IMG/VR virus record: IMGVR_UViG_3300046519_000449
Span: 1-47,315 of that record
From: a virus
Length of the DNA: 47,315 nt
Strand: one strand, 5' to 3'
The notes under the pieces are model-generated. The model was not told the DNA's origin. It saw only the letters and a list, made by a program, of their open reading frames with translations, and did not search any database. Made by a program: the position numbers and the translations under genes. How positions within the stretch are numbered: the first letter of the stretch is position 1; each line of letters starts with the position of its first letter. This document shows positions 1 through 47,315 of the stretch, in pieces.

Positions 1-195
1 TTAAGCTGCTTGCCTGTGCTGTTTTGCCGCATCCATCCACCCCTGAATTTCCGTCTCGGACCAGGCGCTGATGCGGCCGATTTTCACCTGAGTGGGGAAG
101 TCGCCGGCGGCCACGTGCCGGTAGATGGTGGCCCGGGACAGGCCCGTTTTCTTCTCGACATCCGGCATGCGGATGAACCTCTCGTCAGCCGACAT
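1..195 (-). CDS. AlpA-family regulator / excisionase-like protein
   Basis: A 64-residue protein with a MerR/AlpA-like helix-turn-helix: the stretch PDVEKKTGLSRATIYRH at residues 11-27 is the classic AlpA DNA-binding motif. AlpA proteins act as phage transcription regulators and as excisionases for P4-type integrases. It is the last gene of the leftward early operon. If the prophage is circularised it would lie directly across attP from the integrase at 43486-44679, the expected place for an excisionase. The start codon at 195 lies inside the 3' end of the upstream gene (11-base overlap), suggesting coupled translation. The stop codon is the first three bases of the window. The family is clear; the excisionase role is inferred from position. 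Confidence 0.85.
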   Translation of the reverse strand: MSADERFIRMPDVEKKTGLSRATIYRHVAAGDFPTQVKIGRISAWSETEIQGWMDAAKQHRQAA

Positions 196-853
196 GCGGC
201 ACCTCCTTCTCGATACGCTTGAATTCCACGACCCATACCCACGGGTTGTCGTCCCAGCGATTTCCCGGCTTGGCCAGGCCATTCCATAGGTAGGCGAAGT
301 CGTTTCGCAGCGACTCGACCGCGTCGTGTTCGCGAAGGTTGCTCTGCATACCCTCGGCGATTGCCTGCTCGGCAGTGATGTCCCGCAGTCGCTCGACACG
401 CGCGGCGGTCACCTGGAGCCAGATTCTTGCGGCCCACTTCGGCATATGCAGGCTCGGGCGCCACACGATGCGCTCGCCCTCGAATTCGTCGTAGCCGTCG
501 GCGCGGTAGTGGATCTCGCGCTCGTGGGTGGGTTCGTTCGGGTGAAGATAGTGGTTGCCGAAGTAGGCCTCGCGCACGTACAGCCGGTCGCCGACCTGGT
601 AGGGCGGCCGCAGCCCACGTACGCCGGGCGCGCCCCGGCACAGTTCCAGACCGTTGCCACATACCCCGCAGTAGAAATCACCGGTAGCGTCGGTCGTCCA
701 GCGCGTGGGCACGGATGCCTCGGCCTGCTCTTCGTAGAGCCGGTGGTAGCAGGGTTCAGGCTGGCGCTTCATGACCCGCCGCGTCACCGTCTTGCGCCCT
801 TCGAGCACCGCGCGCACCATGGCGCCATTCATCAGGATGGGGAGTTCACGCAT
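185..853 (-). CDS. Conserved phage protein, 'morphogenetic protein'/ASCH-like family
   Basis: 222 residues. The N-terminus (ILMNGAMVRAVLEGRKTVTRR spread over residues 6-26) matches a widespread phage family often annotated as morphogenetic protein and thought to have an ASCH/PUA-like fold; the biochemical role is not established. A CGVCGN stretch near residue 75 adds a possible metal site. The ATG at 853 is chosen because a GAGGTG ribosome site lies just upstream; a longer reading to 910 would run further into the divergent gene. Start codons of this gene and of the rightward gene at 852 share the same CATG tetramer. Its 3' end overlaps the AlpA-like gene by 11 bases. Confidence 0.75.
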   Translation of the reverse strand: MRELPILMNGAMVRAVLEGRKTVTRRVMKRQPEPCYHRLYEEQAEASVPTRWTTDATGDFYCGVCGNGLELCRGAPGVRGLRPPYQVGDRLYVREAYFGNHYLHPNEPTHEREIHYRADGYDEFEGERIVWRPSLHMPKWAARIWLQVTAARVERLRDITAEQAIAEGMQSNLREHDAVESLRNDFAYLWNGLAKPGNRWDDNPWVWVVEFKRIEKEVPHVG

Positions 854-1472
854 GGAAGCACCTCGCATGGAGCGAGCGATCCAAACGGCGGTAGCTATGG
901 TGGTAGGCATCGTCCTCGCGCTGTGGATACGATTTCCCGATTGGCTGTGGTCGGCAAATGCTCCGGCATGGGTGCAGGCTATTGGCGCAGTCTTGGCGCT
1001 GGCGGTAACGGTCGCACTTAGCCGGTCCGATGCTCACGAGCGAAGGCTGGAGTCCGCAGCGCGACGGCGCAGCGCGGCGATCACCCTGTACCCTCTGTTT
1101 GTCGATCTTCGAGACGGCGTGCGGTGGGCCCTCGAGAAGGCAGAAACTGGCGCAAGCCCTAACGAGCTTGGATACGACAGGTACGGTGAGCCGTATTCTG
1201 TTGGAAGCGTTGTTCGGATATCGCCTGATCTCAAAATTGCCTTTGCGTATGCTGAGCAGCTTGGAGCCGCGGCCTCTGCGGTCCAAAGCGCCTACCATGC
1301 GGTAAGCCGGTTCGAGGACTTTGCAGAAAAGCAATACGAGGACGATGGGGATCCTGACGACAGTGGATACTCGACGTGGTCGTACGGCGAAATTTGGCGA
1401 AGAGTGGTGACCCTTCAACCCTTCGTTGATGAGGCGACCCGGGTCTTGTGGGAAGAGGTTAAGCGCCGCTGA
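852..1472 (+). CDS. Two-transmembrane-segment protein of unknown function, reverse insert in the early operon
   Basis: 206 residues. Two hydrophobic segments (about residues 6-30 and 36-54) are followed by a soluble, acidic, helical region of about 150 residues, so it is probably an inner-membrane protein with a cytoplasmic tail. I do not recognise the family. It is the only rightward gene inside the 9-kb leftward operon, so it needs its own promoter, which fits a moron expressed in the lysogen. The ATG at 852 follows GGGGAG at good spacing; a second ATG at 867 is possible. A role in superinfection exclusion or defence is only a guess from topology and orientation. Confidence 0.7.
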   Translation: MEAPRMERAIQTAVAMVVGIVLALWIRFPDWLWSANAPAWVQAIGAVLALAVTVALSRSDAHERRLESAARRRSAAITLYPLFVDLRDGVRWALEKAETGASPNELGYDRYGEPYSVGSVVRISPDLKIAFAYAEQLGAAASAVQSAYHAVSRFEDFAEKQYEDDGDPDDSGYSTWSYGEIWRRVVTLQPFVDEATRVLWEEVKRR

Positions 1473-1480
1473 AATCACGT

Positions 1481-1990
1481 TCATGCCTCGTCTCCGTTAA
1501 CCGTCGATTTCATGAAGCAAATCCATTGCGTGGCGCTCCGCTTGCCCGACTGATGGCCGAAGAGCGGCTTCTGATTCGTGAGCGCGAGGATGTCCCGGAC
1601 CAGAATCTGCGTCTCGTTCCACTTGAAGATCAGTACGCCATCGTCGGCGAGCACGCGGAAGCACTCGGCAAAGCCCTGGCGCAGGTCGTCTCGCCACGTG
1701 GCAGCCTCGAGCGCGCCGTACTTGGCGCGGAGCCAGGAGCGCGGGCCAGCGCGCTCAAGGTGCGGCGGATCGAAAACCACCAGTTTGAACTGACCATTAG
1801 CGAAGGGCAGTGCACGGAAGTCCATCACCCTGTCGGGCGAAACGGTCAAAGTGCGGGTGCCGTCTTCACGGTGCGACCTGTCGGTCACGGTGACCGTCTC
1901 CGAACGGATATCCCCGAAGACAGCGCGCGGGTCAGCGCGGTTGAACCACATCATCCGACTGCCGCAGCACGGGTCGAGGACATCAGCCAC
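1481..1990 (-). CDS. Class I SAM-dependent methyltransferase with DPPH motif
   Basis: 169 residues from a GTG at 1990, preceded by GGAGGTGG. The glycine-rich SAM-binding motif I is DVLDPCCGSRMMWF at the very N-terminus and the catalytic-type motif IV is DPPHL near residue 75. The family is common in phages and resembles small DNA methyltransferases; DPPx motifs usually mark amino-methyltransferases, so adenine or N4-cytosine methylation of DNA is the likeliest activity. The target site is unknown. It overlaps the upstream 75-residue gene by 8 bases. A longer open frame up to 2161 is rejected because it would overlap that gene almost completely. Together with the cytosine methyltransferase at 4570-5637 it suggests protection of phage DNA from host restriction. 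Confidence 0.8.
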   Translation of the reverse strand: MADVLDPCCGSRMMWFNRADPRAVFGDIRSETVTVTDRSHREDGTRTLTVSPDRVMDFRALPFANGQFKLVVFDPPHLERAGPRSWLRAKYGALEAATWRDDLRQGFAECFRVLADDGVLIFKWNETQILVRDILALTNQKPLFGHQSGKRSATQWICFMKSTVNGDEA

Positions 1991-2210
1991 GGTCCACCTC
2001 CACGCCGGGCGCGGCGGCATCCAGATAACGCAGTTTCCACGTCGGGTGAAATGGCACCGAGTGCTTGATGCCGTCCAGCTGAATGTTGAGCCTCCCATCG
2101 CTGGCGGAGCGGATCGTACCCATCTCCTTCTTGCCGTCGCCGGTGTATTCCACGCGGCCACCGCGCTTTGCCGGCACTCGGTAGTTATTTCGCACCCAGG
2201 CCATGCTCAT
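1983..2210 (-). CDS. Small conserved hypothetical protein (75 aa)
   Basis: 75 residues, mildly basic N-terminal half with VRNNYRVPAKRGGRVEYTG, then a short beta-rich region. I do not recognise a named family, though the KRGGRVEYTG style resembles small SH3-barrel-like phage proteins. Its ATG at 2210 overlaps the stop of the upstream HAD gene (ATGA), and its end overlaps the methyltransferase start, which supports it as a true member of the operon. A second in-frame ATG lies at 2204. Confidence 0.65.
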   Translation of the reverse strand: MSMAWVRNNYRVPAKRGGRVEYTGDGKKEMGTIRSASDGRLNIQLDGIKHSVPFHPTWKLRYLDAAAPGVEVDRG

Positions 2211-3232
2211 GCCTCACCACCCTTGCCCGGAGCGGGCGCGGCGGCGAGCAAGTCCAAGACCTGCCGTGCCTTGGCATACGACAACGCCGAAGGGAACCCC
2301 GAGTCGCCAATGATCTTGGCGACTTCCTCGACGGCGCTGGCAACATCCGCGTCGGTCATCGGCACGCCCATAGGGCGCGGCTGGGTAAAGACTGCCTTGA
2401 GCGCGGCTTCCATCGCGTCGTACTGTGCCTCGTCGGCGGCCAGCAGCTGTTCGTCGTAGGCGGTCATGGCACGGTCGATCATTTCGTCCGTCACCAACTC
2501 CCCAGCCTGCTCACCCGTGGGGGCGGCCATGTTGCGCGACTCCGCAATATGGTCCGTGGGGCGGGGATGGGCGAGGGCGGCGCGCTCGGCAAGGACACCG
2601 TTGATCGCAGCACGGAGCGCCTGCTGCGTGTTGAACCCTTTGTACTCGCCATTGAACGCCTCGTATGCACGCCACAACTCGGGCGTCGGCGCAATCTCTG
2701 CCTCGGGGATCGGTGCGAACGCACCCACCGCCTCTACAGGCTGCGCAGGCTTGGGCGTGTATGGACCGATCACCTCTTCGAGCGCAGCCGCGGTGCCATC
2801 GAAGCCGCGGTGCAGGATCGCGTGCCCGCCGGCGTTCGACCAGGCTTCCGTGTTCCGGCGAAAGTCATCAATCAGGATGTCGCCCTTGGCGTGCATGAAG
2901 AGCGGCTTGCTGGATCCGCCGAGGACGGGAAGCACGGTTACATGCGCCGACAAATGGGCGCGGACCCACTCGACCTTCTGTGTGGCCACGTGCGCGTAGT
3001 TGGACTTCGGGCAGGCGGTAAGGATGATCGGGTCAAGGTGCTCGATGGTGCGAAAGAATTCGACGGCGCCGTTCATCGGCGGGAGATCGCGGAAGAACGA
3101 CGGGAGGCCATTGATGTGAAGCCACATGGCGTCGTCCGCCAGGTCGCGGTGGTCAAGGCCGAAGACGGAAGGGAAGGTTCCATCGAAGTCGGCCATTACG
3201 CCGTCCAGGTCGAGATAGATGCGGCGGCTCAT
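2207..3232 (-). CDS. HAD-superfamily 5'-nucleotidase-like protein with C-terminal extension
   Basis: 341 residues. The N-terminal half (about 1-160) is a HAD domain of the 5'(3')-deoxyribonucleotidase type: motif I YLDLDGVMADFD at residues 5-16, motif II around IILTACPK, and a late acidic motif in ILIDDFRRN. Such enzymes dephosphorylate nucleotides and are common in phage nucleotide-metabolism operons. The C-terminal half (about 170-341) is a separate alanine-rich helical region I do not recognise, so this is probably a fusion. The ATG at 3232 overlaps the previous stop (ATGA); an upstream in-frame start at 3277 is rejected because it lacks a ribosome site and overlaps the previous gene. Confidence 0.8.
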   Translation of the reverse strand: MSRRIYLDLDGVMADFDGTFPSVFGLDHRDLADDAMWLHINGLPSFFRDLPPMNGAVEFFRTIEHLDPIILTACPKSNYAHVATQKVEWVRAHLSAHVTVLPVLGGSSKPLFMHAKGDILIDDFRRNTEAWSNAGGHAILHRGFDGTAAALEEVIGPYTPKPAQPVEAVGAFAPIPEAEIAPTPELWRAYEAFNGEYKGFNTQQALRAAINGVLAERAALAHPRPTDHIAESRNMAAPTGEQAGELVTDEMIDRAMTAYDEQLLAADEAQYDAMEAALKAVFTQPRPMGVPMTDADVASAVEEVAKIIGDSGFPSALSYAKARQVLDLLAAAPAPGKGGEA

Positions 3233-3408
3233 GCGGTGACTCCCTTTGATTGGTAGACGTGTTTTGCCCACTTCCAAGCGCCTTCAAGGCTCAGGGATTC
3301 GACGATAATTCCGCCGTTGTAGGACAGCTGATAGCGCGTGAAACCCCGCTCGTCGCGGATGACGCGGATGCGGGCTTTTTCGACCCTGGGGCGAATGGGC
3401 TGGTCCAT
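3229..3408 (-). CDS. Small hypothetical protein (59 aa)
   Basis: 59 residues with a basic N-terminus (RPRVEKARIRVIRDERG) followed by a short amphipathic region ending in a WKWAKHVYQ helix. No family recognised. The ATG at 3408 is chosen because it starts 2 bases past the stop of the upstream gene; the longer frame to 3558 would lie inside that gene. ATGA overlap with the downstream HAD gene supports co-translation. Confidence 0.65.
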   Translation of the reverse strand: MDQPIRPRVEKARIRVIRDERGFTRYQLSYNGGIIVESLSLEGAWKWAKHVYQSKGVTA

Positions 3409-3410
3409 GG

Positions 3411-4031
3411 TCAAGCCACCTCTGCGACGTAGGTCGACGTATCGAACTGCTGGATGGTCCATACGATCGCGCGACAGTTCCAGAGATAGCGACGGGTGTA
3501 GCGCTCGCCGGCGAGCTCGTACGCCTCTTCGAACCTGAAATCTCGACCACCCGGCCAAGAAAAAGAGAAGGCGTACGCTGCTGCCATGGCCTCGTGCTCG
3601 CTGTCAGCGCAACCCAGGACTTCCTCTCGGACCTCCTGCCAGCACTCCCGTCGGGCCGCAAAGTCATCACGACCCCGCCACCATTCGCGGAAGCGCTCGA
3701 CCACAGCTTGACGGAACGACGCGTCATCCCATTCCGTGACGCCGCCGGTCCTGTCCTGAGCCTCAATTTTCTCGGCCCAGTAACCCGGGTTGATCCGGTT
3801 CCCGCTGCTCCGGAAGAATTCGAACATGTCGTTGAGGCGCGAGAAGACGTAGGTTCCGCAGTCGCCGTGTATGCACAGCGTGCCCGGCCAAGTGATCACG
3901 TCGAAGCCGCAGGTGTAGCCCCCGCCTGCACGGCGAAAGCGAAGATGTCGATGGACGCCATCATGGCGAATGACCTCCAAGGTGTGGCTCGCGACGTCGC
4001 GGTTGAAATGTTCCTTGATGTCCATGGTCAC
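3411..4031 (-). CDS. Conserved phage hypothetical protein (206 aa)
   Basis: About 206 residues, beta-rich at the start (GYTCGFDVITWPGTLCIHGDCG, residues 37-58, with three cysteines) and charged, tryptophan-rich helices later (FREWWRGRDDFAARRECWQEV). I recognise the general look of a phage early-region protein of unknown function but no activity. A GTG at 4031 overlaps the upstream stop (GTGA); an ATG two codons in, at 4025, is the alternative start. Confidence 0.7.
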   Translation of the reverse strand: MTMDIKEHFNRDVASHTLEVIRHDGVHRHLRFRRAGGGYTCGFDVITWPGTLCIHGDCGTYVFSRLNDMFEFFRSSGNRINPGYWAEKIEAQDRTGGVTEWDDASFRQAVVERFREWWRGRDDFAARRECWQEVREEVLGCADSEHEAMAAAYAFSFSWPGGRDFRFEEAYELAGERYTRRYLWNCRAIVWTIQQFDTSTYVAEVA

Positions 4032-4573
4032 TCGTACTCAGAAATGCCGTCTTCAGTGAGACGGGCGTTGTAGGCGGCACGGATGCGCTGACGCTGCTGA
4101 TCTGCGTCGAGGTCGTAGTCGGGCACGCCGTTCATGCAGTCGCGGAAGGCCTCGCGGACTTCGCTGGTTGAGGCATCGCGGGCGACGCCGAGGACTTTCC
4201 ACCACTGCTCGCGCTGTGCTGGCGCGGCAGTCGTTAAGGCTTGACGGGCTGGCGCTGCAACCGGCGCAACCACTGCGGGAACAGCAATGCGATGCGTATC
4301 AGCCAGGCCAACAAGCCACCACGCGGTGCTTCCACCCCGCCGGTCATCGCGAATAACCTTGCCTTCGGCCTGCAGTGCCTGGAGCCGTCGGCGAGCCATG
4401 TGGATGGAGATGCCAGCCTCGTCGGCGATATCGCCGATCAGGGCACCGTCACGGACTGCGCTGCGATCACCATGGGTAAACGGGTCGTGGTACTTCACGC
4501 GAGCAACTGCGCGCAGACAGGCGAGCTTGAGTGCCTTCTCAAAGTCGGCTGGGGAAAGGGTTGTGGTGGTCAT
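4028..4573 (-). CDS. Winged-helix plus degenerate J-domain protein
   Basis: 181 residues in two parts. Residues 45-92 look like a winged helix (GDIADEAGISIHMARRRLQAL followed by a GKVIRDDRRG wing). An alanine/proline linker leads to residues 123-172, which read as a J-domain: WWKVLGVARDASTSEVREAF matches the usual first half and RQRIRAAYNARL the closing helix. The HPD tripeptide needed to stimulate DnaK is VPD here (150-152) and the domain is shortened, so ordinary co-chaperone activity is doubtful. It overlaps neighbours on both sides by ATGA-type junctions. Its role in replication or DNA binding is inference. Confidence 0.65.
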   Translation of the reverse strand: MTTTTLSPADFEKALKLACLRAVARVKYHDPFTHGDRSAVRDGALIGDIADEAGISIHMARRRLQALQAEGKVIRDDRRGGSTAWWLVGLADTHRIAVPAVVAPVAAPARQALTTAAPAQREQWWKVLGVARDASTSEVREAFRDCMNGVPDYDLDADQQRQRIRAAYNARLTEDGISEYE

Positions 4574-5637
4574 GCGGGAATCCTCACTTCGCTTTCTGCT
4601 TGCGCTTCGACGAAGGCTTCGATGAAGTGGGCCGCTTGCTGCGGGACGATGGCATTGCCGTAGGCGCGCAGGCGTCCCACTCGGCCGGATACCCCATGAG
4701 CCAACGGGAATGTGCCGGGTTCAACGCACCGCCACTTTCCATCCCTGCATTGGAGCCAGTCAGCATCTCGCCACAGACCGTTAGTCGGGCCGGACCCGCC
4801 TTGAATGCCTGGTAATCCAGCAGGTCGTTGCGCAGCTTCCCGTCTTTCCTCACGAGGCTGTTGGTCAGATCGGCGCCCCCCGATTTCCAGTCCCGAGTGG
4901 TGGGTGTTGCCCAGCCGCACAGATGCACCGCAATATCCGCCGTGCTGATTTGCGGGTCCGTCGGCTTTCGGTTCCCGATGATCGGCGGCCGCGGCTTGGC
5001 ATCCACCACAGTGCTGTTGGGGGTGGGCCAACCCGTCAGTGCTACTGCCCCTGGAAGCTTCCAAAATATCGCTCGCGAGCCATCCGGCTGCTTCGGGCCG
5101 TAGCAGTAGCCGCTCCCGATCGCGTCGTTGGTTATCGGAGTGGGCCACCCAGTAGTTTCGATCTCGGATGTGCGGCGCGCCGATGCCCGCAGCCGGAAAC
5201 GGGACACACCCGAAGGCGTAGCCCAGGCCTTCCATGTCAGCGTGTACAAGGTCGATCCAAGGAGCTGCAGCTTTGCTTGCAACCTGCTCTCCAAAGATGA
5301 CTGGAGGCCGGCGCTCGGCGATGAGGTGCTGCCAGGCTGGCCATAGGTGCCGCTCGTCATCAAACCCATCGCCTTTGCCTGCCGAGCTGAAAGGCTGGCA
5401 AGGGCAACTGCCAGTCCAGACGGCGCGATCACGCGGCCATCCGGCAAGGTCGAGGGCGAGTGCCCAGCCACCGAGGCCCGCGAAGAAGTGGCACTGGGTA
5501 TACCCGGCAAGATCATCTGGGGTGACTTCTTCGATGCTCCGCGTGTCCACGAAACCGGGGGCGATGTGACCTGCGTCGATGAGGTTTCGTAGCCATTGGG
5601 CTGCATAGGGATCGATCTCGTTGTAGTAGGCGGTCAT
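4570..5637 (-). CDS. dcm: DNA (cytosine-5-)-methyltransferase
   Basis: 355 residues. C5-cytosine methyltransferase motifs are visible: motif I HFFAGLGGWALAL (50-62), catalytic motif IV GSCPCQPFSSAGKGDGF with the PCQ cysteine at residue 80, a motif VI-like IFGEQV, and the C-terminal RLRAYGNAIVPQ of motifs IX-X. The middle third, which holds the target-recognition region, is unusually rich in R, G, H and Q, as expected if a second reading frame constrains it. The ATG at 5637 overlaps the upstream stop (ATGA). The product probably methylates phage DNA against host restriction; specificity cannot be read. Confidence 0.9.
   Translation of the reverse strand: MTAYYNEIDPYAAQWLRNLIDAGHIAPGFVDTRSIEEVTPDDLAGYTQCHFFAGLGGWALALDLAGWPRDRAVWTGSCPCQPFSSAGKGDGFDDERHLWPAWQHLIAERRPPVIFGEQVASKAAAPWIDLVHADMEGLGYAFGCVPFPAAGIGAPHIRDRNYWVAHSDNQRRDRERLLLRPEAAGWLASDILEASRGSSTDGLAHPQQHCGGCQAAAADHREPKADGPANQHGGYCGASVRLGNTHHSGLEIGGRRSDQQPREERREAAQRPAGLPGIQGGSGPTNGLWRDADWLQCRDGKWRCVEPGTFPLAHGVSGRVGRLRAYGNAIVPQQAAHFIEAFVEAQAESEVRIPA
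4584..5606 (-). CDS. Candidate overprinted gene inside the cytosine methyltransferase
   Basis: An open frame of 340 codons, in another frame on the same strand, almost wholly inside the methyltransferase gene. Its product has features that look conserved rather than random: repeated GWPTP/GWATP motifs each followed by an Asp-containing segment (GWPTPITNDAIGSGY, GWPTPNSTVVDAKPR, GWATPTTRDWKSGG) and a C-terminal LNPAHSRWLMGYPAEWDAC. From memory, WLMG(F/Y)P-x-x-W segments recur in phage proteins next to or overlapping cytosine methyltransferases. No ribosome site is evident at the ATG at 5606. GC-rich DNA makes long chance frames, so expression is unproven; the motifs raise it above the other shadows in this window. 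Confidence 0.4.
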   Translation of the reverse strand: MQPNGYETSSTQVTSPPVSWTRGASKKSPQMILPGIPSATSSRASVAGHSPSTLPDGRVIAPSGLAVALASLSARQAKAMGLMTSGTYGQPGSTSSPSAGLQSSLESRLQAKLQLLGSTLYTLTWKAWATPSGVSRFRLRASARRTSEIETTGWPTPITNDAIGSGYCYGPKQPDGSRAIFWKLPGAVALTGWPTPNSTVVDAKPRPPIIGNRKPTDPQISTADIAVHLCGWATPTTRDWKSGGADLTNSLVRKDGKLRNDLLDYQAFKAGPARLTVCGEMLTGSNAGMESGGALNPAHSRWLMGYPAEWDACAPTAMPSSRSKRPTSSKPSSKRKQKAK

Positions 5638-6047
5638 GCGTTTTCGGAGAGTTCGGCAAGGTCGTTCCACGAAATTTCGTGGCGCGAGGCCTTCTCGCGA
5701 ATGGTGTCGAGGGTGTTGCAGCTGCCAGAGCCATCGGTGATGCGCCAACCGGGCAACTCGCAGCCGCGGAAGAATTCGCCGTAGGTGCGGAAGGCACCGA
5801 CGCATGCGGCCGTGAAGCCCTTATGCGTGATCACCTGGCCGATGCGCATGCGCGTGCCGTCGTCGCGCTCAAGGAAAAGCTCGTAGACCTTGGCCTTCGC
5901 GGTGCGCCGGATAGCGGCACGCACGGCGCCGGGCGAGATGTTGAACTGGTTCGCCACTTCGGCCGTGGTGGAGCTGGCGCGAGCGGCGACGATCGCCTGG
6001 TCACGCACCGGGTCACGGACGTTCGCGTAGATCGCCGCCGCAGCCAT
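5634..6047 (-). CDS. Hypothetical protein with N-terminal helix-turn-helix-like segment
   Basis: 137 residues. Residues 27-48 (TTAEVANQFNISPGAVRAAIRR) fit a helix-turn-helix. The rest is a compact beta-rich domain (FLERDDGTRMRIGQVITHKGF, then FRTYGEFFRGCELPGWRITDG) that I do not recognise. The start overlaps the rdgC stop by one base (TAATG) and its end overlaps the methyltransferase start, so it is translated with them. It may regulate the operon or bind DNA, but that rests on the motif alone. Confidence 0.7.
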   Translation of the reverse strand: MAAAAIYANVRDPVRDQAIVAARASSTTAEVANQFNISPGAVRAAIRRTAKAKVYELFLERDDGTRMRIGQVITHKGFTAACVGAFRTYGEFFRGCELPGWRITDGSGSCNTLDTIREKASRHEISWNDLAELSENA

Positions 6048-6955
6048 TACTCGGGCCTCGGCAGCTTGAAGATGATCTCGAGCTTCGCGAGCAGTCGCGA
6101 GTATTCGAGGGCCATCAGGGAAAGGTTGGCCTGTGCTTCGGCAGCCAATGACTCCGGACTGTCGGCCTGTTCATCCAGCACCACATCGGTGAACTTCACC
6201 TTGCGCAGAACGAGGTCTTCGCCCAGCACGAAGCTGATGCGGTCATCGAACACCAGGCCGATGCGGAAGACTTGCTTGCCGGTACGCAGATGCTCGCGCA
6301 CCTCGTCGGTATCAAGATCCTGCCGTCGGCACCGTGCAATCGCGCCGGAAGCCGTAGAAGGGTCACGGAGCTCGATCTCGTCGCCGAGCTCAAAGCCTTC
6401 GGGCAGCTCGCCCGTTGCAATCCAGTGCGTCAGCAGGATGCGCGGCGACTCTTCAGGAGCCAGCGGTACGGAAGGGAAACTGCCAAGCGCTTCGCGAACC
6501 TGTGACAGGGTGTTCTCGGCGGCTTTGCGGCTTGCGGTGTCGAGGACCATCCAGCCATCACGAACGTCCGCGTAAGCGGCCATGCGCCCGCTCCGAACGA
6601 AGGCGCGCGGCAGCAGCTCGTTCAAAACGTTTTCTTTGATGCGCTTCCGCTCGCGACCGTTGACCCTGCGGCCCTCGGTCTCGGCGATCTTCATCACCCG
6701 AACGGCCACCTCGTCATTAACGACGGACGACGGAAGCATCTTCTCCTGGCTGCCAACCGTGATTTCCGTGAACTGGCCGGTAGCAATGGTGAGCACGTCG
6801 TACGACGTACCCAGCGGCGACACGAAGCCACGGGTAGCCATTTCCATCGGTCCGACCGGGCGCATGCGATGCTCCGGCAGGCATTCGTCAAGCCGTGACA
6901 GGTCAGCAGCGACGTTGGGCGAGAAGCGGAACAGTGTGAGGTTGCGGAAGAACAT
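6047..6955 (-). CDS. rdgC: Recombination-associated protein RdgC
   Basis: 302 residues, the usual length for RdgC. The sequence opens MFFRNLTLFRF and contains typical RdgC blocks such as KIAETEGRRVNGRERKRIKENV and GIARCRRQDLDTDEVREHL-like text (GAIARCRRQDLDTDEVREH). RdgC forms a ring around double-stranded DNA and can hinder RecA loading and strand exchange. An AGGAG site lies 9 bases before the ATG at 6955. In a phage early operon beside ssb it probably shapes recombination of replicating phage DNA and may blunt RecA action. Confidence 0.93.
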   Translation of the reverse strand: MFFRNLTLFRFSPNVAADLSRLDECLPEHRMRPVGPMEMATRGFVSPLGTSYDVLTIATGQFTEITVGSQEKMLPSSVVNDEVAVRVMKIAETEGRRVNGRERKRIKENVLNELLPRAFVRSGRMAAYADVRDGWMVLDTASRKAAENTLSQVREALGSFPSVPLAPEESPRILLTHWIATGELPEGFELGDEIELRDPSTASGAIARCRRQDLDTDEVREHLRTGKQVFRIGLVFDDRISFVLGEDLVLRKVKFTDVVLDEQADSPESLAAEAQANLSLMALEYSRLLAKLEIIFKLPRPE

Positions 6956-6963
6956 GCGCGCTC

Positions 6964-7251
6964 CTAGAAAGTGGTCGGCGTGGCGGCGACGTAGACCGCG
7001 TCTGCGAAGGTGAAATCGGGTAAGGAACGGCCGTGCTGTTCAATGGCCATTTCGTTGAGAAGCCTTTCGGTTTCGCGGTAATCGCTGCGCCGAAGCGCGT
7101 TTGCCAGCTCGTTCCATCCGGCGCTGGCAATGCGCACGGCCCCGTGCTCTCGCAGTTCGCCGTCGCTCATCTCAGCCAGGACGTCAGCGGGATCGACAGC
7201 GGCCTGTACGTACACGTCCACGTGGAATCCTTGCCGGGCGAACCCGGCCAT
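6964..7251 (-). CDS. Hypothetical protein (95 aa)
   Basis: 95 residues, acidic and helical, with HVDVYVQAAVDPADVLAEMSD near the start and a C-terminal FTFADAVYVAATPTTF. No named family recognised. It sits between ssb and rdgC with gaps of 3 and 8 bases, so it is co-transcribed with two DNA-binding recombination genes. Confidence 0.65.
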   Translation of the reverse strand: MAGFARQGFHVDVYVQAAVDPADVLAEMSDGELREHGAVRIASAGWNELANALRRSDYRETERLLNEMAIEQHGRSLPDFTFADAVYVAATPTTF

Positions 7252-7254
7252 TCG

Positions 7255-7779
7255 CTAGAAGGGGATGTCGTCATCGTCAAAGCCCTCGTTGACCGGGGCT
7301 CCGCTCGACTGCGGTGGGGTGTCGTGCGTGCGCTGCTGGGCGAAGTCGCGTTGAGCGCGGCCCTTGCCAGTTCCGCCACCCTGACCGCGTTCACCGCCGC
7401 CGAAACGGGATTCCCCGTAACGGTCTGCCGGTCGGTCAGTGGGCTGGCCGCCGAGCATCTGCATTTCATTGGCGATGATGTCGGTCGAGTAGCGCTCGAT
7501 GCCGTCTTTGTCGGTGTACTTGTCGGTACGCAGCGAGCCTTCGATGTAGACCTGTCGGCCTTTCTTCAGATACTCGCCAGCAATCTCGGCCAGCTTCCCG
7601 AACAGCTTCACGCGATGCCACTCGGTGCGCTCCTGCTTCTCGCCGGACTGCTTGTCCGTCCAGGCTTCGGAGGTTGCCAGGCGCAACGACGTGATCGCCG
7701 TGCCGCTGCCGGTATAGCGGGTTTCCGGATCGGCACCGAGGTTGCCCACGATGATCACCTTGTTGATGCCACGAGCCAT
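7255..7779 (-). CDS. ssb: Single-stranded DNA-binding protein
   Basis: 174 residues. An OB-fold of the bacterial SSB type fills residues 1-110 ([20 protein letters not shown]..., [21 protein letters not shown]). A glycine/glutamine-rich linker follows, and the acidic tip DDDDIPF is the canonical partner-binding tail used to recruit replication and repair proteins. It binds single-stranded DNA at phage replication forks. The ATG at 7779 overlaps the upstream stop (TGATG). Confidence 0.95.
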
Positions 7780-7997
7780 CAGGCGTTCTCGCCGTCCGTG
7801 GTGGCTTTCGCGGTTTCCACCGCAAGCCCGCGCTGCAGTGCGCTGACGATGCCTTCCTGCCCAGCAACCTCGACGGTGTATTCGTCCAGTGCGACGTGAC
7901 GCAGTGCCTGGGCCTGCGAGGTGGCGCGCACCAGGCGCGGGGTATGGTCAACGCCGCGACGGACGACGATGTAGATGCGGCTCGGGGTCTTGCTCAT
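7779..7997 (-). CDS. Small conserved phage protein (72 aa)
   Basis: 72 residues beginning [15 protein letters not shown], with a [25 protein letters not shown] segment. This type of short protein is common directly upstream of ssb in Proteobacteria phages, but its function is unknown. AAGGAA lies upstream of the ATG at 7997. It overlaps ssb by one base (TGATG). Confidence 0.7.
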
Positions 7998-8043
7998 GGT
8001 CCGAATTCCTTGCCGGTCGCCCGGCGTGTTGTAGAGGGGAGCG

Positions 8044-8157
8044 TCAGGGTGTGACGAGGTAGCAGAGGGCAGCGGCAGACCACGGAGCCACGACGATGAC
8101 CAGTGCGGTCTTCTCGTCCATGGGCGCGGACATCCACCAGGTGAGGAACCGGGTCAC
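8044..8157 (-). CDS. Small membrane protein (37 aa), translationally coupled
   Basis: A 37-codon frame starting with GTG at 8157, overlapping the stop of the upstream gene as GTGA. The product has a basic/aromatic N-terminus (TRFLTWWMSAP) and a hydrophobic segment TALVIVVAPWSAAALCYLV that could span the membrane. The GTGA junction and the fact that it fills an otherwise empty 150-base gap argue for it. Function unknown. A longer frame on the same strand (7994-8200) gives a low-complexity product and is rejected. Confidence 0.5.
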   Translation of the reverse strand: MTRFLTWWMSAPMDEKTALVIVVAPWSAAALCYLVTP

Positions 8158-8369
8158 TGGAAGCCACCGGACACGGCGTAAGCGAAGAAGGCGAGGCCAA
8201 CGACCAGCATCAGCACGACGCTGCGCGGGCTTTCAACGAAGGCCTGCAGGGTTGGCGTTGACGAGCTGGCGTGGAGAAGCGCGGTGGCGGCCCGGACTTC
8301 GCGGTCGCCCTCGGTCTTCGTCACGGCGTAACGGAGCGCCTGGCGCTGCTTCATGGTCTGCGCGATCAC
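8154..8369 (-). CDS. Small membrane protein with C-terminal anchor (71 aa)
   Basis: 71 residues: a charged N-terminal helix (KQRQALRYAVTKTEGDREVRAA) and a C-terminal hydrophobic segment SVVLMLVVGLAFFAYAVSGG, giving a tail-anchored topology. GTG at 8369 overlaps the upstream stop (GTGA); an ATG five codons in (8354) is the alternative. No family recognised. Confidence 0.6.
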   Translation of the reverse strand: MIAQTMKQRQALRYAVTKTEGDREVRAATALLHASSSTPTLQAFVESPRSVVLMLVVGLAFFAYAVSGGFQ

Positions 8370-8620
8370 AGGTCACCTCGCACTTCGGCATAAGCCACCG
8401 TCAGCGAAGCAAAGTCGGTAAGGCTCACGGTCACGCAGTCATCGCCCTTGGCGAAGGTGATCGTGCGCAGGGTCTGGATCAGCCGTTCGACCTTGGGCAC
8501 GGCCTCATCCAGCGCCTGTGCTGCCTGTGCGTTGCGCGAGTGGACGGCCACGTTCGGATGCTCGACCTTGAGCCGCAGCACGGCGCGGGACATGGCGATG
8601 GTGACGCTGCCGGCGGTCAT
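8366..8620 (-). CDS. Hypothetical protein (84 aa)
   Basis: 84 residues, mixed helix and strand (RLKVEHPNVAVHSRNAQAAQ, then DDCVTVSLTDFASL). Not recognised. ATGA-type overlaps on both sides place it firmly in the operon. Confidence 0.6.
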   Translation of the reverse strand: MTAGSVTIAMSRAVLRLKVEHPNVAVHSRNAQAAQALDEAVPKVERLIQTLRTITFAKGDDCVTVSLTDFASLTVAYAEVRGDL

Positions 8621-8940
8621 GCTGTCTCGTCCCGAACAGAGCGGAGCGCGGTCTGCACGGCGGCAACGATCTCGCCGAGATATGCCTGCTCACGCTTCGT
8701 GGCGCGCGGGTTCCCGATCAGCTTGCCGACTAGGTAGTCGACGTCGCAGGACAGGAAGAACACTTCCACGCGGTGGGTGCCCGTTGCTCCCCAGCTTGCC
8801 GTCCATGCCTTGTCGTAGCACTGGATGATCACCGTGCCGCGATTGGCACCATCGTTGACCCACACGACGGTGATGGGATCGAGGCCCGGCGCGCTGATGC
8901 GCTCGGAGACGGCGGGCAAGTTGGTCACGACGGAGGTCAT
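8617..8940 (-). CDS. Conserved phage hypothetical protein (107 aa)
   Basis: 107 residues. The central region (GTVIIQCYDKAWTASWGATG, then VEVFFLSCDVDYLVGKLI) is beta-rich and resembles a family frequent in phage early operons, in which a short protein describes 'ATGxxR-hexapeptide-like' strands; I cannot name a function. ATGA junctions on both sides. Confidence 0.6.
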   Translation of the reverse strand: MTSVVTNLPAVSERISAPGLDPITVVWVNDGANRGTVIIQCYDKAWTASWGATGTHRVEVFFLSCDVDYLVGKLIGNPRATKREQAYLGEIVAAVQTALRSVRDETA

Positions 8941-9203
8941 GCCACACCGCCTTCAGCCTGGACGGCATCGCGCGCCATGCCCTGGTAATGGGTGACAGCC
9001 GGATCGCGCGCTGCATCGAGCAGGGCGTTATGGGCACGGCACAGGCCGTTGAACGCATCCTTGGCATGGAAGGCGGCATCGGTAGGCATGGCCACGTCGG
9101 ACTCGATGTCCGCGATCAGCTGGTTCACGATGCTGACCACATGGTTCGTGCGGGCGGCCAAGACCTCCGCGTGCTGCTTAGAACTGACCTGAATGCGTTC
9201 CAT
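8937..9203 (-). CDS. First gene of the leftward early operon, hypothetical (88 aa)
   Basis: 88 mostly helical residues (MERIQVSSKQHAEVLAARTN..., HAKDAFNGLCRAHNALLDAA). Function unknown. It has the best ribosome site of the operon (GGAGAAGG a few bases before the ATG at 9203) and lies about 30 bases downstream of the predicted start of the PL-like promoter. It is therefore the first gene expressed when the operators at 9243-9302 are freed. Confidence 0.65.
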   Translation of the reverse strand: MERIQVSSKQHAEVLAARTNHVVSIVNQLIADIESDVAMPTDAAFHAKDAFNGLCRAHNALLDAARDPAVTHYQGMARDAVQAEGGVA

Positions 9204-9239
9204 GACCTTCTCCCATCGCCGTGTGGTGGCGTGGGAGTG

Positions 9240-9268
9240 ATGTTAGGCACACCTTACACTGGTGTCAA
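9240..9268 (-). promoter_or_regulatory. PL-like early promoter
   Basis: On the minus strand TTGACA (9268-9263) and TAACAT (9245-9240) are separated by 17 bases. The same TTGACA/TAACAT pair drives the cro side at 11258-11285. The -35 region touches one operator and another lies between -35 and -10, so bound repressor should block it. Confidence 0.65.
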
Positions 9269-9302
9269 TAGGTGAACCTAACTATTTTTCGGTTTACCTA
9301 AT
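9243..9302. promoter_or_regulatory. Left operator cluster (three sites)
   Basis: Three imperfect palindromes close to TTAGGTNNACCTAA: TTAGGCACACCTTA (9243-9256), ATAGGTGAACCTAA (9268-9281) and TCGGTTTACCTAAT (9289-9302). They cover the PL-like promoter and match the three sites flanking the repressor gene at 11220-11282. Binding by the repressor and Cro is inferred. Confidence 0.65.
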
Positions 9303-9358
9303 CCCACTTTATGCGACGGGCACCGATCACGCTTCGCCTTCACACAGGGGAGAGCGCT

Positions 9359-9592
9359 ATGACAGAGACGATTTACGTGGTTCAGGGCTTCACGGCAGGC
9401 AAGCGCGGCTCGCTGAAGGCAATGCAGCCGCTGATGTTCCCGACGGAGAGCCAGGCACGGAGCAGGGCGGAGCGCATGGGGGAGGCGTGCGTCGGCGTCA
9501 TGGCCTTCGCGCAGACGGCCGATATCGACGCTGGGGAGTATTCCGACCCGGTGATGCTGGTGCGTGCTGGGCAGGTACCCGACGAGGCGTGA
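9359..9592 (+). CDS. Small hypothetical protein (77 aa) between PL and dinD
   Basis: 77 residues beginning MTETIYVVQGFTAGKRG, with a helical RSRAERMGEACVGVMAF segment and an acidic end. It looks like a small phage protein of the 'reads external data columns' alpha/beta type, but I recognise no family. GGGGAG precedes the ATG at 9359. It runs rightward, away from the left operators, and probably shares a transcript with the dinD-like gene. Confidence 0.65.
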   Translation: MTETIYVVQGFTAGKRGSLKAMQPLMFPTESQARSRAERMGEACVGVMAFAQTADIDAGEYSDPVMLVRAGQVPDEA

Positions 9593-9641
9593 CCGCTCAC
9601 CCAGAAGGCGATAGGCTGAGCCCTCACGCAGGGGGAGATCC

Positions 9642-10490
9642 ATGAATACGACCATCGCACTTGGCCAAGGAAGGAACTTTGAGCAGATCCGGCACGTTTC
9701 TCCGGACGGTGCGGAATTCTGGCTTGCACGGGAGCTGGCGCTGGTGCTTGAGTACGTCCAGTACAGAAACTTCCAAGCGGTCATCGAAAAGGCCATTATT
9801 GCTTGTAGAAACAGCGGCCTATCGGTAGATGACCATTTTGCTAGAGTCAGCAAAATGGCAGATATTGGGCAGGGAGTGCAGCGTCAGATCGAGGACTGGA
9901 AACTGTCTCGGTACGCCTGCTACCTCATCGTCCAGAACGGCGACCCAGCCAAGCCGGTCATTGCCCATGGTCAAACTTATTTCGCAGTGCAGGCCAGGCG
10001 CCAAGAGGTTTCCGACTCCGAACGATTTGAGCAGCTCACGGAAGACGGTCGTAGGCTAATGCTGCGTACAGAGATGGCGCACCACAACAAGGCATTGAGC
10101 GCCGCTGCCAAGAGTGCAGGGATCGAAACCGCGATTGACTACGCGGTGTTTCAAGACCATGGGTACAAGGGTCTGTACGGTGGCTTGGCTGCAAAGGACA
10201 TCAAGCAGGTCAAGGGCCTCAAAAAGAGTCACAAAATTCTCGACCACATGGGCAGCACGGAACTGGCGGCGAATCTGTTCCGCGCGACGCAGACCGAGGA
10301 GAAGATTCGCCGCGAGAAAATCCAGGGCAAGATTCAGGCGAACCATGCTCACTACGAGGTCGGTAAGAAAGTGCGCCGCACAATTGCCGACCTTGGCGGG
10401 ACTATGCCAGAGAGCCTTCCTGTGCCAGAGAAGAGTATTCCGCAGCTCGAGCGCGAGAAGGCGAAGCGCCTGAAAAAAGACGCGGAATAG
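9642..10490 (+). CDS. dinD: DNA damage-inducible protein D (DinD) homologue
   Basis: 282 residues, close to the E. coli DinD length. The N-terminal half has a BRO-N-like fold (GAEFWLARELALVLEYVQYRNFQAVI, then KLSRYACYLIVQNGDPAKP) and the central MLRTEMAHHNKALSAAAKSAGI block is typical of DinD. In E. coli DinD inactivates RecA filaments; BRO-N domains also occur in phage antirepressors. Placement between PL and the repressor suits a role in induction control. GGGGGAG precedes the ATG. I see no LexA box in the 49 bases upstream. A terminator follows directly. Confidence 0.85.
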   Translation: MNTTIALGQGRNFEQIRHVSPDGAEFWLARELALVLEYVQYRNFQAVIEKAIIACRNSGLSVDDHFARVSKMADIGQGVQRQIEDWKLSRYACYLIVQNGDPAKPVIAHGQTYFAVQARRQEVSDSERFEQLTEDGRRLMLRTEMAHHNKALSAAAKSAGIETAIDYAVFQDHGYKGLYGGLAAKDIKQVKGLKKSHKILDHMGSTELAANLFRATQTEEKIRREKIQGKIQANHAHYEVGKKVRRTIADLGGTMPESLPVPEKSIPQLEREKAKRLKKDAE

Positions 10491-10496
10491 ACCAGA

Positions 10497-10518
10497 GCCC
10501 CGCGTTGAGCGGGGTTTT
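10497..10518 (+). terminator. Rho-independent terminator after dinD
   Basis: GCCCCGC (10497-10503), loop GTTGA, then GCGGGG (10509-10514) followed by TTTT. It ends the dinD transcript seven bases after the stop codon and lies 22 bases before the end of the convergent repressor gene, separating the two. Confidence 0.8.
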
Positions 10519-10539
10519 CCCTTTGTCAGACATGCTCGC

Positions 10540-11220
10540 TCAGCCCTGCCGTCCACTGGGGAACAGGATGCCGCCCACCGGGTGGATTGCCTCGACATCG
10601 GCCTCATCGATAACCAGGCGCTCATTGGTGGCCACTGCGTTCAGGACGTACTCGCCGTCGCGGTGCCAGAGCAGCTCCTTCACCGTGCTGCGGCCGTCGA
10701 CCAGCTTCACCATCACGAACTCGCCCATCTGGATCTGCTTGTTCGGCTCGATGACGACGTACCAGCCTGAGCGGATCGCCGGATACATGGAGTTGCCCCT
10801 GACCTGGAGCACGTATGCATCCTTATCGGTGGTCGGGAACTCGAAGTAGCCATCGCCGTGGCCGGCTGGATACTCGAGGTCCGTCCAAAAACCATCCATC
10901 CCCAAGCTTGCGGTTCCCACCACCGGCACTCTCCTGAAATCCGAGCGGGGAATGTGGGCGATAGTCGCATCAGATTGTGAGACTGGCTCTGGATCGCGGT
11001 CCGTGGCGCTACCAAGACCTGTCGACAACCACTCAGGACGCACTCCGAACAAGCGCGCAGTTGCCAACAGGTTGTCGCCCTTGATGCTTTTGGTCTTGCC
11101 CGACATCCATTCGCTGACGGACGGCGGCCTGATGCCGCATGCGCGTGCGATGTCTGCCGCAGAGATATCGGGACGCAGACGCATCGCAGCTTCCAGTCGT
11201 TCTTTGAGTGTCAGTGCCAT
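10540..11220 (-). CDS. cI: CI-like phage repressor (HTH + S24 peptidase)
   Basis: 226 residues. An XRE-type helix-turn-helix lies at residues 20-45 (SAADIARACGIRPPSVSEWM). The C-terminal LexA-like S24 domain has the catalytic serine in RGNSMYP (Ser144) and lysine in STVKELLW (Lys181). Such repressors cleave themselves when RecA filaments form. The usual Ala-Gly or Cys-Gly cleavage pair is not seen; the matching position reads VGTASLG (101-107). The gene starts within an operator (11220-11233) and two more lie upstream, so autoregulation is likely. Convergent with dinD. Confidence 0.9.
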   Translation of the reverse strand: MALTLKERLEAAMRLRPDISAADIARACGIRPPSVSEWMSGKTKSIKGDNLLATARLFGVRPEWLSTGLGSATDRDPEPVSQSDATIAHIPRSDFRRVPVVGTASLGMDGFWTDLEYPAGHGDGYFEFPTTDKDAYVLQVRGNSMYPAIRSGWYVVIEPNKQIQMGEFVMVKLVDGRSTVKELLWHRDGEYVLNAVATNERLVIDEADVEAIHPVGGILFPSGRQG

Positions 11221-11282
11221 TAGGTAATCCTAACGTCAGCATTGATAGGTGTACCTATTGACAAAGTGTAAGGTTCACCTAA
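11220..11282. promoter_or_regulatory. Right operator cluster (three sites) between cI and cro
   Basis: Three sites: TTAGGTAATCCTAA (11220-11233), TAGGTGTACCTA (11246-11257) and TAAGGTTCACCTAA (11269-11282). Centre-to-centre spacing is 25 and 24 bases, a little over two helical turns. The first overlaps the repressor start codon, the second abuts the -35 of the cro promoter, the third covers its spacer and -10. This is a lambda-like OR arrangement with a different operator sequence. Confidence 0.7.
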
Positions 11283-11285
11283 CAT
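11258..11285 (+). promoter_or_regulatory. PR-like promoter for cro
   Basis: TTGACA (11258-11263), 16-base spacer, TAACAT (11280-11285). The predicted start point is at or next to the A of the cro ATG at 11292, which would give a leaderless mRNA. Confidence 0.65.
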
Positions 11286-11291
11286 GGCGCC

Positions 11292-11483
11292 ATGGACCAG
11301 CACATCGACTCGAAAATCATTGATGCCCTCGGCGGCACCGCCGAGGTGGCCCGCATCTGCAAGATCAAGCCGCCGTCCGTGAGCGAGTGGCGCCGCGAAG
11401 GCATCCCCAATGCTCGCCGTCAGTACCTCGCACTTTTGCGTCCCGAGGTTTTCAAGGCGGCAGCTTGCGAGAAGGTCGCCTGA
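11292..11483 (+). CDS. cro: Cro/YdaS-type regulator
   Basis: 63 residues with a Cro/YdaS helix-turn-helix: GTAEVARICKIKPPSVSEWR (15-34). Divergent from the repressor gene and reading from the PR-like promoter, it is the expected Cro counterpart that turns repressor synthesis down. There is no ribosome binding site upstream and the predicted transcript starts at the ATG, so translation is probably leaderless. Its last 17 bases, including the stop, are repeated at 11780-11796. Confidence 0.8.
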   Translation: MDQHIDSKIIDALGGTAEVARICKIKPPSVSEWRREGIPNARRQYLALLRPEVFKAAACEKVA

Positions 11484-11796
11484 CGCATGCGCGCTTATTC
11501 GAATATCTGCTGGAACTCCTTCAGGTTCTCTAGGACCAGGTGCTCCATGGCGGACTCCGTGCGTGCGGCGTACGCGCCGGTGAGCATGTTGAAGCAGCGG
11601 GCTACCACGGTGTCTTCCCGCAAAGCCGTTAGCAAGGCGGTCATCGCCAGCTGGTTTGCAGTGGTCTGCGCGATCAGGTTCGCAATCGACTTCTCGAATT
11701 CTTTTTCCATGGGTGTCTCCGGGCAGGTGAGCTGCGTCTTCGCAAACCCAGCTTACTGCACGGTGGCGCCCGCCTATCACGAGAAGGTCGCCTGAC
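11468..11796. repeat. 17-bp direct repeats flanking a reverse-oriented cassette
   Basis: CGAGAAGGTCGCCTGAC occurs at 11468-11484 (end of cro) and exactly again at 11780-11796 (ribosome site and spacer of the next small gene). The 312-base unit holds one gene on the opposite strand. Removing one unit would join the cro stop directly to the ATG at 11797. This looks like an insertion by recombination or duplication. Confidence 0.75.
11495..11710 (-). CDS. Reverse-strand hypothetical gene (71 aa), likely moron
   Basis: 71 residues, entirely helical in appearance (MEKEFEKSIANLIAQTTANQ, then ENLKEFQQIFE), no cysteine motif or membrane segment. Function unknown. GGAGA lies upstream of the ATG at 11710. 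It runs against the PR transcript between 17-bp direct repeats, which suggests later acquisition and expression from its own promoter, possibly in the lysogen. Confidence 0.6.
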   Translation of the reverse strand: MEKEFEKSIANLIAQTTANQLAMTALLTALREDTVVARCFNMLTGAYAARTESAMEHLVLENLKEFQQIFE

Positions 11797-11883
11797 ATGA
11801 CCGCCGACGCCCTGATCGTCCTCACCTTCGCCTTGGTCATGTTCTGGCCTGTCCTTATTTCGCAGCCGCGGGAACGTGCATGA
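11797..11883 (+). CDS. Very small membrane protein (28 aa)
   Basis: 28 residues with one hydrophobic segment, ALIVLTFALVMFWPVLI, and a short charged C-terminus. GAGAAGG lies 10 bases before the ATG. The stop overlaps the ATG of the next frame (ATGA). Short membrane proteins of this sort are frequent after cro in phages; function unknown. Confidence 0.5.
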   Translation: MTADALIVLTFALVMFWPVLISQPRERA

Positions 11884-12113
11884 CGCGGCTCGTTATCCAC
11901 GGGCCTTGCTCAGTTGTGCGTGAAGGCTCACGCCTAACTGTGGTGGTGGACTCAGTCGATCGAACGGGGTCCGGGCGGAGCCCCCTCGGGAATGGTGATG
12001 TTCAAAAGCTCGATGTCGTTTCCAGCTTCGATGGTGATCTCGCCGTGCCCGGCGACCTCGGTCCGCAGCTTTGTCCCACCTGTGGTCGTCATCTCGAGGA
12101 TGACCGGGGTTAG
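11880..12113 (+). CDS. Possible truncated rightward gene, doubtful
   Basis: A 77-codon frame whose ATG overlaps the preceding stop (ATGA). The first 23 residues (MTRLVIHGPCSVVREGSR..., TVVVD) look like a true beta-rich protein start. The remainder lies opposite the better supported reverse gene at 11952-12182 and looks random. It may be the broken front of a former gene cut by arrival of that reverse gene, or simply chance. Confidence 0.25.
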   Translation: MTRLVIHGPCSVVREGSRLTVVVDSVDRTGSGRSPLGNGDVQKLDVVSSFDGDLAVPGDLGPQLCPTCGRHLEDDRG

Positions 12114-12182
12114 CAACTGATTTTTCAGCTTGAACAGGCTGCCCGGCTCTAAACGGTGCTGTGTGACCTCTGGCTCTTTCAT
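11952..12182 (-). CDS. Reverse-strand hypothetical gene (76 aa)
   Basis: 76 residues, beta-rich (RLEPGSLFKLKNQLLTPVIL, GHGEITIEAGNDIELLNITI), probably a small beta-sandwich. Not recognised. AAGGGAA lies 7 bases before the ATG at 12182. Like 11495-11710 it opposes the PR transcript. Upstream (12183-12243) are nested inverted repeats that could regulate it. Confidence 0.6.
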   Translation of the reverse strand: MKEPEVTQHRLEPGSLFKLKNQLLTPVILEMTTTGGTKLRTEVAGHGEITIEAGNDIELLNITIPEGAPPGPRSID

Positions 12183-12243
12183 GGGTTCCCTTTCGTGGAG
12201 TGTTGGTGGCTTGGCAGCTCCAGTCTGCCACGAGTGGGAACCC
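12183..12243. repeat. Nested inverted repeats upstream of the reverse gene
   Basis: GGGTTCCC (12183-12190) pairs with GGGAACCC (12236-12243), and inside it TGGCAG (12212-12217) pairs with CTGCCA (12225-12230). There is no T-run, so this is not a standard terminator. It could be an operator or an RNA hairpin in the PR transcript. The rest of the 12244-12324 interval holds nothing I can name. Confidence 0.4.
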
Positions 12244-12324
12244 GCCTAATCCGTGCGCTGTGATGTCCATGGCGCGAACTGTACTCATCGAGACCATGCG
12301 TCTCACCATTCGAGATTCCGCAGC

Positions 12325-12771
12325 ATGAATGTGATCGACGCCGCAGATGCCACCGTGCACGATTATCCGGGTGGCAGTGAGCCGCTTGCCATCCGCATGG
12401 GCCTGACCGGCGCGATCCTCCGCGGCAAGGTGAATGCGAACAACGATCGCAACCACCTGACGCTTGCCGAAGCGGACCGGATGATGTCGATCACGGGTGA
12501 CCACCGCATCCTCCAGGCGCTTGCCGCCGAACATGGGTATGCGCTGGCGCGTGTGGACGACCCGTGCTCCGAGAAGGCTATCGTGCATCACCTGCTGGAC
12601 TTGGGCATGGCGGAGGGCGAGCTGTCGCGGACCATCCATGACGCGCTGGCTGACAACGTCATCACCGCCAACGAAATGAACGCCATCGCCGCGGCTGGGC
12701 ATGCGAACCAGAGTGCGCTGATCGGCCTGATCAATCGCCTCCGTGCTGCGCACCAGACGAATCGCCAGTGA
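12325..12771 (+). CDS. CII-like phage regulatory protein
   Basis: 148 residues starting MNVIDAADATVHDYPGG. The DYPGG-x-x-x-LA-RMG opening and the following LRGKVNANNDRNHLTLAEA text match the phage 'regulatory CII' (CP76/YmfL-type) family found after cro in many Proteobacteria phages. It is thought to activate or modulate lysogeny genes by DNA binding. The ATG at 12325 is preferred to an upstream frame start at 12253. The downstream gene begins within its stop (GTGA). Confidence 0.75.
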   Translation: MNVIDAADATVHDYPGGSEPLAIRMGLTGAILRGKVNANNDRNHLTLAEADRMMSITGDHRILQALAAEHGYALARVDDPCSEKAIVHHLLDLGMAEGELSRTIHDALADNVITANEMNAIAAAGHANQSALIGLINRLRAAHQTNRQ

Positions 12772-13013
12772 ACCCCTTGTCGTCCCCTGCCTGTCATGAA
12801 GCGTGCGCCGTAGTGGCGTCGGTGCTGGCGCACGGGGCGACGCCTGAGCAGTGGACAGCCGCTGACCTGGTTTCTCACACGCCGTCGCGCTGGGATCGTC
12901 CTGCGCCACAGCTGCCCTTGTTTCACCCGCAGCACGCTTACTCGGGGGTAGCTACCCGGGGACAGCCGAGTCCGGTCGGTTGCGTGCCTGCACTTTCCCG
13001 GAACCCGGAGTAA
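12768..13013 (+). CDS. Hypothetical coupled gene (81 aa)
   Basis: 81 residues, starting at a GTG that overlaps the CII-like stop (GTGA) and ending 2 bases before the next ATG. Contains CHEACAVVASVLAHGATPEQW, a helical segment, and a proline-rich end. No family recognised. The exact fit between neighbours favours a real gene. Confidence 0.5.
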   Translation: MNPLSSPACHEACAVVASVLAHGATPEQWTAADLVSHTPSRWDRPAPQLPLFHPQHAYSGVATRGQPSPVGCVPALSRNPE

Positions 13014-13015
13014 CG

Positions 13016-13897
13016 ATGCGCGACTACGCAAAGATTGGTCCCAAATTCTGGATCGGCGACACCGGCAAGGCGTTGCGTAAGGCTGGGCCTGCAACGCTCA
13101 TCGTTGCGATGTACCTGGTGACGTGTCCGTCGTCGAACATGCTCGGCCTGTACTACCTGCCTTTGCCGACCCTTGCCCACGAAACTGGCTTGGGCTTGGA
13201 AGGGGCTTCGGAGGGGCTTCGTAGGTGCTGCGAAGTGGGTTTCTGTGGCTACGACGAGGACGCCGAGGTGGTGTGGGTCACCCAGATGGCCCGGTTCCAA
13301 GTAGCCGAGGTGCTGAAGGCGGGAGACAACCGCTGCAAGGGCATCCAATCCGACTACGACGCACTGCCCACGAACCGCTTTCTGGAGCCGTTCTTCCACC
13401 TGTATAGCGAGGCCTTCCACCTCACATCGTGCCGCGGGTCGGACGGGGTAAAACAAGCCCCTTTGAAGCCCCTTCGAAGCCAAGAACAGGAACAGGAACA
13501 GGAACAGGATAAAGAGCAGCAAGGTGCATCGGCTGGTGCCGACGCACCGCCGTCATCTGATCCGATCCCCTACAAGCGCATCGCCAGCGGCTACAACGCC
13601 GCCATGGTGAACCTGCCGAAGATTCGCGAACTAACGCCTGCTCGCAAAACCGCTATTCGCACGGCATGGCAGGGCAGCAAGCAGCGCCAGTCGCTCGCCT
13701 TCTGGGATGCGTTCTGGATCGAGTGTGCCGCCGACAAATTCCTCAACGGGGCAGGGCCCTATGCTGGCGAGCATTCGAACTGGCGCCCCGACTTCGATTA
13801 CCTGATCCGCGGTAAGACCGTGACGAAGGTGTTCGAGAAGGCCATGGACCGGATGGATCGCGCTCAGCGCGCCGCGGCCCAGGAGCAGGCAGCGTGA
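13016..13897 (+). CDS. Phage replication initiator protein (O-like)
   Basis: 293 residues. The N-terminal third resembles the winged-helix region of phage replication initiators (GPKFWIGDTGKALRKAGPAT, then YYLPLPTLAHETGLG). A hydrophilic linker with EQEQEQEQ follows at about 158-165, then a C-terminal region (GYNAAMVNLPKIRELTPARK, NWRPDFDYLI) of the kind seen in helicase-loading initiators. It directly precedes dnaB and its own coding sequence holds repeats that look like an origin, as in lambda O. GGAG precedes the ATG at 13016. Confidence 0.75.
   Translation: MRDYAKIGPKFWIGDTGKALRKAGPATLIVAMYLVTCPSSNMLGLYYLPLPTLAHETGLGLEGASEGLRRCCEVGFCGYDEDAEVVWVTQMARFQVAEVLKAGDNRCKGIQSDYDALPTNRFLEPFFHLYSEAFHLTSCRGSDGVKQAPLKPLRSQEQEQEQEQDKEQQGASAGADAPPSSDPIPYKRIASGYNAAMVNLPKIRELTPARKTAIRTAWQGSKQRQSLAFWDAFWIECAADKFLNGAGPYAGEHSNWRPDFDYLIRGKTVTKVFEKAMDRMDRAQRAAAQEQAA
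13201..13508. other. Candidate replication origin: iterons inside the initiator gene
   Basis: Two 11-base tandem copies AGGGGCTTCGG/AGGGGCTTCGT lie at 13201-13222. Two 11-base copies AAGCCCCTTTG/AAGCCCCTTCG plus a partial third lie at 13455-13481. The two sets share the core AAGCCCCT in opposite orientation. Immediately after come four copies of AACAGG (13485-13508). Eleven-base phasing puts sites on one helical face. Position inside the initiator gene mirrors lambda ori. No strongly AT-rich unwinding stretch is obvious next to it. Confidence 0.5.
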
Positions 13898-15219
13898 GCA
13901 AGCTTCTCCCCGAAATCGCCGTGCTGGGCTGCTGCATGGCTGAGCCGAAGGCGTACTGGCAGATCGCTGGCACGCTGACCGCCGATGACTTCACGCACCG
14001 CGACCGTGGTCGCCTGTTCGATGAAATCGCCCGTCGTGCCCGTGACGGACATTTGTTCGACGCCGTGACGATCGGGTCGGACCGCCCCGAGCTCAACGGC
14101 CTGGCCATGGACGCCATGCTCAGCGAAGGCTGGCGCATCGCCAACGTGTCGGGCTACGCCGAGCGTGTTGCGGCCAACTCGCTGCTGCGTCGTCTTCGCC
14201 AGGCAGGCGCGATGATCGCGAACCTGGATGAGGAAGACCCGTACGGCACGGCGCAGCGGATCCTCGCTGCCTGCGCACCGCGCAACCAGGGCACCGTGCG
14301 CCACATCCGCGAGTTCGCCGCCGAGGCCGTTGCGGACCTTCAGGAGCGCTACGACTCGGCGGAAGAATTCACCGGCTTGCCCACCGGCATTCGCGAGCTG
14401 GACGAGGCCACCGGTGGATTCCAGTCGCCCGACCTGATCATCGTCGCTGCGCGCCCCAGTGTCGGCAAGACCGCCCTTGCGTTGCAGGCCGTTGCCGCCA
14501 TCGCCGACAAGGGCAAGGCATCGCTGGTCTTCTCGCTGGAAATGAGCGGCAAGCAGCTGGCGAACCGCTTCACGTCGGCATACGGGCTGATCGACAGCGT
14601 GAAGCTTCGCCAGCCCAAGCAGATGGACGTGGACGACTGGGATCGCTGGGCCGTCGCGAACGAGAAGATTAGCGGCCTGCCGATCTACATCGATGAGACG
14701 CCTGGTATCACCGTCGAGGCCTTGTGCGCCCGGGCACGCCAGCAGGTTGCCGAGCTGGAAGGGACCGATAACGAGCTCGGCGCCATCGTCATCGACTACC
14801 TGCAGCTTATGGCACTGCCCAAGGCCGACACGCGCGCTATCGCTGTGGGCATGGTCACCGGCGCCCTGAAGAACCTCGCAAAGGAACTCAACATCCCGGT
14901 CATCTGCCTGTCGCAGCTGAACCGCGAGGCGGAAGGTGTCGAGCCGAACATGGGACACCTCCGTGATTCCGGATCCATCGAGCAGGACGCGGACGTCATC
15001 ATCTTCATCTGGCGCCCGAGCGCGAAACACCACGGCTTCCTCGAGCTGATCATCGGCAAGCAGCGCAACGGCGTATTGAAGAAATTCGCGATACAGGCGG
15101 ACTACAAATACAACCGGTTCTACGTCACCGACAAGGTGCCGGTGGGCGTAACGAGCGATGCCGTTACGAGCGCGGACGCCGCATGGAGCCAGGCGCTCGG
15201 CGGGAACGTGGACTTCTGA
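13894..15219 (+). CDS. dnaB: Replicative DNA helicase (DnaB family)
   Basis: 441 residues, DnaB-like. The N-terminal domain is short (about 1-100); the RecA-like motor domain carries Walker A ARPSVGKTALALQ (about 187-199), Walker B IVIDYLQLMALP, and the arginine-rich LNREAEG and RDSGSIEQDADVI blocks of DnaB. It unwinds DNA at the phage fork and is loaded by the initiator encoded upstream. A GTG start overlaps the initiator stop (GTGA), and the stop overlaps the next ATG (TGATG). Confidence 0.93.
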   Translation: MSKLLPEIAVLGCCMAEPKAYWQIAGTLTADDFTHRDRGRLFDEIARRARDGHLFDAVTIGSDRPELNGLAMDAMLSEGWRIANVSGYAERVAANSLLRRLRQAGAMIANLDEEDPYGTAQRILAACAPRNQGTVRHIREFAAEAVADLQERYDSAEEFTGLPTGIRELDEATGGFQSPDLIIVAARPSVGKTALALQAVAAIADKGKASLVFSLEMSGKQLANRFTSAYGLIDSVKLRQPKQMDVDDWDRWAVANEKISGLPIYIDETPGITVEALCARARQQVAELEGTDNELGAIVIDYLQLMALPKADTRAIAVGMVTGALKNLAKELNIPVICLSQLNREAEGVEPNMGHLRDSGSIEQDADVIIFIWRPSAKHHGFLELIIGKQRNGVLKKFAIQADYKYNRFYVTDKVPVGVTSDAVTSADAAWSQALGGNVDF

Positions 15220-15632
15220 TGGCAAAGCCCGCCGTGCCCATCATGAAGGCCGCTGACCTGCTCGCCCAGGTGGCACCCGACCGCGAAGCCCGCGCCGAAG
15301 CCCATCGGGCCGAGCAGCAGCGCCGTCGTGATGAGCACCGTGCGCGCTTCCCGGCGATGGCCGAAATGGTCGATATGTTCCGTGCCGCCGACGCTGCCGA
15401 CCCGGCTCACCCGTTCAATGGCCGCCCAGTGCACGCGATGAATGAGCAGGGCGCGTCGTGGGGCCAGCTGCCGGATCAGTCGAAAAGCATCGCCGTGGAT
15501 GGCGACAAGCTGGCGCACCTCACCGAATACCAATCGTTCTGGCAGCGGTTCTACGCCAAGAAGGCCGAGAACAACGCCACCTACGGCGCAGGCATGCAGC
15601 GCTCCATCCGCCCGACCCGAGGAAATGAATGA
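15219..15632 (+). CDS. Hypothetical protein (137 aa) after dnaB
   Basis: 137 residues: a charged helix (REARAEAHRAEQQRRRDEHR) and a C-terminal part with TEYQSFWQRFYAKKAENNA. Genes of this sort follow dnaB in related prophages, but I know no function. TGATG junction with dnaB and ATGA junction downstream. Confidence 0.65.
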   Translation: MAKPAVPIMKAADLLAQVAPDREARAEAHRAEQQRRRDEHRARFPAMAEMVDMFRAADAADPAHPFNGRPVHAMNEQGASWGQLPDQSKSIAVDGDKLAHLTEYQSFWQRFYAKKAENNATYGAGMQRSIRPTRGNE

Positions 15633-15730
15633 TCACCTTTCTCAACGACCACTTCTGGGCGCTCTGGTGGCTCGCCATCATCGTTGCTACGTCGCTGCCC
15701 AAGGTCATTGTCATAGGGCGTCGCAAGTGA
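15629..15730 (+). CDS. Very small membrane protein (33 aa)
   Basis: 33 residues with a single hydrophobic segment (HFWALWWLAIIVATSLPKVI) and a basic end GRRK. Overlaps its neighbours as ATGA and GTGA, which is strong support for a gene this short. Function unknown. Confidence 0.55.
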   Translation: MITFLNDHFWALWWLAIIVATSLPKVIVIGRRK

Positions 15731-16248
15731 AGCGCACGCCGCTGCTCCGAAAGACCCCGCTGGTCGCCCGTAAGGGTTTCGCAGCCATGTCCGCGATACG
15801 CCAGGCAGCAAAGGTTGCGCAGGAAAAGGGCAAGGCCGTGACCATCAAGCCGTCGCTGCGCCGGGGCAAGGCCACGCCTGCCAATGCCGCGCAGGTGCGG
15901 CGCTGGAAGGACGCCAAGGCGCGCGGTTGCGTGGCCTGCCACTTAAACACCGTGGACCATGGGATGGCGCGCGCGAGCTTCCAGCACGACCTAGAGATGC
16001 ACCACCTGCTGTCGGGTGGCCGGCGCCGTGGACACGACGAGACGATCTGTCTCTGTACGTATCACCATCAAGGTGGCCGCCTGCCGTACCCGGACCGCGG
16101 CTACGAAGCCCATGCGAAGGCGTTCGGCCCCAGCTTCGGTCGCGAGCCACGGCGGTTCCGGGAGGTCTATGGCACCGACGACGAGCTGCTGGCGTACCAG
16201 AACATCATGCTGGAGCGCGGCAGCGTGCTGGCTGAGGGTTATCCGTGA
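15727..16248 (+). CDS. Ref-like RecA-dependent nuclease
   Basis: 173 residues from a GTG overlapping the previous stop. The basic N-terminus (KRTPLLRKTPL) and the HNH-type centre (CVAC at 68-71, EMHHLLSGGRRRGH at 90-103, CTYHHQG at 110-116) match the P1 Ref family, in which an HNH endonuclease cuts single strands within RecA-made D-loops. The C-terminal GPSF-x-R...YGTDDELLAYQ segment fits the family. It lies with RusA-like and replication genes and probably acts in recombination-dependent replication. Confidence 0.8.
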   Translation: MKRTPLLRKTPLVARKGFAAMSAIRQAAKVAQEKGKAVTIKPSLRRGKATPANAAQVRRWKDAKARGCVACHLNTVDHGMARASFQHDLEMHHLLSGGRRRGHDETICLCTYHHQGGRLPYPDRGYEAHAKAFGPSFGREPRRFREVYGTDDELLAYQNIMLERGSVLAEGYP

Positions 16249-16595
16249 AGCCGCTGATCATCGAGATCGAGGACATGCGGCTCAAGGGCGGGATGAACGC
16301 TCGTGAGCATCACTTCGCCCGTGCCAGTCGCACGAAGCGAGAGCGCCAGACTGCACACTGGCTCATGCTCGATGCCAAACGCCCACCGCTGCCCGTGTCG
16401 GTCCGCCTGGTGCGCGTATCGCCGCGCAAGTTCGACGGTGACAACCTGCAGGGCGCCTTCAAGGCCATCCGTGACGGTGTGGCGGACGCTTACGGCATCG
16501 CAGACAACGATCCGTCGCTGATCCGCTTCGAATACGACCAGGAGCGCGGTGGCCCTGAGCAGTACACCGTGCGCATCGAGGTGTCGCCGGCATGA
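16245..16595 (+). CDS. RusA-like Holliday junction resolvase
   Basis: 116 residues, RusA length. The signature acidic pattern is present: KFDGDNLQGAFKAIRDGVADAYGIADND at residues 62-89, given here in pieces as FDGDN, RDGVAD and ADND. RusA cuts four-way junctions before packaging and removes recombination intermediates. Starts at a GTG overlapping the Ref-like stop (GTGA). The glycine-rich N-terminal DNA site is less clear. Confidence 0.8.
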   Translation: MKPLIIEIEDMRLKGGMNAREHHFARASRTKRERQTAHWLMLDAKRPPLPVSVRLVRVSPRKFDGDNLQGAFKAIRDGVADAYGIADNDPSLIRFEYDQERGGPEQYTVRIEVSPA

Positions 16596-16831
16596 ACAAG
16601 AAGCCCCTGACCATCGTGCAACGCGCGCGGCGCCCGATCATTGAAACGGTAGGCCTGGGCATCCGCGCCTCAGTTATCGACTGGGGTAATGCCGCGGAGG
16701 TTGAGGCTTTTGCAGACGAGGTCAGTAAAGCATCGTCAAGGCTTAACGGAGCCGCGCAGCGCATGCGCCGCATAGCCAAGCAATTGAATAAGAGCGGTGC
16801 CGCTGGCGCCGTGCACGAAACGCGGAAGTAA
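16592..16831 (+). CDS. Small basic helical protein (79 aa)
   Basis: 79 residues, with IVQRARRPIIETVGLG and a long C-terminal basic helix (SSRLNGAAQRMRRIAKQLNK). Not recognised. ATGA junction with the resolvase gene. Confidence 0.6.
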   Translation: MNKKPLTIVQRARRPIIETVGLGIRASVIDWGNAAEVEAFADEVSKASSRLNGAAQRMRRIAKQLNKSGAAGAVHETRK

Positions 16832-16844
16832 CTAGGGGAACACC

Positions 16845-17513
16845 ATGCACATCGGCAAACAGATCGCGAAGCTCAATCCCAAGAATTGTCGGTTTGATAT
16901 CGGCTCCGGCGGCATCCCGGACCTGATGCCTACCGATATCGCCGCCGCCCTGGGCATGGTGGATACTGGCATCGGTCGCGAAGTGCTGTGCCGCGTCTGG
17001 TGGCCCGCAGGCGCCAAGATGACCGCAGGCCAGCTCCGCGAGATGGTGGATGTGTTGCTCAGGGAGGAATGGGCCCGGCGAGAGTCGTCAATGCTTGACG
17101 GTCTGCTTGCGATCGCCAGCCGTGGGAGCCGCGGGCAGGGCACCTACGCCACTGCGCACGCGAACCGTTGGCCGCGCCTGATTGTCCGTGAGCATGAGCT
17201 TCCCCAGCTGGCGCCTGGCTACGCGAAGGTCCGTGATGCCGTGCTCGACGAGATCGCCAGCGTCGGACTGTGCCAGATGTGTGCGGGACGCGGCACGTCC
17301 GTAAACACCGATGGCATGGGCGTGTATAGGACCTGTGCCGCCTGTGAGGGGGTGGGACACCTGCGGATCAGCGACCGTGGTCGCGCCGAGCTTGCTGGCT
17401 TTTCCTGGACGGCTTTCCGCGCGGGCTGGCAAGCCGTCTACGAGTGGACGTTCGCTCGCTGCACGGAAGATATGCAGCGAGCAGAGCGTCAGTTCACTGC
17501 AGCGCTAGGCTAG
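16845..17513 (+). CDS. Putative late-gene activator, Q-like zinc-finger protein
   Basis: 222 residues. A DnaJ-like double zinc knuckle (CQMCAGRG at 143-150, CAACEGVG at 164-171) is followed by a helical segment (RAELAGFSWTAFRAGWQAVY). This arrangement and the last position in the early rightward operon, just before the lysis genes, match lambdoid Q-type antiterminators, which alter RNA polymerase at the late promoter. AGGGGA precedes the ATG. The assignment rests on the zinc motifs and synteny; another phage zinc protein is possible. Confidence 0.6.
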   Translation: MHIGKQIAKLNPKNCRFDIGSGGIPDLMPTDIAAALGMVDTGIGREVLCRVWWPAGAKMTAGQLREMVDVLLREEWARRESSMLDGLLAIASRGSRGQGTYATAHANRWPRLIVREHELPQLAPGYAKVRDAVLDEIASVGLCQMCAGRGTSVNTDGMGVYRTCAACEGVGHLRISDRGRAELAGFSWTAFRAGWQAVYEWTFARCTEDMQRAERQFTAALG

Positions 17514-18136
17514 GTCTTTGGTGTGTCCCGCTTTTCGATAGCCTTCAGCGCTCCATCAGGGAGTGAGTCGAAAAGAGCTTGCACTTGTTTCGGCTTGCTA
17601 ATCTGGTCTTCAACGATAAAATTGATCAGGTCAAAAAGTGCCATTGCAGTGGAAGGAGTCGCTTGTAAATCGATCTCGCCAGGGTGCACAGCGTTGTTTC
17701 CCACCACACGGCAGACATCGAGAGCCTGTTGGATCCGGGCAGGCAACCCGTTGCGAACCAGCGCCGCTATGTCGTTGTTGATGTTCTCGCCCGTCTGACC
17801 TAAATCGATCATTAGCTTTTGGATCACCAGCCTGAGCAGCGCGGCGGCACCTCGCGGCGACTTCGAGAATATCTCCCGCGCTTCTTGAAAATCGGCTTGG
17901 CAGTCTTCCGGGAGTTCCGGGTGGCCTTCGATAGGTGCGAATGAGACAGGATAGATAAGAGTTCCGTTGCCGTCCCACAGAGCAACATGGTTGCAGCGAT
18001 CACACCGTGACGCAAAATAGGCAGTGTTGTGCGCTAGGGCTACAATCCGCTCGCGATTCTGTTTTGCATACGCGTGGCAGAAAGGGCAGTTAAAAGCGTC
18101 CAAGCTGAGACTTGGGGCAACGTGTGGTGCAACCAT
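17510..18136 (-). CDS. DUF4145-domain protein, reverse-oriented moron
   Basis: 208 residues. An N-terminal zinc ribbon has CPFC (17-20) and CDRC (45-48). The C-terminal part (SPRGAAALLRLVIQKLMIDL..., NNAVHPGEIDL) is the DUF4145 domain, found in restriction systems and stand-alone prophage genes but of unproven function. It lies against the late transcript between the Q-like gene (4-base overlap) and lysis, with its own AAGGAA ribosome site. That setting suggests lysogen expression, perhaps defence. Confidence 0.75.
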   Translation of the reverse strand: MVAPHVAPSLSLDAFNCPFCHAYAKQNRERIVALAHNTAYFASRCDRCNHVALWDGNGTLIYPVSFAPIEGHPELPEDCQADFQEAREIFSKSPRGAAALLRLVIQKLMIDLGQTGENINNDIAALVRNGLPARIQQALDVCRVVGNNAVHPGEIDLQATPSTAMALFDLINFIVEDQISKPKQVQALFDSLPDGALKAIEKRDTPKT

Positions 18137-18213
18137 GTGAATTCCTTGTAGGTGGGCTAGTGATGCCCGCCCAAAATATCCCTATTCTCGCGCCTAGTGA
18201 TAGTCACCATCGA

Positions 18214-18238
18214 AACCCAGCCACGCGCTGGGTTTTTT
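18214..18238 (+). terminator. Rho-independent terminator upstream of the late region
   Basis: CCCAGC (18216-18221), loop CACGC, GCTGGG (18227-18232), then six T. A-residues before the stem make it partly bidirectional. It lies upstream of the lysis genes, where a Q-type antiterminator would need to read through. Confidence 0.75.
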
Positions 18239-18280
18239 CGTTTTCGTCCCGCCGCGGGGACGATCGGCCAGTACGTTGCT

Positions 18281-18292
18281 CCCCCCCCCCCC
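18281..18292. repeat. Homopolymer of 12 C residues
   Basis: A C12 run 33 bases before the lysozyme start. Such runs slip easily in replication and sequencing. The other parts of 18137-18325 hold the terminator but no gene I can support. Its position between terminator and first lysis gene could affect promoter spacing. Confidence 0.8.
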
Positions 18293-18325
18293 AGCGTGCT
18301 GGCCACCTTTCTTCTGGAGTAGCGC

Positions 18326-18814
18326 ATGGCCCGAATCACCGCAAACGAAGCCGGTGGATCGAACGTCCTTGCGTTCCTGGACATGATCGCCTGGTCAGAA
18401 CTCGGAACCGGCTTGCTTACGCCTGCAACGGACGATGGCTACAAGGTCTGCGTGGGATCCACACCGGCCAAGCCGATCCTCTTCACGAGCTACGCCGAGC
18501 ATCCGCGTATCCGCAGCAGCGAGTTGAATTCGGACGCTGCCGGTCGGTACCAGTTCATGGGTCGCTATTGGGACGCATACCGTCGGCAGCTGAACCTGCC
18601 CGACTTTGGTCCTATTAGCCAGGACCGCTGGGCAATCCAGCTTCTTCGCGAGTGCAAGGCCGTGGCGCAAATTCAGGCCGGCCATCTTGCAGCCGCTGTG
18701 CAGCTGTGCGCGAGCCGCTGGGCCAGTTTGCCGGGTGCCAACTACAACCAGCACGAGAACACGATCGCGTCTCTTCAGCGTTCGTATCTGGATGCTGGTG
18801 GTCAGGTCGTCTGA
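18326..18814 (+). CDS. Endolysin, lambda R-like lysozyme/transglycosylase
   Basis: 162 residues closely patterned on lambda R (glycoside hydrolase 104 type): NVLAFLDMIAWSE with the catalytic Glu at residue 25, LFTSYAEHPR, SDAAGRYQFMGRYWDAYRRQL, RWASLPGANYNQ and a C-terminal LDAGG. It cleaves peptidoglycan glycan strands, leaving 1,6-anhydro ends, to lyse the host. No signal peptide, so it needs a holin to reach the wall. The stop overlaps the next start (TGATG). Confidence 0.93.
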   Translation: MARITANEAGGSNVLAFLDMIAWSELGTGLLTPATDDGYKVCVGSTPAKPILFTSYAEHPRIRSSELNSDAAGRYQFMGRYWDAYRRQLNLPDFGPISQDRWAIQLLRECKAVAQIQAGHLAAAVQLCASRWASLPGANYNQHENTIASLQRSYLDAGGQVV

Positions 18815-19155
18815 TGGACGTGCCAGAGAACTGGATGGGCAATGCCCTTTCAGCGGTAACGCTTGTCGCCGGCGCCATCCTTTATGCACGCAAGAAGCTG
18901 TCATCGGACAAGGTGGCGCTCGCTGGTGATGCCGCTGACGTTGGGTCAATTGCGCGCCTTCAGGCCCAGCTCGACCGTGCCGAGGCTGGCCGGGTGCTGG
19001 CCGAGAAGCGCGCGGATGATTTCGCGGACCAGCGGAACAAGCTGGTTGAGCAAATGGGCGATTTGAAAGGACAGCTCGCCACGTTGACCGAGCAGGTGAA
19101 GGGCCTTACCGATGAGGTGGCCCGCTTGCGTGTGACACAGAGGGCAGCTCCATGA
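18814..19155 (+). CDS. Membrane-anchored coiled-coil protein, possible holin-region gene
   Basis: 113 residues: one hydrophobic segment (NALSAVTLVAGAILYARK, about 8-25) then a long coiled coil with regular LxxQLxx spacing. Lies between the endolysin and spanins. It may be a holin or holin partner, but typical holins lack such a long coiled coil, so the role is open. TGATG and ATGA junctions. Confidence 0.6.
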   Translation: MDVPENWMGNALSAVTLVAGAILYARKKLSSDKVALAGDAADVGSIARLQAQLDRAEAGRVLAEKRADDFADQRNKLVEQMGDLKGQLATLTEQVKGLTDEVARLRVTQRAAP

Positions 19156-19526
19156 CCACCACCGAATTGAAGGGCGAAGCATTGAAGTTCTGGGCTAAGC
19201 ACGACGGCATGATCGGTGCGTTACTCCTTCTCGCGGCAGGCTTTGGCTTGGGCTTCTTCTCGGGACAGAGCAGCGCGAACCTGACCATTGCGCAGCTTCA
19301 GGCCAGCCACTCGGCTGACATCCAGCAGCTCCAGGCGACGTACACCGCAACGCTGGAGCGAAAGGACCAGAGCTCGCGCGCCCTGGTTACCTCGACCGCC
19401 GCAGTAGTTGACCAGGTGGCCGATGCAACGAAGACGGCAGCGCAGGCCGCCGACACTGCCAGCGACGCTGCGGCGAAAGCAAACGAGGCAGTTGACGGCG
19501 CCAAGGCGCTACGGAAGCTCCGATGA
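19152..19526 (+). CDS. Membrane-anchored helical protein in lysis cassette
   Basis: 124 residues: a hydrophobic segment (GMIGALLLLAAGFGLGFFSG, about 20-39) then an alanine-rich coiled coil. With the preceding gene it is a candidate for the missing holin. Both are unassigned. ATGA junctions on both sides. Confidence 0.6.
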   Translation: MTTTELKGEALKFWAKHDGMIGALLLLAAGFGLGFFSGQSSANLTIAQLQASHSADIQQLQATYTATLERKDQSSRALVTSTAAVVDQVADATKTAAQAADTASDAAAKANEAVDGAKALRKLR

Positions 19527-19903
19527 GCCGCCTACAGATCATCATTGCCGCCGCCCTTCTGCTGCTACTGGCGGGCGTTGTCGCGGTTGCGTATCACCGT
19601 GGCGCTGTCAGCCGAGATCCAGAAGTGGCGACCGCGAAAGCCGCTGCTGCCGCTGCGAATCGTGCGACTGCTGATTGCGGTGCGGCTCTATCTCAGGCCA
19701 ACGCCGCGACCGCTGCCGCTCAGGCAGCGGCCGAGACGCAACGTGGCCTGGCACAGTCCGCTGTTGAAGCCGCCACGAAAGCTTCCAGTGCCAGCACGTC
19801 CAGCCTCGAAGACTGGACCCGTCGTTATGCCACCGCCCAGGCGGACGCTTCTTGCAAGGCCCAACTGGAACAGACCCTATGTCCATCCGTCCCTTCGTAC
19901 TGA
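19523..19903 (+). CDS. Rz: i-spanin (Rz-like)
   Basis: 126 residues with an N-terminal inner-membrane anchor (IIIAAALLLLLAGVVAVAY) and a periplasmic alanine-rich coiled coil, the Rz design. The C-terminal CKAQLEQTLC adds two cysteines. The Rz1-like lipoprotein gene begins inside its 3' end in another frame. Together they bridge the periplasm and fuse the membranes in the last step of lysis. Confidence 0.75.
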   Translation: MSRLQIIIAAALLLLLAGVVAVAYHRGAVSRDPEVATAKAAAAAANRATADCGAALSQANAATAAAQAAAETQRGLAQSAVEAATKASSASTSSLEDWTRRYATAQADASCKAQLEQTLCPSVPSY

Positions 19904-20133
19904 TCGGCCTCGTGCTGCTGGTTGGCTGTGCCAAGCAGTCGGTCGTGCCATCAGTGGTCAAGGTTCCCATCGTTCAGTACGTGGCTGTGCCGACCGAGCT
20001 TACGAAGCCGTGTCCAGTGACTGAGCCGACAGACCGTACGGTAGGCGAGGCTGTACGCATAGCGCGTGCCCGGCGTGCGGCGCTTGAGCAATGCAATGCC
20101 CAGCTCGACGGCATCCGGTCACTGGCTAAGTAG
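19879..20133 (+). CDS. Rz1: o-spanin lipoprotein (Rz1-like)
   Basis: 84 residues with a lipoprotein signal: hydrophobic VLIGLVLLVGC where the cysteine at about residue 17 would be lipidated. The mature part starts valine/proline-rich, then a short helix. It starts 25 bases before the end of the i-spanin gene in a different frame, the usual partly overlapping Rz/Rz1 layout. Confidence 0.8.
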   Translation: MSIRPFVLIGLVLLVGCAKQSVVPSVVKVPIVQYVAVPTELTKPCPVTEPTDRTVGEAVRIARARRAALEQCNAQLDGIRSLAK

Positions 20134-20135
20134 GC

Positions 20136-20447
20136 ATGGCTCGCCTGAAGACATTGGGCAACAGAGTGGACATGGCTCCCGCAAGGCAGCCTGCCACCCT
20201 GCGCACAGCGGACAACCGCATGACAGGCCGTCGCCTCCAGTCCCGTCGCCTTCGGGTGTGGGCTGAAGCGGATGGCCTGTGTGCTGCGTGCGCCGGCCTC
20301 ACTGCCTACCCGCATGGCTTCGAGCTTGACCACAAGGTGGCCTTGCTCAACGGTGGTGCGGATACGGATGAGAACTGCCAGGTGCTGTGCCACGACTGCC
20401 ACGCGAGGAAGACGGCGTCCGACCTCGGTCGTGCCCCGCCGTGCTGA
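20136..20447 (+). CDS. HNH endonuclease
   Basis: 103 residues. HNH core: CAAC (about 46-49), ELDHKVALLNGGADTDENCQVLCHDCHARK in pieces ELDHKV, DENCQVLC and CHARKT. HNH proteins beside terminase genes in HK97-like phages stimulate cutting at cos. It starts 2 bases after the Rz1 stop and is followed by the candidate cos region. Confidence 0.88.
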   Translation: MARLKTLGNRVDMAPARQPATLRTADNRMTGRRLQSRRLRVWAEADGLCAACAGLTAYPHGFELDHKVALLNGGADTDENCQVLCHDCHARKTASDLGRAPPC

Positions 20448-20553
20448 CCCCGGGGGCGGGTCAAAAGTTGGGGTTCGCCTGGCGCGGAAACCGACTGTTC
20501 TCTCACGCGCAGATTTTTTCCCCCTTTTGCAGGTTTGTTAACGGTGGTTGTTA
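20445..20553. other. Candidate cos/packaging region between HNH and terS
   Basis: A gap of about 105 bases without a gene. It begins with an inverted repeat, TGACCC (20445-20450) and GGGTCA (20458-20463), includes CAAAAGTTGGGG and a pyrimidine-rich GATTTTTTCCCCC stretch, and sits exactly where HK97-like phages with an HNH gene carry cos. No recognised enzyme site can be proved from sequence. Confidence 0.45.
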
Positions 20554-20994
20554 ATGGTTCTGACCGATAAAAAGCGCAAGTTCATTGCCGCTTTGCGGTC
20601 CGGGCTTGTCGGCGCCGAAGCGGCGCGGAAAGCGGGCTACAGCGCCGCTACCGCAACTCAGGCAGCCTCCCGGCTGATGAAGGATCCGGCCATCAAGGCG
20701 GGTGTGCTGAGCAGCGGCAAAGTTAACAAGCCGAAGGTCGCCGGGAGGAAGGAAAGCGTCGGCGCCCAGGCCAAGAAGTACGACGATCCGATGGAGTTCC
20801 TCGCCAGCCTGATGAATGACCCTAACGAGGAAATGAAGCTCCGCAAGGAGGCCGCCGCAGCGCTGCTACCGTACAAGCACAAGAAGCTGGGTGAGGGCGG
20901 CAAGAAGGACGCTGCACAGGAGGCCGCCGAAAAAGTGTCGACTGGCCGGTTCGCGCCGAAGCAGCCACCCAAGCTGGTCGTAAATAACCGCTGA
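20554..20994 (+). CDS. terS: Terminase small subunit
   Basis: 146 residues from the ATG at 20554 (a TTG at 20548 is possible). The N-terminal KRKFIAALRSGLVGAEAARKAGYS is a Terminase_2 helix-turn-helix for DNA recognition, followed by a helical oligomerisation part and a basic C-terminal tail. It selects phage DNA and hands it to the large subunit. The stop overlaps the terL start (TGATG). Confidence 0.88.
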   Translation: MVLTDKKRKFIAALRSGLVGAEAARKAGYSAATATQAASRLMKDPAIKAGVLSSGKVNKPKVAGRKESVGAQAKKYDDPMEFLASLMNDPNEEMKLRKEAAAALLPYKHKKLGEGGKKDAAQEAAEKVSTGRFAPKQPPKLVVNNR

Positions 20995-22676
20995 TGGAAT
21001 GGTCAACGGCCTGTCCCGACTGGGAGAGGCGAATCATCGCCGGGGAATCGCTGATCCCATGCGGTGCGCTGTTTCCGGGCGAGGCTCAGGAGGCGCTTGA
21101 CCTGTTCGGCAACTTGCGCATGGTGGATGCCGCTGGCAGCCCGCTGATGTGTGAGACGGTTCGTACGTGGGTCACCGACATCGTGGCCTGCATCTTCGGC
21201 GCCTACGACCCCGAGCAGGGGCGGCGCCTGATCAATGAATTCCTGCTGCTGATCAGCAAGAAGAACGGCAAGAGCACCATCGCGGCAGGGATCATGCTCA
21301 CCGCGCTGCTGCTTAACTGGCGATCCTCGGGTGAGTTCATCATCCTGGCGCCGACGAAAGAGGTGGCCGACAACTCGTACAAGCCCATCCGCGACATGAT
21401 CAACGCGGACGAAGAGCTCAAGGCGCTGCTTCAGGTACAGGATCACCTGCGCCTGGTAACGCATCGGAGCACCCGGGCCACCCTGAAGGTCGTTGCCGCC
21501 GACAGCGACACGGTGTCGGGCAAGAAGGCCATTGGGGTTTTCGTGGACGAGCTCCACGAGTTCGGCATGCAGGCGAAGGCAGCGAACATGCTGCTCGAGG
21601 CGACTGGCGGACTGGCGTCGAGGCCCGAGGGCTTCGTCATCTACGCAACCACGCAGTCGGCAAACCCGCCAGCCGGGGTGTTCAAGCAGAAGCTGGACTA
21701 CGCGCGCATGGTGCGCGATGGCGTCGTAGTGGACCGGACGTTCATGCCGATCCTCTACGAGTTCCCGCAGTCCATGATCGACAAAAAGCAGCATCGGGCC
21801 TTGGAGAACGCTTACGTCACCAACCCCAACTGGGGGCTGTCGGTCGACCAGCAGTTTCTGGAGAAGAAACACCGCGAGGCCACGACCGCCGGCGAATCTG
21901 ATTTCAGGCTGTTCCTTGCAAAGCACCTGAACGTCGAAATTGGGCTGGCCCTGCGGTCGGATCGTTGGCCTGGCGCCGACTTCTGGGAACAGCAGGCGCG
22001 CCGTGAGGTGACCTTCGAATACCTGCTTGAATGGTCCGAGGTTATCGACTTCGGCGTTGATGGCGGCGGACTGGACGATTTGCTCGGTGCTTCGGCGATT
22101 GGTCGGCACAAGATCACGAAGGATTGGCTCATATGGACCCACGCGTGGGCCCACCCGTCCGTCCTTGAGCGTCGGCAGGAGGTCGCTCCAGCCTTGCGCG
22201 ACTTTGCGAGCCAGGGCCACCTGACGCTTGTCGACAGGATCGGCGACGACGTGGAGGCGCTGGCGGCATTCGCGGCACGGATCGAGCTGGCTGGATTGCT
22301 GGATATGGTCGGCGTCGATCCGGCAGGCCTCGGTGGCGTGCTCGATGCGCTGGAAGACGCCGGCGTCCCGAAAGACAAGATCGTCGGTGTTCACCAGGGC
22401 TGGAAGTTAGGTGGAGCGATCAAGACGGTGGAGCGGAAGCTCGCCGAAGGCACGGCCCTGCACAGCGGGCAACCAATGATGAATTGGTGCGTGGGTAACG
22501 CGCGAATCGTGGTCACCAGCAACGCCATCAACATCACAAAGCAAGCCAGCGGCACGGCAAAGATCGATCCGCTGATGGCGGTCTTCAACGCGGCATCGCT
22601 GATGTCGCTTAACCCTGAGGCACAAGGCGGTATGGACGATTGGCTGAGCGGCGTCGTCCGGAGCGGGCGCGCATGA
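20994..22676 (+). CDS. terL: Terminase large subunit
   Basis: 560 residues, HK97-type. The ATPase carries Walker A SKKNGKST (88-95) and Walker B IGVFVDELHEF; the C-terminal nuclease shows conserved acidic motifs IDFGVDGGGLDD and GVDPAG. It powers DNA into proheads and cuts the concatemer. The junction with the portal gene is ATGA. Confidence 0.95.
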   Translation: MEWSTACPDWERRIIAGESLIPCGALFPGEAQEALDLFGNLRMVDAAGSPLMCETVRTWVTDIVACIFGAYDPEQGRRLINEFLLLISKKNGKSTIAAGIMLTALLLNWRSSGEFIILAPTKEVADNSYKPIRDMINADEELKALLQVQDHLRLVTHRSTRATLKVVAADSDTVSGKKAIGVFVDELHEFGMQAKAANMLLEATGGLASRPEGFVIYATTQSANPPAGVFKQKLDYARMVRDGVVVDRTFMPILYEFPQSMIDKKQHRALENAYVTNPNWGLSVDQQFLEKKHREATTAGESDFRLFLAKHLNVEIGLALRSDRWPGADFWEQQARREVTFEYLLEWSEVIDFGVDGGGLDDLLGASAIGRHKITKDWLIWTHAWAHPSVLERRQEVAPALRDFASQGHLTLVDRIGDDVEALAAFAARIELAGLLDMVGVDPAGLGGVLDALEDAGVPKDKIVGVHQGWKLGGAIKTVERKLAEGTALHSGQPMMNWCVGNARIVVTSNAINITKQASGTAKIDPLMAVFNAASLMSLNPEAQGGMDDWLSGVVRSGRA

Positions 22677-23953
22677 AGTTAAAGCCGAAAACCAGCCTTG
22701 CGGGTAAGATCCGCGCGGCCGTCGGCGGCTGGGTGCGTTCGTTCAGCCTTCAGGATAAAGAACTGTACGTCGACCGGGCGATGGATAACGACGCTGGCGT
22801 ATCGGTGACCGCCAAATCTGCGATGCAGGTAGACGCCGTTTGGTCGTGCGTAAGGCTCATTTCCGAGACAATCGCGACCCTTCCGCTTTCAATGTACGAG
22901 AAGACCAGCGCGGGCAAGCGGGTGGCTTCTCAGCACCCGTTGCATTTTGTCATTCACGACCAGCCCAACGTCGATTCCACCGCGGCGGTGTTCTGGGAAG
23001 CAATCATCGCCTCCATGCTGCTGCGCGGTGCGGGGCGCGCTGAGAAACTGTATGCCGGGACACGGGTTATCGGCCTGTCTTTCCTTGATCCGGATCGCCT
23101 GATCATCAACTGCGATGCAAGTGGCCGGAAGATTTATCGCTACCTGAAGGATGACGGCAACTGGCGTGTTATCCCGCCGACCGCCATTTGGATGGTGCCC
23201 GGCTTCACGCTCGACGGCGTGAACGGCGTATCGGTGATCGCGTACGGGTCAAAGGTCTTCGCGAACGCCATTGCGGCCGATAAAGCCGCTGCTCAGACCT
23301 TTAAGAACGGCCTTCTCCAGACGATTTATTACAAGATTTCACAGTTTCTGACGCCCAAGCAGCGCGCGGAATTCAAGACCAACTTGGTTGGCTCCATCGA
23401 GCGCGGCGAAGCGCCGTTGCTGGAAGGTGGTACCGAGGCTGGAACGCTAGGTATCAAGCCGTCCGACGCCCAGCTTTTGGAATCCCGGTCGTTCTCCGTG
23501 GAGTCCATTTGCCGCTGGTTCCGGGTGCCGCCATGGATGGTGGGGCATACCCAGAAATCCACGAGCTGGGGCACCGGCATCGAACAGCAGATGATCGGGT
23601 TCCTGACGTTCACTCTGGCCCCGTGGCTGCGGCGCATTGAGCAATCGATCAGCAAAGACCTTCTGGTCGCCTCCGATCGGCAGCGGTATTACCCGAAATT
23701 CAACGTCGAAGGCCTTTTGCGCGCTGACAGTGCGGCCCGCGCTGCTTTCTACGGCGTCATGGTCGATCACGGAATCCTGACCCGCGACGAGGTTCGGGAG
23801 CTTGAAGACCGCGAGCCGATGGGCGGCAACGCCGCCGTGCTGACGGTCCAGTCGGCCATGACCACCCTGGACGCTCTCGGCCAGGCCCAAGAAACGAATC
23901 AGGCACGCGCGCTAATTCGCGGGCTGCTCGACCTACCCGAACAGAGGGCGTAA
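22673..23953 (+). CDS. HK97-family portal protein
   Basis: 426 residues. Typical HK97 portal features: an AMQVDAVWSCVRLISETIATLP opening region, the long alpha-rich stem, FGFSVES-like RSFSVESICRWFRVPPWMVGH, and a C-terminal RDEVRELEDREPMGG. Twelve copies form the DNA entry ring. ATG at 22673 is preferred over 22640 because of the ATGA overlap with terL. Confidence 0.95.
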   Translation: MKLKPKTSLAGKIRAAVGGWVRSFSLQDKELYVDRAMDNDAGVSVTAKSAMQVDAVWSCVRLISETIATLPLSMYEKTSAGKRVASQHPLHFVIHDQPNVDSTAAVFWEAIIASMLLRGAGRAEKLYAGTRVIGLSFLDPDRLIINCDASGRKIYRYLKDDGNWRVIPPTAIWMVPGFTLDGVNGVSVIAYGSKVFANAIAADKAAAQTFKNGLLQTIYYKISQFLTPKQRAEFKTNLVGSIERGEAPLLEGGTEAGTLGIKPSDAQLLESRSFSVESICRWFRVPPWMVGHTQKSTSWGTGIEQQMIGFLTFTLAPWLRRIEQSISKDLLVASDRQRYYPKFNVEGLLRADSAARAAFYGVMVDHGILTRDEVRELEDREPMGGNAAVLTVQSAMTTLDALGQAQETNQARALIRGLLDLPEQRA

Positions 23954-23957
23954 GCCG

Positions 23958-24830
23958 ATGACCATTAAGACGCTTCCGGGTGCTCCGGAGGGTCGCCCGT
24001 GCGCGGGCGTAAGCAGCCAGACACAGCCGCGCGCACTCGACCGTTGGAACGCAGGTGTCCGCGCGGCTGCCGGTGCTGCAGACGAAGACGAACGCTCCAT
24101 CAGCATCTACGACGTCATCGGGTATGACTCCTGGACCGGCAGCGGCGTCACGGCGAACCGCGTAGCGGCGGCTCTTCGCGGACTCGGCTCCGGCCCTGTG
24201 ACAGTGAACATCAATTCGCCAGGCGGAGATGTCTTTGAGGGTCTCGCCATATACAACCTGCTTCGCGAGCACGATGGAGAGGTTACGACGAAGACGCTGG
24301 GTCTTGCCGCCTCTATTGCCTCGGTCATTGCGATGGCGGGCGACAAGGTCCAGATCGCACGAGCGGGTTTTCTGATGATCCACAACGCGTGGGTTATGGC
24401 CGTCGGCAACCGGAATGATCTGGAGGAGATCGCTTCCACGCTCAAGCCGTTCGATGACGCGATGGCGAGTATCTATGCCGCGCGTACCGGAGGCGACCAG
24501 GCAGCGATGGCAAGGCTGATGGACGCGGAAACATGGATTGGTGGTCAGGCGGCCGTGGATGGCGGCTTCGCCGACAGCCTGCTGTCGTCCGACCAGATCG
24601 AGAAGGGAAGCAGCAAGGCATCTGCCACCGTTGCCCGTCGCATCGAAGCCGGACTGCGTGCATCAGGCATGCCCAAGTCGGAGGCCATGCGCCTCATCAG
24701 TGAGTTCAAGTCCAGTTCGGGTGACCCGGCTGGAAGCGGTGAGGGCGATCCCACCGAACACGGCCACAGCGCCGTTGCTCAACACAGCGAAGCGGACATC
24801 ACCGCCGCGCTGCGCAGTTTCTCCCTCTAA
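23958..24830 (+). CDS. Head maturation protease, ClpP-type
   Basis: 290 residues. ClpP-like serine protease: NINSPGGDVFEGLAIYN (85-100), nucleophile Ser119 in LAASIAS, catalytic His142 in MIHNAW, and an acidic residue in MDAETWIG. It cleaves the delta domain of the capsid protein during prohead maturation. The extended N-terminus (1-45) and C-terminal tail (240-290) are probably cleaved or scaffold-like. Confidence 0.93.
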   Translation: MTIKTLPGAPEGRPCAGVSSQTQPRALDRWNAGVRAAAGAADEDERSISIYDVIGYDSWTGSGVTANRVAAALRGLGSGPVTVNINSPGGDVFEGLAIYNLLREHDGEVTTKTLGLAASIASVIAMAGDKVQIARAGFLMIHNAWVMAVGNRNDLEEIASTLKPFDDAMASIYAARTGGDQAAMARLMDAETWIGGQAAVDGGFADSLLSSDQIEKGSSKASATVARRIEAGLRASGMPKSEAMRLISEFKSSSGDPAGSGEGDPTEHGHSAVAQHSEADITAALRSFSL

Positions 24831-24859
24831 ACCCTCCCCGTAGTTGATAGGAGTTCCAC

Positions 24860-26194
24860 ATGAATAAGCGAATCGTCCTGATGGTCACGTTGACCGTCCT
24901 GGGCATCTTCCTCGCGTTCGACGCCACGGCGGCCAGCGCGCTTTACCACATGGTCGCGTCTCACCCCGCGCACCTGCTGACTGCCGTACCCGTGCTCGCG
25001 GCGCTTCCTGAAGGCATCCAGGCCGAGCTGAAGCGCATCGGCGACGACGTGAAGGGCTTTGCCGAGAAGGCTGACCAGGAGATCAAGGCTCACGCCAAGC
25101 TTTCCGAAGAGACGCGCGATAACGTAGACAAGCTTCTGCTTGCCCAGGGCGCCCTGCAGGCTGATCTCCAGCATGCGCAGCAGGCACTGGCCAAGCTTGA
25201 GTCGAATGGCGCCGGCGGCGACGTCCAGCACCAGACGTTCGGCCAGCAGTTCGTCAATAGCGACAACTTCAAGGCCTTCGCCGGGCAGTCGATGCCCCGC
25301 GGTCGCGTGGATATGTCGTTTAAGGCGGCGATCACCTCGCTGACCACCGACGCCGATGGCTCGGCCGGCGACCTGGTCCAGACCACGCGCCTCCCTGGCA
25401 TCATCACGCCGCCCGATCGTCGCATGACCATCCGTGACCTGCTGACACCCGGTCGTATGGATGGCAACGCGCTCGAGTACGTGAAGGAAACCGGCTTCAC
25501 GAACAACGCCGGCATGGTGGCTGAAGGCGCCAAAAAGCCCGAGTCCAGCCTGAAGTACGACCTGGTCAGCACGACCGCGAAGGTCATCGCTCACTACGTG
25601 AAGGCTTCCCGCCAGATCCTCGACGATGCGTCGCAGCTTGCCAGCATCATCGACGGCCGACTGCGCTACGGTCTGGCGTTCAAGGAAGAGCAGCAGCTGC
25701 TCAACGGCGACGGCACCGGCCAGAATCTGCTCGGCATCATCCCGCAGGCTACGGCCTACGTTGCCCCGTTTGATCCGGGCAGCGCGACCGTGATCGACAA
25801 GATCCGCCTGGCGATGCTGCAGTCGGAGCTTGCCGAATTCCCGTCGACCGGCATCGTGCTCAATCCGACCGACTGGGCTCGTGTCGAGCTGCTGAAGGAC
25901 AACACCGGTCGCTACATCATCGGCAACCCGCAGGGCCTTCTGGGCGCAACGCTGTGGAACCGCCCGGTGGTCACCACGCAGGCCATCACGGTCGACAAAT
26001 TCCTCACCGGCGCCTTCCGCCTCGGTGCGCAGCTGTTCGACCGCTGGCAGGCCCGTGTCGAGATCGCTACCGAGAACGAGGACGACTTCGTCAAGAACCT
26101 CGTGACGGTGCTGGCAGAAGAGCGCCTGGCGCTGGCGGTTTACCGCCCGCAGGCATTCATCTATGGCGACCTCGGTAACGTTGTCGACGCCTGA
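24860..26194 (+). CDS. HK97-fold major capsid protein with hydrophobic N-terminus
   Basis: 444 residues. The C-terminal 300 residues are a clear HK97-fold capsid (TRLPGIITPPDRRMTIRDLL, EGAKKPESS, LNGDGTGQNLLGI). A coiled-coil delta domain spans about 60-115. The first 50 residues are unusual: RIVLMVTLTVLGIFLAFDATA is a signal-peptide or membrane-like segment followed by a second apolar stretch. It is in frame from a good ribosome site (ATAGGAG) with no better internal ATG before the delta domain. Protease cleavage would remove it. Confidence 0.93.
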   Translation: MNKRIVLMVTLTVLGIFLAFDATAASALYHMVASHPAHLLTAVPVLAALPEGIQAELKRIGDDVKGFAEKADQEIKAHAKLSEETRDNVDKLLLAQGALQADLQHAQQALAKLESNGAGGDVQHQTFGQQFVNSDNFKAFAGQSMPRGRVDMSFKAAITSLTTDADGSAGDLVQTTRLPGIITPPDRRMTIRDLLTPGRMDGNALEYVKETGFTNNAGMVAEGAKKPESSLKYDLVSTTAKVIAHYVKASRQILDDASQLASIIDGRLRYGLAFKEEQQLLNGDGTGQNLLGIIPQATAYVAPFDPGSATVIDKIRLAMLQSELAEFPSTGIVLNPTDWARVELLKDNTGRYIIGNPQGLLGATLWNRPVVTTQAITVDKFLTGAFRLGAQLFDRWQARVEIATENEDDFVKNLVTVLAEERLALAVYRPQAFIYGDLGNVVDA

Positions 26195-26201
26195 TCCACC
26201 T

Positions 26202-26225
26202 GATGGCCCGGTCCGCCGGGCCATC
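26202..26225 (+). terminator. Perfect hairpin after the capsid gene
   Basis: GATGGCCCGG (26202-26211), loop TCCG, CCGGGCCATC (26216-26225), followed only by CTTTC. A weak T-tract suggests a partial terminator or an mRNA-stabilising hairpin that keeps capsid expression high relative to downstream genes. Confidence 0.65.
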
Positions 26226-26242
26226 CTTTCGGGAAATCGATC

Positions 26243-26698
26243 ATGCTCATCAAATTCAAGAAACCCGACCCGCGTTGCGGCGCGACCGTGCGCATGGACA
26301 GCAGCCGCGGGCGGCATTTCATCGATATCGGCTCTGCTGACCTGGTGTCGGAAAGTGCCCCGGCCATTGCGCCCGCGCCGGCAGCTGATGTCGTTCCCCT
26401 GGGTCACGTAGATGATGGCGATCCCCTACAGCCTCCGGCACCCGACGACGGCGTGGCACCGGACGCTGACGCGGCACCGGACGCTGACGCGGCACCGGGA
26501 GACGATGCCGCAAGGGCTGCGGCCGAAAAGGCCGCTGCGTTCATCGACGGCAACGTAGCTGACGTGGTTGGCCGCATCGCCGACGCAGACAAGGAGCTTA
26601 TTTCAGCTGCCTTGGTCGCCGAAACTGACAAGGGCGAGAAGGCTCGAAAGGGCGTTGTCGATGCACTGAACGCCGCCCTAGTACCCGCGCAGGTCTGA
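26243..26698 (+). CDS. Head-region protein with acidic alanine/proline repeat (151 aa)
   Basis: 151 residues in three parts: a beta-rich N-terminus (IKFKKPDPRCGATVRMD, HFIDIGSADLV), a low-complexity A/P/D linker with repeated APDADA, and a C-terminal helical region (FIDGNVADVVGRIADADKEL). It sits between the capsid and connector genes, a spot for decoration or accessory head proteins. Identity unknown. Confidence 0.65.
   Translation: MLIKFKKPDPRCGATVRMDSSRGRHFIDIGSADLVSESAPAIAPAPAADVVPLGHVDDGDPLQPPAPDDGVAPDADAAPDADAAPGDDAARAAAEKAAAFIDGNVADVVGRIADADKELISAALVAETDKGEKARKGVVDALNAALVPAQV
26455..26499. repeat. 18-bp tandem repeat in the head-region gene
   Basis: GGCACCGGACGCTGACGC occurs twice (26455-26472, 26473-26490) with a 9-base partial third copy. 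Each unit encodes APDADA in frame, so copy number can change without breaking the gene. Confidence 0.85.
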
Positions 26699-26699
26699 C

Positions 26700-27047
26700 G
26701 TGGAACTCGTCACCATCGAACAGGCCCGCGCGCATTGCCGGGCCGACTCCGACGACGACAGCATGCTCGAGCTGTACGCTTCGGCTGCTGAGGAAGCTGC
26801 GCAGAATTTTCTCAACCGCCGCGTTTACAAGGACGCCGAGACGATGGCACAGGCCGTGCTTGACGGATCGGCAGGCGACGACCCCATGGTGGCCACATCC
26901 GTGATTTCCGCTGCGGTCCTGCTCATTCTCGGTCACCTTTACCGGAATCGTGAGGAAGTACTTGTGGGAACGAGCGCCGCAGCTGTGCAGCTCCCTGTTG
27001 GGGCTAACACGCTTCTGTGGCCGCATCGCGTCGGGCTGGGTGTCTGA
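26700..27047 (+). CDS. Head-tail connector protein (HK97 gp6-like)
   Basis: 115 residues from a GTG at 26700. Residues 1-45 (LVTIEQARAHCRADSDDDSM then YASAAEEAAQNFL) are the helical opening of gp6-like adaptors that form a ring under the portal. The order after capsid and before the head-closure gene is standard. Confidence 0.85.
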   Translation: MELVTIEQARAHCRADSDDDSMLELYASAAEEAAQNFLNRRVYKDAETMAQAVLDGSAGDDPMVATSVISAAVLLILGHLYRNREEVLVGTSAAAVQLPVGANTLLWPHRVGLGV

Positions 27048-27049
27048 CG

Positions 27050-27400
27050 ATGGGCCTGGCTGCCGGCGATCTATCTCATCGGTTGATGATCCAGACCCAA
27101 GGTCTCGTAGACGATGACGAGTACGGCGGCCAAGTACCGGGCTGGATCGACGGCCCCACTGTCTGGGCCAAGCGGACAAACACCCTTCGCGCGACTGCCG
27201 AGGCGCTGGCAAGCGGATCGACCATTGCCCCCGTACAGGTGCGTTGGGATATGCGACCTCGCCCACTCGACCCGTCGCAGCGCCTTGTCGGCGTCAAGGG
27301 TGACCATGACGGGGTGATCTACGACATTCAGAACGTAGGCGTGAGCAACGACCGCAGCGAAATGGCCGTGCTGTGCACTTCGGGAGCATCGAATGGCTGA
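27050..27400 (+). CDS. Phage head closure / head-tail joining protein
   Basis: 116 residues, small beta-barrel pattern: AGDLSHRLMIQTQGLVDDDEYGG near the start, given as DLSHRLMIQT and DEYGG, then VWAKRTNTL, and KGDHDGVIYDIQNV. This matches the SPP1 gp16/HK97 gp7-like family that closes the head once packaging is done. ATG at 27050, two bases after the previous stop. Confidence 0.85.
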   Translation: MGLAAGDLSHRLMIQTQGLVDDDEYGGQVPGWIDGPTVWAKRTNTLRATAEALASGSTIAPVQVRWDMRPRPLDPSQRLVGVKGDHDGVIYDIQNVGVSNDRSEMAVLCTSGASNG

Positions 27401-27605
27401 GAAAGAGGGCTGGATCGAGTTCGATTGTCCTTGCTGCGGCATCGATTACGACATCCCGGATGTTCGTGGTGTTCCGCAGTGGCCGACGCACGATCACTGC
27501 GGATTAAGGCGGCTCACACATTCGGAAGCGGTCAATCTCTGCCAGCACTACGACACGGCATGCGTACCAAGTGGTTTGGAACCTCCTGTGAGCATTTATG
27601 GATGA
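27393..27605 (+). CDS. Small cysteine-rich protein (70 aa)
   Basis: 70 residues with FDCPCCGIDYD (10-20), further cysteine and histidine residues (HDHCG) and a C-terminal NLCQHYDTAC. Probably a small zinc-binding protein. It overlaps both neighbours by 8 bases. Not a usual member of the head-tail connector block, so possibly an inserted gene. Function unknown. Confidence 0.6.
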   Translation: MAEKEGWIEFDCPCCGIDYDIPDVRGVPQWPTHDHCGLRRLTHSEAVNLCQHYDTACVPSGLEPPVSIYG

Positions 27606-27984
27606 TTTCGACATCCAAGTGGCTGGCCTGGCCGAGCTGGAAGCGGCGTTGCTGGACATTTCGGGGCCCGGCGCAAAGCGCGCCCTAACTAAGGGGCTTC
27701 GACAGGGCAACAACGTCATCCTGAAGGAGGCGCGCCGCCGCGTGCGGAAGAAAACTGGCGCGACCGCCAAGGCCACCCGTACCAAGTCCCAAAGGCAGCA
27801 GGGGCAAGACATCACCTTCTCCGTCACGGCCAACTACGTGGGTCGATTCCTCGAGATGGGCACGTCGAAGATGCCTCCGTACCCATTTATACGTCCCGCA
27901 TCCGAGACGAAGGCCCAAGAAGCCGTCGAAGTTGTGCGAGACATCACCTTGGCGGCCATTGAGCTGGAAGCGAGCAAGCGGTGA
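27598..27984 (+). CDS. HK97 gp10-like tail completion protein
   Basis: 128 residues: VAGLAELEAALLDI opening, basic RRRVRKKTGATAKATRTKSQ, and the family signature YVGRFLEMGTSKMPPYPFIRPA. The protein caps the head-proximal end of the tail. Confidence 0.88.
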   Translation: MDDFDIQVAGLAELEAALLDISGPGAKRALTKGLRQGNNVILKEARRRVRKKTGATAKATRTKSQRQQGQDITFSVTANYVGRFLEMGTSKMPPYPFIRPASETKAQEAVEVVRDITLAAIELEASKR

Positions 27985-28325
27985 GCATAAAGACTGCCGT
28001 CTATGCTGCGCTGAAGCCGGTCGGTTCGACGTGGCCGGTGCTTGCACCGGCGGGAACCAAGCCTCCGTATATCCGTTACACCGGCATCGGTGGCAGGGAT
28101 GAAGCAAGTTATGAAGGTGATGGCCTGGGCGCGACGTCCGGCATCTTGCAGATCGACATCTTTGCGCTCGATTACGCCTCCGCCGACCGTCTTGCACAGT
28201 CAGCACGCCAGGCCCTCTATGCCTCGCCGACCGTCACGGTTGGCCAGATAACAGACCTCCCCGACGACTACGAGGTGGATACGAAGCTGTTCAAAGTTTC
28301 GTTCCAGATCGAAGCCTGGGAATAA
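27981..28325 (+). CDS. Tail terminator-like protein (DUF3168)
   Basis: 114 residues with DUF3168 features (ALKPVGSTWPVLAPAGTKPP, GILQIDIFALDYASADRLAQ, a closing FQIEAWE). These proteins end tail-tube growth and join tail to head. A GTG overlaps the previous stop (GTGA). Confidence 0.82.
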   Translation: MSIKTAVYAALKPVGSTWPVLAPAGTKPPYIRYTGIGGRDEASYEGDGLGATSGILQIDIFALDYASADRLAQSARQALYASPTVTVGQITDLPDDYEVDTKLFKVSFQIEAWE

Positions 28326-28365
28326 ATCCGCGACCGCGGGACCACGCCGGCGTTGCCGGTACTTC

Positions 28366-28396
28366 GGGGCTGCCTTCGGGTGGCCCCATCTTTTTT
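28366..28396 (+). terminator. UUCG-loop hairpin with T-run upstream of the tail tube gene
   Basis: GGGGCTGCC (28366-28374) and GGTGGCCCC (28379-28387) form a stem with two wobble pairs and a TTCG tetraloop; ATC and six T follow. It lies 11 bases before the tail-tube start codon, and the T-run merges into its TTGGAG ribosome site. Confidence 0.7.
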
Positions 28397-28406
28397 GGAG
28401 ACCACC

Positions 28407-28850
28407 ATGGCGAATAAAGCCAAGAGCACCCAGTTCCGCAAGGTCGAGGTGAGCACGACCGCCGGTACCGCCGGTCCGTGGACGAAGATCGCGCAGACCA
28501 GCGACGTGACCTTCTCCACGGGTTCCGCGCAGTTCATCGACGTGACCAACTACGACAGCCTGACGAAGGAATACATCGCCGGGCTGGATGATGTTTCCGA
28601 CCTCAACATCCCGTTCCAGCGCGTGGTGGACGATGCCGGCCAAAACATGGTGCGAGACGCCTGCTTCGAGGCGCCGCGGCCCACGCTGTACTTCCGGGGC
28701 ACTACCGGTCAGGGCGAGACCATGACCTTCGAAAGCGAAGTGGGTGGCTGGCAGGTCGGCGGCGCCGCGAACGCTGCTGAGACGGCCCAGGTGACTGTGC
28801 GTCCCCGCAACATCGTGTGGGCCGGTCCGGCTGCGCAGGGTGGTGGCTAA
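28407..28850 (+). CDS. Major tail tube protein
   Basis: 147 residues. SSAQFIDVTNYDSLTKEYIAG-type text (here FIDVTNYDSLTKEYIAGLDD) and the beta-rich close match TP901-1/HK97 tail tube proteins, which stack into the tail tube. TTGGAG precedes the ATG at 28407. The stop overlaps the chaperone start (TAATG). Confidence 0.88.
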   Translation: MANKAKSTQFRKVEVSTTAGTAGPWTKIAQTSDVTFSTGSAQFIDVTNYDSLTKEYIAGLDDVSDLNIPFQRVVDDAGQNMVRDACFEAPRPTLYFRGTTGQGETMTFESEVGGWQVGGAANAAETAQVTVRPRNIVWAGPAAQGGG

Positions 28851-29272
28851 TGAGCACGTTCCTGACGAAAGAACAGATCCTTGGTGCTGACCGTCGTAAG
28901 TTCGAAGACGTCAACGTCAAGGAATGGGGCGGCAAGGTACGCCTCCAGGAGATTTCGGCCAGCGAGCGCGATCTGTGGGAGTCCGAGCAGATTACCGTCG
29001 CCAACGACGGCTCCAGTGCGAAGTTCAATCCGAAGCACGCACGTGCCCGGCTTATCGTGCGCAGCCTTGTCGATGAAACGGGCAAGCGCTTGTTCACCGA
29101 CGATGAAGTGGCGGCTGTCGGCAGCCTGTCGGCCTCCACCATCGCGCGCTTGTTCAACAAGGCTCGGGCGCTCAACGCCATCAGCTCCGATGACATGAAG
29201 GAACTCGAGGGAAACTCCGACGCCGACCCGAGCGACGGCGCCTCTTCGACCTCTGCGAACGTTTCGGCGTAG
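28850..29272 (+). CDS. Tail assembly chaperone, G form
   Basis: 140 residues: STFLTKEQILGADRRKFEDV, then EISASERDLWESEQI and LVDETGKRLFTDDEV, the usual gpG pattern. Near the 3' end is a GGGAAAC slippery heptamer, after which the zero-frame tail is low complexity (SDADPSDGASSTSANVSA), as expected where a second frame is coded. Binds tape measure protein during tail assembly. Confidence 0.85.
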   Translation: MSTFLTKEQILGADRRKFEDVNVKEWGGKVRLQEISASERDLWESEQITVANDGSSAKFNPKHARARLIVRSLVDETGKRLFTDDEVAAVGSLSASTIARLFNKARALNAISSDDMKELEGNSDADPSDGASSTSANVSA

Positions 29273-29481
29273 CACACCCCGCGATCCTGCTCCGGCAGCT
29301 CACATCGAGCGAGCTGTCGGAGCTGATCGCCTATAGCGAGCTGCATCCCGTTTCGCCCGGGTTGGAACGGATGCTCGCGCAGCTCACCCACATGGTCGCC
29401 ATCGGCAACGGCATCACGGTCGACGAAGAGTCGATTCCGTTGCGTGACCATTTCATTCGCAAGTTTCCCGACGAGATATAG
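28850..29481 (+). CDS. Tail assembly chaperone, GT fusion by -1 frameshift
   Basis: Ribosomes that slip back one base at GGGAAAC (29209-29215; zero frame G GGA AAC) leave the G frame after 122 codons and read on to the TAG at 29479-29481, giving about 210 residues. The T part contains LFDLCERFGVAHPAILLRQL and SELSELIAYSELHPVSPG, typical of gpT segments in HK97-like phages. The T frame has no convincing start codon of its own, which is why it must be read by frameshift. The G:GT ratio controls tail assembly. Confidence 0.8.
29209..29215 (+). promoter_or_regulatory. Programmed -1 frameshift slippery site
   Basis: GGGAAAC in the phase X XXY YYZ, differing by one base from lambda's GGGAAAG. The -1 frame is open from 29194 to 29481. 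Confidence 0.8.
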
Positions 29482-29484
29482 CCC

Positions 29485-32400
29485 TTGACCACGATCGCGC
29501 AAATCCGTGCCGACCTGGTCGGGTCGAGTGCCAGCTTCCGTGCGGCCATGATCGACGGCCAGCGACAGGCCAATGCTTCGCTCTCCGCTATTCGCGGGGA
29601 AGTGGCCAGCACCGCCGAGAGCATCGGCGCGCTGAACAAGGCGGCGGCCGGGTTCATCGGCTTCGAAGCCGTGAAGGTCGGCGTGCAGAACCTGATTGAT
29701 GCCCAGAAGGCTGCCCAGCAGATTCACTACTCGCTATTGAGCGCGACTGGATCGACTACGGCGGCCGACGCCGCCTATAAGCAGGTTTCGCTCACCGCCG
29801 AACACCTCGGCCTCGATTTGCGTTCATCGGCCTTGGGCTTCAGTTCGATGTCTGCGGCAGCGAATGCCAACGGCGTGTCGATGAAGGACCAGATCGCCCT
29901 TTTCGACGGCCTGGCGCGATCGTCCACCGTGCTCCACCTGTCCTCGGACCAGACGGGTAGGGCGATCACGGCACTTAGCCAGATTTTCGGCAAGGGCAAA
30001 ATTCAGGCCGAGGAACTACGTGGACAGCTCGGTGACGCCATTCCAGGCGTCGTGCCACGGTTTCAGACTGCCGTGTTGGCGATGACAAAGGGGACCGACC
30101 TCGCCGGCAAGTCTTTCGATCAGCTCCTGCAGAGCGGCGACCTGACGGTGCAGCGGTTCCTTCCGGCGCTTGTCCAGGCCCTTAACGAAACTGGTAAGGG
30201 TGCCGAGCAGGCGGCAGGCGGGCTCAACGCTTCGGTCAATCGGTTTTCTACCGAGTGGTTCAAGCTCAAGAGCGACCTGTCCGGCGGCCTGTTCTCCGAT
30301 GTGGCGATCAGCAGCATCGATCTGGTCGCGCATAATCTTGAAAACCTCGCCAACATCGCGGGTGTCACTGGCGGACTGATTGTGGCGCGGCTCGCTGGTG
30401 GCGGCTTGAGCAAGGCGGCGTCCGGTGTATCGGCAGCCGTCCAGCAACAGCAGGAATCGCGGGCAGCGGCGGTGGCTGCGACTGAATTGGCAGCAGCCGA
30501 AACGGCCGCCGCCGCTGCCGAAGTGAAGCAGAACTCGGCGGCCCTCGCCGGCGTGACGACTGCGCGGCAGCAGGCCTTGGCGCAGCGTGACGCCGCCGCA
30601 GCGACGCTTCAGAAGGCGCTTGCGGATAACGAGGCGGCGCAGGCTACCTTGAACCACCAACGGACCGCGGCCACGCTGTCGGCGAACATCCGTGCCCAGC
30701 GTATCGCCACGGCGGATGCCGCCGCTGCCCAGGCTTCGCTGACGCGTGCACAGGTGCAGTACAACGCATCTGCGCAGGCAAGCATCGCGCTGAAGACCCA
30801 GCAGATCGAACTTGAAGGGGCGCTGTTCCGCGCGCGCGGTGCCGCCACCATCGCCACAGAGGCGGAGGCTGTCGCCGAACGCCAGCTGGCTGCGACCGGC
30901 GCAGCCGGGCTGCTCGCCCGTGGCGCTGCCGGCCTTGGCAGCTTCGCGCTTAACCTGGTCGGTGGACCGTGGGGAGCGGCTGTCGCTGCCATCGGCCTCG
31001 TCGGATACGCGATCTACGATACACAGAAGCGGTCAGAGGACTACCGCAAGGAAACTCAGGCACAGGTTCAGTCGCTGCAGCAGCTGCGCAGCGAAGCCGA
31101 GCAGACCGCAAAGTCGTTTGGCACGCTCGATAGTTCGATGACCATCAAGCAGGGTCTTGAGCAATATCAGCAGGAAAGCCAGGCGATTTCCGGACAGCGG
31201 AAGGATCTTCAGGCTCTTCAGGAGCAGGCCGACGCCGTCCGTGCTCGTATCGCAAGCCGTAGCAGCGGCACTGCCGGAGGCGCATTCGCCAATCTGTTTG
31301 ATCAGCGAGAACTGTCACAGATCACCGACCGCATCGGCCAGCTGCAAGGTCAGATTGGCCCGGCAACCACGGCCGTCGACGCGCTCGGCAACAAGATGGC
31401 GGGCGTTCTGGCCCCATCCATCGATTCGGTCAAGCACGCCATCGACCAGCTGGCCAGCGGCAAGCCGTTGCTCGACGTTATTTTCGATCTGTCGACAGGT
31501 GCCGATAAAGGTATTGCCGCGGCGGACACGGCGCTGGCTAGCGTGCGTGCGGGGATCCAGCAGTTTCAGACAGGCACGAAGGCGCTCACCGATAAGGCGA
31601 ATACGGACGGCTTGAACAACGTCCAGAAAGCACAGTACGAGTACCGTCAAAAGCTGGCTGACATCGCGAAGCTCCCTGTCGGGTTGCAGGACCAGCAGCG
31701 CGCAGGTCTTACAGCCGCATATGTGCCCAACGTGCAGGCCGCACAGCAGCTCGATGCTGCCGACGCAGCGAAGAAGGCGGCGACTGCTGCCATCGCTCAG
31801 GCTCGCCAGTGGAAGACCCAGGCGGACAGCCTCAATCAGTCGTTGCAGCAGACGCACAACGAGCTCACGGCACAGGCAGACGCCACCCAGCGTCTGACAC
31901 CTGCCGAGAAACAGCTTCAGGACATCACTGGCGGTACCAGCGACGCCTATAACCATGCCAGCACGGCATTGCGCGCAAAGATGCTGGCTCAGGCACGGGC
32001 AAACGCGGAGCTGTCGAAGTCGATACTTCTCCAACAGCAGGACGCTGCCGCAGCAACCCGCAGTGCGACGCTCCGCGAGCAGCTTGCTGCCCGTATCGAT
32101 CGTCAGAGCGAGGCAAATGATGCGGCCGTATCAGGTGTTGGCCATGGTCAGGAACTTACACAGCAGCTCCAGGACGAGCTGCGCATCCGGCAGGAATACG
32201 ACCGGCAGCGGCAGCAGTACGACAAGCAGGCGAGCCAGCTAAAGCCAGGCGTCGCAGGCGCGGCTGGCACTGATGCCTATAACACCGATATCGCCGCCCT
32301 TTTGGCAAGCCAGCAGCAGGAGCTGGCGATCTATCGTGCAGGCGTGCAGTCGAGGCTGGAGGCTGAGAAGGACTGGACCAACGGTGCGCAATCCGCGCTA

Positions 32401-33090
32401 GAAGACTATGCATCGACCGCGGCTGACGTTGCTGGGCAAACGAAACTTGCCTTCACTAACGCCTTCACCGGCCTTGAAGACGCACTGGTAACGTTTGCTA
32501 CCACCGGCAAGCTGAGTTTCACATCGCTGGCCAATTCGATCATTGCCGACATCGTGCGCATGCAGGTCAAGGCTGCCGCGAGCGGAATTTTCCAGTACGC
32601 GGCACAGGCCGTCGGCTCTTACTTCGGCTACGACTCGACTGGCGGCGCGGGTGCCGCCACGTATGGCGACAACGGCCAGGTGACCCACGTCGATTTCGGT
32701 GGTGGCCGTGCAACGGGCGGATCCACGGCTGGCGGCACGATGTACGAGGTCGCGGAGCGCGGCCCGGAGTTGTACCAGTCGGGCGGGCGAACCTACCTAC
32801 TCTCCGGCAAGGATGGCTACGTCACCCCGGCGTCAGGCGGATCCAGCACACCAGCCTTTACGGCAACGGCGGCCGCCGGTGGCGGAATCGTTATCAACGT
32901 CACTAATACCGCCGGCGAGAAGGTTCAGGCCACCGCGCAGCAGAGCCGTGGGGCCGGCGGCAAAACGCAGATCGACGTCATGATCGAGTCGATCAAACAA
33001 AGCATCGCAAGCGATATCAGCCGTGGGCAGGGCGCGGTTCCTGCTGCCATTGGCGCGCGATATGGGCTCAACAAAGGGCAGGTGCTGTAA
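29485..33090 (+). CDS. Tape measure protein
   Basis: 1201 residues from a TTG start. The N-terminal AQIRADLVGSSASFRAAMI domain, a hydrophobic stretch (AAGLGSFALNLVGGPWGAAVA, about 480-510), long alanine/glutamine-rich coiled coils and a glycine-rich C-terminus with VAERGPELYQSGGRTYLL are all typical. Length of this protein sets the tail length. The GT chaperone precedes it by 3 bases. Position and size leave little doubt. Confidence 0.93.
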   Translation: MTTIAQIRADLVGSSASFRAAMIDGQRQANASLSAIRGEVASTAESIGALNKAAAGFIGFEAVKVGVQNLIDAQKAAQQIHYSLLSATGSTTAADAAYKQVSLTAEHLGLDLRSSALGFSSMSAAANANGVSMKDQIALFDGLARSSTVLHLSSDQTGRAITALSQIFGKGKIQAEELRGQLGDAIPGVVPRFQTAVLAMTKGTDLAGKSFDQLLQSGDLTVQRFLPALVQALNETGKGAEQAAGGLNASVNRFSTEWFKLKSDLSGGLFSDVAISSIDLVAHNLENLANIAGVTGGLIVARLAGGGLSKAASGVSAAVQQQQESRAAAVAATELAAAETAAAAAEVKQNSAALAGVTTARQQALAQRDAAAATLQKALADNEAAQATLNHQRTAATLSANIRAQRIATADAAAAQASLTRAQVQYNASAQASIALKTQQIELEGALFRARGAATIATEAEAVAERQLAATGAAGLLARGAAGLGSFALNLVGGPWGAAVAAIGLVGYAIYDTQKRSEDYRKETQAQVQSLQQLRSEAEQTAKSFGTLDSSMTIKQGLEQYQQESQAISGQRKDLQALQEQADAVRARIASRSSGTAGGAFANLFDQRELSQITDRIGQLQGQIGPATTAVDALGNKMAGVLAPSIDSVKHAIDQLASGKPLLDVIFDLSTGADKGIAAADTALASVRAGIQQFQTGTKALTDKANTDGLNNVQKAQYEYRQKLADIAKLPVGLQDQQRAGLTAAYVPNVQAAQQLDAADAAKKAATAAIAQARQWKTQADSLNQSLQQTHNELTAQADATQRLTPAEKQLQDITGGTSDAYNHASTALRAKMLAQARANAELSKSILLQQQDAAAATRSATLREQLAARIDRQSEANDAAVSGVGHGQELTQQLQDELRIRQEYDRQRQQYDKQASQLKPGVAGAAGTDAYNTDIAALLASQQQELAIYRAGVQSRLEAEKDWTNGAQSALEDYASTAADVAGQTKLAFTNAFTGLEDALVTFATTGKLSFTSLANSIIADIVRMQVKAAASGIFQYAAQAVGSYFGYDSTGGAGAATYGDNGQVTHVDFGGGRATGGSTAGGTMYEVAERGPELYQSGGRTYLLSGKDGYVTPASGGSSTPAFTATAAAGGGIVINVTNTAGEKVQATAQQSRGAGGKTQIDVMIESIKQSIASDISRGQGAVPAAIGARYGLNKGQVL

Positions 33091-33470
33091 TGGCAGATCC
33101 GAATTTCCCGGCAAACCTGCCGGCTTTCCGTGTGGGCGACGGCTATGGATATCAGCCGGTCACGCCGTTCGCTCGGACGAACATGGATAGTGGCCTTGCA
33201 CGCCAGCGTCGTCGTTTCGTCAGCGTCCCCACCAATGTGACTGGGAAGCTCCGCTTGACTACTGAGCAGCTGGGAGTTTTCGAATCATTCTTCTGGAATG
33301 CCATCGGCGGCGGCAGCGCATGGTTCGTCGTGCGCCTCGCCAACGGCAGGGGCATGAACGCGGTGCGCGCTCGCTTCACTGAGGCGCCCCAAACAGCAGG
33401 CACGGAGTCCCCGGACTACTGGGATATATCGGCCAAGCTGGAAACGCTGGCACTGCCGGTGGCCGGCTGA
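33090..33470 (+). CDS. Minor tail protein (126 aa)
   Basis: 126 residues: FPANLPAFRVGDGYGYQP, RRRFVSVPTNVTGKLRLT, then FFWNAIGGGSAWFVVRLANG. This is the conserved small tail protein seen after tape measure in phages of this type, probably equivalent to lambda M. TAATG and TGATG junctions. Confidence 0.7.
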   Translation: MADPNFPANLPAFRVGDGYGYQPVTPFARTNMDSGLARQRRRFVSVPTNVTGKLRLTTEQLGVFESFFWNAIGGGSAWFVVRLANGRGMNAVRARFTEAPQTAGTESPDYWDISAKLETLALPVAG

Positions 33471-34006
33471 TGGCAGACTACTCGGAAGCCTTGAAAGAGG
33501 CGTGGGCATCGAATCCCACCGGGCAGGTGATCCTCGATACGCTGGAGATATACCATCCGGCATTCGTCGATGACGATGGCAACCCGGCGCCGGCGCGCCT
33601 TGTCCGCGCGTACGAAGACCTTTTCGCTGTCCTCGAGATAGATGCGCCGATGAATCCGGGGCAGCAAGTACGCTTCATTGGCATGGCGTTCGACGTGAAG
33701 CAGCCAGGCTTCGAGGTCGGGCGTACGCCCGAGCTGACCATATCTCTGGACAATGTCGGCCGTGAGCTAGTCGGCTACCTGGAGGCGGCGGCCAGCGACC
33801 CCACGCAAGTGACGGTGATCTACCGCCCGTATTTGATCTCTGACCTGTCGGGGCCTCAAATGGACCCGCCGATCACCATGCTGGTCACCGGCGTGAGTGT
33901 GTCTCCGCTGCAGGTCGATATCACTGCATCGCTGGACGACGTGAACAACTGGGCTTTCCCGCATCGCCTATACCAGCCAGCGGACTTCCCCGGGCTTCTT
34001 CGATGA
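33470..34006 (+). CDS. DUF1833-family minor tail protein
   Basis: 178 residues with the DUF1833 pattern (ALKEAWASNPTGQVILDTLE, HPAF, RLVRAYEDLFAVLE), a beta-rich distal-tail protein similar in place to lambda L. Located between the small minor tail gene and the peptidase gene. Confidence 0.8.
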   Translation: MADYSEALKEAWASNPTGQVILDTLEIYHPAFVDDDGNPAPARLVRAYEDLFAVLEIDAPMNPGQQVRFIGMAFDVKQPGFEVGRTPELTISLDNVGRELVGYLEAAASDPTQVTVIYRPYLISDLSGPQMDPPITMLVTGVSVSPLQVDITASLDDVNNWAFPHRLYQPADFPGLLR

Positions 34007-34422
34007 CGCCGGAGCAGGTTTCTTCGCTTATCGGAAGACGGTATGAGCTCGGTGCCGACGGCCCAGAATCGTATGACTGCCGCGGCCTGCTCCTGCACTG
34101 CCAGAGAGCGTTCTTCGGCAAGGCCCTGCCCGATCTACCAATGGGGCAGGCCATGCGTGACCTATTCGGCGAGCAGCTGGATAGCGGCCACTGGGAGCAG
34201 GTTGACCAGCCGTCGCACGGCGACGCGGCATTGCTCAGGGGAGGCGACCATCCACACGTAGGGGTCTATCTCGCCTTGGACGAGCCCGGCGTGCTGTATG
34301 CGCTTGAGGGTGTAGGCGTGATCTGGTCCCCGAAGCGGACATGGCGACTTCTCGGCTTCTCGCGCGTCCGGTACATACGATTTCACGATGCTCGTGGAGC
34401 TGCGGTATCCTCCGGCGATTGA
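34003..34422 (+). CDS. NlpC/P60-like tail peptidase
   Basis: 139 residues. Catalytic cysteine in SYDCRGLLLH (about residue 26) and histidine in HPHVGVYLA (about 84-92) fit the NlpC/P60 fold of lambda K-type proteins, which open the peptidoglycan at infection or mature the tail tip. ATGA junction with the upstream gene. Confidence 0.82.
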   Translation: MTPEQVSSLIGRRYELGADGPESYDCRGLLLHCQRAFFGKALPDLPMGQAMRDLFGEQLDSGHWEQVDQPSHGDAALLRGGDHPHVGVYLALDEPGVLYALEGVGVIWSPKRTWRLLGFSRVRYIRFHDARGAAVSSGD

Positions 34423-34439
34423 CCAACGAGGGGCCGGGG

Positions 34440-34832
34440 ATGCGGAAGTTAGTTATGGTGGCGGCAGCGGTGATCCTGTCCGCGTGCAGCCCGGTGCGGC
34501 CAACCGTCCTCGATCCGGCGTTCGGGAAAACGACACCGGGTCTTTATCCAGTGACTGTCGAACGCGGAAAATGGATCGGCATCAACTCCGTGGCGCTCGG
34601 CGTCTATGTCGATGGTCACCTCGCCGGAACAGTCGGCGGGGGCCAAGCCCTCACGCTATACATGGCGGCCGGCCGCCACACGATCGGGGTCGGTAATGCG
34701 CGGAAGGACTCCCCCGAACAGATCGATACCGAAGTAGTCGTTGACGTATCCGAGTCCAGTAAGCCAATCCTCCGAACAAATGTCCTGGCCGCTGGATATG
34801 GCGGTTGGAAGATCGAGCGCGTTTCGCAGTAG
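34440..34832 (+). CDS. Prophage lipoprotein, possible superinfection-exclusion moron
   Basis: 130 residues with a lipoprotein signal (KLVMVAAAVILSAC, cysteine near residue 17). The mature part is beta-rich (GLYPVTVERGKWIGINSV, VYVDGHLAGTVGGGQAL). It sits between the tail-tip peptidase and protein J and is followed by its own terminator. Lipoproteins in this spot in other prophages block receptors or DNA injection of related phages; that role is inferred. GGGG precedes the ATG. Confidence 0.75.
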   Translation: MRKLVMVAAAVILSACSPVRPTVLDPAFGKTTPGLYPVTVERGKWIGINSVALGVYVDGHLAGTVGGGQALTLYMAAGRHTIGVGNARKDSPEQIDTEVVVDVSESSKPILRTNVLAAGYGGWKIERVSQ

Positions 34833-34856
34833 CGTTCCTGCTCAAATAACAGACCA

Positions 34857-34881
34857 GCCCCGCTTATGCGGGGTTTTTTTT
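34857..34881 (+). terminator. Strong terminator after the lipoprotein gene
   Basis: CCCCGC (34858-34863), loop TTAT, GCGGGG (34868-34873), then eight T. It lies within the tail operon 16 bases before the gene J start, so late transcripts must read through it, probably by Q-type antitermination. Confidence 0.85.
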
Positions 34882-34896
34882 GCCTCAAGGAAATTC

Positions 34897-37800
34897 ATGC
34901 AGTCCACTGTCGTTGAGATCACCGACTGGGCTCGCCCCCATGTGGGCCGTCGGCTGCACAACGTAAAGGGCCGCACCCGGATCGACACCCAGCTTCGTAA
35001 GCAGGGTCTGATTGTCGGCCGTGGTCGCCAGATGCGACGGGTGAAGCCATTCGTCGTAACCACGAATGGCAAGGACTACCTGCTCGCAGCCGACTGGAAG
35101 CGGTGTCTGAAGGACGGTGAGGTTCTTCTAGTGATCGCCGCACCTCCGACAGGCGGCGGCGGTGGGTCCCGCATCCTCGCCGTACTGGCGATCGTTGCGC
35201 TTTCTATTGTCACCGCTGGCGCAGCTGCAGCCGCGTACGGTGCCGCCGTCGCTGCAAGCACCGGGCTCAGTGTGGCCACGGCCGGCGCGCTCGTCTCGGG
35301 AGTCGTTGGCACGGTTGTCAGCATCGCGGGCAACATGTTGATGAACGCGATCATGCCGCCGCCCAAAGCGCCCAGTGGGCAGGATCGAGGCACCACAAGT
35401 CCGAACTATGCCATCGGCGCCCAAGGCAACAGCGCGCGCCTCATGGAGGCCATCCCTGTCCTATATGGGCGGTTTCGCATCTATCCCGACTATGCGGCGC
35501 AGCCCTATACCGACTATCGCAGCAACGACCAGTACCTCTACCAGCTGTTTGTCATCACGCAGGGAAAGGTTCAGATCGAGGCGGTGCGCATCGATGAGAC
35601 GGCGGCCAGCAGCTATTCCGATGTGCAGTACGAAATCATCCAACCAGGCGGGCAGGTCACCCTGTTCCCTGACAACGTGGTCACGTCGGAGGCGGTCTCC
35701 GGACTGTCGCTTGAGAAGCCGAGCGACGGCGGTGATTGGGCAGGACCGTTTTCCACGAACCCCCCTGAGACGACCACGACCCGCATCGGCATCGACATGG
35801 GCTGGCCTGGCGGTCTATACCGCTACAACGACAACGGCAAAAAGCGCACGGCGAACGCACGCTGGACGGCGCAGGCGCAGCGCATCGACGATGAAGGCAC
35901 GCCCGTCGGTGACTGGTTTACGCTGATCTCCGAGAGCAAGTCCTCCGACAGCGAAAAACCGATCTATTCGTCGTACGACTTCGACGTGCCCGCAGGTCGG
36001 TACCAGGTCAGGCTGCGCGAAGACGAGCCGGACGACCTCGACGGACAGGTCGTCAATGCGATGGCTTGGCAGGCGCTGAAAAGCTACCTGCCCAGCAAGT
36101 CCACGTATGGCGACGTCACAATGATCGCGATGGTCATCAAGGCCGGCGCCCAGGTCAACGGACAGACCTCGCGCAAGGTGAACGTCATTGGCACGCGCAT
36201 CCTGCCTGTGTGGGACGGCGCCAACTGGTCGGAACAGCCAACTCGTAACCCGGCGTGGGCGATCGCGGACGCGTTCCGCAACGCCACGTACGGGCGCGCG
36301 TGGTCGGACAACAGGATCAACCTCGAAGGATTGCTGGCGCACGCGCATACGTGGGACACGCGCGGCGACACCTACGACGGCGTTTTCGATACGAAGATGG
36401 CCTTGTGGGACGCAGTGACGCAGATTGCTCGAGCTGGCCGTGCCATGCCGATGTATTTCGCTGGCGTGGTTGACGTGATCCGCGATGCCCCACGCGCGGT
36501 ACCCACGCTGATGATCACTCCGGACATCATCGTGCAGGAGACCTTCAAGGTCGAATACAGCTATCCGACGTATGACACGCCCGATTACGTGGTGGTCGAA
36601 TACACAAACCCGAATACGTGGCAGCCGCAGACGGTCGATGCCGCGCTGACGGGCTCCAAAAAGCTCATGCCGAAAAACGTCCAGATACCTGGCGTCATTC
36701 AGCGCACGCAGGGCTTCAAGGAAGGCATGTATATGGCCGCCTGCAACCGCGACCAGCGCAAGTTTGTGACGTTTCAGGTCGAAATGGAGGGATATATCCC
36801 GCGGTACGGCGACCGCATCGACGTGGCACACGACGTCCCGGGCTGGGGCCTCTCGGGCCGGATCGATGCGCTGGACCGTGACAACTTCATCCTGACCACC
36901 AGCGAGCCACTGGCGTGGTACGCGGGGCAGAACCACTACGTGGCGCTGCGCGCGCCCGACGGTGGCGCGCAAGGGCCGTACCGGGTGGTGCAGGGTGCAG
37001 ACCTGCATCACATGGTCATGGTTGGCCTGACGGATGCGCAGAAAGCCGCCCTGTGGGTGTCCGACGGGAGCTCCGCTGATCCGACGGTGTACGCGTTTGG
37101 ACCAGGCAGCCAGCAGTTCCAGAGCTGCCTGCTGCTTCGTGCCACGCCTCAGGGCGATGACCATATCGAGCTTTACATGGTCAACTACGCGCCCAGCGTG
37201 TATCTGGCCGAGGTCGATGCCAGCGTCCCGCCGCCCGGCAGCCCCTCTCTGCTGACGCCGGCCAGTGGTGCGCCCGAGGTAGGCGACATCGGGCTGAACC
37301 AGAATGCCGGATCCCAGACGGTGCACCTTTGGGTGGCGCCGGTAGCTGGCGCAACCTCGTACGAGTTCCAGATCAGCTACGACGGCGGCGTCACGTGGAT
37401 GCCCGTTGGCGTCAGCCTTTACAACTACGTCGACGCGGTGATCCCGCCCGGCACGTGGATCGTCCGCGCGCGTGCGATCGGTGTGGGCGGACTGCCCGGT
37501 GGCTGGAACCAGAACCCGGTGACGGTCGATGGCAAGCCGTGGCCGCTGGGCGCTCTCCAGTCACTGATCACGTTCGAGCTGGTCATGGGCATTCGCCTGG
37601 TGTGGGGACTGCCTTCCGGCTTCGATGTCCTTGATGCTGGCGCGACCGAGATCCGCATCGGGACCACGAACAACTTCGCACTGTCGTCGTTCCTCGCACA
37701 GGTGAGCTACCCGACCGCCACCTATACGCACAATGACAACACGGCTGGACAGACCTATTTCTTCTGGGCCCACCTGGTGAGCAAGTCGGGCGGTGACCCA

Positions 37801-38946
37801 GGCCCGTGGATCGGCCCGGTGGCTGGATCCACGAGCTCGGACGCAACGGCGATTCTGGCTGTTCTCGATGGGCAGATCACGGAGTCGCTGCTCGGCCAAG
37901 GGCTGCTGAGCAAAATCGCCGGCATCGACGTCAACTCCGAGACGATCATCAAGCAAAGCCTGGCGCTTGGCTCGACGAACGACGACGCGCGCGCGAGCCG
38001 CGCCTACATCGCCCGCCTGGACGAAACCAAGGCAACGCCGGATCAGGCTATGGCTATTGCGCAGCAGACGCTTGGGGCGCAGCTGGGTGACCTGCAGGCG
38101 GCGGCACAGCAAACCGCCGAGGTGTACGTCGACAGCACGGGCGCCGCGCACGCGTTCAGCATCACGAAGGTGGGCGTAACGAAGAACGGCGTAACCACGT
38201 CGGCAGGCCTTGCCATCGGCGTGGAGACGGTGAACGGCCAGCCCATCGCGCAGGTGCTTATCGAGGCCGAGCGATTTGCAGTCGTCAACGCTGTGGGAAA
38301 CCAGCTGAAGGCGGCCTTCGCTGTCGTTGGTGACCAGACGTTCATCAACGAAGCATTCATTGCGAATGCCAGCATCACCACGGCAAAAATCGCGGATGCG
38401 TCCATTACTAACGCGAAGATCGGCGGCACGATTCAATCGGACAACTTCGCTCCGGGCGTGAGCGGCTGGGGCTTCAACAAGAACGGCAACTTCGAAGCCA
38501 ACGATGCTTTGCTCCGCGGCGATCTGACAGCACGGTCCATCACCGGCAGCTTCCAGGCGAGCGAAACCATCGAGTGGACGGGCAACCTTTCCAGTAATCC
38601 GGGCGGGGTAGTGATGACTTTTGCGTGTCCGGCACCGGTTCGGGATGGCCAGGCGCATCGTCCAGAGATCTCTTGCGAGGTAATCGTCAGCCGACAAGGC
38701 GGTGATGACGCATCCGGTGCAACGCTGTATCTCGAGCGCCAAGACCCTAACAGCGGGGCATGGGGAGCGCTGGCAAATCGCACCTATGGCCTCGGCAAGT
38801 ACCAGACGATCGCGATGTCGTTTGTCTATCTCGACGTCCCACTGGGAGCAGCGTCCGCCTATCGATTCCGCTTCGCAACAGCGACGGGCGACACCCTTTA
38901 CATCAACGGCATACACGGCCGGGTTATCGGTCAGCGCACGGCATAA
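34897..38946 (+). CDS. Tail tip / host-specificity protein (lambda J-like)
   Basis: 1349 residues. N-terminal MQSTVVEITDWARPHVG, an internal apolar alanine-rich region (about 90-150, lambda I-like fusion), then TipJ blocks (AIPVLYGRFRIYPDYAAQP, NPAWAIADAFRNATYGRAW), fibronectin-like repeats, and a C-terminal DUF1983-type region with many DAS-ITNAKIGG repeats (ITTAKIADASITNAKIGG). It forms the tail tip that contacts the host. The fused lambda I-like part explains why no separate gene I is present. AAGGAA precedes the ATG. Confidence 0.92.
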   Translation: MQSTVVEITDWARPHVGRRLHNVKGRTRIDTQLRKQGLIVGRGRQMRRVKPFVVTTNGKDYLLAADWKRCLKDGEVLLVIAAPPTGGGGGSRILAVLAIVALSIVTAGAAAAAYGAAVAASTGLSVATAGALVSGVVGTVVSIAGNMLMNAIMPPPKAPSGQDRGTTSPNYAIGAQGNSARLMEAIPVLYGRFRIYPDYAAQPYTDYRSNDQYLYQLFVITQGKVQIEAVRIDETAASSYSDVQYEIIQPGGQVTLFPDNVVTSEAVSGLSLEKPSDGGDWAGPFSTNPPETTTTRIGIDMGWPGGLYRYNDNGKKRTANARWTAQAQRIDDEGTPVGDWFTLISESKSSDSEKPIYSSYDFDVPAGRYQVRLREDEPDDLDGQVVNAMAWQALKSYLPSKSTYGDVTMIAMVIKAGAQVNGQTSRKVNVIGTRILPVWDGANWSEQPTRNPAWAIADAFRNATYGRAWSDNRINLEGLLAHAHTWDTRGDTYDGVFDTKMALWDAVTQIARAGRAMPMYFAGVVDVIRDAPRAVPTLMITPDIIVQETFKVEYSYPTYDTPDYVVVEYTNPNTWQPQTVDAALTGSKKLMPKNVQIPGVIQRTQGFKEGMYMAACNRDQRKFVTFQVEMEGYIPRYGDRIDVAHDVPGWGLSGRIDALDRDNFILTTSEPLAWYAGQNHYVALRAPDGGAQGPYRVVQGADLHHMVMVGLTDAQKAALWVSDGSSADPTVYAFGPGSQQFQSCLLLRATPQGDDHIELYMVNYAPSVYLAEVDASVPPPGSPSLLTPASGAPEVGDIGLNQNAGSQTVHLWVAPVAGATSYEFQISYDGGVTWMPVGVSLYNYVDAVIPPGTWIVRARAIGVGGLPGGWNQNPVTVDGKPWPLGALQSLITFELVMGIRLVWGLPSGFDVLDAGATEIRIGTTNNFALSSFLAQVSYPTATYTHNDNTAGQTYFFWAHLVSKSGGDPGPWIGPVAGSTSSDATAILAVLDGQITESLLGQGLLSKIAGIDVNSETIIKQSLALGSTNDDARASRAYIARLDETKATPDQAMAIAQQTLGAQLGDLQAAAQQTAEVYVDSTGAAHAFSITKVGVTKNGVTTSAGLAIGVETVNGQPIAQVLIEAERFAVVNAVGNQLKAAFAVVGDQTFINEAFIANASITTAKIADASITNAKIGGTIQSDNFAPGVSGWGFNKNGNFEANDALLRGDLTARSITGSFQASETIEWTGNLSSNPGGVVMTFACPAPVRDGQAHRPEISCEVIVSRQGGDDASGATLYLERQDPNSGAWGALANRTYGLGKYQTIAMSFVYLDVPLGAASAYRFRFATATGDTLYINGIHGRVIGQRTA

Positions 38947-38970
38947 ACAGATCAACATTGGAGAGCTACA

Positions 38971-40809
38971 TTGGCTGACACCCCACCCGGATACCTGAGC
39001 AACGCAGCACTGGCTGACAACGTTCAGGAGCAAACCGCCGCCGTAAAGAATTTCAAGGACGAGCAGGTCGACCTGTACACGTCGAACAACAGCACCGTCA
39101 CGGTCACCGACGCCGCCGGTCAGCCCGTGGTCGTGCCGAGCTTCAAAGCCATCGCGGCCGGCGGTCTGGCCTCACAGGGCATCTACTCCAGCATTGCGGC
39201 CGGCATCGCCGCTGTGGCCGATGGACAGTACTTTCAGGTGCCATCCGCCGACCTCGTTTACCTGAGCCTTTATCGCCGTGCTGGCGGCGGCGCGACGCTG
39301 GTGAACACCACTGCGAGCGCCACCGGTGTGAACACCCTCGTGGACGAGGTGGACCAGCGCGTCACGGGCGTGCAGACGGTGGCGACCACGGCCCTCGGCA
39401 CGGCCAATGCGACGGCCGCAATCATCGCGCGCAACCCGAAGAAGGCGAACTGGCTGCAGGCGACCCGCGATAAGGCTAAGCGCCTGCTGCACGGCATCCG
39501 GGACGACGGCACAGAGGTGGCGTACAAGTCCGAGCGTACGGTGCTCACCGTGCTGACCAGCCTTGCGCTCGGTGGGTCTTCGTCCATGGGCCGCACCGTG
39601 ACGCGGGCCGTCAATGCATACCCGGGCATGCTGTGGGCCTACATCGACGGATCCCGCCGAAAACTGGTGGCGCTCATGGCCGATGGGTCCGCATGGGCTC
39701 ACAAGGCCGTGGTGGCGCACCTGTTCGTGACGAACCTGCGCTACGGATCGGCGGCGGTCCGTAGCGACTCGTGGATCGCCTACACAGCTGCCGACGCCGC
39801 CGGGGATTACCAGGTGTTCAAGCAGAGCAACGCCACGGGCGTGGTTGCCCAGCTGACGACCAGCGGAAACCACACCGGCCTGCAGATCAACGGATCGGTG
39901 GTGACTTGGTTGGTCGACGGCGTGCGATCCGAATACGCGGACCTCGACGCAGGCACCCTTGGACCGATCTTCCCGCAGCCGACGTTGCTGGCCATCGGTC
40001 ACTCGATGCTGGCCGACTACGCCATCGAGCGGCAGCCGCCACTCCCGCATCGCGTCGCCGCGGCGCTGGGTTGGGATGTGATCGACTTCGCCATTCAGGG
40101 CGACCGATCGGCCCAGCAGCTCGCCCGCACGGGCCTTGTGCCCACGACCGTCACGGTGGACGGGAACACGATCCCCGCCGACGGGTTCGTCAACATCACC
40201 GCGCAGACGCCAGACATCGACTGGATTTTTGCCTCCTATGGTGCCAGCACGATCTATGGATGGCTGGACGGGGTCCATGGTGCCGTCACGTGGGACTCGT
40301 CCGCCGGCGAGCGGTTCCAGCGCACGACGCCTGGCGATGCCGTGGCAATTCCTGCCGGGGCGACGTGGATAGCCGACGTCGGCGGCGCTTTCAACAGCGT
40401 GGCGCTGCTCTGGATGCTGGTGAACGATGACAAGTCCACGCCGGAGCTGCGCGCAGCATCGCTGGCCAACCTGACCACGGTGGTTAATTCGCTCAAAGCA
40501 CTGGGCAAGCGCTTCGTCATCCTGCGCGAGTTTGCCCGCCCACCGGACGAGACACCGGGATCACAGGGCAGGGCCAACCGCGATGCACTGAACGATCTCG
40601 TGCACGCCGCCTACCCGAACAACTGGCTTGACGTCATCCCCGCCGTGCAGGCCGGCGCGGATCCAACCAGTGCAGATGACACCGCCGCCGTCGCCAATGG
40701 CTTCATTCCGCCGTCCCTCACCGTGGACGGCCTCCATCTAAACAACGCGGGCAACGCCATCGCGGCGACTGTCATCGTCAACTTCATCAAAAATAAGGGC
40801 TGGGCATGA
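38971..40809 (+). CDS. Tail fibre with C-terminal SGNH/GDSL esterase-like domain
   Basis: 612 residues from TTG (TTGGAG nearby). N-terminal 130 residues are a fibre-like region (ALADNVQEQTAAVKNFKDEQ). From about residue 335 the sequence is SGNH-like: LLAIGHSMLADY with Ser345 in a GHSM variant of GDSL, and DGLHLNNAGN with Asp586 and His589 completing a triad. The block III Gly-x-Asn is less clear (FASYGAST). Such domains deacetylate surface polysaccharides, so the fibre may trim the host O-antigen or capsule. Confidence 0.8.
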   Translation: MADTPPGYLSNAALADNVQEQTAAVKNFKDEQVDLYTSNNSTVTVTDAAGQPVVVPSFKAIAAGGLASQGIYSSIAAGIAAVADGQYFQVPSADLVYLSLYRRAGGGATLVNTTASATGVNTLVDEVDQRVTGVQTVATTALGTANATAAIIARNPKKANWLQATRDKAKRLLHGIRDDGTEVAYKSERTVLTVLTSLALGGSSSMGRTVTRAVNAYPGMLWAYIDGSRRKLVALMADGSAWAHKAVVAHLFVTNLRYGSAAVRSDSWIAYTAADAAGDYQVFKQSNATGVVAQLTTSGNHTGLQINGSVVTWLVDGVRSEYADLDAGTLGPIFPQPTLLAIGHSMLADYAIERQPPLPHRVAAALGWDVIDFAIQGDRSAQQLARTGLVPTTVTVDGNTIPADGFVNITAQTPDIDWIFASYGASTIYGWLDGVHGAVTWDSSAGERFQRTTPGDAVAIPAGATWIADVGGAFNSVALLWMLVNDDKSTPELRAASLANLTTVVNSLKALGKRFVILREFARPPDETPGSQGRANRDALNDLVHAAYPNNWLDVIPAVQAGADPTSADDTAAVANGFIPPSLTVDGLHLNNAGNAIAATVIVNFIKNKGWA

Positions 40810-41621
40810 CCACCACTACCGTAACGACCCTCGACGGCTCCATCACCACCGCTGACTCGGGCTGGCCCGTGCTCAGCTATGACGACCAGGTCACACCCGG
40901 CACCATGGTGCTGTGGGATCCGTCGCTCGCTGCACAGTGGCCGACGGGCGCCATTGGCGGTGCCGTGGCCGCTGGCTCCATCTGGAAGAACCTGGGCGAG
41001 AACTTCCCGGACGGTGTGCAGGATGCCGGCGCAACCCTGCCGGTCTACGACGTCACCGGCATGCGCGTATCGAACGCCTCGTCGTCTATCGAGTACCCGG
41101 CTGGCCAGTTCGACCTGGCCGCCCTCGGTTGGCCGAACTTTCACGCCACGCTGTGGGGCAAGACGCCAGCGGCACCTATCGCCTCGCTGAGCCAGCTCAT
41201 TGCAGGTTTCGGCCCGCTGACCGACACCATGACGTGGGGATTCATTGCCGCGTACGGTTCGGGCGATCCCACGCTCGGCGTCATTCCGACGATTTCGGGC
41301 TCGCAGTCGTCGCAGCCGGTCATCCTCAACCTGAACTCGTTCTTCGCCATGTCGATGACCTGCGTCGATGCCGGCGGTGGCCAGCGGCGTCTGCGCACCT
41401 ACGTGAACAACGTGCTGGCGAAGGACGCAACGGTCACGCCCGGCGTTGCCGCGCAGCCGACGGAGCGCCTGAAGATCGGGAAGGGCACGACGGTGTATTC
41501 GCCGTTCACGGGTGGACTGATCAGCAGACTGATCGCAGAGAACTGCACCGTGTCGGGGCGTGACCCTGAGGCCGCACGCGCCGCCGAGTGGACGGCTAAG
41601 CACGCCGCGCACGGCCTTTAG
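40806..41621 (+). CDS. Tail fibre-associated protein, lectin-like
   Basis: 271 residues, almost wholly beta-rich, with GTMVLWDPSLAAQWPTG and a close KIGKGTTVYSPFTGGLISRL that resembles concanavalin/LamG-like jelly rolls. ATGA overlap with the fibre gene suggests the two proteins work together at the tail tip, perhaps binding carbohydrate. I do not recognise a specific family. Confidence 0.7.
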   Translation: MTTTTVTTLDGSITTADSGWPVLSYDDQVTPGTMVLWDPSLAAQWPTGAIGGAVAAGSIWKNLGENFPDGVQDAGATLPVYDVTGMRVSNASSSIEYPAGQFDLAALGWPNFHATLWGKTPAAPIASLSQLIAGFGPLTDTMTWGFIAAYGSGDPTLGVIPTISGSQSSQPVILNLNSFFAMSMTCVDAGGGQRRLRTYVNNVLAKDATVTPGVAAQPTERLKIGKGTTVYSPFTGGLISRLIAENCTVSGRDPEAARAAEWTAKHAAHGL

Positions 41622-41809
41622 CCGCGGCTACCCGCGCGCGGATGCCTCGTATCGTCTCGCGTGGCGACGTCGAGTTCATCTGCCAGCAGACGCATTACTG
41701 CACCATAGCCCTGACGAGGGTCAGTGCCCACTGGACCTGGTAGATCGATCAGTTTTAGGGCAGTGAAAGCTGCGGATGTCAGCCCTGCGGCGTCGTCATT
41801 GGCTGCCAT
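41618..41809 (-). CDS. Possible small reverse gene (63 aa)
   Basis: 63 residues (MAANDDAAGLTSAAFTALKL..., RQGYGAVMRLLADELDVATR) with plausible helical content but no good ribosome site at the ATG at 41809. It faces the end of the tail genes with a 4-base overlap. The remaining 200 bases to the secreted-protein gene hold only a palindrome and a doubtful 34-codon frame (41914-42018). Confidence 0.35.
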   Translation of the reverse strand: MAANDDAAGLTSAAFTALKLIDLPGPVGTDPRQGYGAVMRLLADELDVATRDDTRHPRAGSRG

Positions 41810-41885
41810 CAAGTGACATCGGAAACGGACCTGGTCCCAATCACGGATTTATCGGTGAGTCGCAACGGGATGGACGAGTTCGCTC

Positions 41886-41901
41886 GTAGGGTAAACCCTA
41901 C
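41886..41901. promoter_or_regulatory. Palindrome, possible operator
   Basis: GTAGGGT (41886-41892), AA, ACCCTAC (41895-41901): a perfect 7-base inverted repeat. It resembles but does not match the repressor operators (TAGGTNNACCTA). It lies upstream of the secreted-protein gene. Confidence 0.45.
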
Positions 41902-42012
41902 AAGAGGATCAGAAATGCCTGACATACGCGTCTCAGGAGAGCATCTAAGGTGCCATAGCCTGATCGCTAGCTCCCGCAAGCGAGGACGGGCGTATGACCG
42001 GAGAAAGTATCA

Positions 42013-42387
42013 ATGTTAAGGGGATTGGCAGTCGGGCTTGGCTTTATGCTTGCGGCAAATGTAGCTACAGCTACTACGTACGTGACGCAACAGGCGCAGG
42101 TGATCGGCATCAAGGGATCAACTGTTGACGTCACCGCGAGTTGCCCAGGTGGCTACACGCCAGTTGGTGGCGGGTACGACATGCCTGATGCCGTTAACTC
42201 CGTTTTCGTTACCAATGTCGTGCAATCTGGTGGCATCGTCGCAGCAACCGGGGCGAACTACTTCATCCCGGGGATCGTCGTCTCCATATCTAGGCCCAGC
42301 GATGACGGGGCCGGCTGGCGTGTCGCGGGCTTCGTCAATAAACCTATCGCAATAACAGCTTTCGTACGTTGCGCATCGCTCAACTAA
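42013..42387 (+). CDS. Secreted protein of unknown function (124 aa), probable moron
   Basis: 124 residues with a signal peptide (LRGLAVGLGFMLAANVATA, cleavage expected near residue 20). The mature domain is beta-rich, with two cysteines (ASCPGGYTPVGGGYD and FVRCASLN) that could form a disulphide. GGAGAA precedes the ATG. It follows the tail genes, where lysogenic-conversion genes often sit. Function not recognised. Confidence 0.75.
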   Translation: MLRGLAVGLGFMLAANVATATTYVTQQAQVIGIKGSTVDVTASCPGGYTPVGGGYDMPDAVNSVFVTNVVQSGGIVAATGANYFIPGIVVSISRPSDDGAGWRVAGFVNKPIAITAFVRCASLN

Positions 42388-42506
42388 TACGTTTCTGAGT
42401 GATTGAGTCTTCGATAGCGTGGCCATCGGCAGGTACACATGCGCCGATGGCCGTCGATCACGGCGAAGCGGCCCCAGCGCGCCGAATACAAAGGAACGGG
42501 GTAGGG

Positions 42507-42704
42507 CTACCGCTGAATGGGTTGGCTGATGGTACCGGCTTCATACCGCTCACGCGTGCAGCCCGGGCAGTCCTGACGAACCCAGCCACGCGGCGACCTG
42601 ACGTTCGGGCTGTAGCCGCCGTGCCTGGGGCAGATCAGCCATTCGTTGGCGCGCTCCGCTGCCGCCTGCCGCGCGTTCCTGATGTCCCGGCGGAAACCCC
42701 TCAT
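42507..42704 (-). CDS. Small zinc-ribbon protein (65 aa)
   Basis: 65 residues: basic N-terminus (MRGFRRDIRNARQAAAERAN) then a zinc-ribbon-like CPRHGGYSPNV...CPGC pair. Its ATG overlaps the stop of the preceding small gene (TGATG), so the two are co-translated. The open frame extends further upstream to 42791, but that would overlap the other gene fully. Function unknown. Confidence 0.55.
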   Translation of the reverse strand: MRGFRRDIRNARQAAAERANEWLICPRHGGYSPNVRSPRGWVRQDCPGCTRERYEAGTISQPIQR

Positions 42705-42880
42705 CAGCGCCGCCGGCACGGTGTCTGCGACGGAAAGCAGGCAGGGCAGGTTACGGCCCGTGAGTAACGCTGCTTCGACCGGCTGCACCACATGAAGCCC
42801 TTGCCCTCAGGGGTATGCGTCCGGGTGAGGGCGATGCGCTCTTCGCGCATCTCTCGAAAGGCTTTTCGGAATGAGGTCAT
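42704..42880 (-). CDS. Small cysteine-containing protein (58 aa)
   Basis: 58 residues: a charged helix (MTSFRKAFREMREERIALTR) then MWCSRSKQRYSRAVTCPACF with three cysteines that may bind zinc. An upstream TTG at 42946 could extend it by 22 residues. Coupled to the downstream zinc-ribbon gene by a TGATG junction. Confidence 0.5.
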   Translation of the reverse strand: MTSFRKAFREMREERIALTRTHTPEGKGFMWCSRSKQRYSRAVTCPACFPSQTPCRRR

Positions 42881-43017
42881 GTGGCTATTTTCTCGCCATA
42901 GGGTCTCATCCAGCGCGACCGCCGCTTCCTCCGCTCGACCGTACAAAGCTCAGCCCCTGGGACTTTTCAAGTTCCAATCATGTTCCAATTACGTTGCCCT
43001 TATATAACTTCAACGTA

Positions 43018-43347
43018 ATGATTCCATTTGGAAATTTGATTGATGTCGCGCTGGTCGGCGCGCAAGATGGCAGCACTTCAACGAAACGGATGGGTGCCAT
43101 GAATACCGGATCTCTTACTCCATTTGTCCATGTTCATCGCGATATCCGCATCCGCGGCGAATACATTGCTCGGGATGACTGGTGGATTGCTCACTTCGAC
43201 CTTCCTCGGCCTGAAGGTGGATTTCAGACGGCGATCCACTACGACCTTCCTCTATCACCCGGTCCGCATGCCCGGAAAGCCAGCACCGCTGCCGAAGCGC
43301 GATCTCTGGCCATCTCTACCATTGATGCCCATTTAGACCGTCGTTAG
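43018..43347 (+). CDS. Hypothetical protein near the integrase (about 109 aa)
   Basis: Up to 109 residues. The convincing part is the last 75 (HRDIRIRGEYIARDDWWIAH, QTAIHYDLPLSPG). Start is uncertain: ATG codons at 43018, 43090 and 43099; none has a strong ribosome site. Preceding DNA is AT-richer (TATATAAC near 43001) and may hold its promoter. Function unknown. Confidence 0.5.
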   Translation: MIPFGNLIDVALVGAQDGSTSTKRMGAMNTGSLTPFVHVHRDIRIRGEYIARDDWWIAHFDLPRPEGGFQTAIHYDLPLSPGPHARKASTAAEARSLAISTIDAHLDRR

Positions 43348-43467
43348 GTGTCAGCTGCGCGGAATCTCCCCGTAAAACTGTGGAGACTGCTTGAGTTCAA
43401 TCAGTCTCTTACGAGCGCGATATCCGTAAAAATATCCGTCGTAAGTGACTGATTATTCACGCTCATG

Positions 43468-43487
43468 CAAGGGACTTAAAATCCCTC
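43468..43487. other. tRNA-Leu(UAA) anticodon-arm-like sequence abutting int stop
   Basis: CAAGGGACTTAAAATCCCTC forms a perfect 5-bp stem (AGGGA/TCCCT) with a 7-base loop CTTAAAA whose middle bases TAA are the leucine anticodon. It overlaps the integrase stop codon. D and T arms are absent, so it is not a tRNA gene. It may be an attachment core or relic. Confidence 0.6.
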
Positions 43488-44679
43488 ACGGCTTCCGTGA
43501 ATCGGCCCCGCTGAGGCAGTAAGCCGCCCAGTCATCGGCCAGCGCCACGCGCTTCTGGAACAGGTCCCCACGCCGGTACGCCGCCTCGACCTTGTCGCCG
43601 ATGGTGTGCGCGAGCGCCATCTCGGCCAGCTCGGACGGGTAGTTGCCCATCTCGGCAGCCCAGTCCCGGAACGTGCTTCGGAAGCCATGCACGGTGTACT
43701 TACCGAAGCCCATCCGATTCAGCACGGCCATCATGCCGTTCTCGGAAAGTGGATCGCCGGACGGGTTGGGGAACACGGTCTCTATCCGAGACAGCCGCGG
43801 CATGTCCCGTACGATCGCCAGGGCTGGCGCCGAGAGCGGCACACGGTGGATCCGCCCGGCTTTCATCCGGCTGGCCGGGATCGTCCATCGTGCCGCCTCG
43901 AGGTCGAACTCGGCATACGTTGCCTGTGTCGCCTCGGTATTCCGCACGCACGTCAGGATCGTAAACTGCAGGGCCATGGCGGCCATCCCATCACGGTCCT
44001 GCAGCGAGGCGAAGAACTCCGGCAGGTCAGGGTAGGGAAGGGCGGCGAAGTGACGAACCTTCTTCACCTTCGACGGCTTCGGTAGGAGGTTGTCCAGGTG
44101 GCCACGCCACGTCGCTGGATTCTCACCCTCGCGGTAGCCGCTCACCCGCGCGTAGGAGAGGATCGACTCGATGCGGCCTCGTACTCGGCTGGCCGTCTCG
44201 TTCTTTGTCGTCCAGATCGGATTGAGGATGTCCATGACGTGGGCTGTCGTGATGCCCCGCACGTCCTTCTTCCCGATCGTCGGAAACGCGTACGCCTCCA
44301 GGCTATTGGTCCACTGCTCCGCCTGGCGGTGGTTCTTCCAGCCATGCCGGTTCGCCTCGATGTAGGCCTCGGCGCATGCCGCAAACGTCATGGTGTTCCC
44401 GCGCGACCTCGCGGCGTCCCTGTGCTCCATCGGGTCGATACCCTCGGAGAGCAGCGCGCGGACCGCCACGGCCTTTTCCCGGGCTCGTGCCAGCGGTACG
44501 TCGCGCACGGAGCCGGCGCCATAGTCACGCTTCCGTCCGTCGAAGCTGTAGCGGATGATCCACGACTTAGAACCGCCCTTGGCGATCTGCAAATACAGGT
44601 TGCCGCCATCGGCGTAATATCCGGGTGTGGTCAGTGATGTGACCTGGCGCGCGGTCAGCTTGTGAATCGTCCTGCCCAT
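43486..44679 (-). CDS. int: P4-type tyrosine integrase
   Basis: 397 residues. N-terminal arm-binding domain of the P4/DUF4102 type (KLTARQVTSLTTPGYYADGG, SWIIRYSFDGRKRDYGAGSV), SAM-like core-binding domain (about 98-180), and a catalytic domain with Arg246 (LTCVRNTEA), Lys273, His331 and Arg334 (HGFRSTFRD), His358 and nucleophile Tyr368 (EAAYRRGD). It carries out integration and, with an excisionase, excision. The gene reads away from the likely attR 160 bases upstream. An AAGGAG lies about 13 bases before the ATG, farther than usual. Confidence 0.95.
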   Translation of the reverse strand: MGRTIHKLTARQVTSLTTPGYYADGGNLYLQIAKGGSKSWIIRYSFDGRKRDYGAGSVRDVPLARAREKAVAVRALLSEGIDPMEHRDAARSRGNTMTFAACAEAYIEANRHGWKNHRQAEQWTNSLEAYAFPTIGKKDVRGITTAHVMDILNPIWTTKNETASRVRGRIESILSYARVSGYREGENPATWRGHLDNLLPKPSKVKKVRHFAALPYPDLPEFFASLQDRDGMAAMALQFTILTCVRNTEATQATYAEFDLEAARWTIPASRMKAGRIHRVPLSAPALAIVRDMPRLSRIETVFPNPSGDPLSENGMMAVLNRMGFGKYTVHGFRSTFRDWAAEMGNYPSELAEMALAHTIGDKVEAAYRRGDLFQKRVALADDWAAYCLSGADSRKP

Positions 44680-44696
44680 AGCGGATCTGGAACTCC

Positions 44697-44840
44697 TTAC
44701 CCATACATTTACCCAACTTCGGGCACGCGATTACGTGCACTTCCGTGAGACGTTGCGCGACGGAACGTAAGGGTATGGGCGTTGCGTCGCAAGGCGTGCG
44801 ATCCGTCTAGCGACGTGGTGAGACACACGGTCCACGGACT
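44697..44840. promoter_or_regulatory. Probable integrase arm-site region
   Basis: Short repeats typical of att arms: CCCATAC (44700-44706) with its inverse GTATGGG (44773-44779), ACGTTGCGCGACGGAACGT near 44750, and several GTGCAC/ACGTG elements. Lies between int and the candidate attR core. No gene here. Confidence 0.45.
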
Positions 44841-44852
44841 CACTCTCCGCCA
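44841..44852. other. Candidate attR: 3' end of a tRNA-Ser
   Basis: CACTCTCCGCCA matches the 3' end of bacterial tRNA-Ser genes (acceptor strand, discriminator G, CCA) and is followed 7 bases later by a strong terminator, as after a tRNA gene. No T-arm precedes it, as expected if the phage's own DNA begins there. The intact tRNA should lie left of this window. Confidence 0.55.
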
Positions 44853-44859
44853 GTTACGC

Positions 44860-44887
44860 AAAAAAGCCCTGTTTACAGGGCTTTTTT
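44860..44887. terminator. Bidirectional host terminator
   Basis: AAAAAA, GCCCTG (44866-44871), loop TTTA, CAGGGC (44876-44881), TTTTTT. Serves the tRNA-like end on one side and the effector gene on the other. Confidence 0.88.
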
Positions 44888-44932
44888 GTGGGCGAAGTAT
44901 CCATGCATCACGTCATGGATCGCGCACGTTTC

Positions 44933-46267
44933 TCACCTGCCCATCGACAGACCAGCCGACTGCTGCGTCTGGACCTCCTGGCTTATTTGCTGCTGCTCAC
45001 CCTGTGCCCGCTGCGCGGCATTGTTCTGCACGTGCGCTGCTGCTTCCTGGCTGCTCTGCGCCAGCGGGGTCTGGATGGCCTGCATCACGTTGACCTCGGC
45101 GTACTGCTTGAAAGGCGAGTTCAGATCGCCCTGTACAGCCCATCCTTTACTTGCATCGTCATTCAAGATGACATGGTCAACCCGGTTGAAGCCGGCGGCA
45201 GTCGCGGCTGAGGTCAATGAGCCTGCAAAGTTCTGTGTATGCACACCGGGCGCACGCCCCTGGCTCTCGTCAATGCGGGCGACGCAGGCATGCGCCTGCT
45301 CATACATCCCATTGGCTGGGTGGCTGGCATCAAGGAGGCTTGGGATAAGAGTAGCGGCCTGGGCGTGGGTCTTGGCCTCATTGATAGCGGCCAGGGTAGC
45401 GGGCCCGGCGATCCCATCGGCTTTGAGGTGATGGTCCTGCTGGAACTGCCGCACAGCCGCTTCGGTCCCCGGTCCAAAGGCATGGTCGGTGGCAAGGGGA
45501 CGGCCGTGGCTGTCCGTGTAGCCAAGCTCACTGAGCTGGTTTTGCAGGTCGCCAACGGCGTCTGACCGGTCGTGCAGGCGCAGGGAATGGCCGTGTCCCT
45601 GGTGCGCACCATGTTGGGGGCTGTTGCCCATCGTTTGCAGTGTTTCGAGCGAGATGGACCCGTCTTTTACTCCCTGCACGAGCTCAGGCGTGATGAGGGT
45701 CGCCCATTGCTTCGAGCGGTCGATGCGAGCATCCGCGCCATTTTCCCCACCGTTGATGGCCACCCCCGACGCGTAGGCGTCCTTGCGGTCGGCCTCAGGC
45801 ACCTTGTCTTTCCAGTATGCAATGGCAAGCTTTGCCGCCATTTCCGGCTCACTGGCGAGCTCCGGATGATTTTTGAGGTCAACCCCGAACTTCTCGCCAA
45901 AGCGCTCGTAGTTATCGCGCCCCGTGTACTGGAAGTAGCCGCGCCCGTGGAAGGTCCAACCATCGCCGGGATTGGTGTTTCTCAAGTCACTGCGGTTGTC
46001 GTAGAGGATGTGGGCCATCTGCTTTGGATCCTGGCTGTCGACGGCCGCCTGGATTTCCTCCCGGGTGTTTCTGGTGCCCGCGCTTTTTACCGCGCCGACC
46101 ACCTGCTCGACACTGTGGTAGCCCTTCAGTTGCTCGTCCATGGTGCTAAATTTGCCGGTTTCCACCGACGCGTTTCCCATGACATTGGCCAACTCCTCGG
46201 GAGAGGTGACACCGGATTCAATAAAGCGCTTGAGCAGCAGGGCAGAGCTGGCATTGAACTGCGGCAT
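44933..46267 (-). CDS. X-T4SS antibacterial effector: GH19-like + PG-binding + XVIPCD
   Basis: 444 residues in three domains. Residues 1-200 are GH19 lysozyme/chitinase-like (ASVETGKF with Glu36, GRGYFQYTGRDNYERFG at 108-124). Residues 230-298 are a peptidoglycan-binding domain (LQNQLSELGY, FGPGTEAAVRQFQQDH, GIAGPATLAAI). Residues 310-410 show the XVIPCD pattern (HPANGMYEQAHACVARIDE, FNRVDHVILND, AVQGDLNSP, QAIQTPLAQSSQ) and a Q-rich tail, the signal recognised by VirD4 of the Xanthomonadales bacteria-killing type IV secretion system. It should be injected into rival bacteria and cut their wall. AGGAG precedes the ATG; the upstream gene ends 9 bases before. Confidence 0.88.
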   Translation of the reverse strand: MPQFNASSALLLKRFIESGVTSPEELANVMGNASVETGKFSTMDEQLKGYHSVEQVVGAVKSAGTRNTREEIQAAVDSQDPKQMAHILYDNRSDLRNTNPGDGWTFHGRGYFQYTGRDNYERFGEKFGVDLKNHPELASEPEMAAKLAIAYWKDKVPEADRKDAYASGVAINGGENGADARIDRSKQWATLITPELVQGVKDGSISLETLQTMGNSPQHGAHQGHGHSLRLHDRSDAVGDLQNQLSELGYTDSHGRPLATDHAFGPGTEAAVRQFQQDHHLKADGIAGPATLAAINEAKTHAQAATLIPSLLDASHPANGMYEQAHACVARIDESQGRAPGVHTQNFAGSLTSAATAAGFNRVDHVILNDDASKGWAVQGDLNSPFKQYAEVNVMQAIQTPLAQSSQEAAAHVQNNAAQRAQGEQQQISQEVQTQQSAGLSMGR

Positions 46268-46276
46268 GGTCTGCTC

Positions 46277-46924
46277 CTAGTGCACAACGGCGCGGTGGGT
46301 ATGAAGCGCTTCACGGATGGCTTTGGGTGAAAATGCGTCCATTGTCAGCAACGGTAGTGTGGCTGGATAGTCGAGAACGGATTTCCACACGATGGCCCCG
46401 GACTCCCCGTTTTCCACCGATGTTGCTTCGACATGTTGCAGATGCCACACATGTTTTTGCGCATCCCATGCAAACGCATAGGTGGTGCCACCGCGCGGCA
46501 GTTCATTGAAATAGCTGACCGACGTGGGGCTGGCCGTCAGGTTGTGGTTGAGTGCCATGGGGCCGGCATTCTTGGCCGACTCGTTGTACCGGCAATCGAC
46601 CACCTCGCCGTTTTTGGCCGTCACGGCATAGGTGGCACCCGTGGTGCGAAGCAGCCACAGTTCACAGGTGTTTTGGGTTGTCGGGTCGGGTTGGGCATGA
46701 CGAACGACAAGAGCGCCGCCGGCGATATCCGCACCGAACGGTTTCGCCGGCTGGAAGGCAAGCACCGTGTCGCCGGGAACCATCATCCGTTGGATGTTAG
46801 CCGGGACAGGGGTGGGGGTGGCAGCATGGACGGGCGGCATAAAGCCGGCAAATACGGCACCGGTGGTAACCAGTGATACCAGAGCTTTCTGGCGAAGAAG
46901 TCGGGGCGAAGCGGGGAGCGGCAT
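46277..46924 (-). CDS. Likely periplasmic immunity protein for the effector
   Basis: 215 residues from the ATG at 46924 with AGGAG upstream. A signal peptide (LVSLVTTGAVFAGFMPPVHA) targets the periplasm; there is no lipobox, unlike many such immunity lipoproteins. The mature protein is beta-rich, with two cysteines (CELWLL, VVDCRYNES). It directly precedes the wall-degrading effector in one operon, the usual order for effector-immunity pairs, so it probably binds and blocks the effector's GH19 domain. Sequence family not recognised; function from context. Confidence 0.7.
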   Translation of the reverse strand: MPLPASPRLLRQKALVSLVTTGAVFAGFMPPVHAATPTPVPANIQRMMVPGDTVLAFQPAKPFGADIAGGALVVRHAQPDPTTQNTCELWLLRTTGATYAVTAKNGEVVDCRYNESAKNAGPMALNHNLTASPTSVSYFNELPRGGTTYAFAWDAQKHVWHLQHVEATSVENGESGAIVWKSVLDYPATLPLLTMDAFSPKAIREALHTHRAVVH

Positions 46925-47117
46925 GGGAACTCCTGTAAATGGCAAAACATAAGCTGGAAAATCGTTAAGCAAGCTTATCTACTCACAGAGGAGCGGAGAA
47001 GATGGCTTCTTTCCGGATTTTTGTTGCGCTGGGACACCGTCCCATCCTCGGCTGAAACCCAGGTCCTGTCCTCGAGTTCATACCGCCTCGTCGTGCCGTA
47101 TGCCGCGATCATCCGGT

Positions 47118-47315
47118 TTACACTGTTCTCCGAAACAACGTCCATATTCTGTCCATGTCAGTGGCCTGTCGGCCGTCGGTATCGCAATCGCCATCCTCGC
47201 TCTTCCACATCGCTTCGACCGTGGCGTGCCCATGCAGGAAGGAAAACTTGTCGTCCTTCTTGTGGTTGATAAGGATGGTGTTGAGGAACATTGGCACGCG
47301 CCAGTTTGAATCCAT
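47118..47315 (-). CDS. Hypothetical protein at the right edge
   Basis: 65 residues whose ATG is the last three bases of the window, so an extension upstream cannot be excluded. The sequence (NWRVPMFLNTILINHKKDDK, then EAMWKSEDGDCDTDGRQ) is not recognised. The 193 bases between it and the immunity gene contain nothing I can name. Confidence 0.4.
   Translation of the reverse strand: MDSNWRVPMFLNTILINHKKDDKFSFLHGHATVEAMWKSEDGDCDTDGRQATDMDRIWTLFRRTV

Follow-up and report, generated by a model that had tools for sequence, protein, structure and literature searches.

A +1 frame nested in phage cytosine methyltransferase genes is under selection and probably encodes the second subunit of a two-polypeptide enzyme

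We analyzed a window of 47,315 nucleotides (positions 1 to 47,315 of IMG/VR virus record IMGVR_UViG_3300046519_000449) in which two overlapping frames share the minus strand at a C5-cytosine methyltransferase (dcm) locus (Table 1). Frame A (P0001) is the dcm ORF, open over 4570-5805, and most likely starts at ATG 5637, which overlaps the stop codon of an upstream ORF (5634-6047) as ATGA. Frame B (P0002) is the ORF at 4584-5606, shifted +1 inside dcm on the same strand; a preliminary description, made from the letters alone, had pointed out this frame of 340 codons, three GW(P/A)TP motifs in its product, and a C-terminal LNPAHSRWLMGYPAEWD, and all of these are present, the GW(P/A)TP motifs lying at B residues 153, 192, and 231. 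Frame A matches PF00145 (E = 2.5e-12), with the catalytic PCQ motif, and phrog_363 (E = 1.8e-89), and frame B matches phrog_1008 (E = 3.7e-37) and phrog_31772. The families phrog_363 and phrog_1008, to which P0001 and P0002 belong, are both labeled "DNA methyltransferase", and PHROGs makes no mention of an overlap or a nested role. Motifs IV, VI, VIII, and X are present in frame A of the window, and motif IX is absent from it.

Table 1. Features of the overlapping methyltransferase locus, in window coordinates
Feature	Position	Strand	Basis or remark
Frame A, C5-cytosine methyltransferase, proposed large subunit	4570..5637	-	355 aa; ORF reaches 5805
Frame B, nested ORF, 340 codons	4584..5606	-	Shifted +1 inside dcm, same strand
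Frame B, most likely translated part, 310 aa, ATG 5516	4584..5516	-	Homologue start signals
Frame A motif IV, PCQPFS (catalytic cysteine)	5386..5403	-	
Frame A motif VI equivalent, GEQV	5281..5292	-	
Frame A motif VIII, GAPHIRDR	5158..5181	-	
Frame A motif X, GNAIVPQ	4639..4659	-	
Frame B conserved N-terminal block (TWK motif), over dcm motifs IV-VIII	5136..5396	-	Fourfold identity, dNN/dNS
Hypervariable region, read in both frames; GW(P/A)TP repeats in B	4791..5135	-	Saturated divergence
GWPTP motif 1, frame B	5136..5150	-	Conserved in A2
GWPTP motif 2, frame B	5019..5033	-	
GWATP motif 3, frame B	4902..4916	-	
C5-MTase motif IX, LNPAHSRWLMGYPAEWD, frame B residues 295-311	4674..4724	-	Fourfold identity, profile alignment

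The homologue search proposed in the preliminary description returned, beside the phrog_1008 match, 214 phage records (tblastn with B), and in all 164 loci first examined the match lay in the +1 frame of dcm. When IMG/VR was searched by the B motif alone, nearly all matches likewise lay +1 relative to a dcm frame that contained the PCQ and GN motifs, the exceptions being one broken copy and some contig-end fragments; no standalone B without dcm was found in our searches, that of IMG/VR by motif included. Among 249 nonredundant phage dcm loci, 197 have the nested layout of the window (motif IX in +1, motif X in frame 0), 11 are fused (IX and X both in frame 0), and about 14 are split (X also in +1, as in M.AquI), with 27 loci left unclassed by the motif patterns. 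The layout states require at least six changes on the tree of the catalytic domain, so that parts have moved between frames repeatedly. A further layout, with motif IX in frame 0 and without X (L528), was rejected as a frame lesion.

The C-terminal motif of B, LNPAHSRWLMGYPAEWD in the window and LNPxWVEWLMGFPxGW in relatives, is by profile alignment motif IX of the C5-methyltransferases. L532 and related actinophages carry the PTP repeats, motif IX, and motif X in frame with the catalytic domain, and the B family aligns with these fused enzymes in hhalign (95.8% probability, E = 8e-9). The best PDB match of the fused model is M.HhaI (E = 5e-15), and one fused protein covers almost all of PF00145 in alignment. 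The fused profile places motifs IX-X on M.HhaI 273-308 (KLHPRECARVMGYPDSY...GNSVV), a match that is weak for this segment alone and is collinear after a strong N-terminal match. Pfam returned no matches for B proteins, including those with motifs IX-X, and the structure predicted for P0002 alone (pLDDT 60) gave no match in Foldseek, and PDB profile searches gave none either. The N-terminal block of B is predicted as a helix plus a β-hairpin (pLDDT mostly 70-90), with no known homologue outside the B family. This block persists as a separate +1 ORF in the fused relatives, so that motif IX alone does not account for its role; the persistence suggests that it is a required part. Among the fused actinophage MTases, a +1 ORF with the B N-terminal block is seen in L532, L533, L545, L538, L541, L563, and relatives; it mostly ends in TAG or TAA three codons before the first frame-0 LPTP, a position that points to frameshifting, to re-initiation, or to a small protein made separately.

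In the hypervariable region, divergence has reached saturation for every class of site, including in pairs with 79-96% overall identity, and the site-class counts gave no measurable constraint in either frame. Because divergence is saturated in otherwise similar pairs, the region looks replaced wholesale, as expected if recognition cassettes were exchanged. Only one frame codes for the variable region in fused and split relatives, and it is that of the PTP repeats and motif IX; this reading is therefore probably the functional one, and the dcm reading of the variable region in the window (the R/G/H/Q-rich stretch that the preliminary description had noticed) would probably be a linker. We propose the GW(P/A)TP region of B as a candidate recognition region.

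We consider it very probable that the locus encodes a two-polypeptide C5-methyltransferase in which B supplies both motif IX and a hypervariable region for recognition. By its sequence, B looks like the missing DNA-recognition part, so that the two halves of the enzyme are probably encoded in a single stretch of DNA, and a role of B as a subunit is suggested by homology and by the fusions. Frame A would yield the large subunit, which has the motifs for SAM binding and catalysis up to VIII and also X, and lacks IX; frame B, from its own internal start (about 5516), would yield the small subunit, whose conserved N-terminal domain, hypervariable GW(P/A)TP region, and motif IX would together make up the recognition (small) domain. 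We infer that B is expressed, that it serves in recognition, and that A and B associate into a heterodimeric, active, site-specific methyltransferase, which presumably shields phage DNA from host restriction and whose specificity would change as the shared variable cassette is swapped. The preliminary description had left a choice between a second protein and a remnant of a frame-swapped recognition domain. A second protein is encoded, and it is not a remnant, as nearly all homologues have the frame open and under constraint; the notion of a frame-swapped recognition domain nevertheless came close, as B consists in part of the GW(P/A)TP variable region and motif IX, which are fused in frame with the methyltransferase in some relatives. 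It is improbable that B, though truly a nested protein, has a separate function (for example, in regulation, anti-restriction, or lysis) and merely happens to be encoded in dcm: its N-terminal block without outside homologues and the lack of a fold match would fit such a protein, but B carries the very C5-MTase motif IX that frame A lacks, the block with this motif is fused to the methyltransferase in actinophages, and B was not seen without a dcm frame in the loci and searches covered here.

Start signals are conserved within the nested frame. The nested frame is interrupted by stops within A75-94 in most homologues, and a Shine-Dalgarno core precedes the ATG at A93 in 72% of cases, at A97 in 47%, and at A87 in 46%, against a background of 12% and 0-12% at other in-frame ATGs. 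Given these upstream stops and the ribosome-binding site that homologues conserve at the corresponding position, the nested gene of the window most likely starts at ATG 5516 (310 aa) and not at 5606, where the frame of the preliminary description begins; the Shine-Dalgarno sequence before ATG 5516 is weak (GAAGAAG). In a marine group, the ATG of B lies 4 nt after that of A, as ATGAATGAG, in 22 of 31 loci. The two start codons of the dcm locus overlap as ATGAATGAG with a single ribosome-binding site in L578-L608, where the proposed small subunit is therefore nested across nearly the whole methyltransferase gene. These signals bear on programmed frameshifting, by which slippage would add the C-terminal part of B to the catalytic domain of A and so produce one complete enzyme. 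The motifs do sum to one enzyme in every partition, and the +1 ORF of fused relatives mostly stops close before the frame-0 LPTP; B, however, has its own Shine-Dalgarno sequence and ATG, a second shift would be needed to regain frame 0 for motif X, and constraint on B sets in at about residue 71, over motifs IV-VIII, which requires +1 translation to be under way long before the ribosome reaches the junction. We regard frameshifting as improbable as well.

Residue i of B overlaps residues i+66 and i+67 of A, and codon positions 1, 2, and 3 of B are positions 2, 3, and 1 of A; synonymous constraint in dcm is therefore a sharp test, the third positions of dcm being the second positions of B. Identity of third bases at fourfold-degenerate dcm sites was 0.59 over A104-222 and 0.83 over A346-384, versus 0.27 expected from the codon usage of each gene itself, and was 0.35 in the dcm segment before the start of B. 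Some dcm codons are near-invariant (V361, GTT in 111 of 111; P367, CCG in 120 of 121). By a simple OLGenie-like count of site classes over 13 independent pairs (not OLGenie itself), dNN/dNS of B was 0.40 (0.29-0.52) in the part that overlaps motifs IV-VIII, 0.42 (0.21-0.94) in the motif IX block, and 1.20 (0.51-5.2) just upstream of B; the ratios for frame A were 0.20 and 0.25. Both frames are thus under purifying selection, the second as well as the first. The preliminary description had supposed that both frames may be selected and had called for dN/dS in each; homologues keep the frame open and the motifs, and synonymous variation is constrained. A constraint on the DNA or RNA (structure, or a recombination site) that preserves bases and encodes no second protein might account for the extreme base conservation in the motif IX block, but B-silent changes have two to three times the rate of B-altering ones, the frame remains open across the hypervariable region, and translation in the B frame gives a sequence with homology to a protein motif, so that we give this explanation almost no credence.

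Many long spurious ORFs occur in the window, which is GC-rich, and the length of B alone is unremarkable. When synonymous dcm codons of the window were shuffled so that the protein stayed unchanged, the +1 frame was open over 310 codons in 0.04% of shuffles (P = 0.0004; mean 4.6 stops). Among homologues fetched by the dcm protein alone (L085-L164; 71 homologues at ≤85% identity), the +1 frame was open across the conserved span in 70 of 71, versus 4.9 expected under a codon shuffle confined to each gene; the +2 frame of this sample had 12.1 stops, near the shuffled value of 10.7, so the null is calibrated. Divergent dcms fetched with a Paenibacillus phage dcm (mean GC 53%) had an open +1 frame in 35 of 51 cases versus 1.0 expected. 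Relatives with motif IX in frame 0 are a natural negative control, their downstream +1 stops (49 versus 57 expected) being at about chance level. Despite the wealth of spurious ORFs in the window, it is hardly credible that the +1 frame is stop-free merely through the dcm protein sequence and GC-rich codon usage, and a chance ORF was rejected, since openness far exceeds the codon shuffles, also near 50% GC, fourfold dcm sites are near-invariant, the B ratios lie below 1, and +1 stops are at chance level once motif IX sits in frame 0.

The two-polypeptide methyltransferase proposed here can be set beside known enzymes. M.EcoHK31I recognizes YGGCCR and M.AquI (alpha/beta) CYCGRG, and the beta frame of M.EcoHK31I sits within the alpha gene, much as the putative small-subunit frame of the window is nested in the large-subunit gene. 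Both are C5-methyltransferases made naturally of two polypeptides; in M.EcoHK31I only motif IX is on the small polypeptide, and the large subunit carries motifs I-VIII and X, with the recognition domain predicted there too (PMC3404938). In motif layout and nesting, the window pair resembles a naturally split, M.EcoHK31I-like C5-methyltransferase: the proposed large subunit has the catalytic motifs and motif X, and motif IX, which it lacks, is on the proposed small one. A possible difference concerns the recognition domain, which for M.EcoHK31I is predicted in the large subunit; the phage variable region is read in both frames in the window and, in relatives where it is singly coded, reads with the PTP repeats and motif IX. 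The phage enzymes also differ in being orphan methyltransferases; no restriction-linked copy like M.EcoHK31I was found in plasmids and 149 genomes of one bacterial family, where flank annotation was non-exhaustive. M.AquI likewise has the catalytic motifs on one polypeptide and IX on the other, but the window has motif X in frame A and a small-subunit gene that is wholly nested; the match to M.AquI is found in split actinophage relatives (e.g., L549, L565), in which A ends after VIII and the +1 ORF has IX and X. Monomeric methyltransferases of the M.HhaI type (PF00145) share the catalytic motifs of frame A, and the fused relatives are predicted to fold like M.HhaI, whereas motif IX and the proposed recognition region of the window are in the second frame. 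Methylase genes of ShiLan-type actinophages also contain an out-of-frame protein, which belongs to a mobile element, an HNH endonuclease that has been inserted (PMC11855218); in the window, by contrast, the extra frame is a proposed part of the enzyme.

We also lean, with less assurance than for the two-polypeptide enzyme itself, toward a broader reading that covers most phage C5-methyltransferases of this kind in their nested, fused, and split layouts. They would represent an ancient, phage-wide dual-coding enzyme whose catalytic and recognition subunits share DNA in two frames, with a domain without known relative overlying motifs IV-VIII, cassette exchange in both frames at once, and several moves of motifs IX and X between frames. 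The double coding spans about 280 codons and is found in phages of Proteobacteria, Firmicutes, and Actinobacteria; the nested +1 protein is kept in hundreds of phages, mostly with one frame annotated. Among DNA phages, long overlaps on one strand in which both frames are constrained are, to our knowledge, rare and usually disputed. We found no description of the overlap in phage dcm genes in the literature searched (subscription journals and REBASE lay outside its scope), and what seems to be new is how widespread the overlap is, the evidence that both frames are selected, and the series of nested, fused, and split layouts. If the two-polypeptide model is right, expression of such phage dcms as single genes would give an inactive or unspecific enzyme, which would explain "orphan" methyltransferases of unknown specificity. 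The loci form a large natural dataset on the evolution of two proteins in one DNA and on the swapping of recognition domains under dual-coding constraint, and may be a source of naturally split C5-methyltransferases.

Both genes are annotated in some phages, namely K1ind3 (ORF30/ORF29, "Mte8-like") and K1G; the "Mte8-like" label possibly comes from the UniProt entry for M.EcoHK31I. The records of E. coli RefSeq matches (H117-H121) and of plasmid matches (H101-H113) have a single dcm feature, and automatic annotation appears to miss the conserved nested gene systematically. The nested frame also lies inside the annotated cytosine methylase genes of N15 (gene 58, L001) and epsilon15 (L002), which would be convenient laboratory models for it. 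The B frame extends well past the end of dcm in L033 (479 codons), L059 (462), L060 (679), and L375 (554), possibly as C-terminal extensions. In one phage contig, the overlapping pair occurs twice in succession, the copies having diverged (L381:190-991 and 911-1952).
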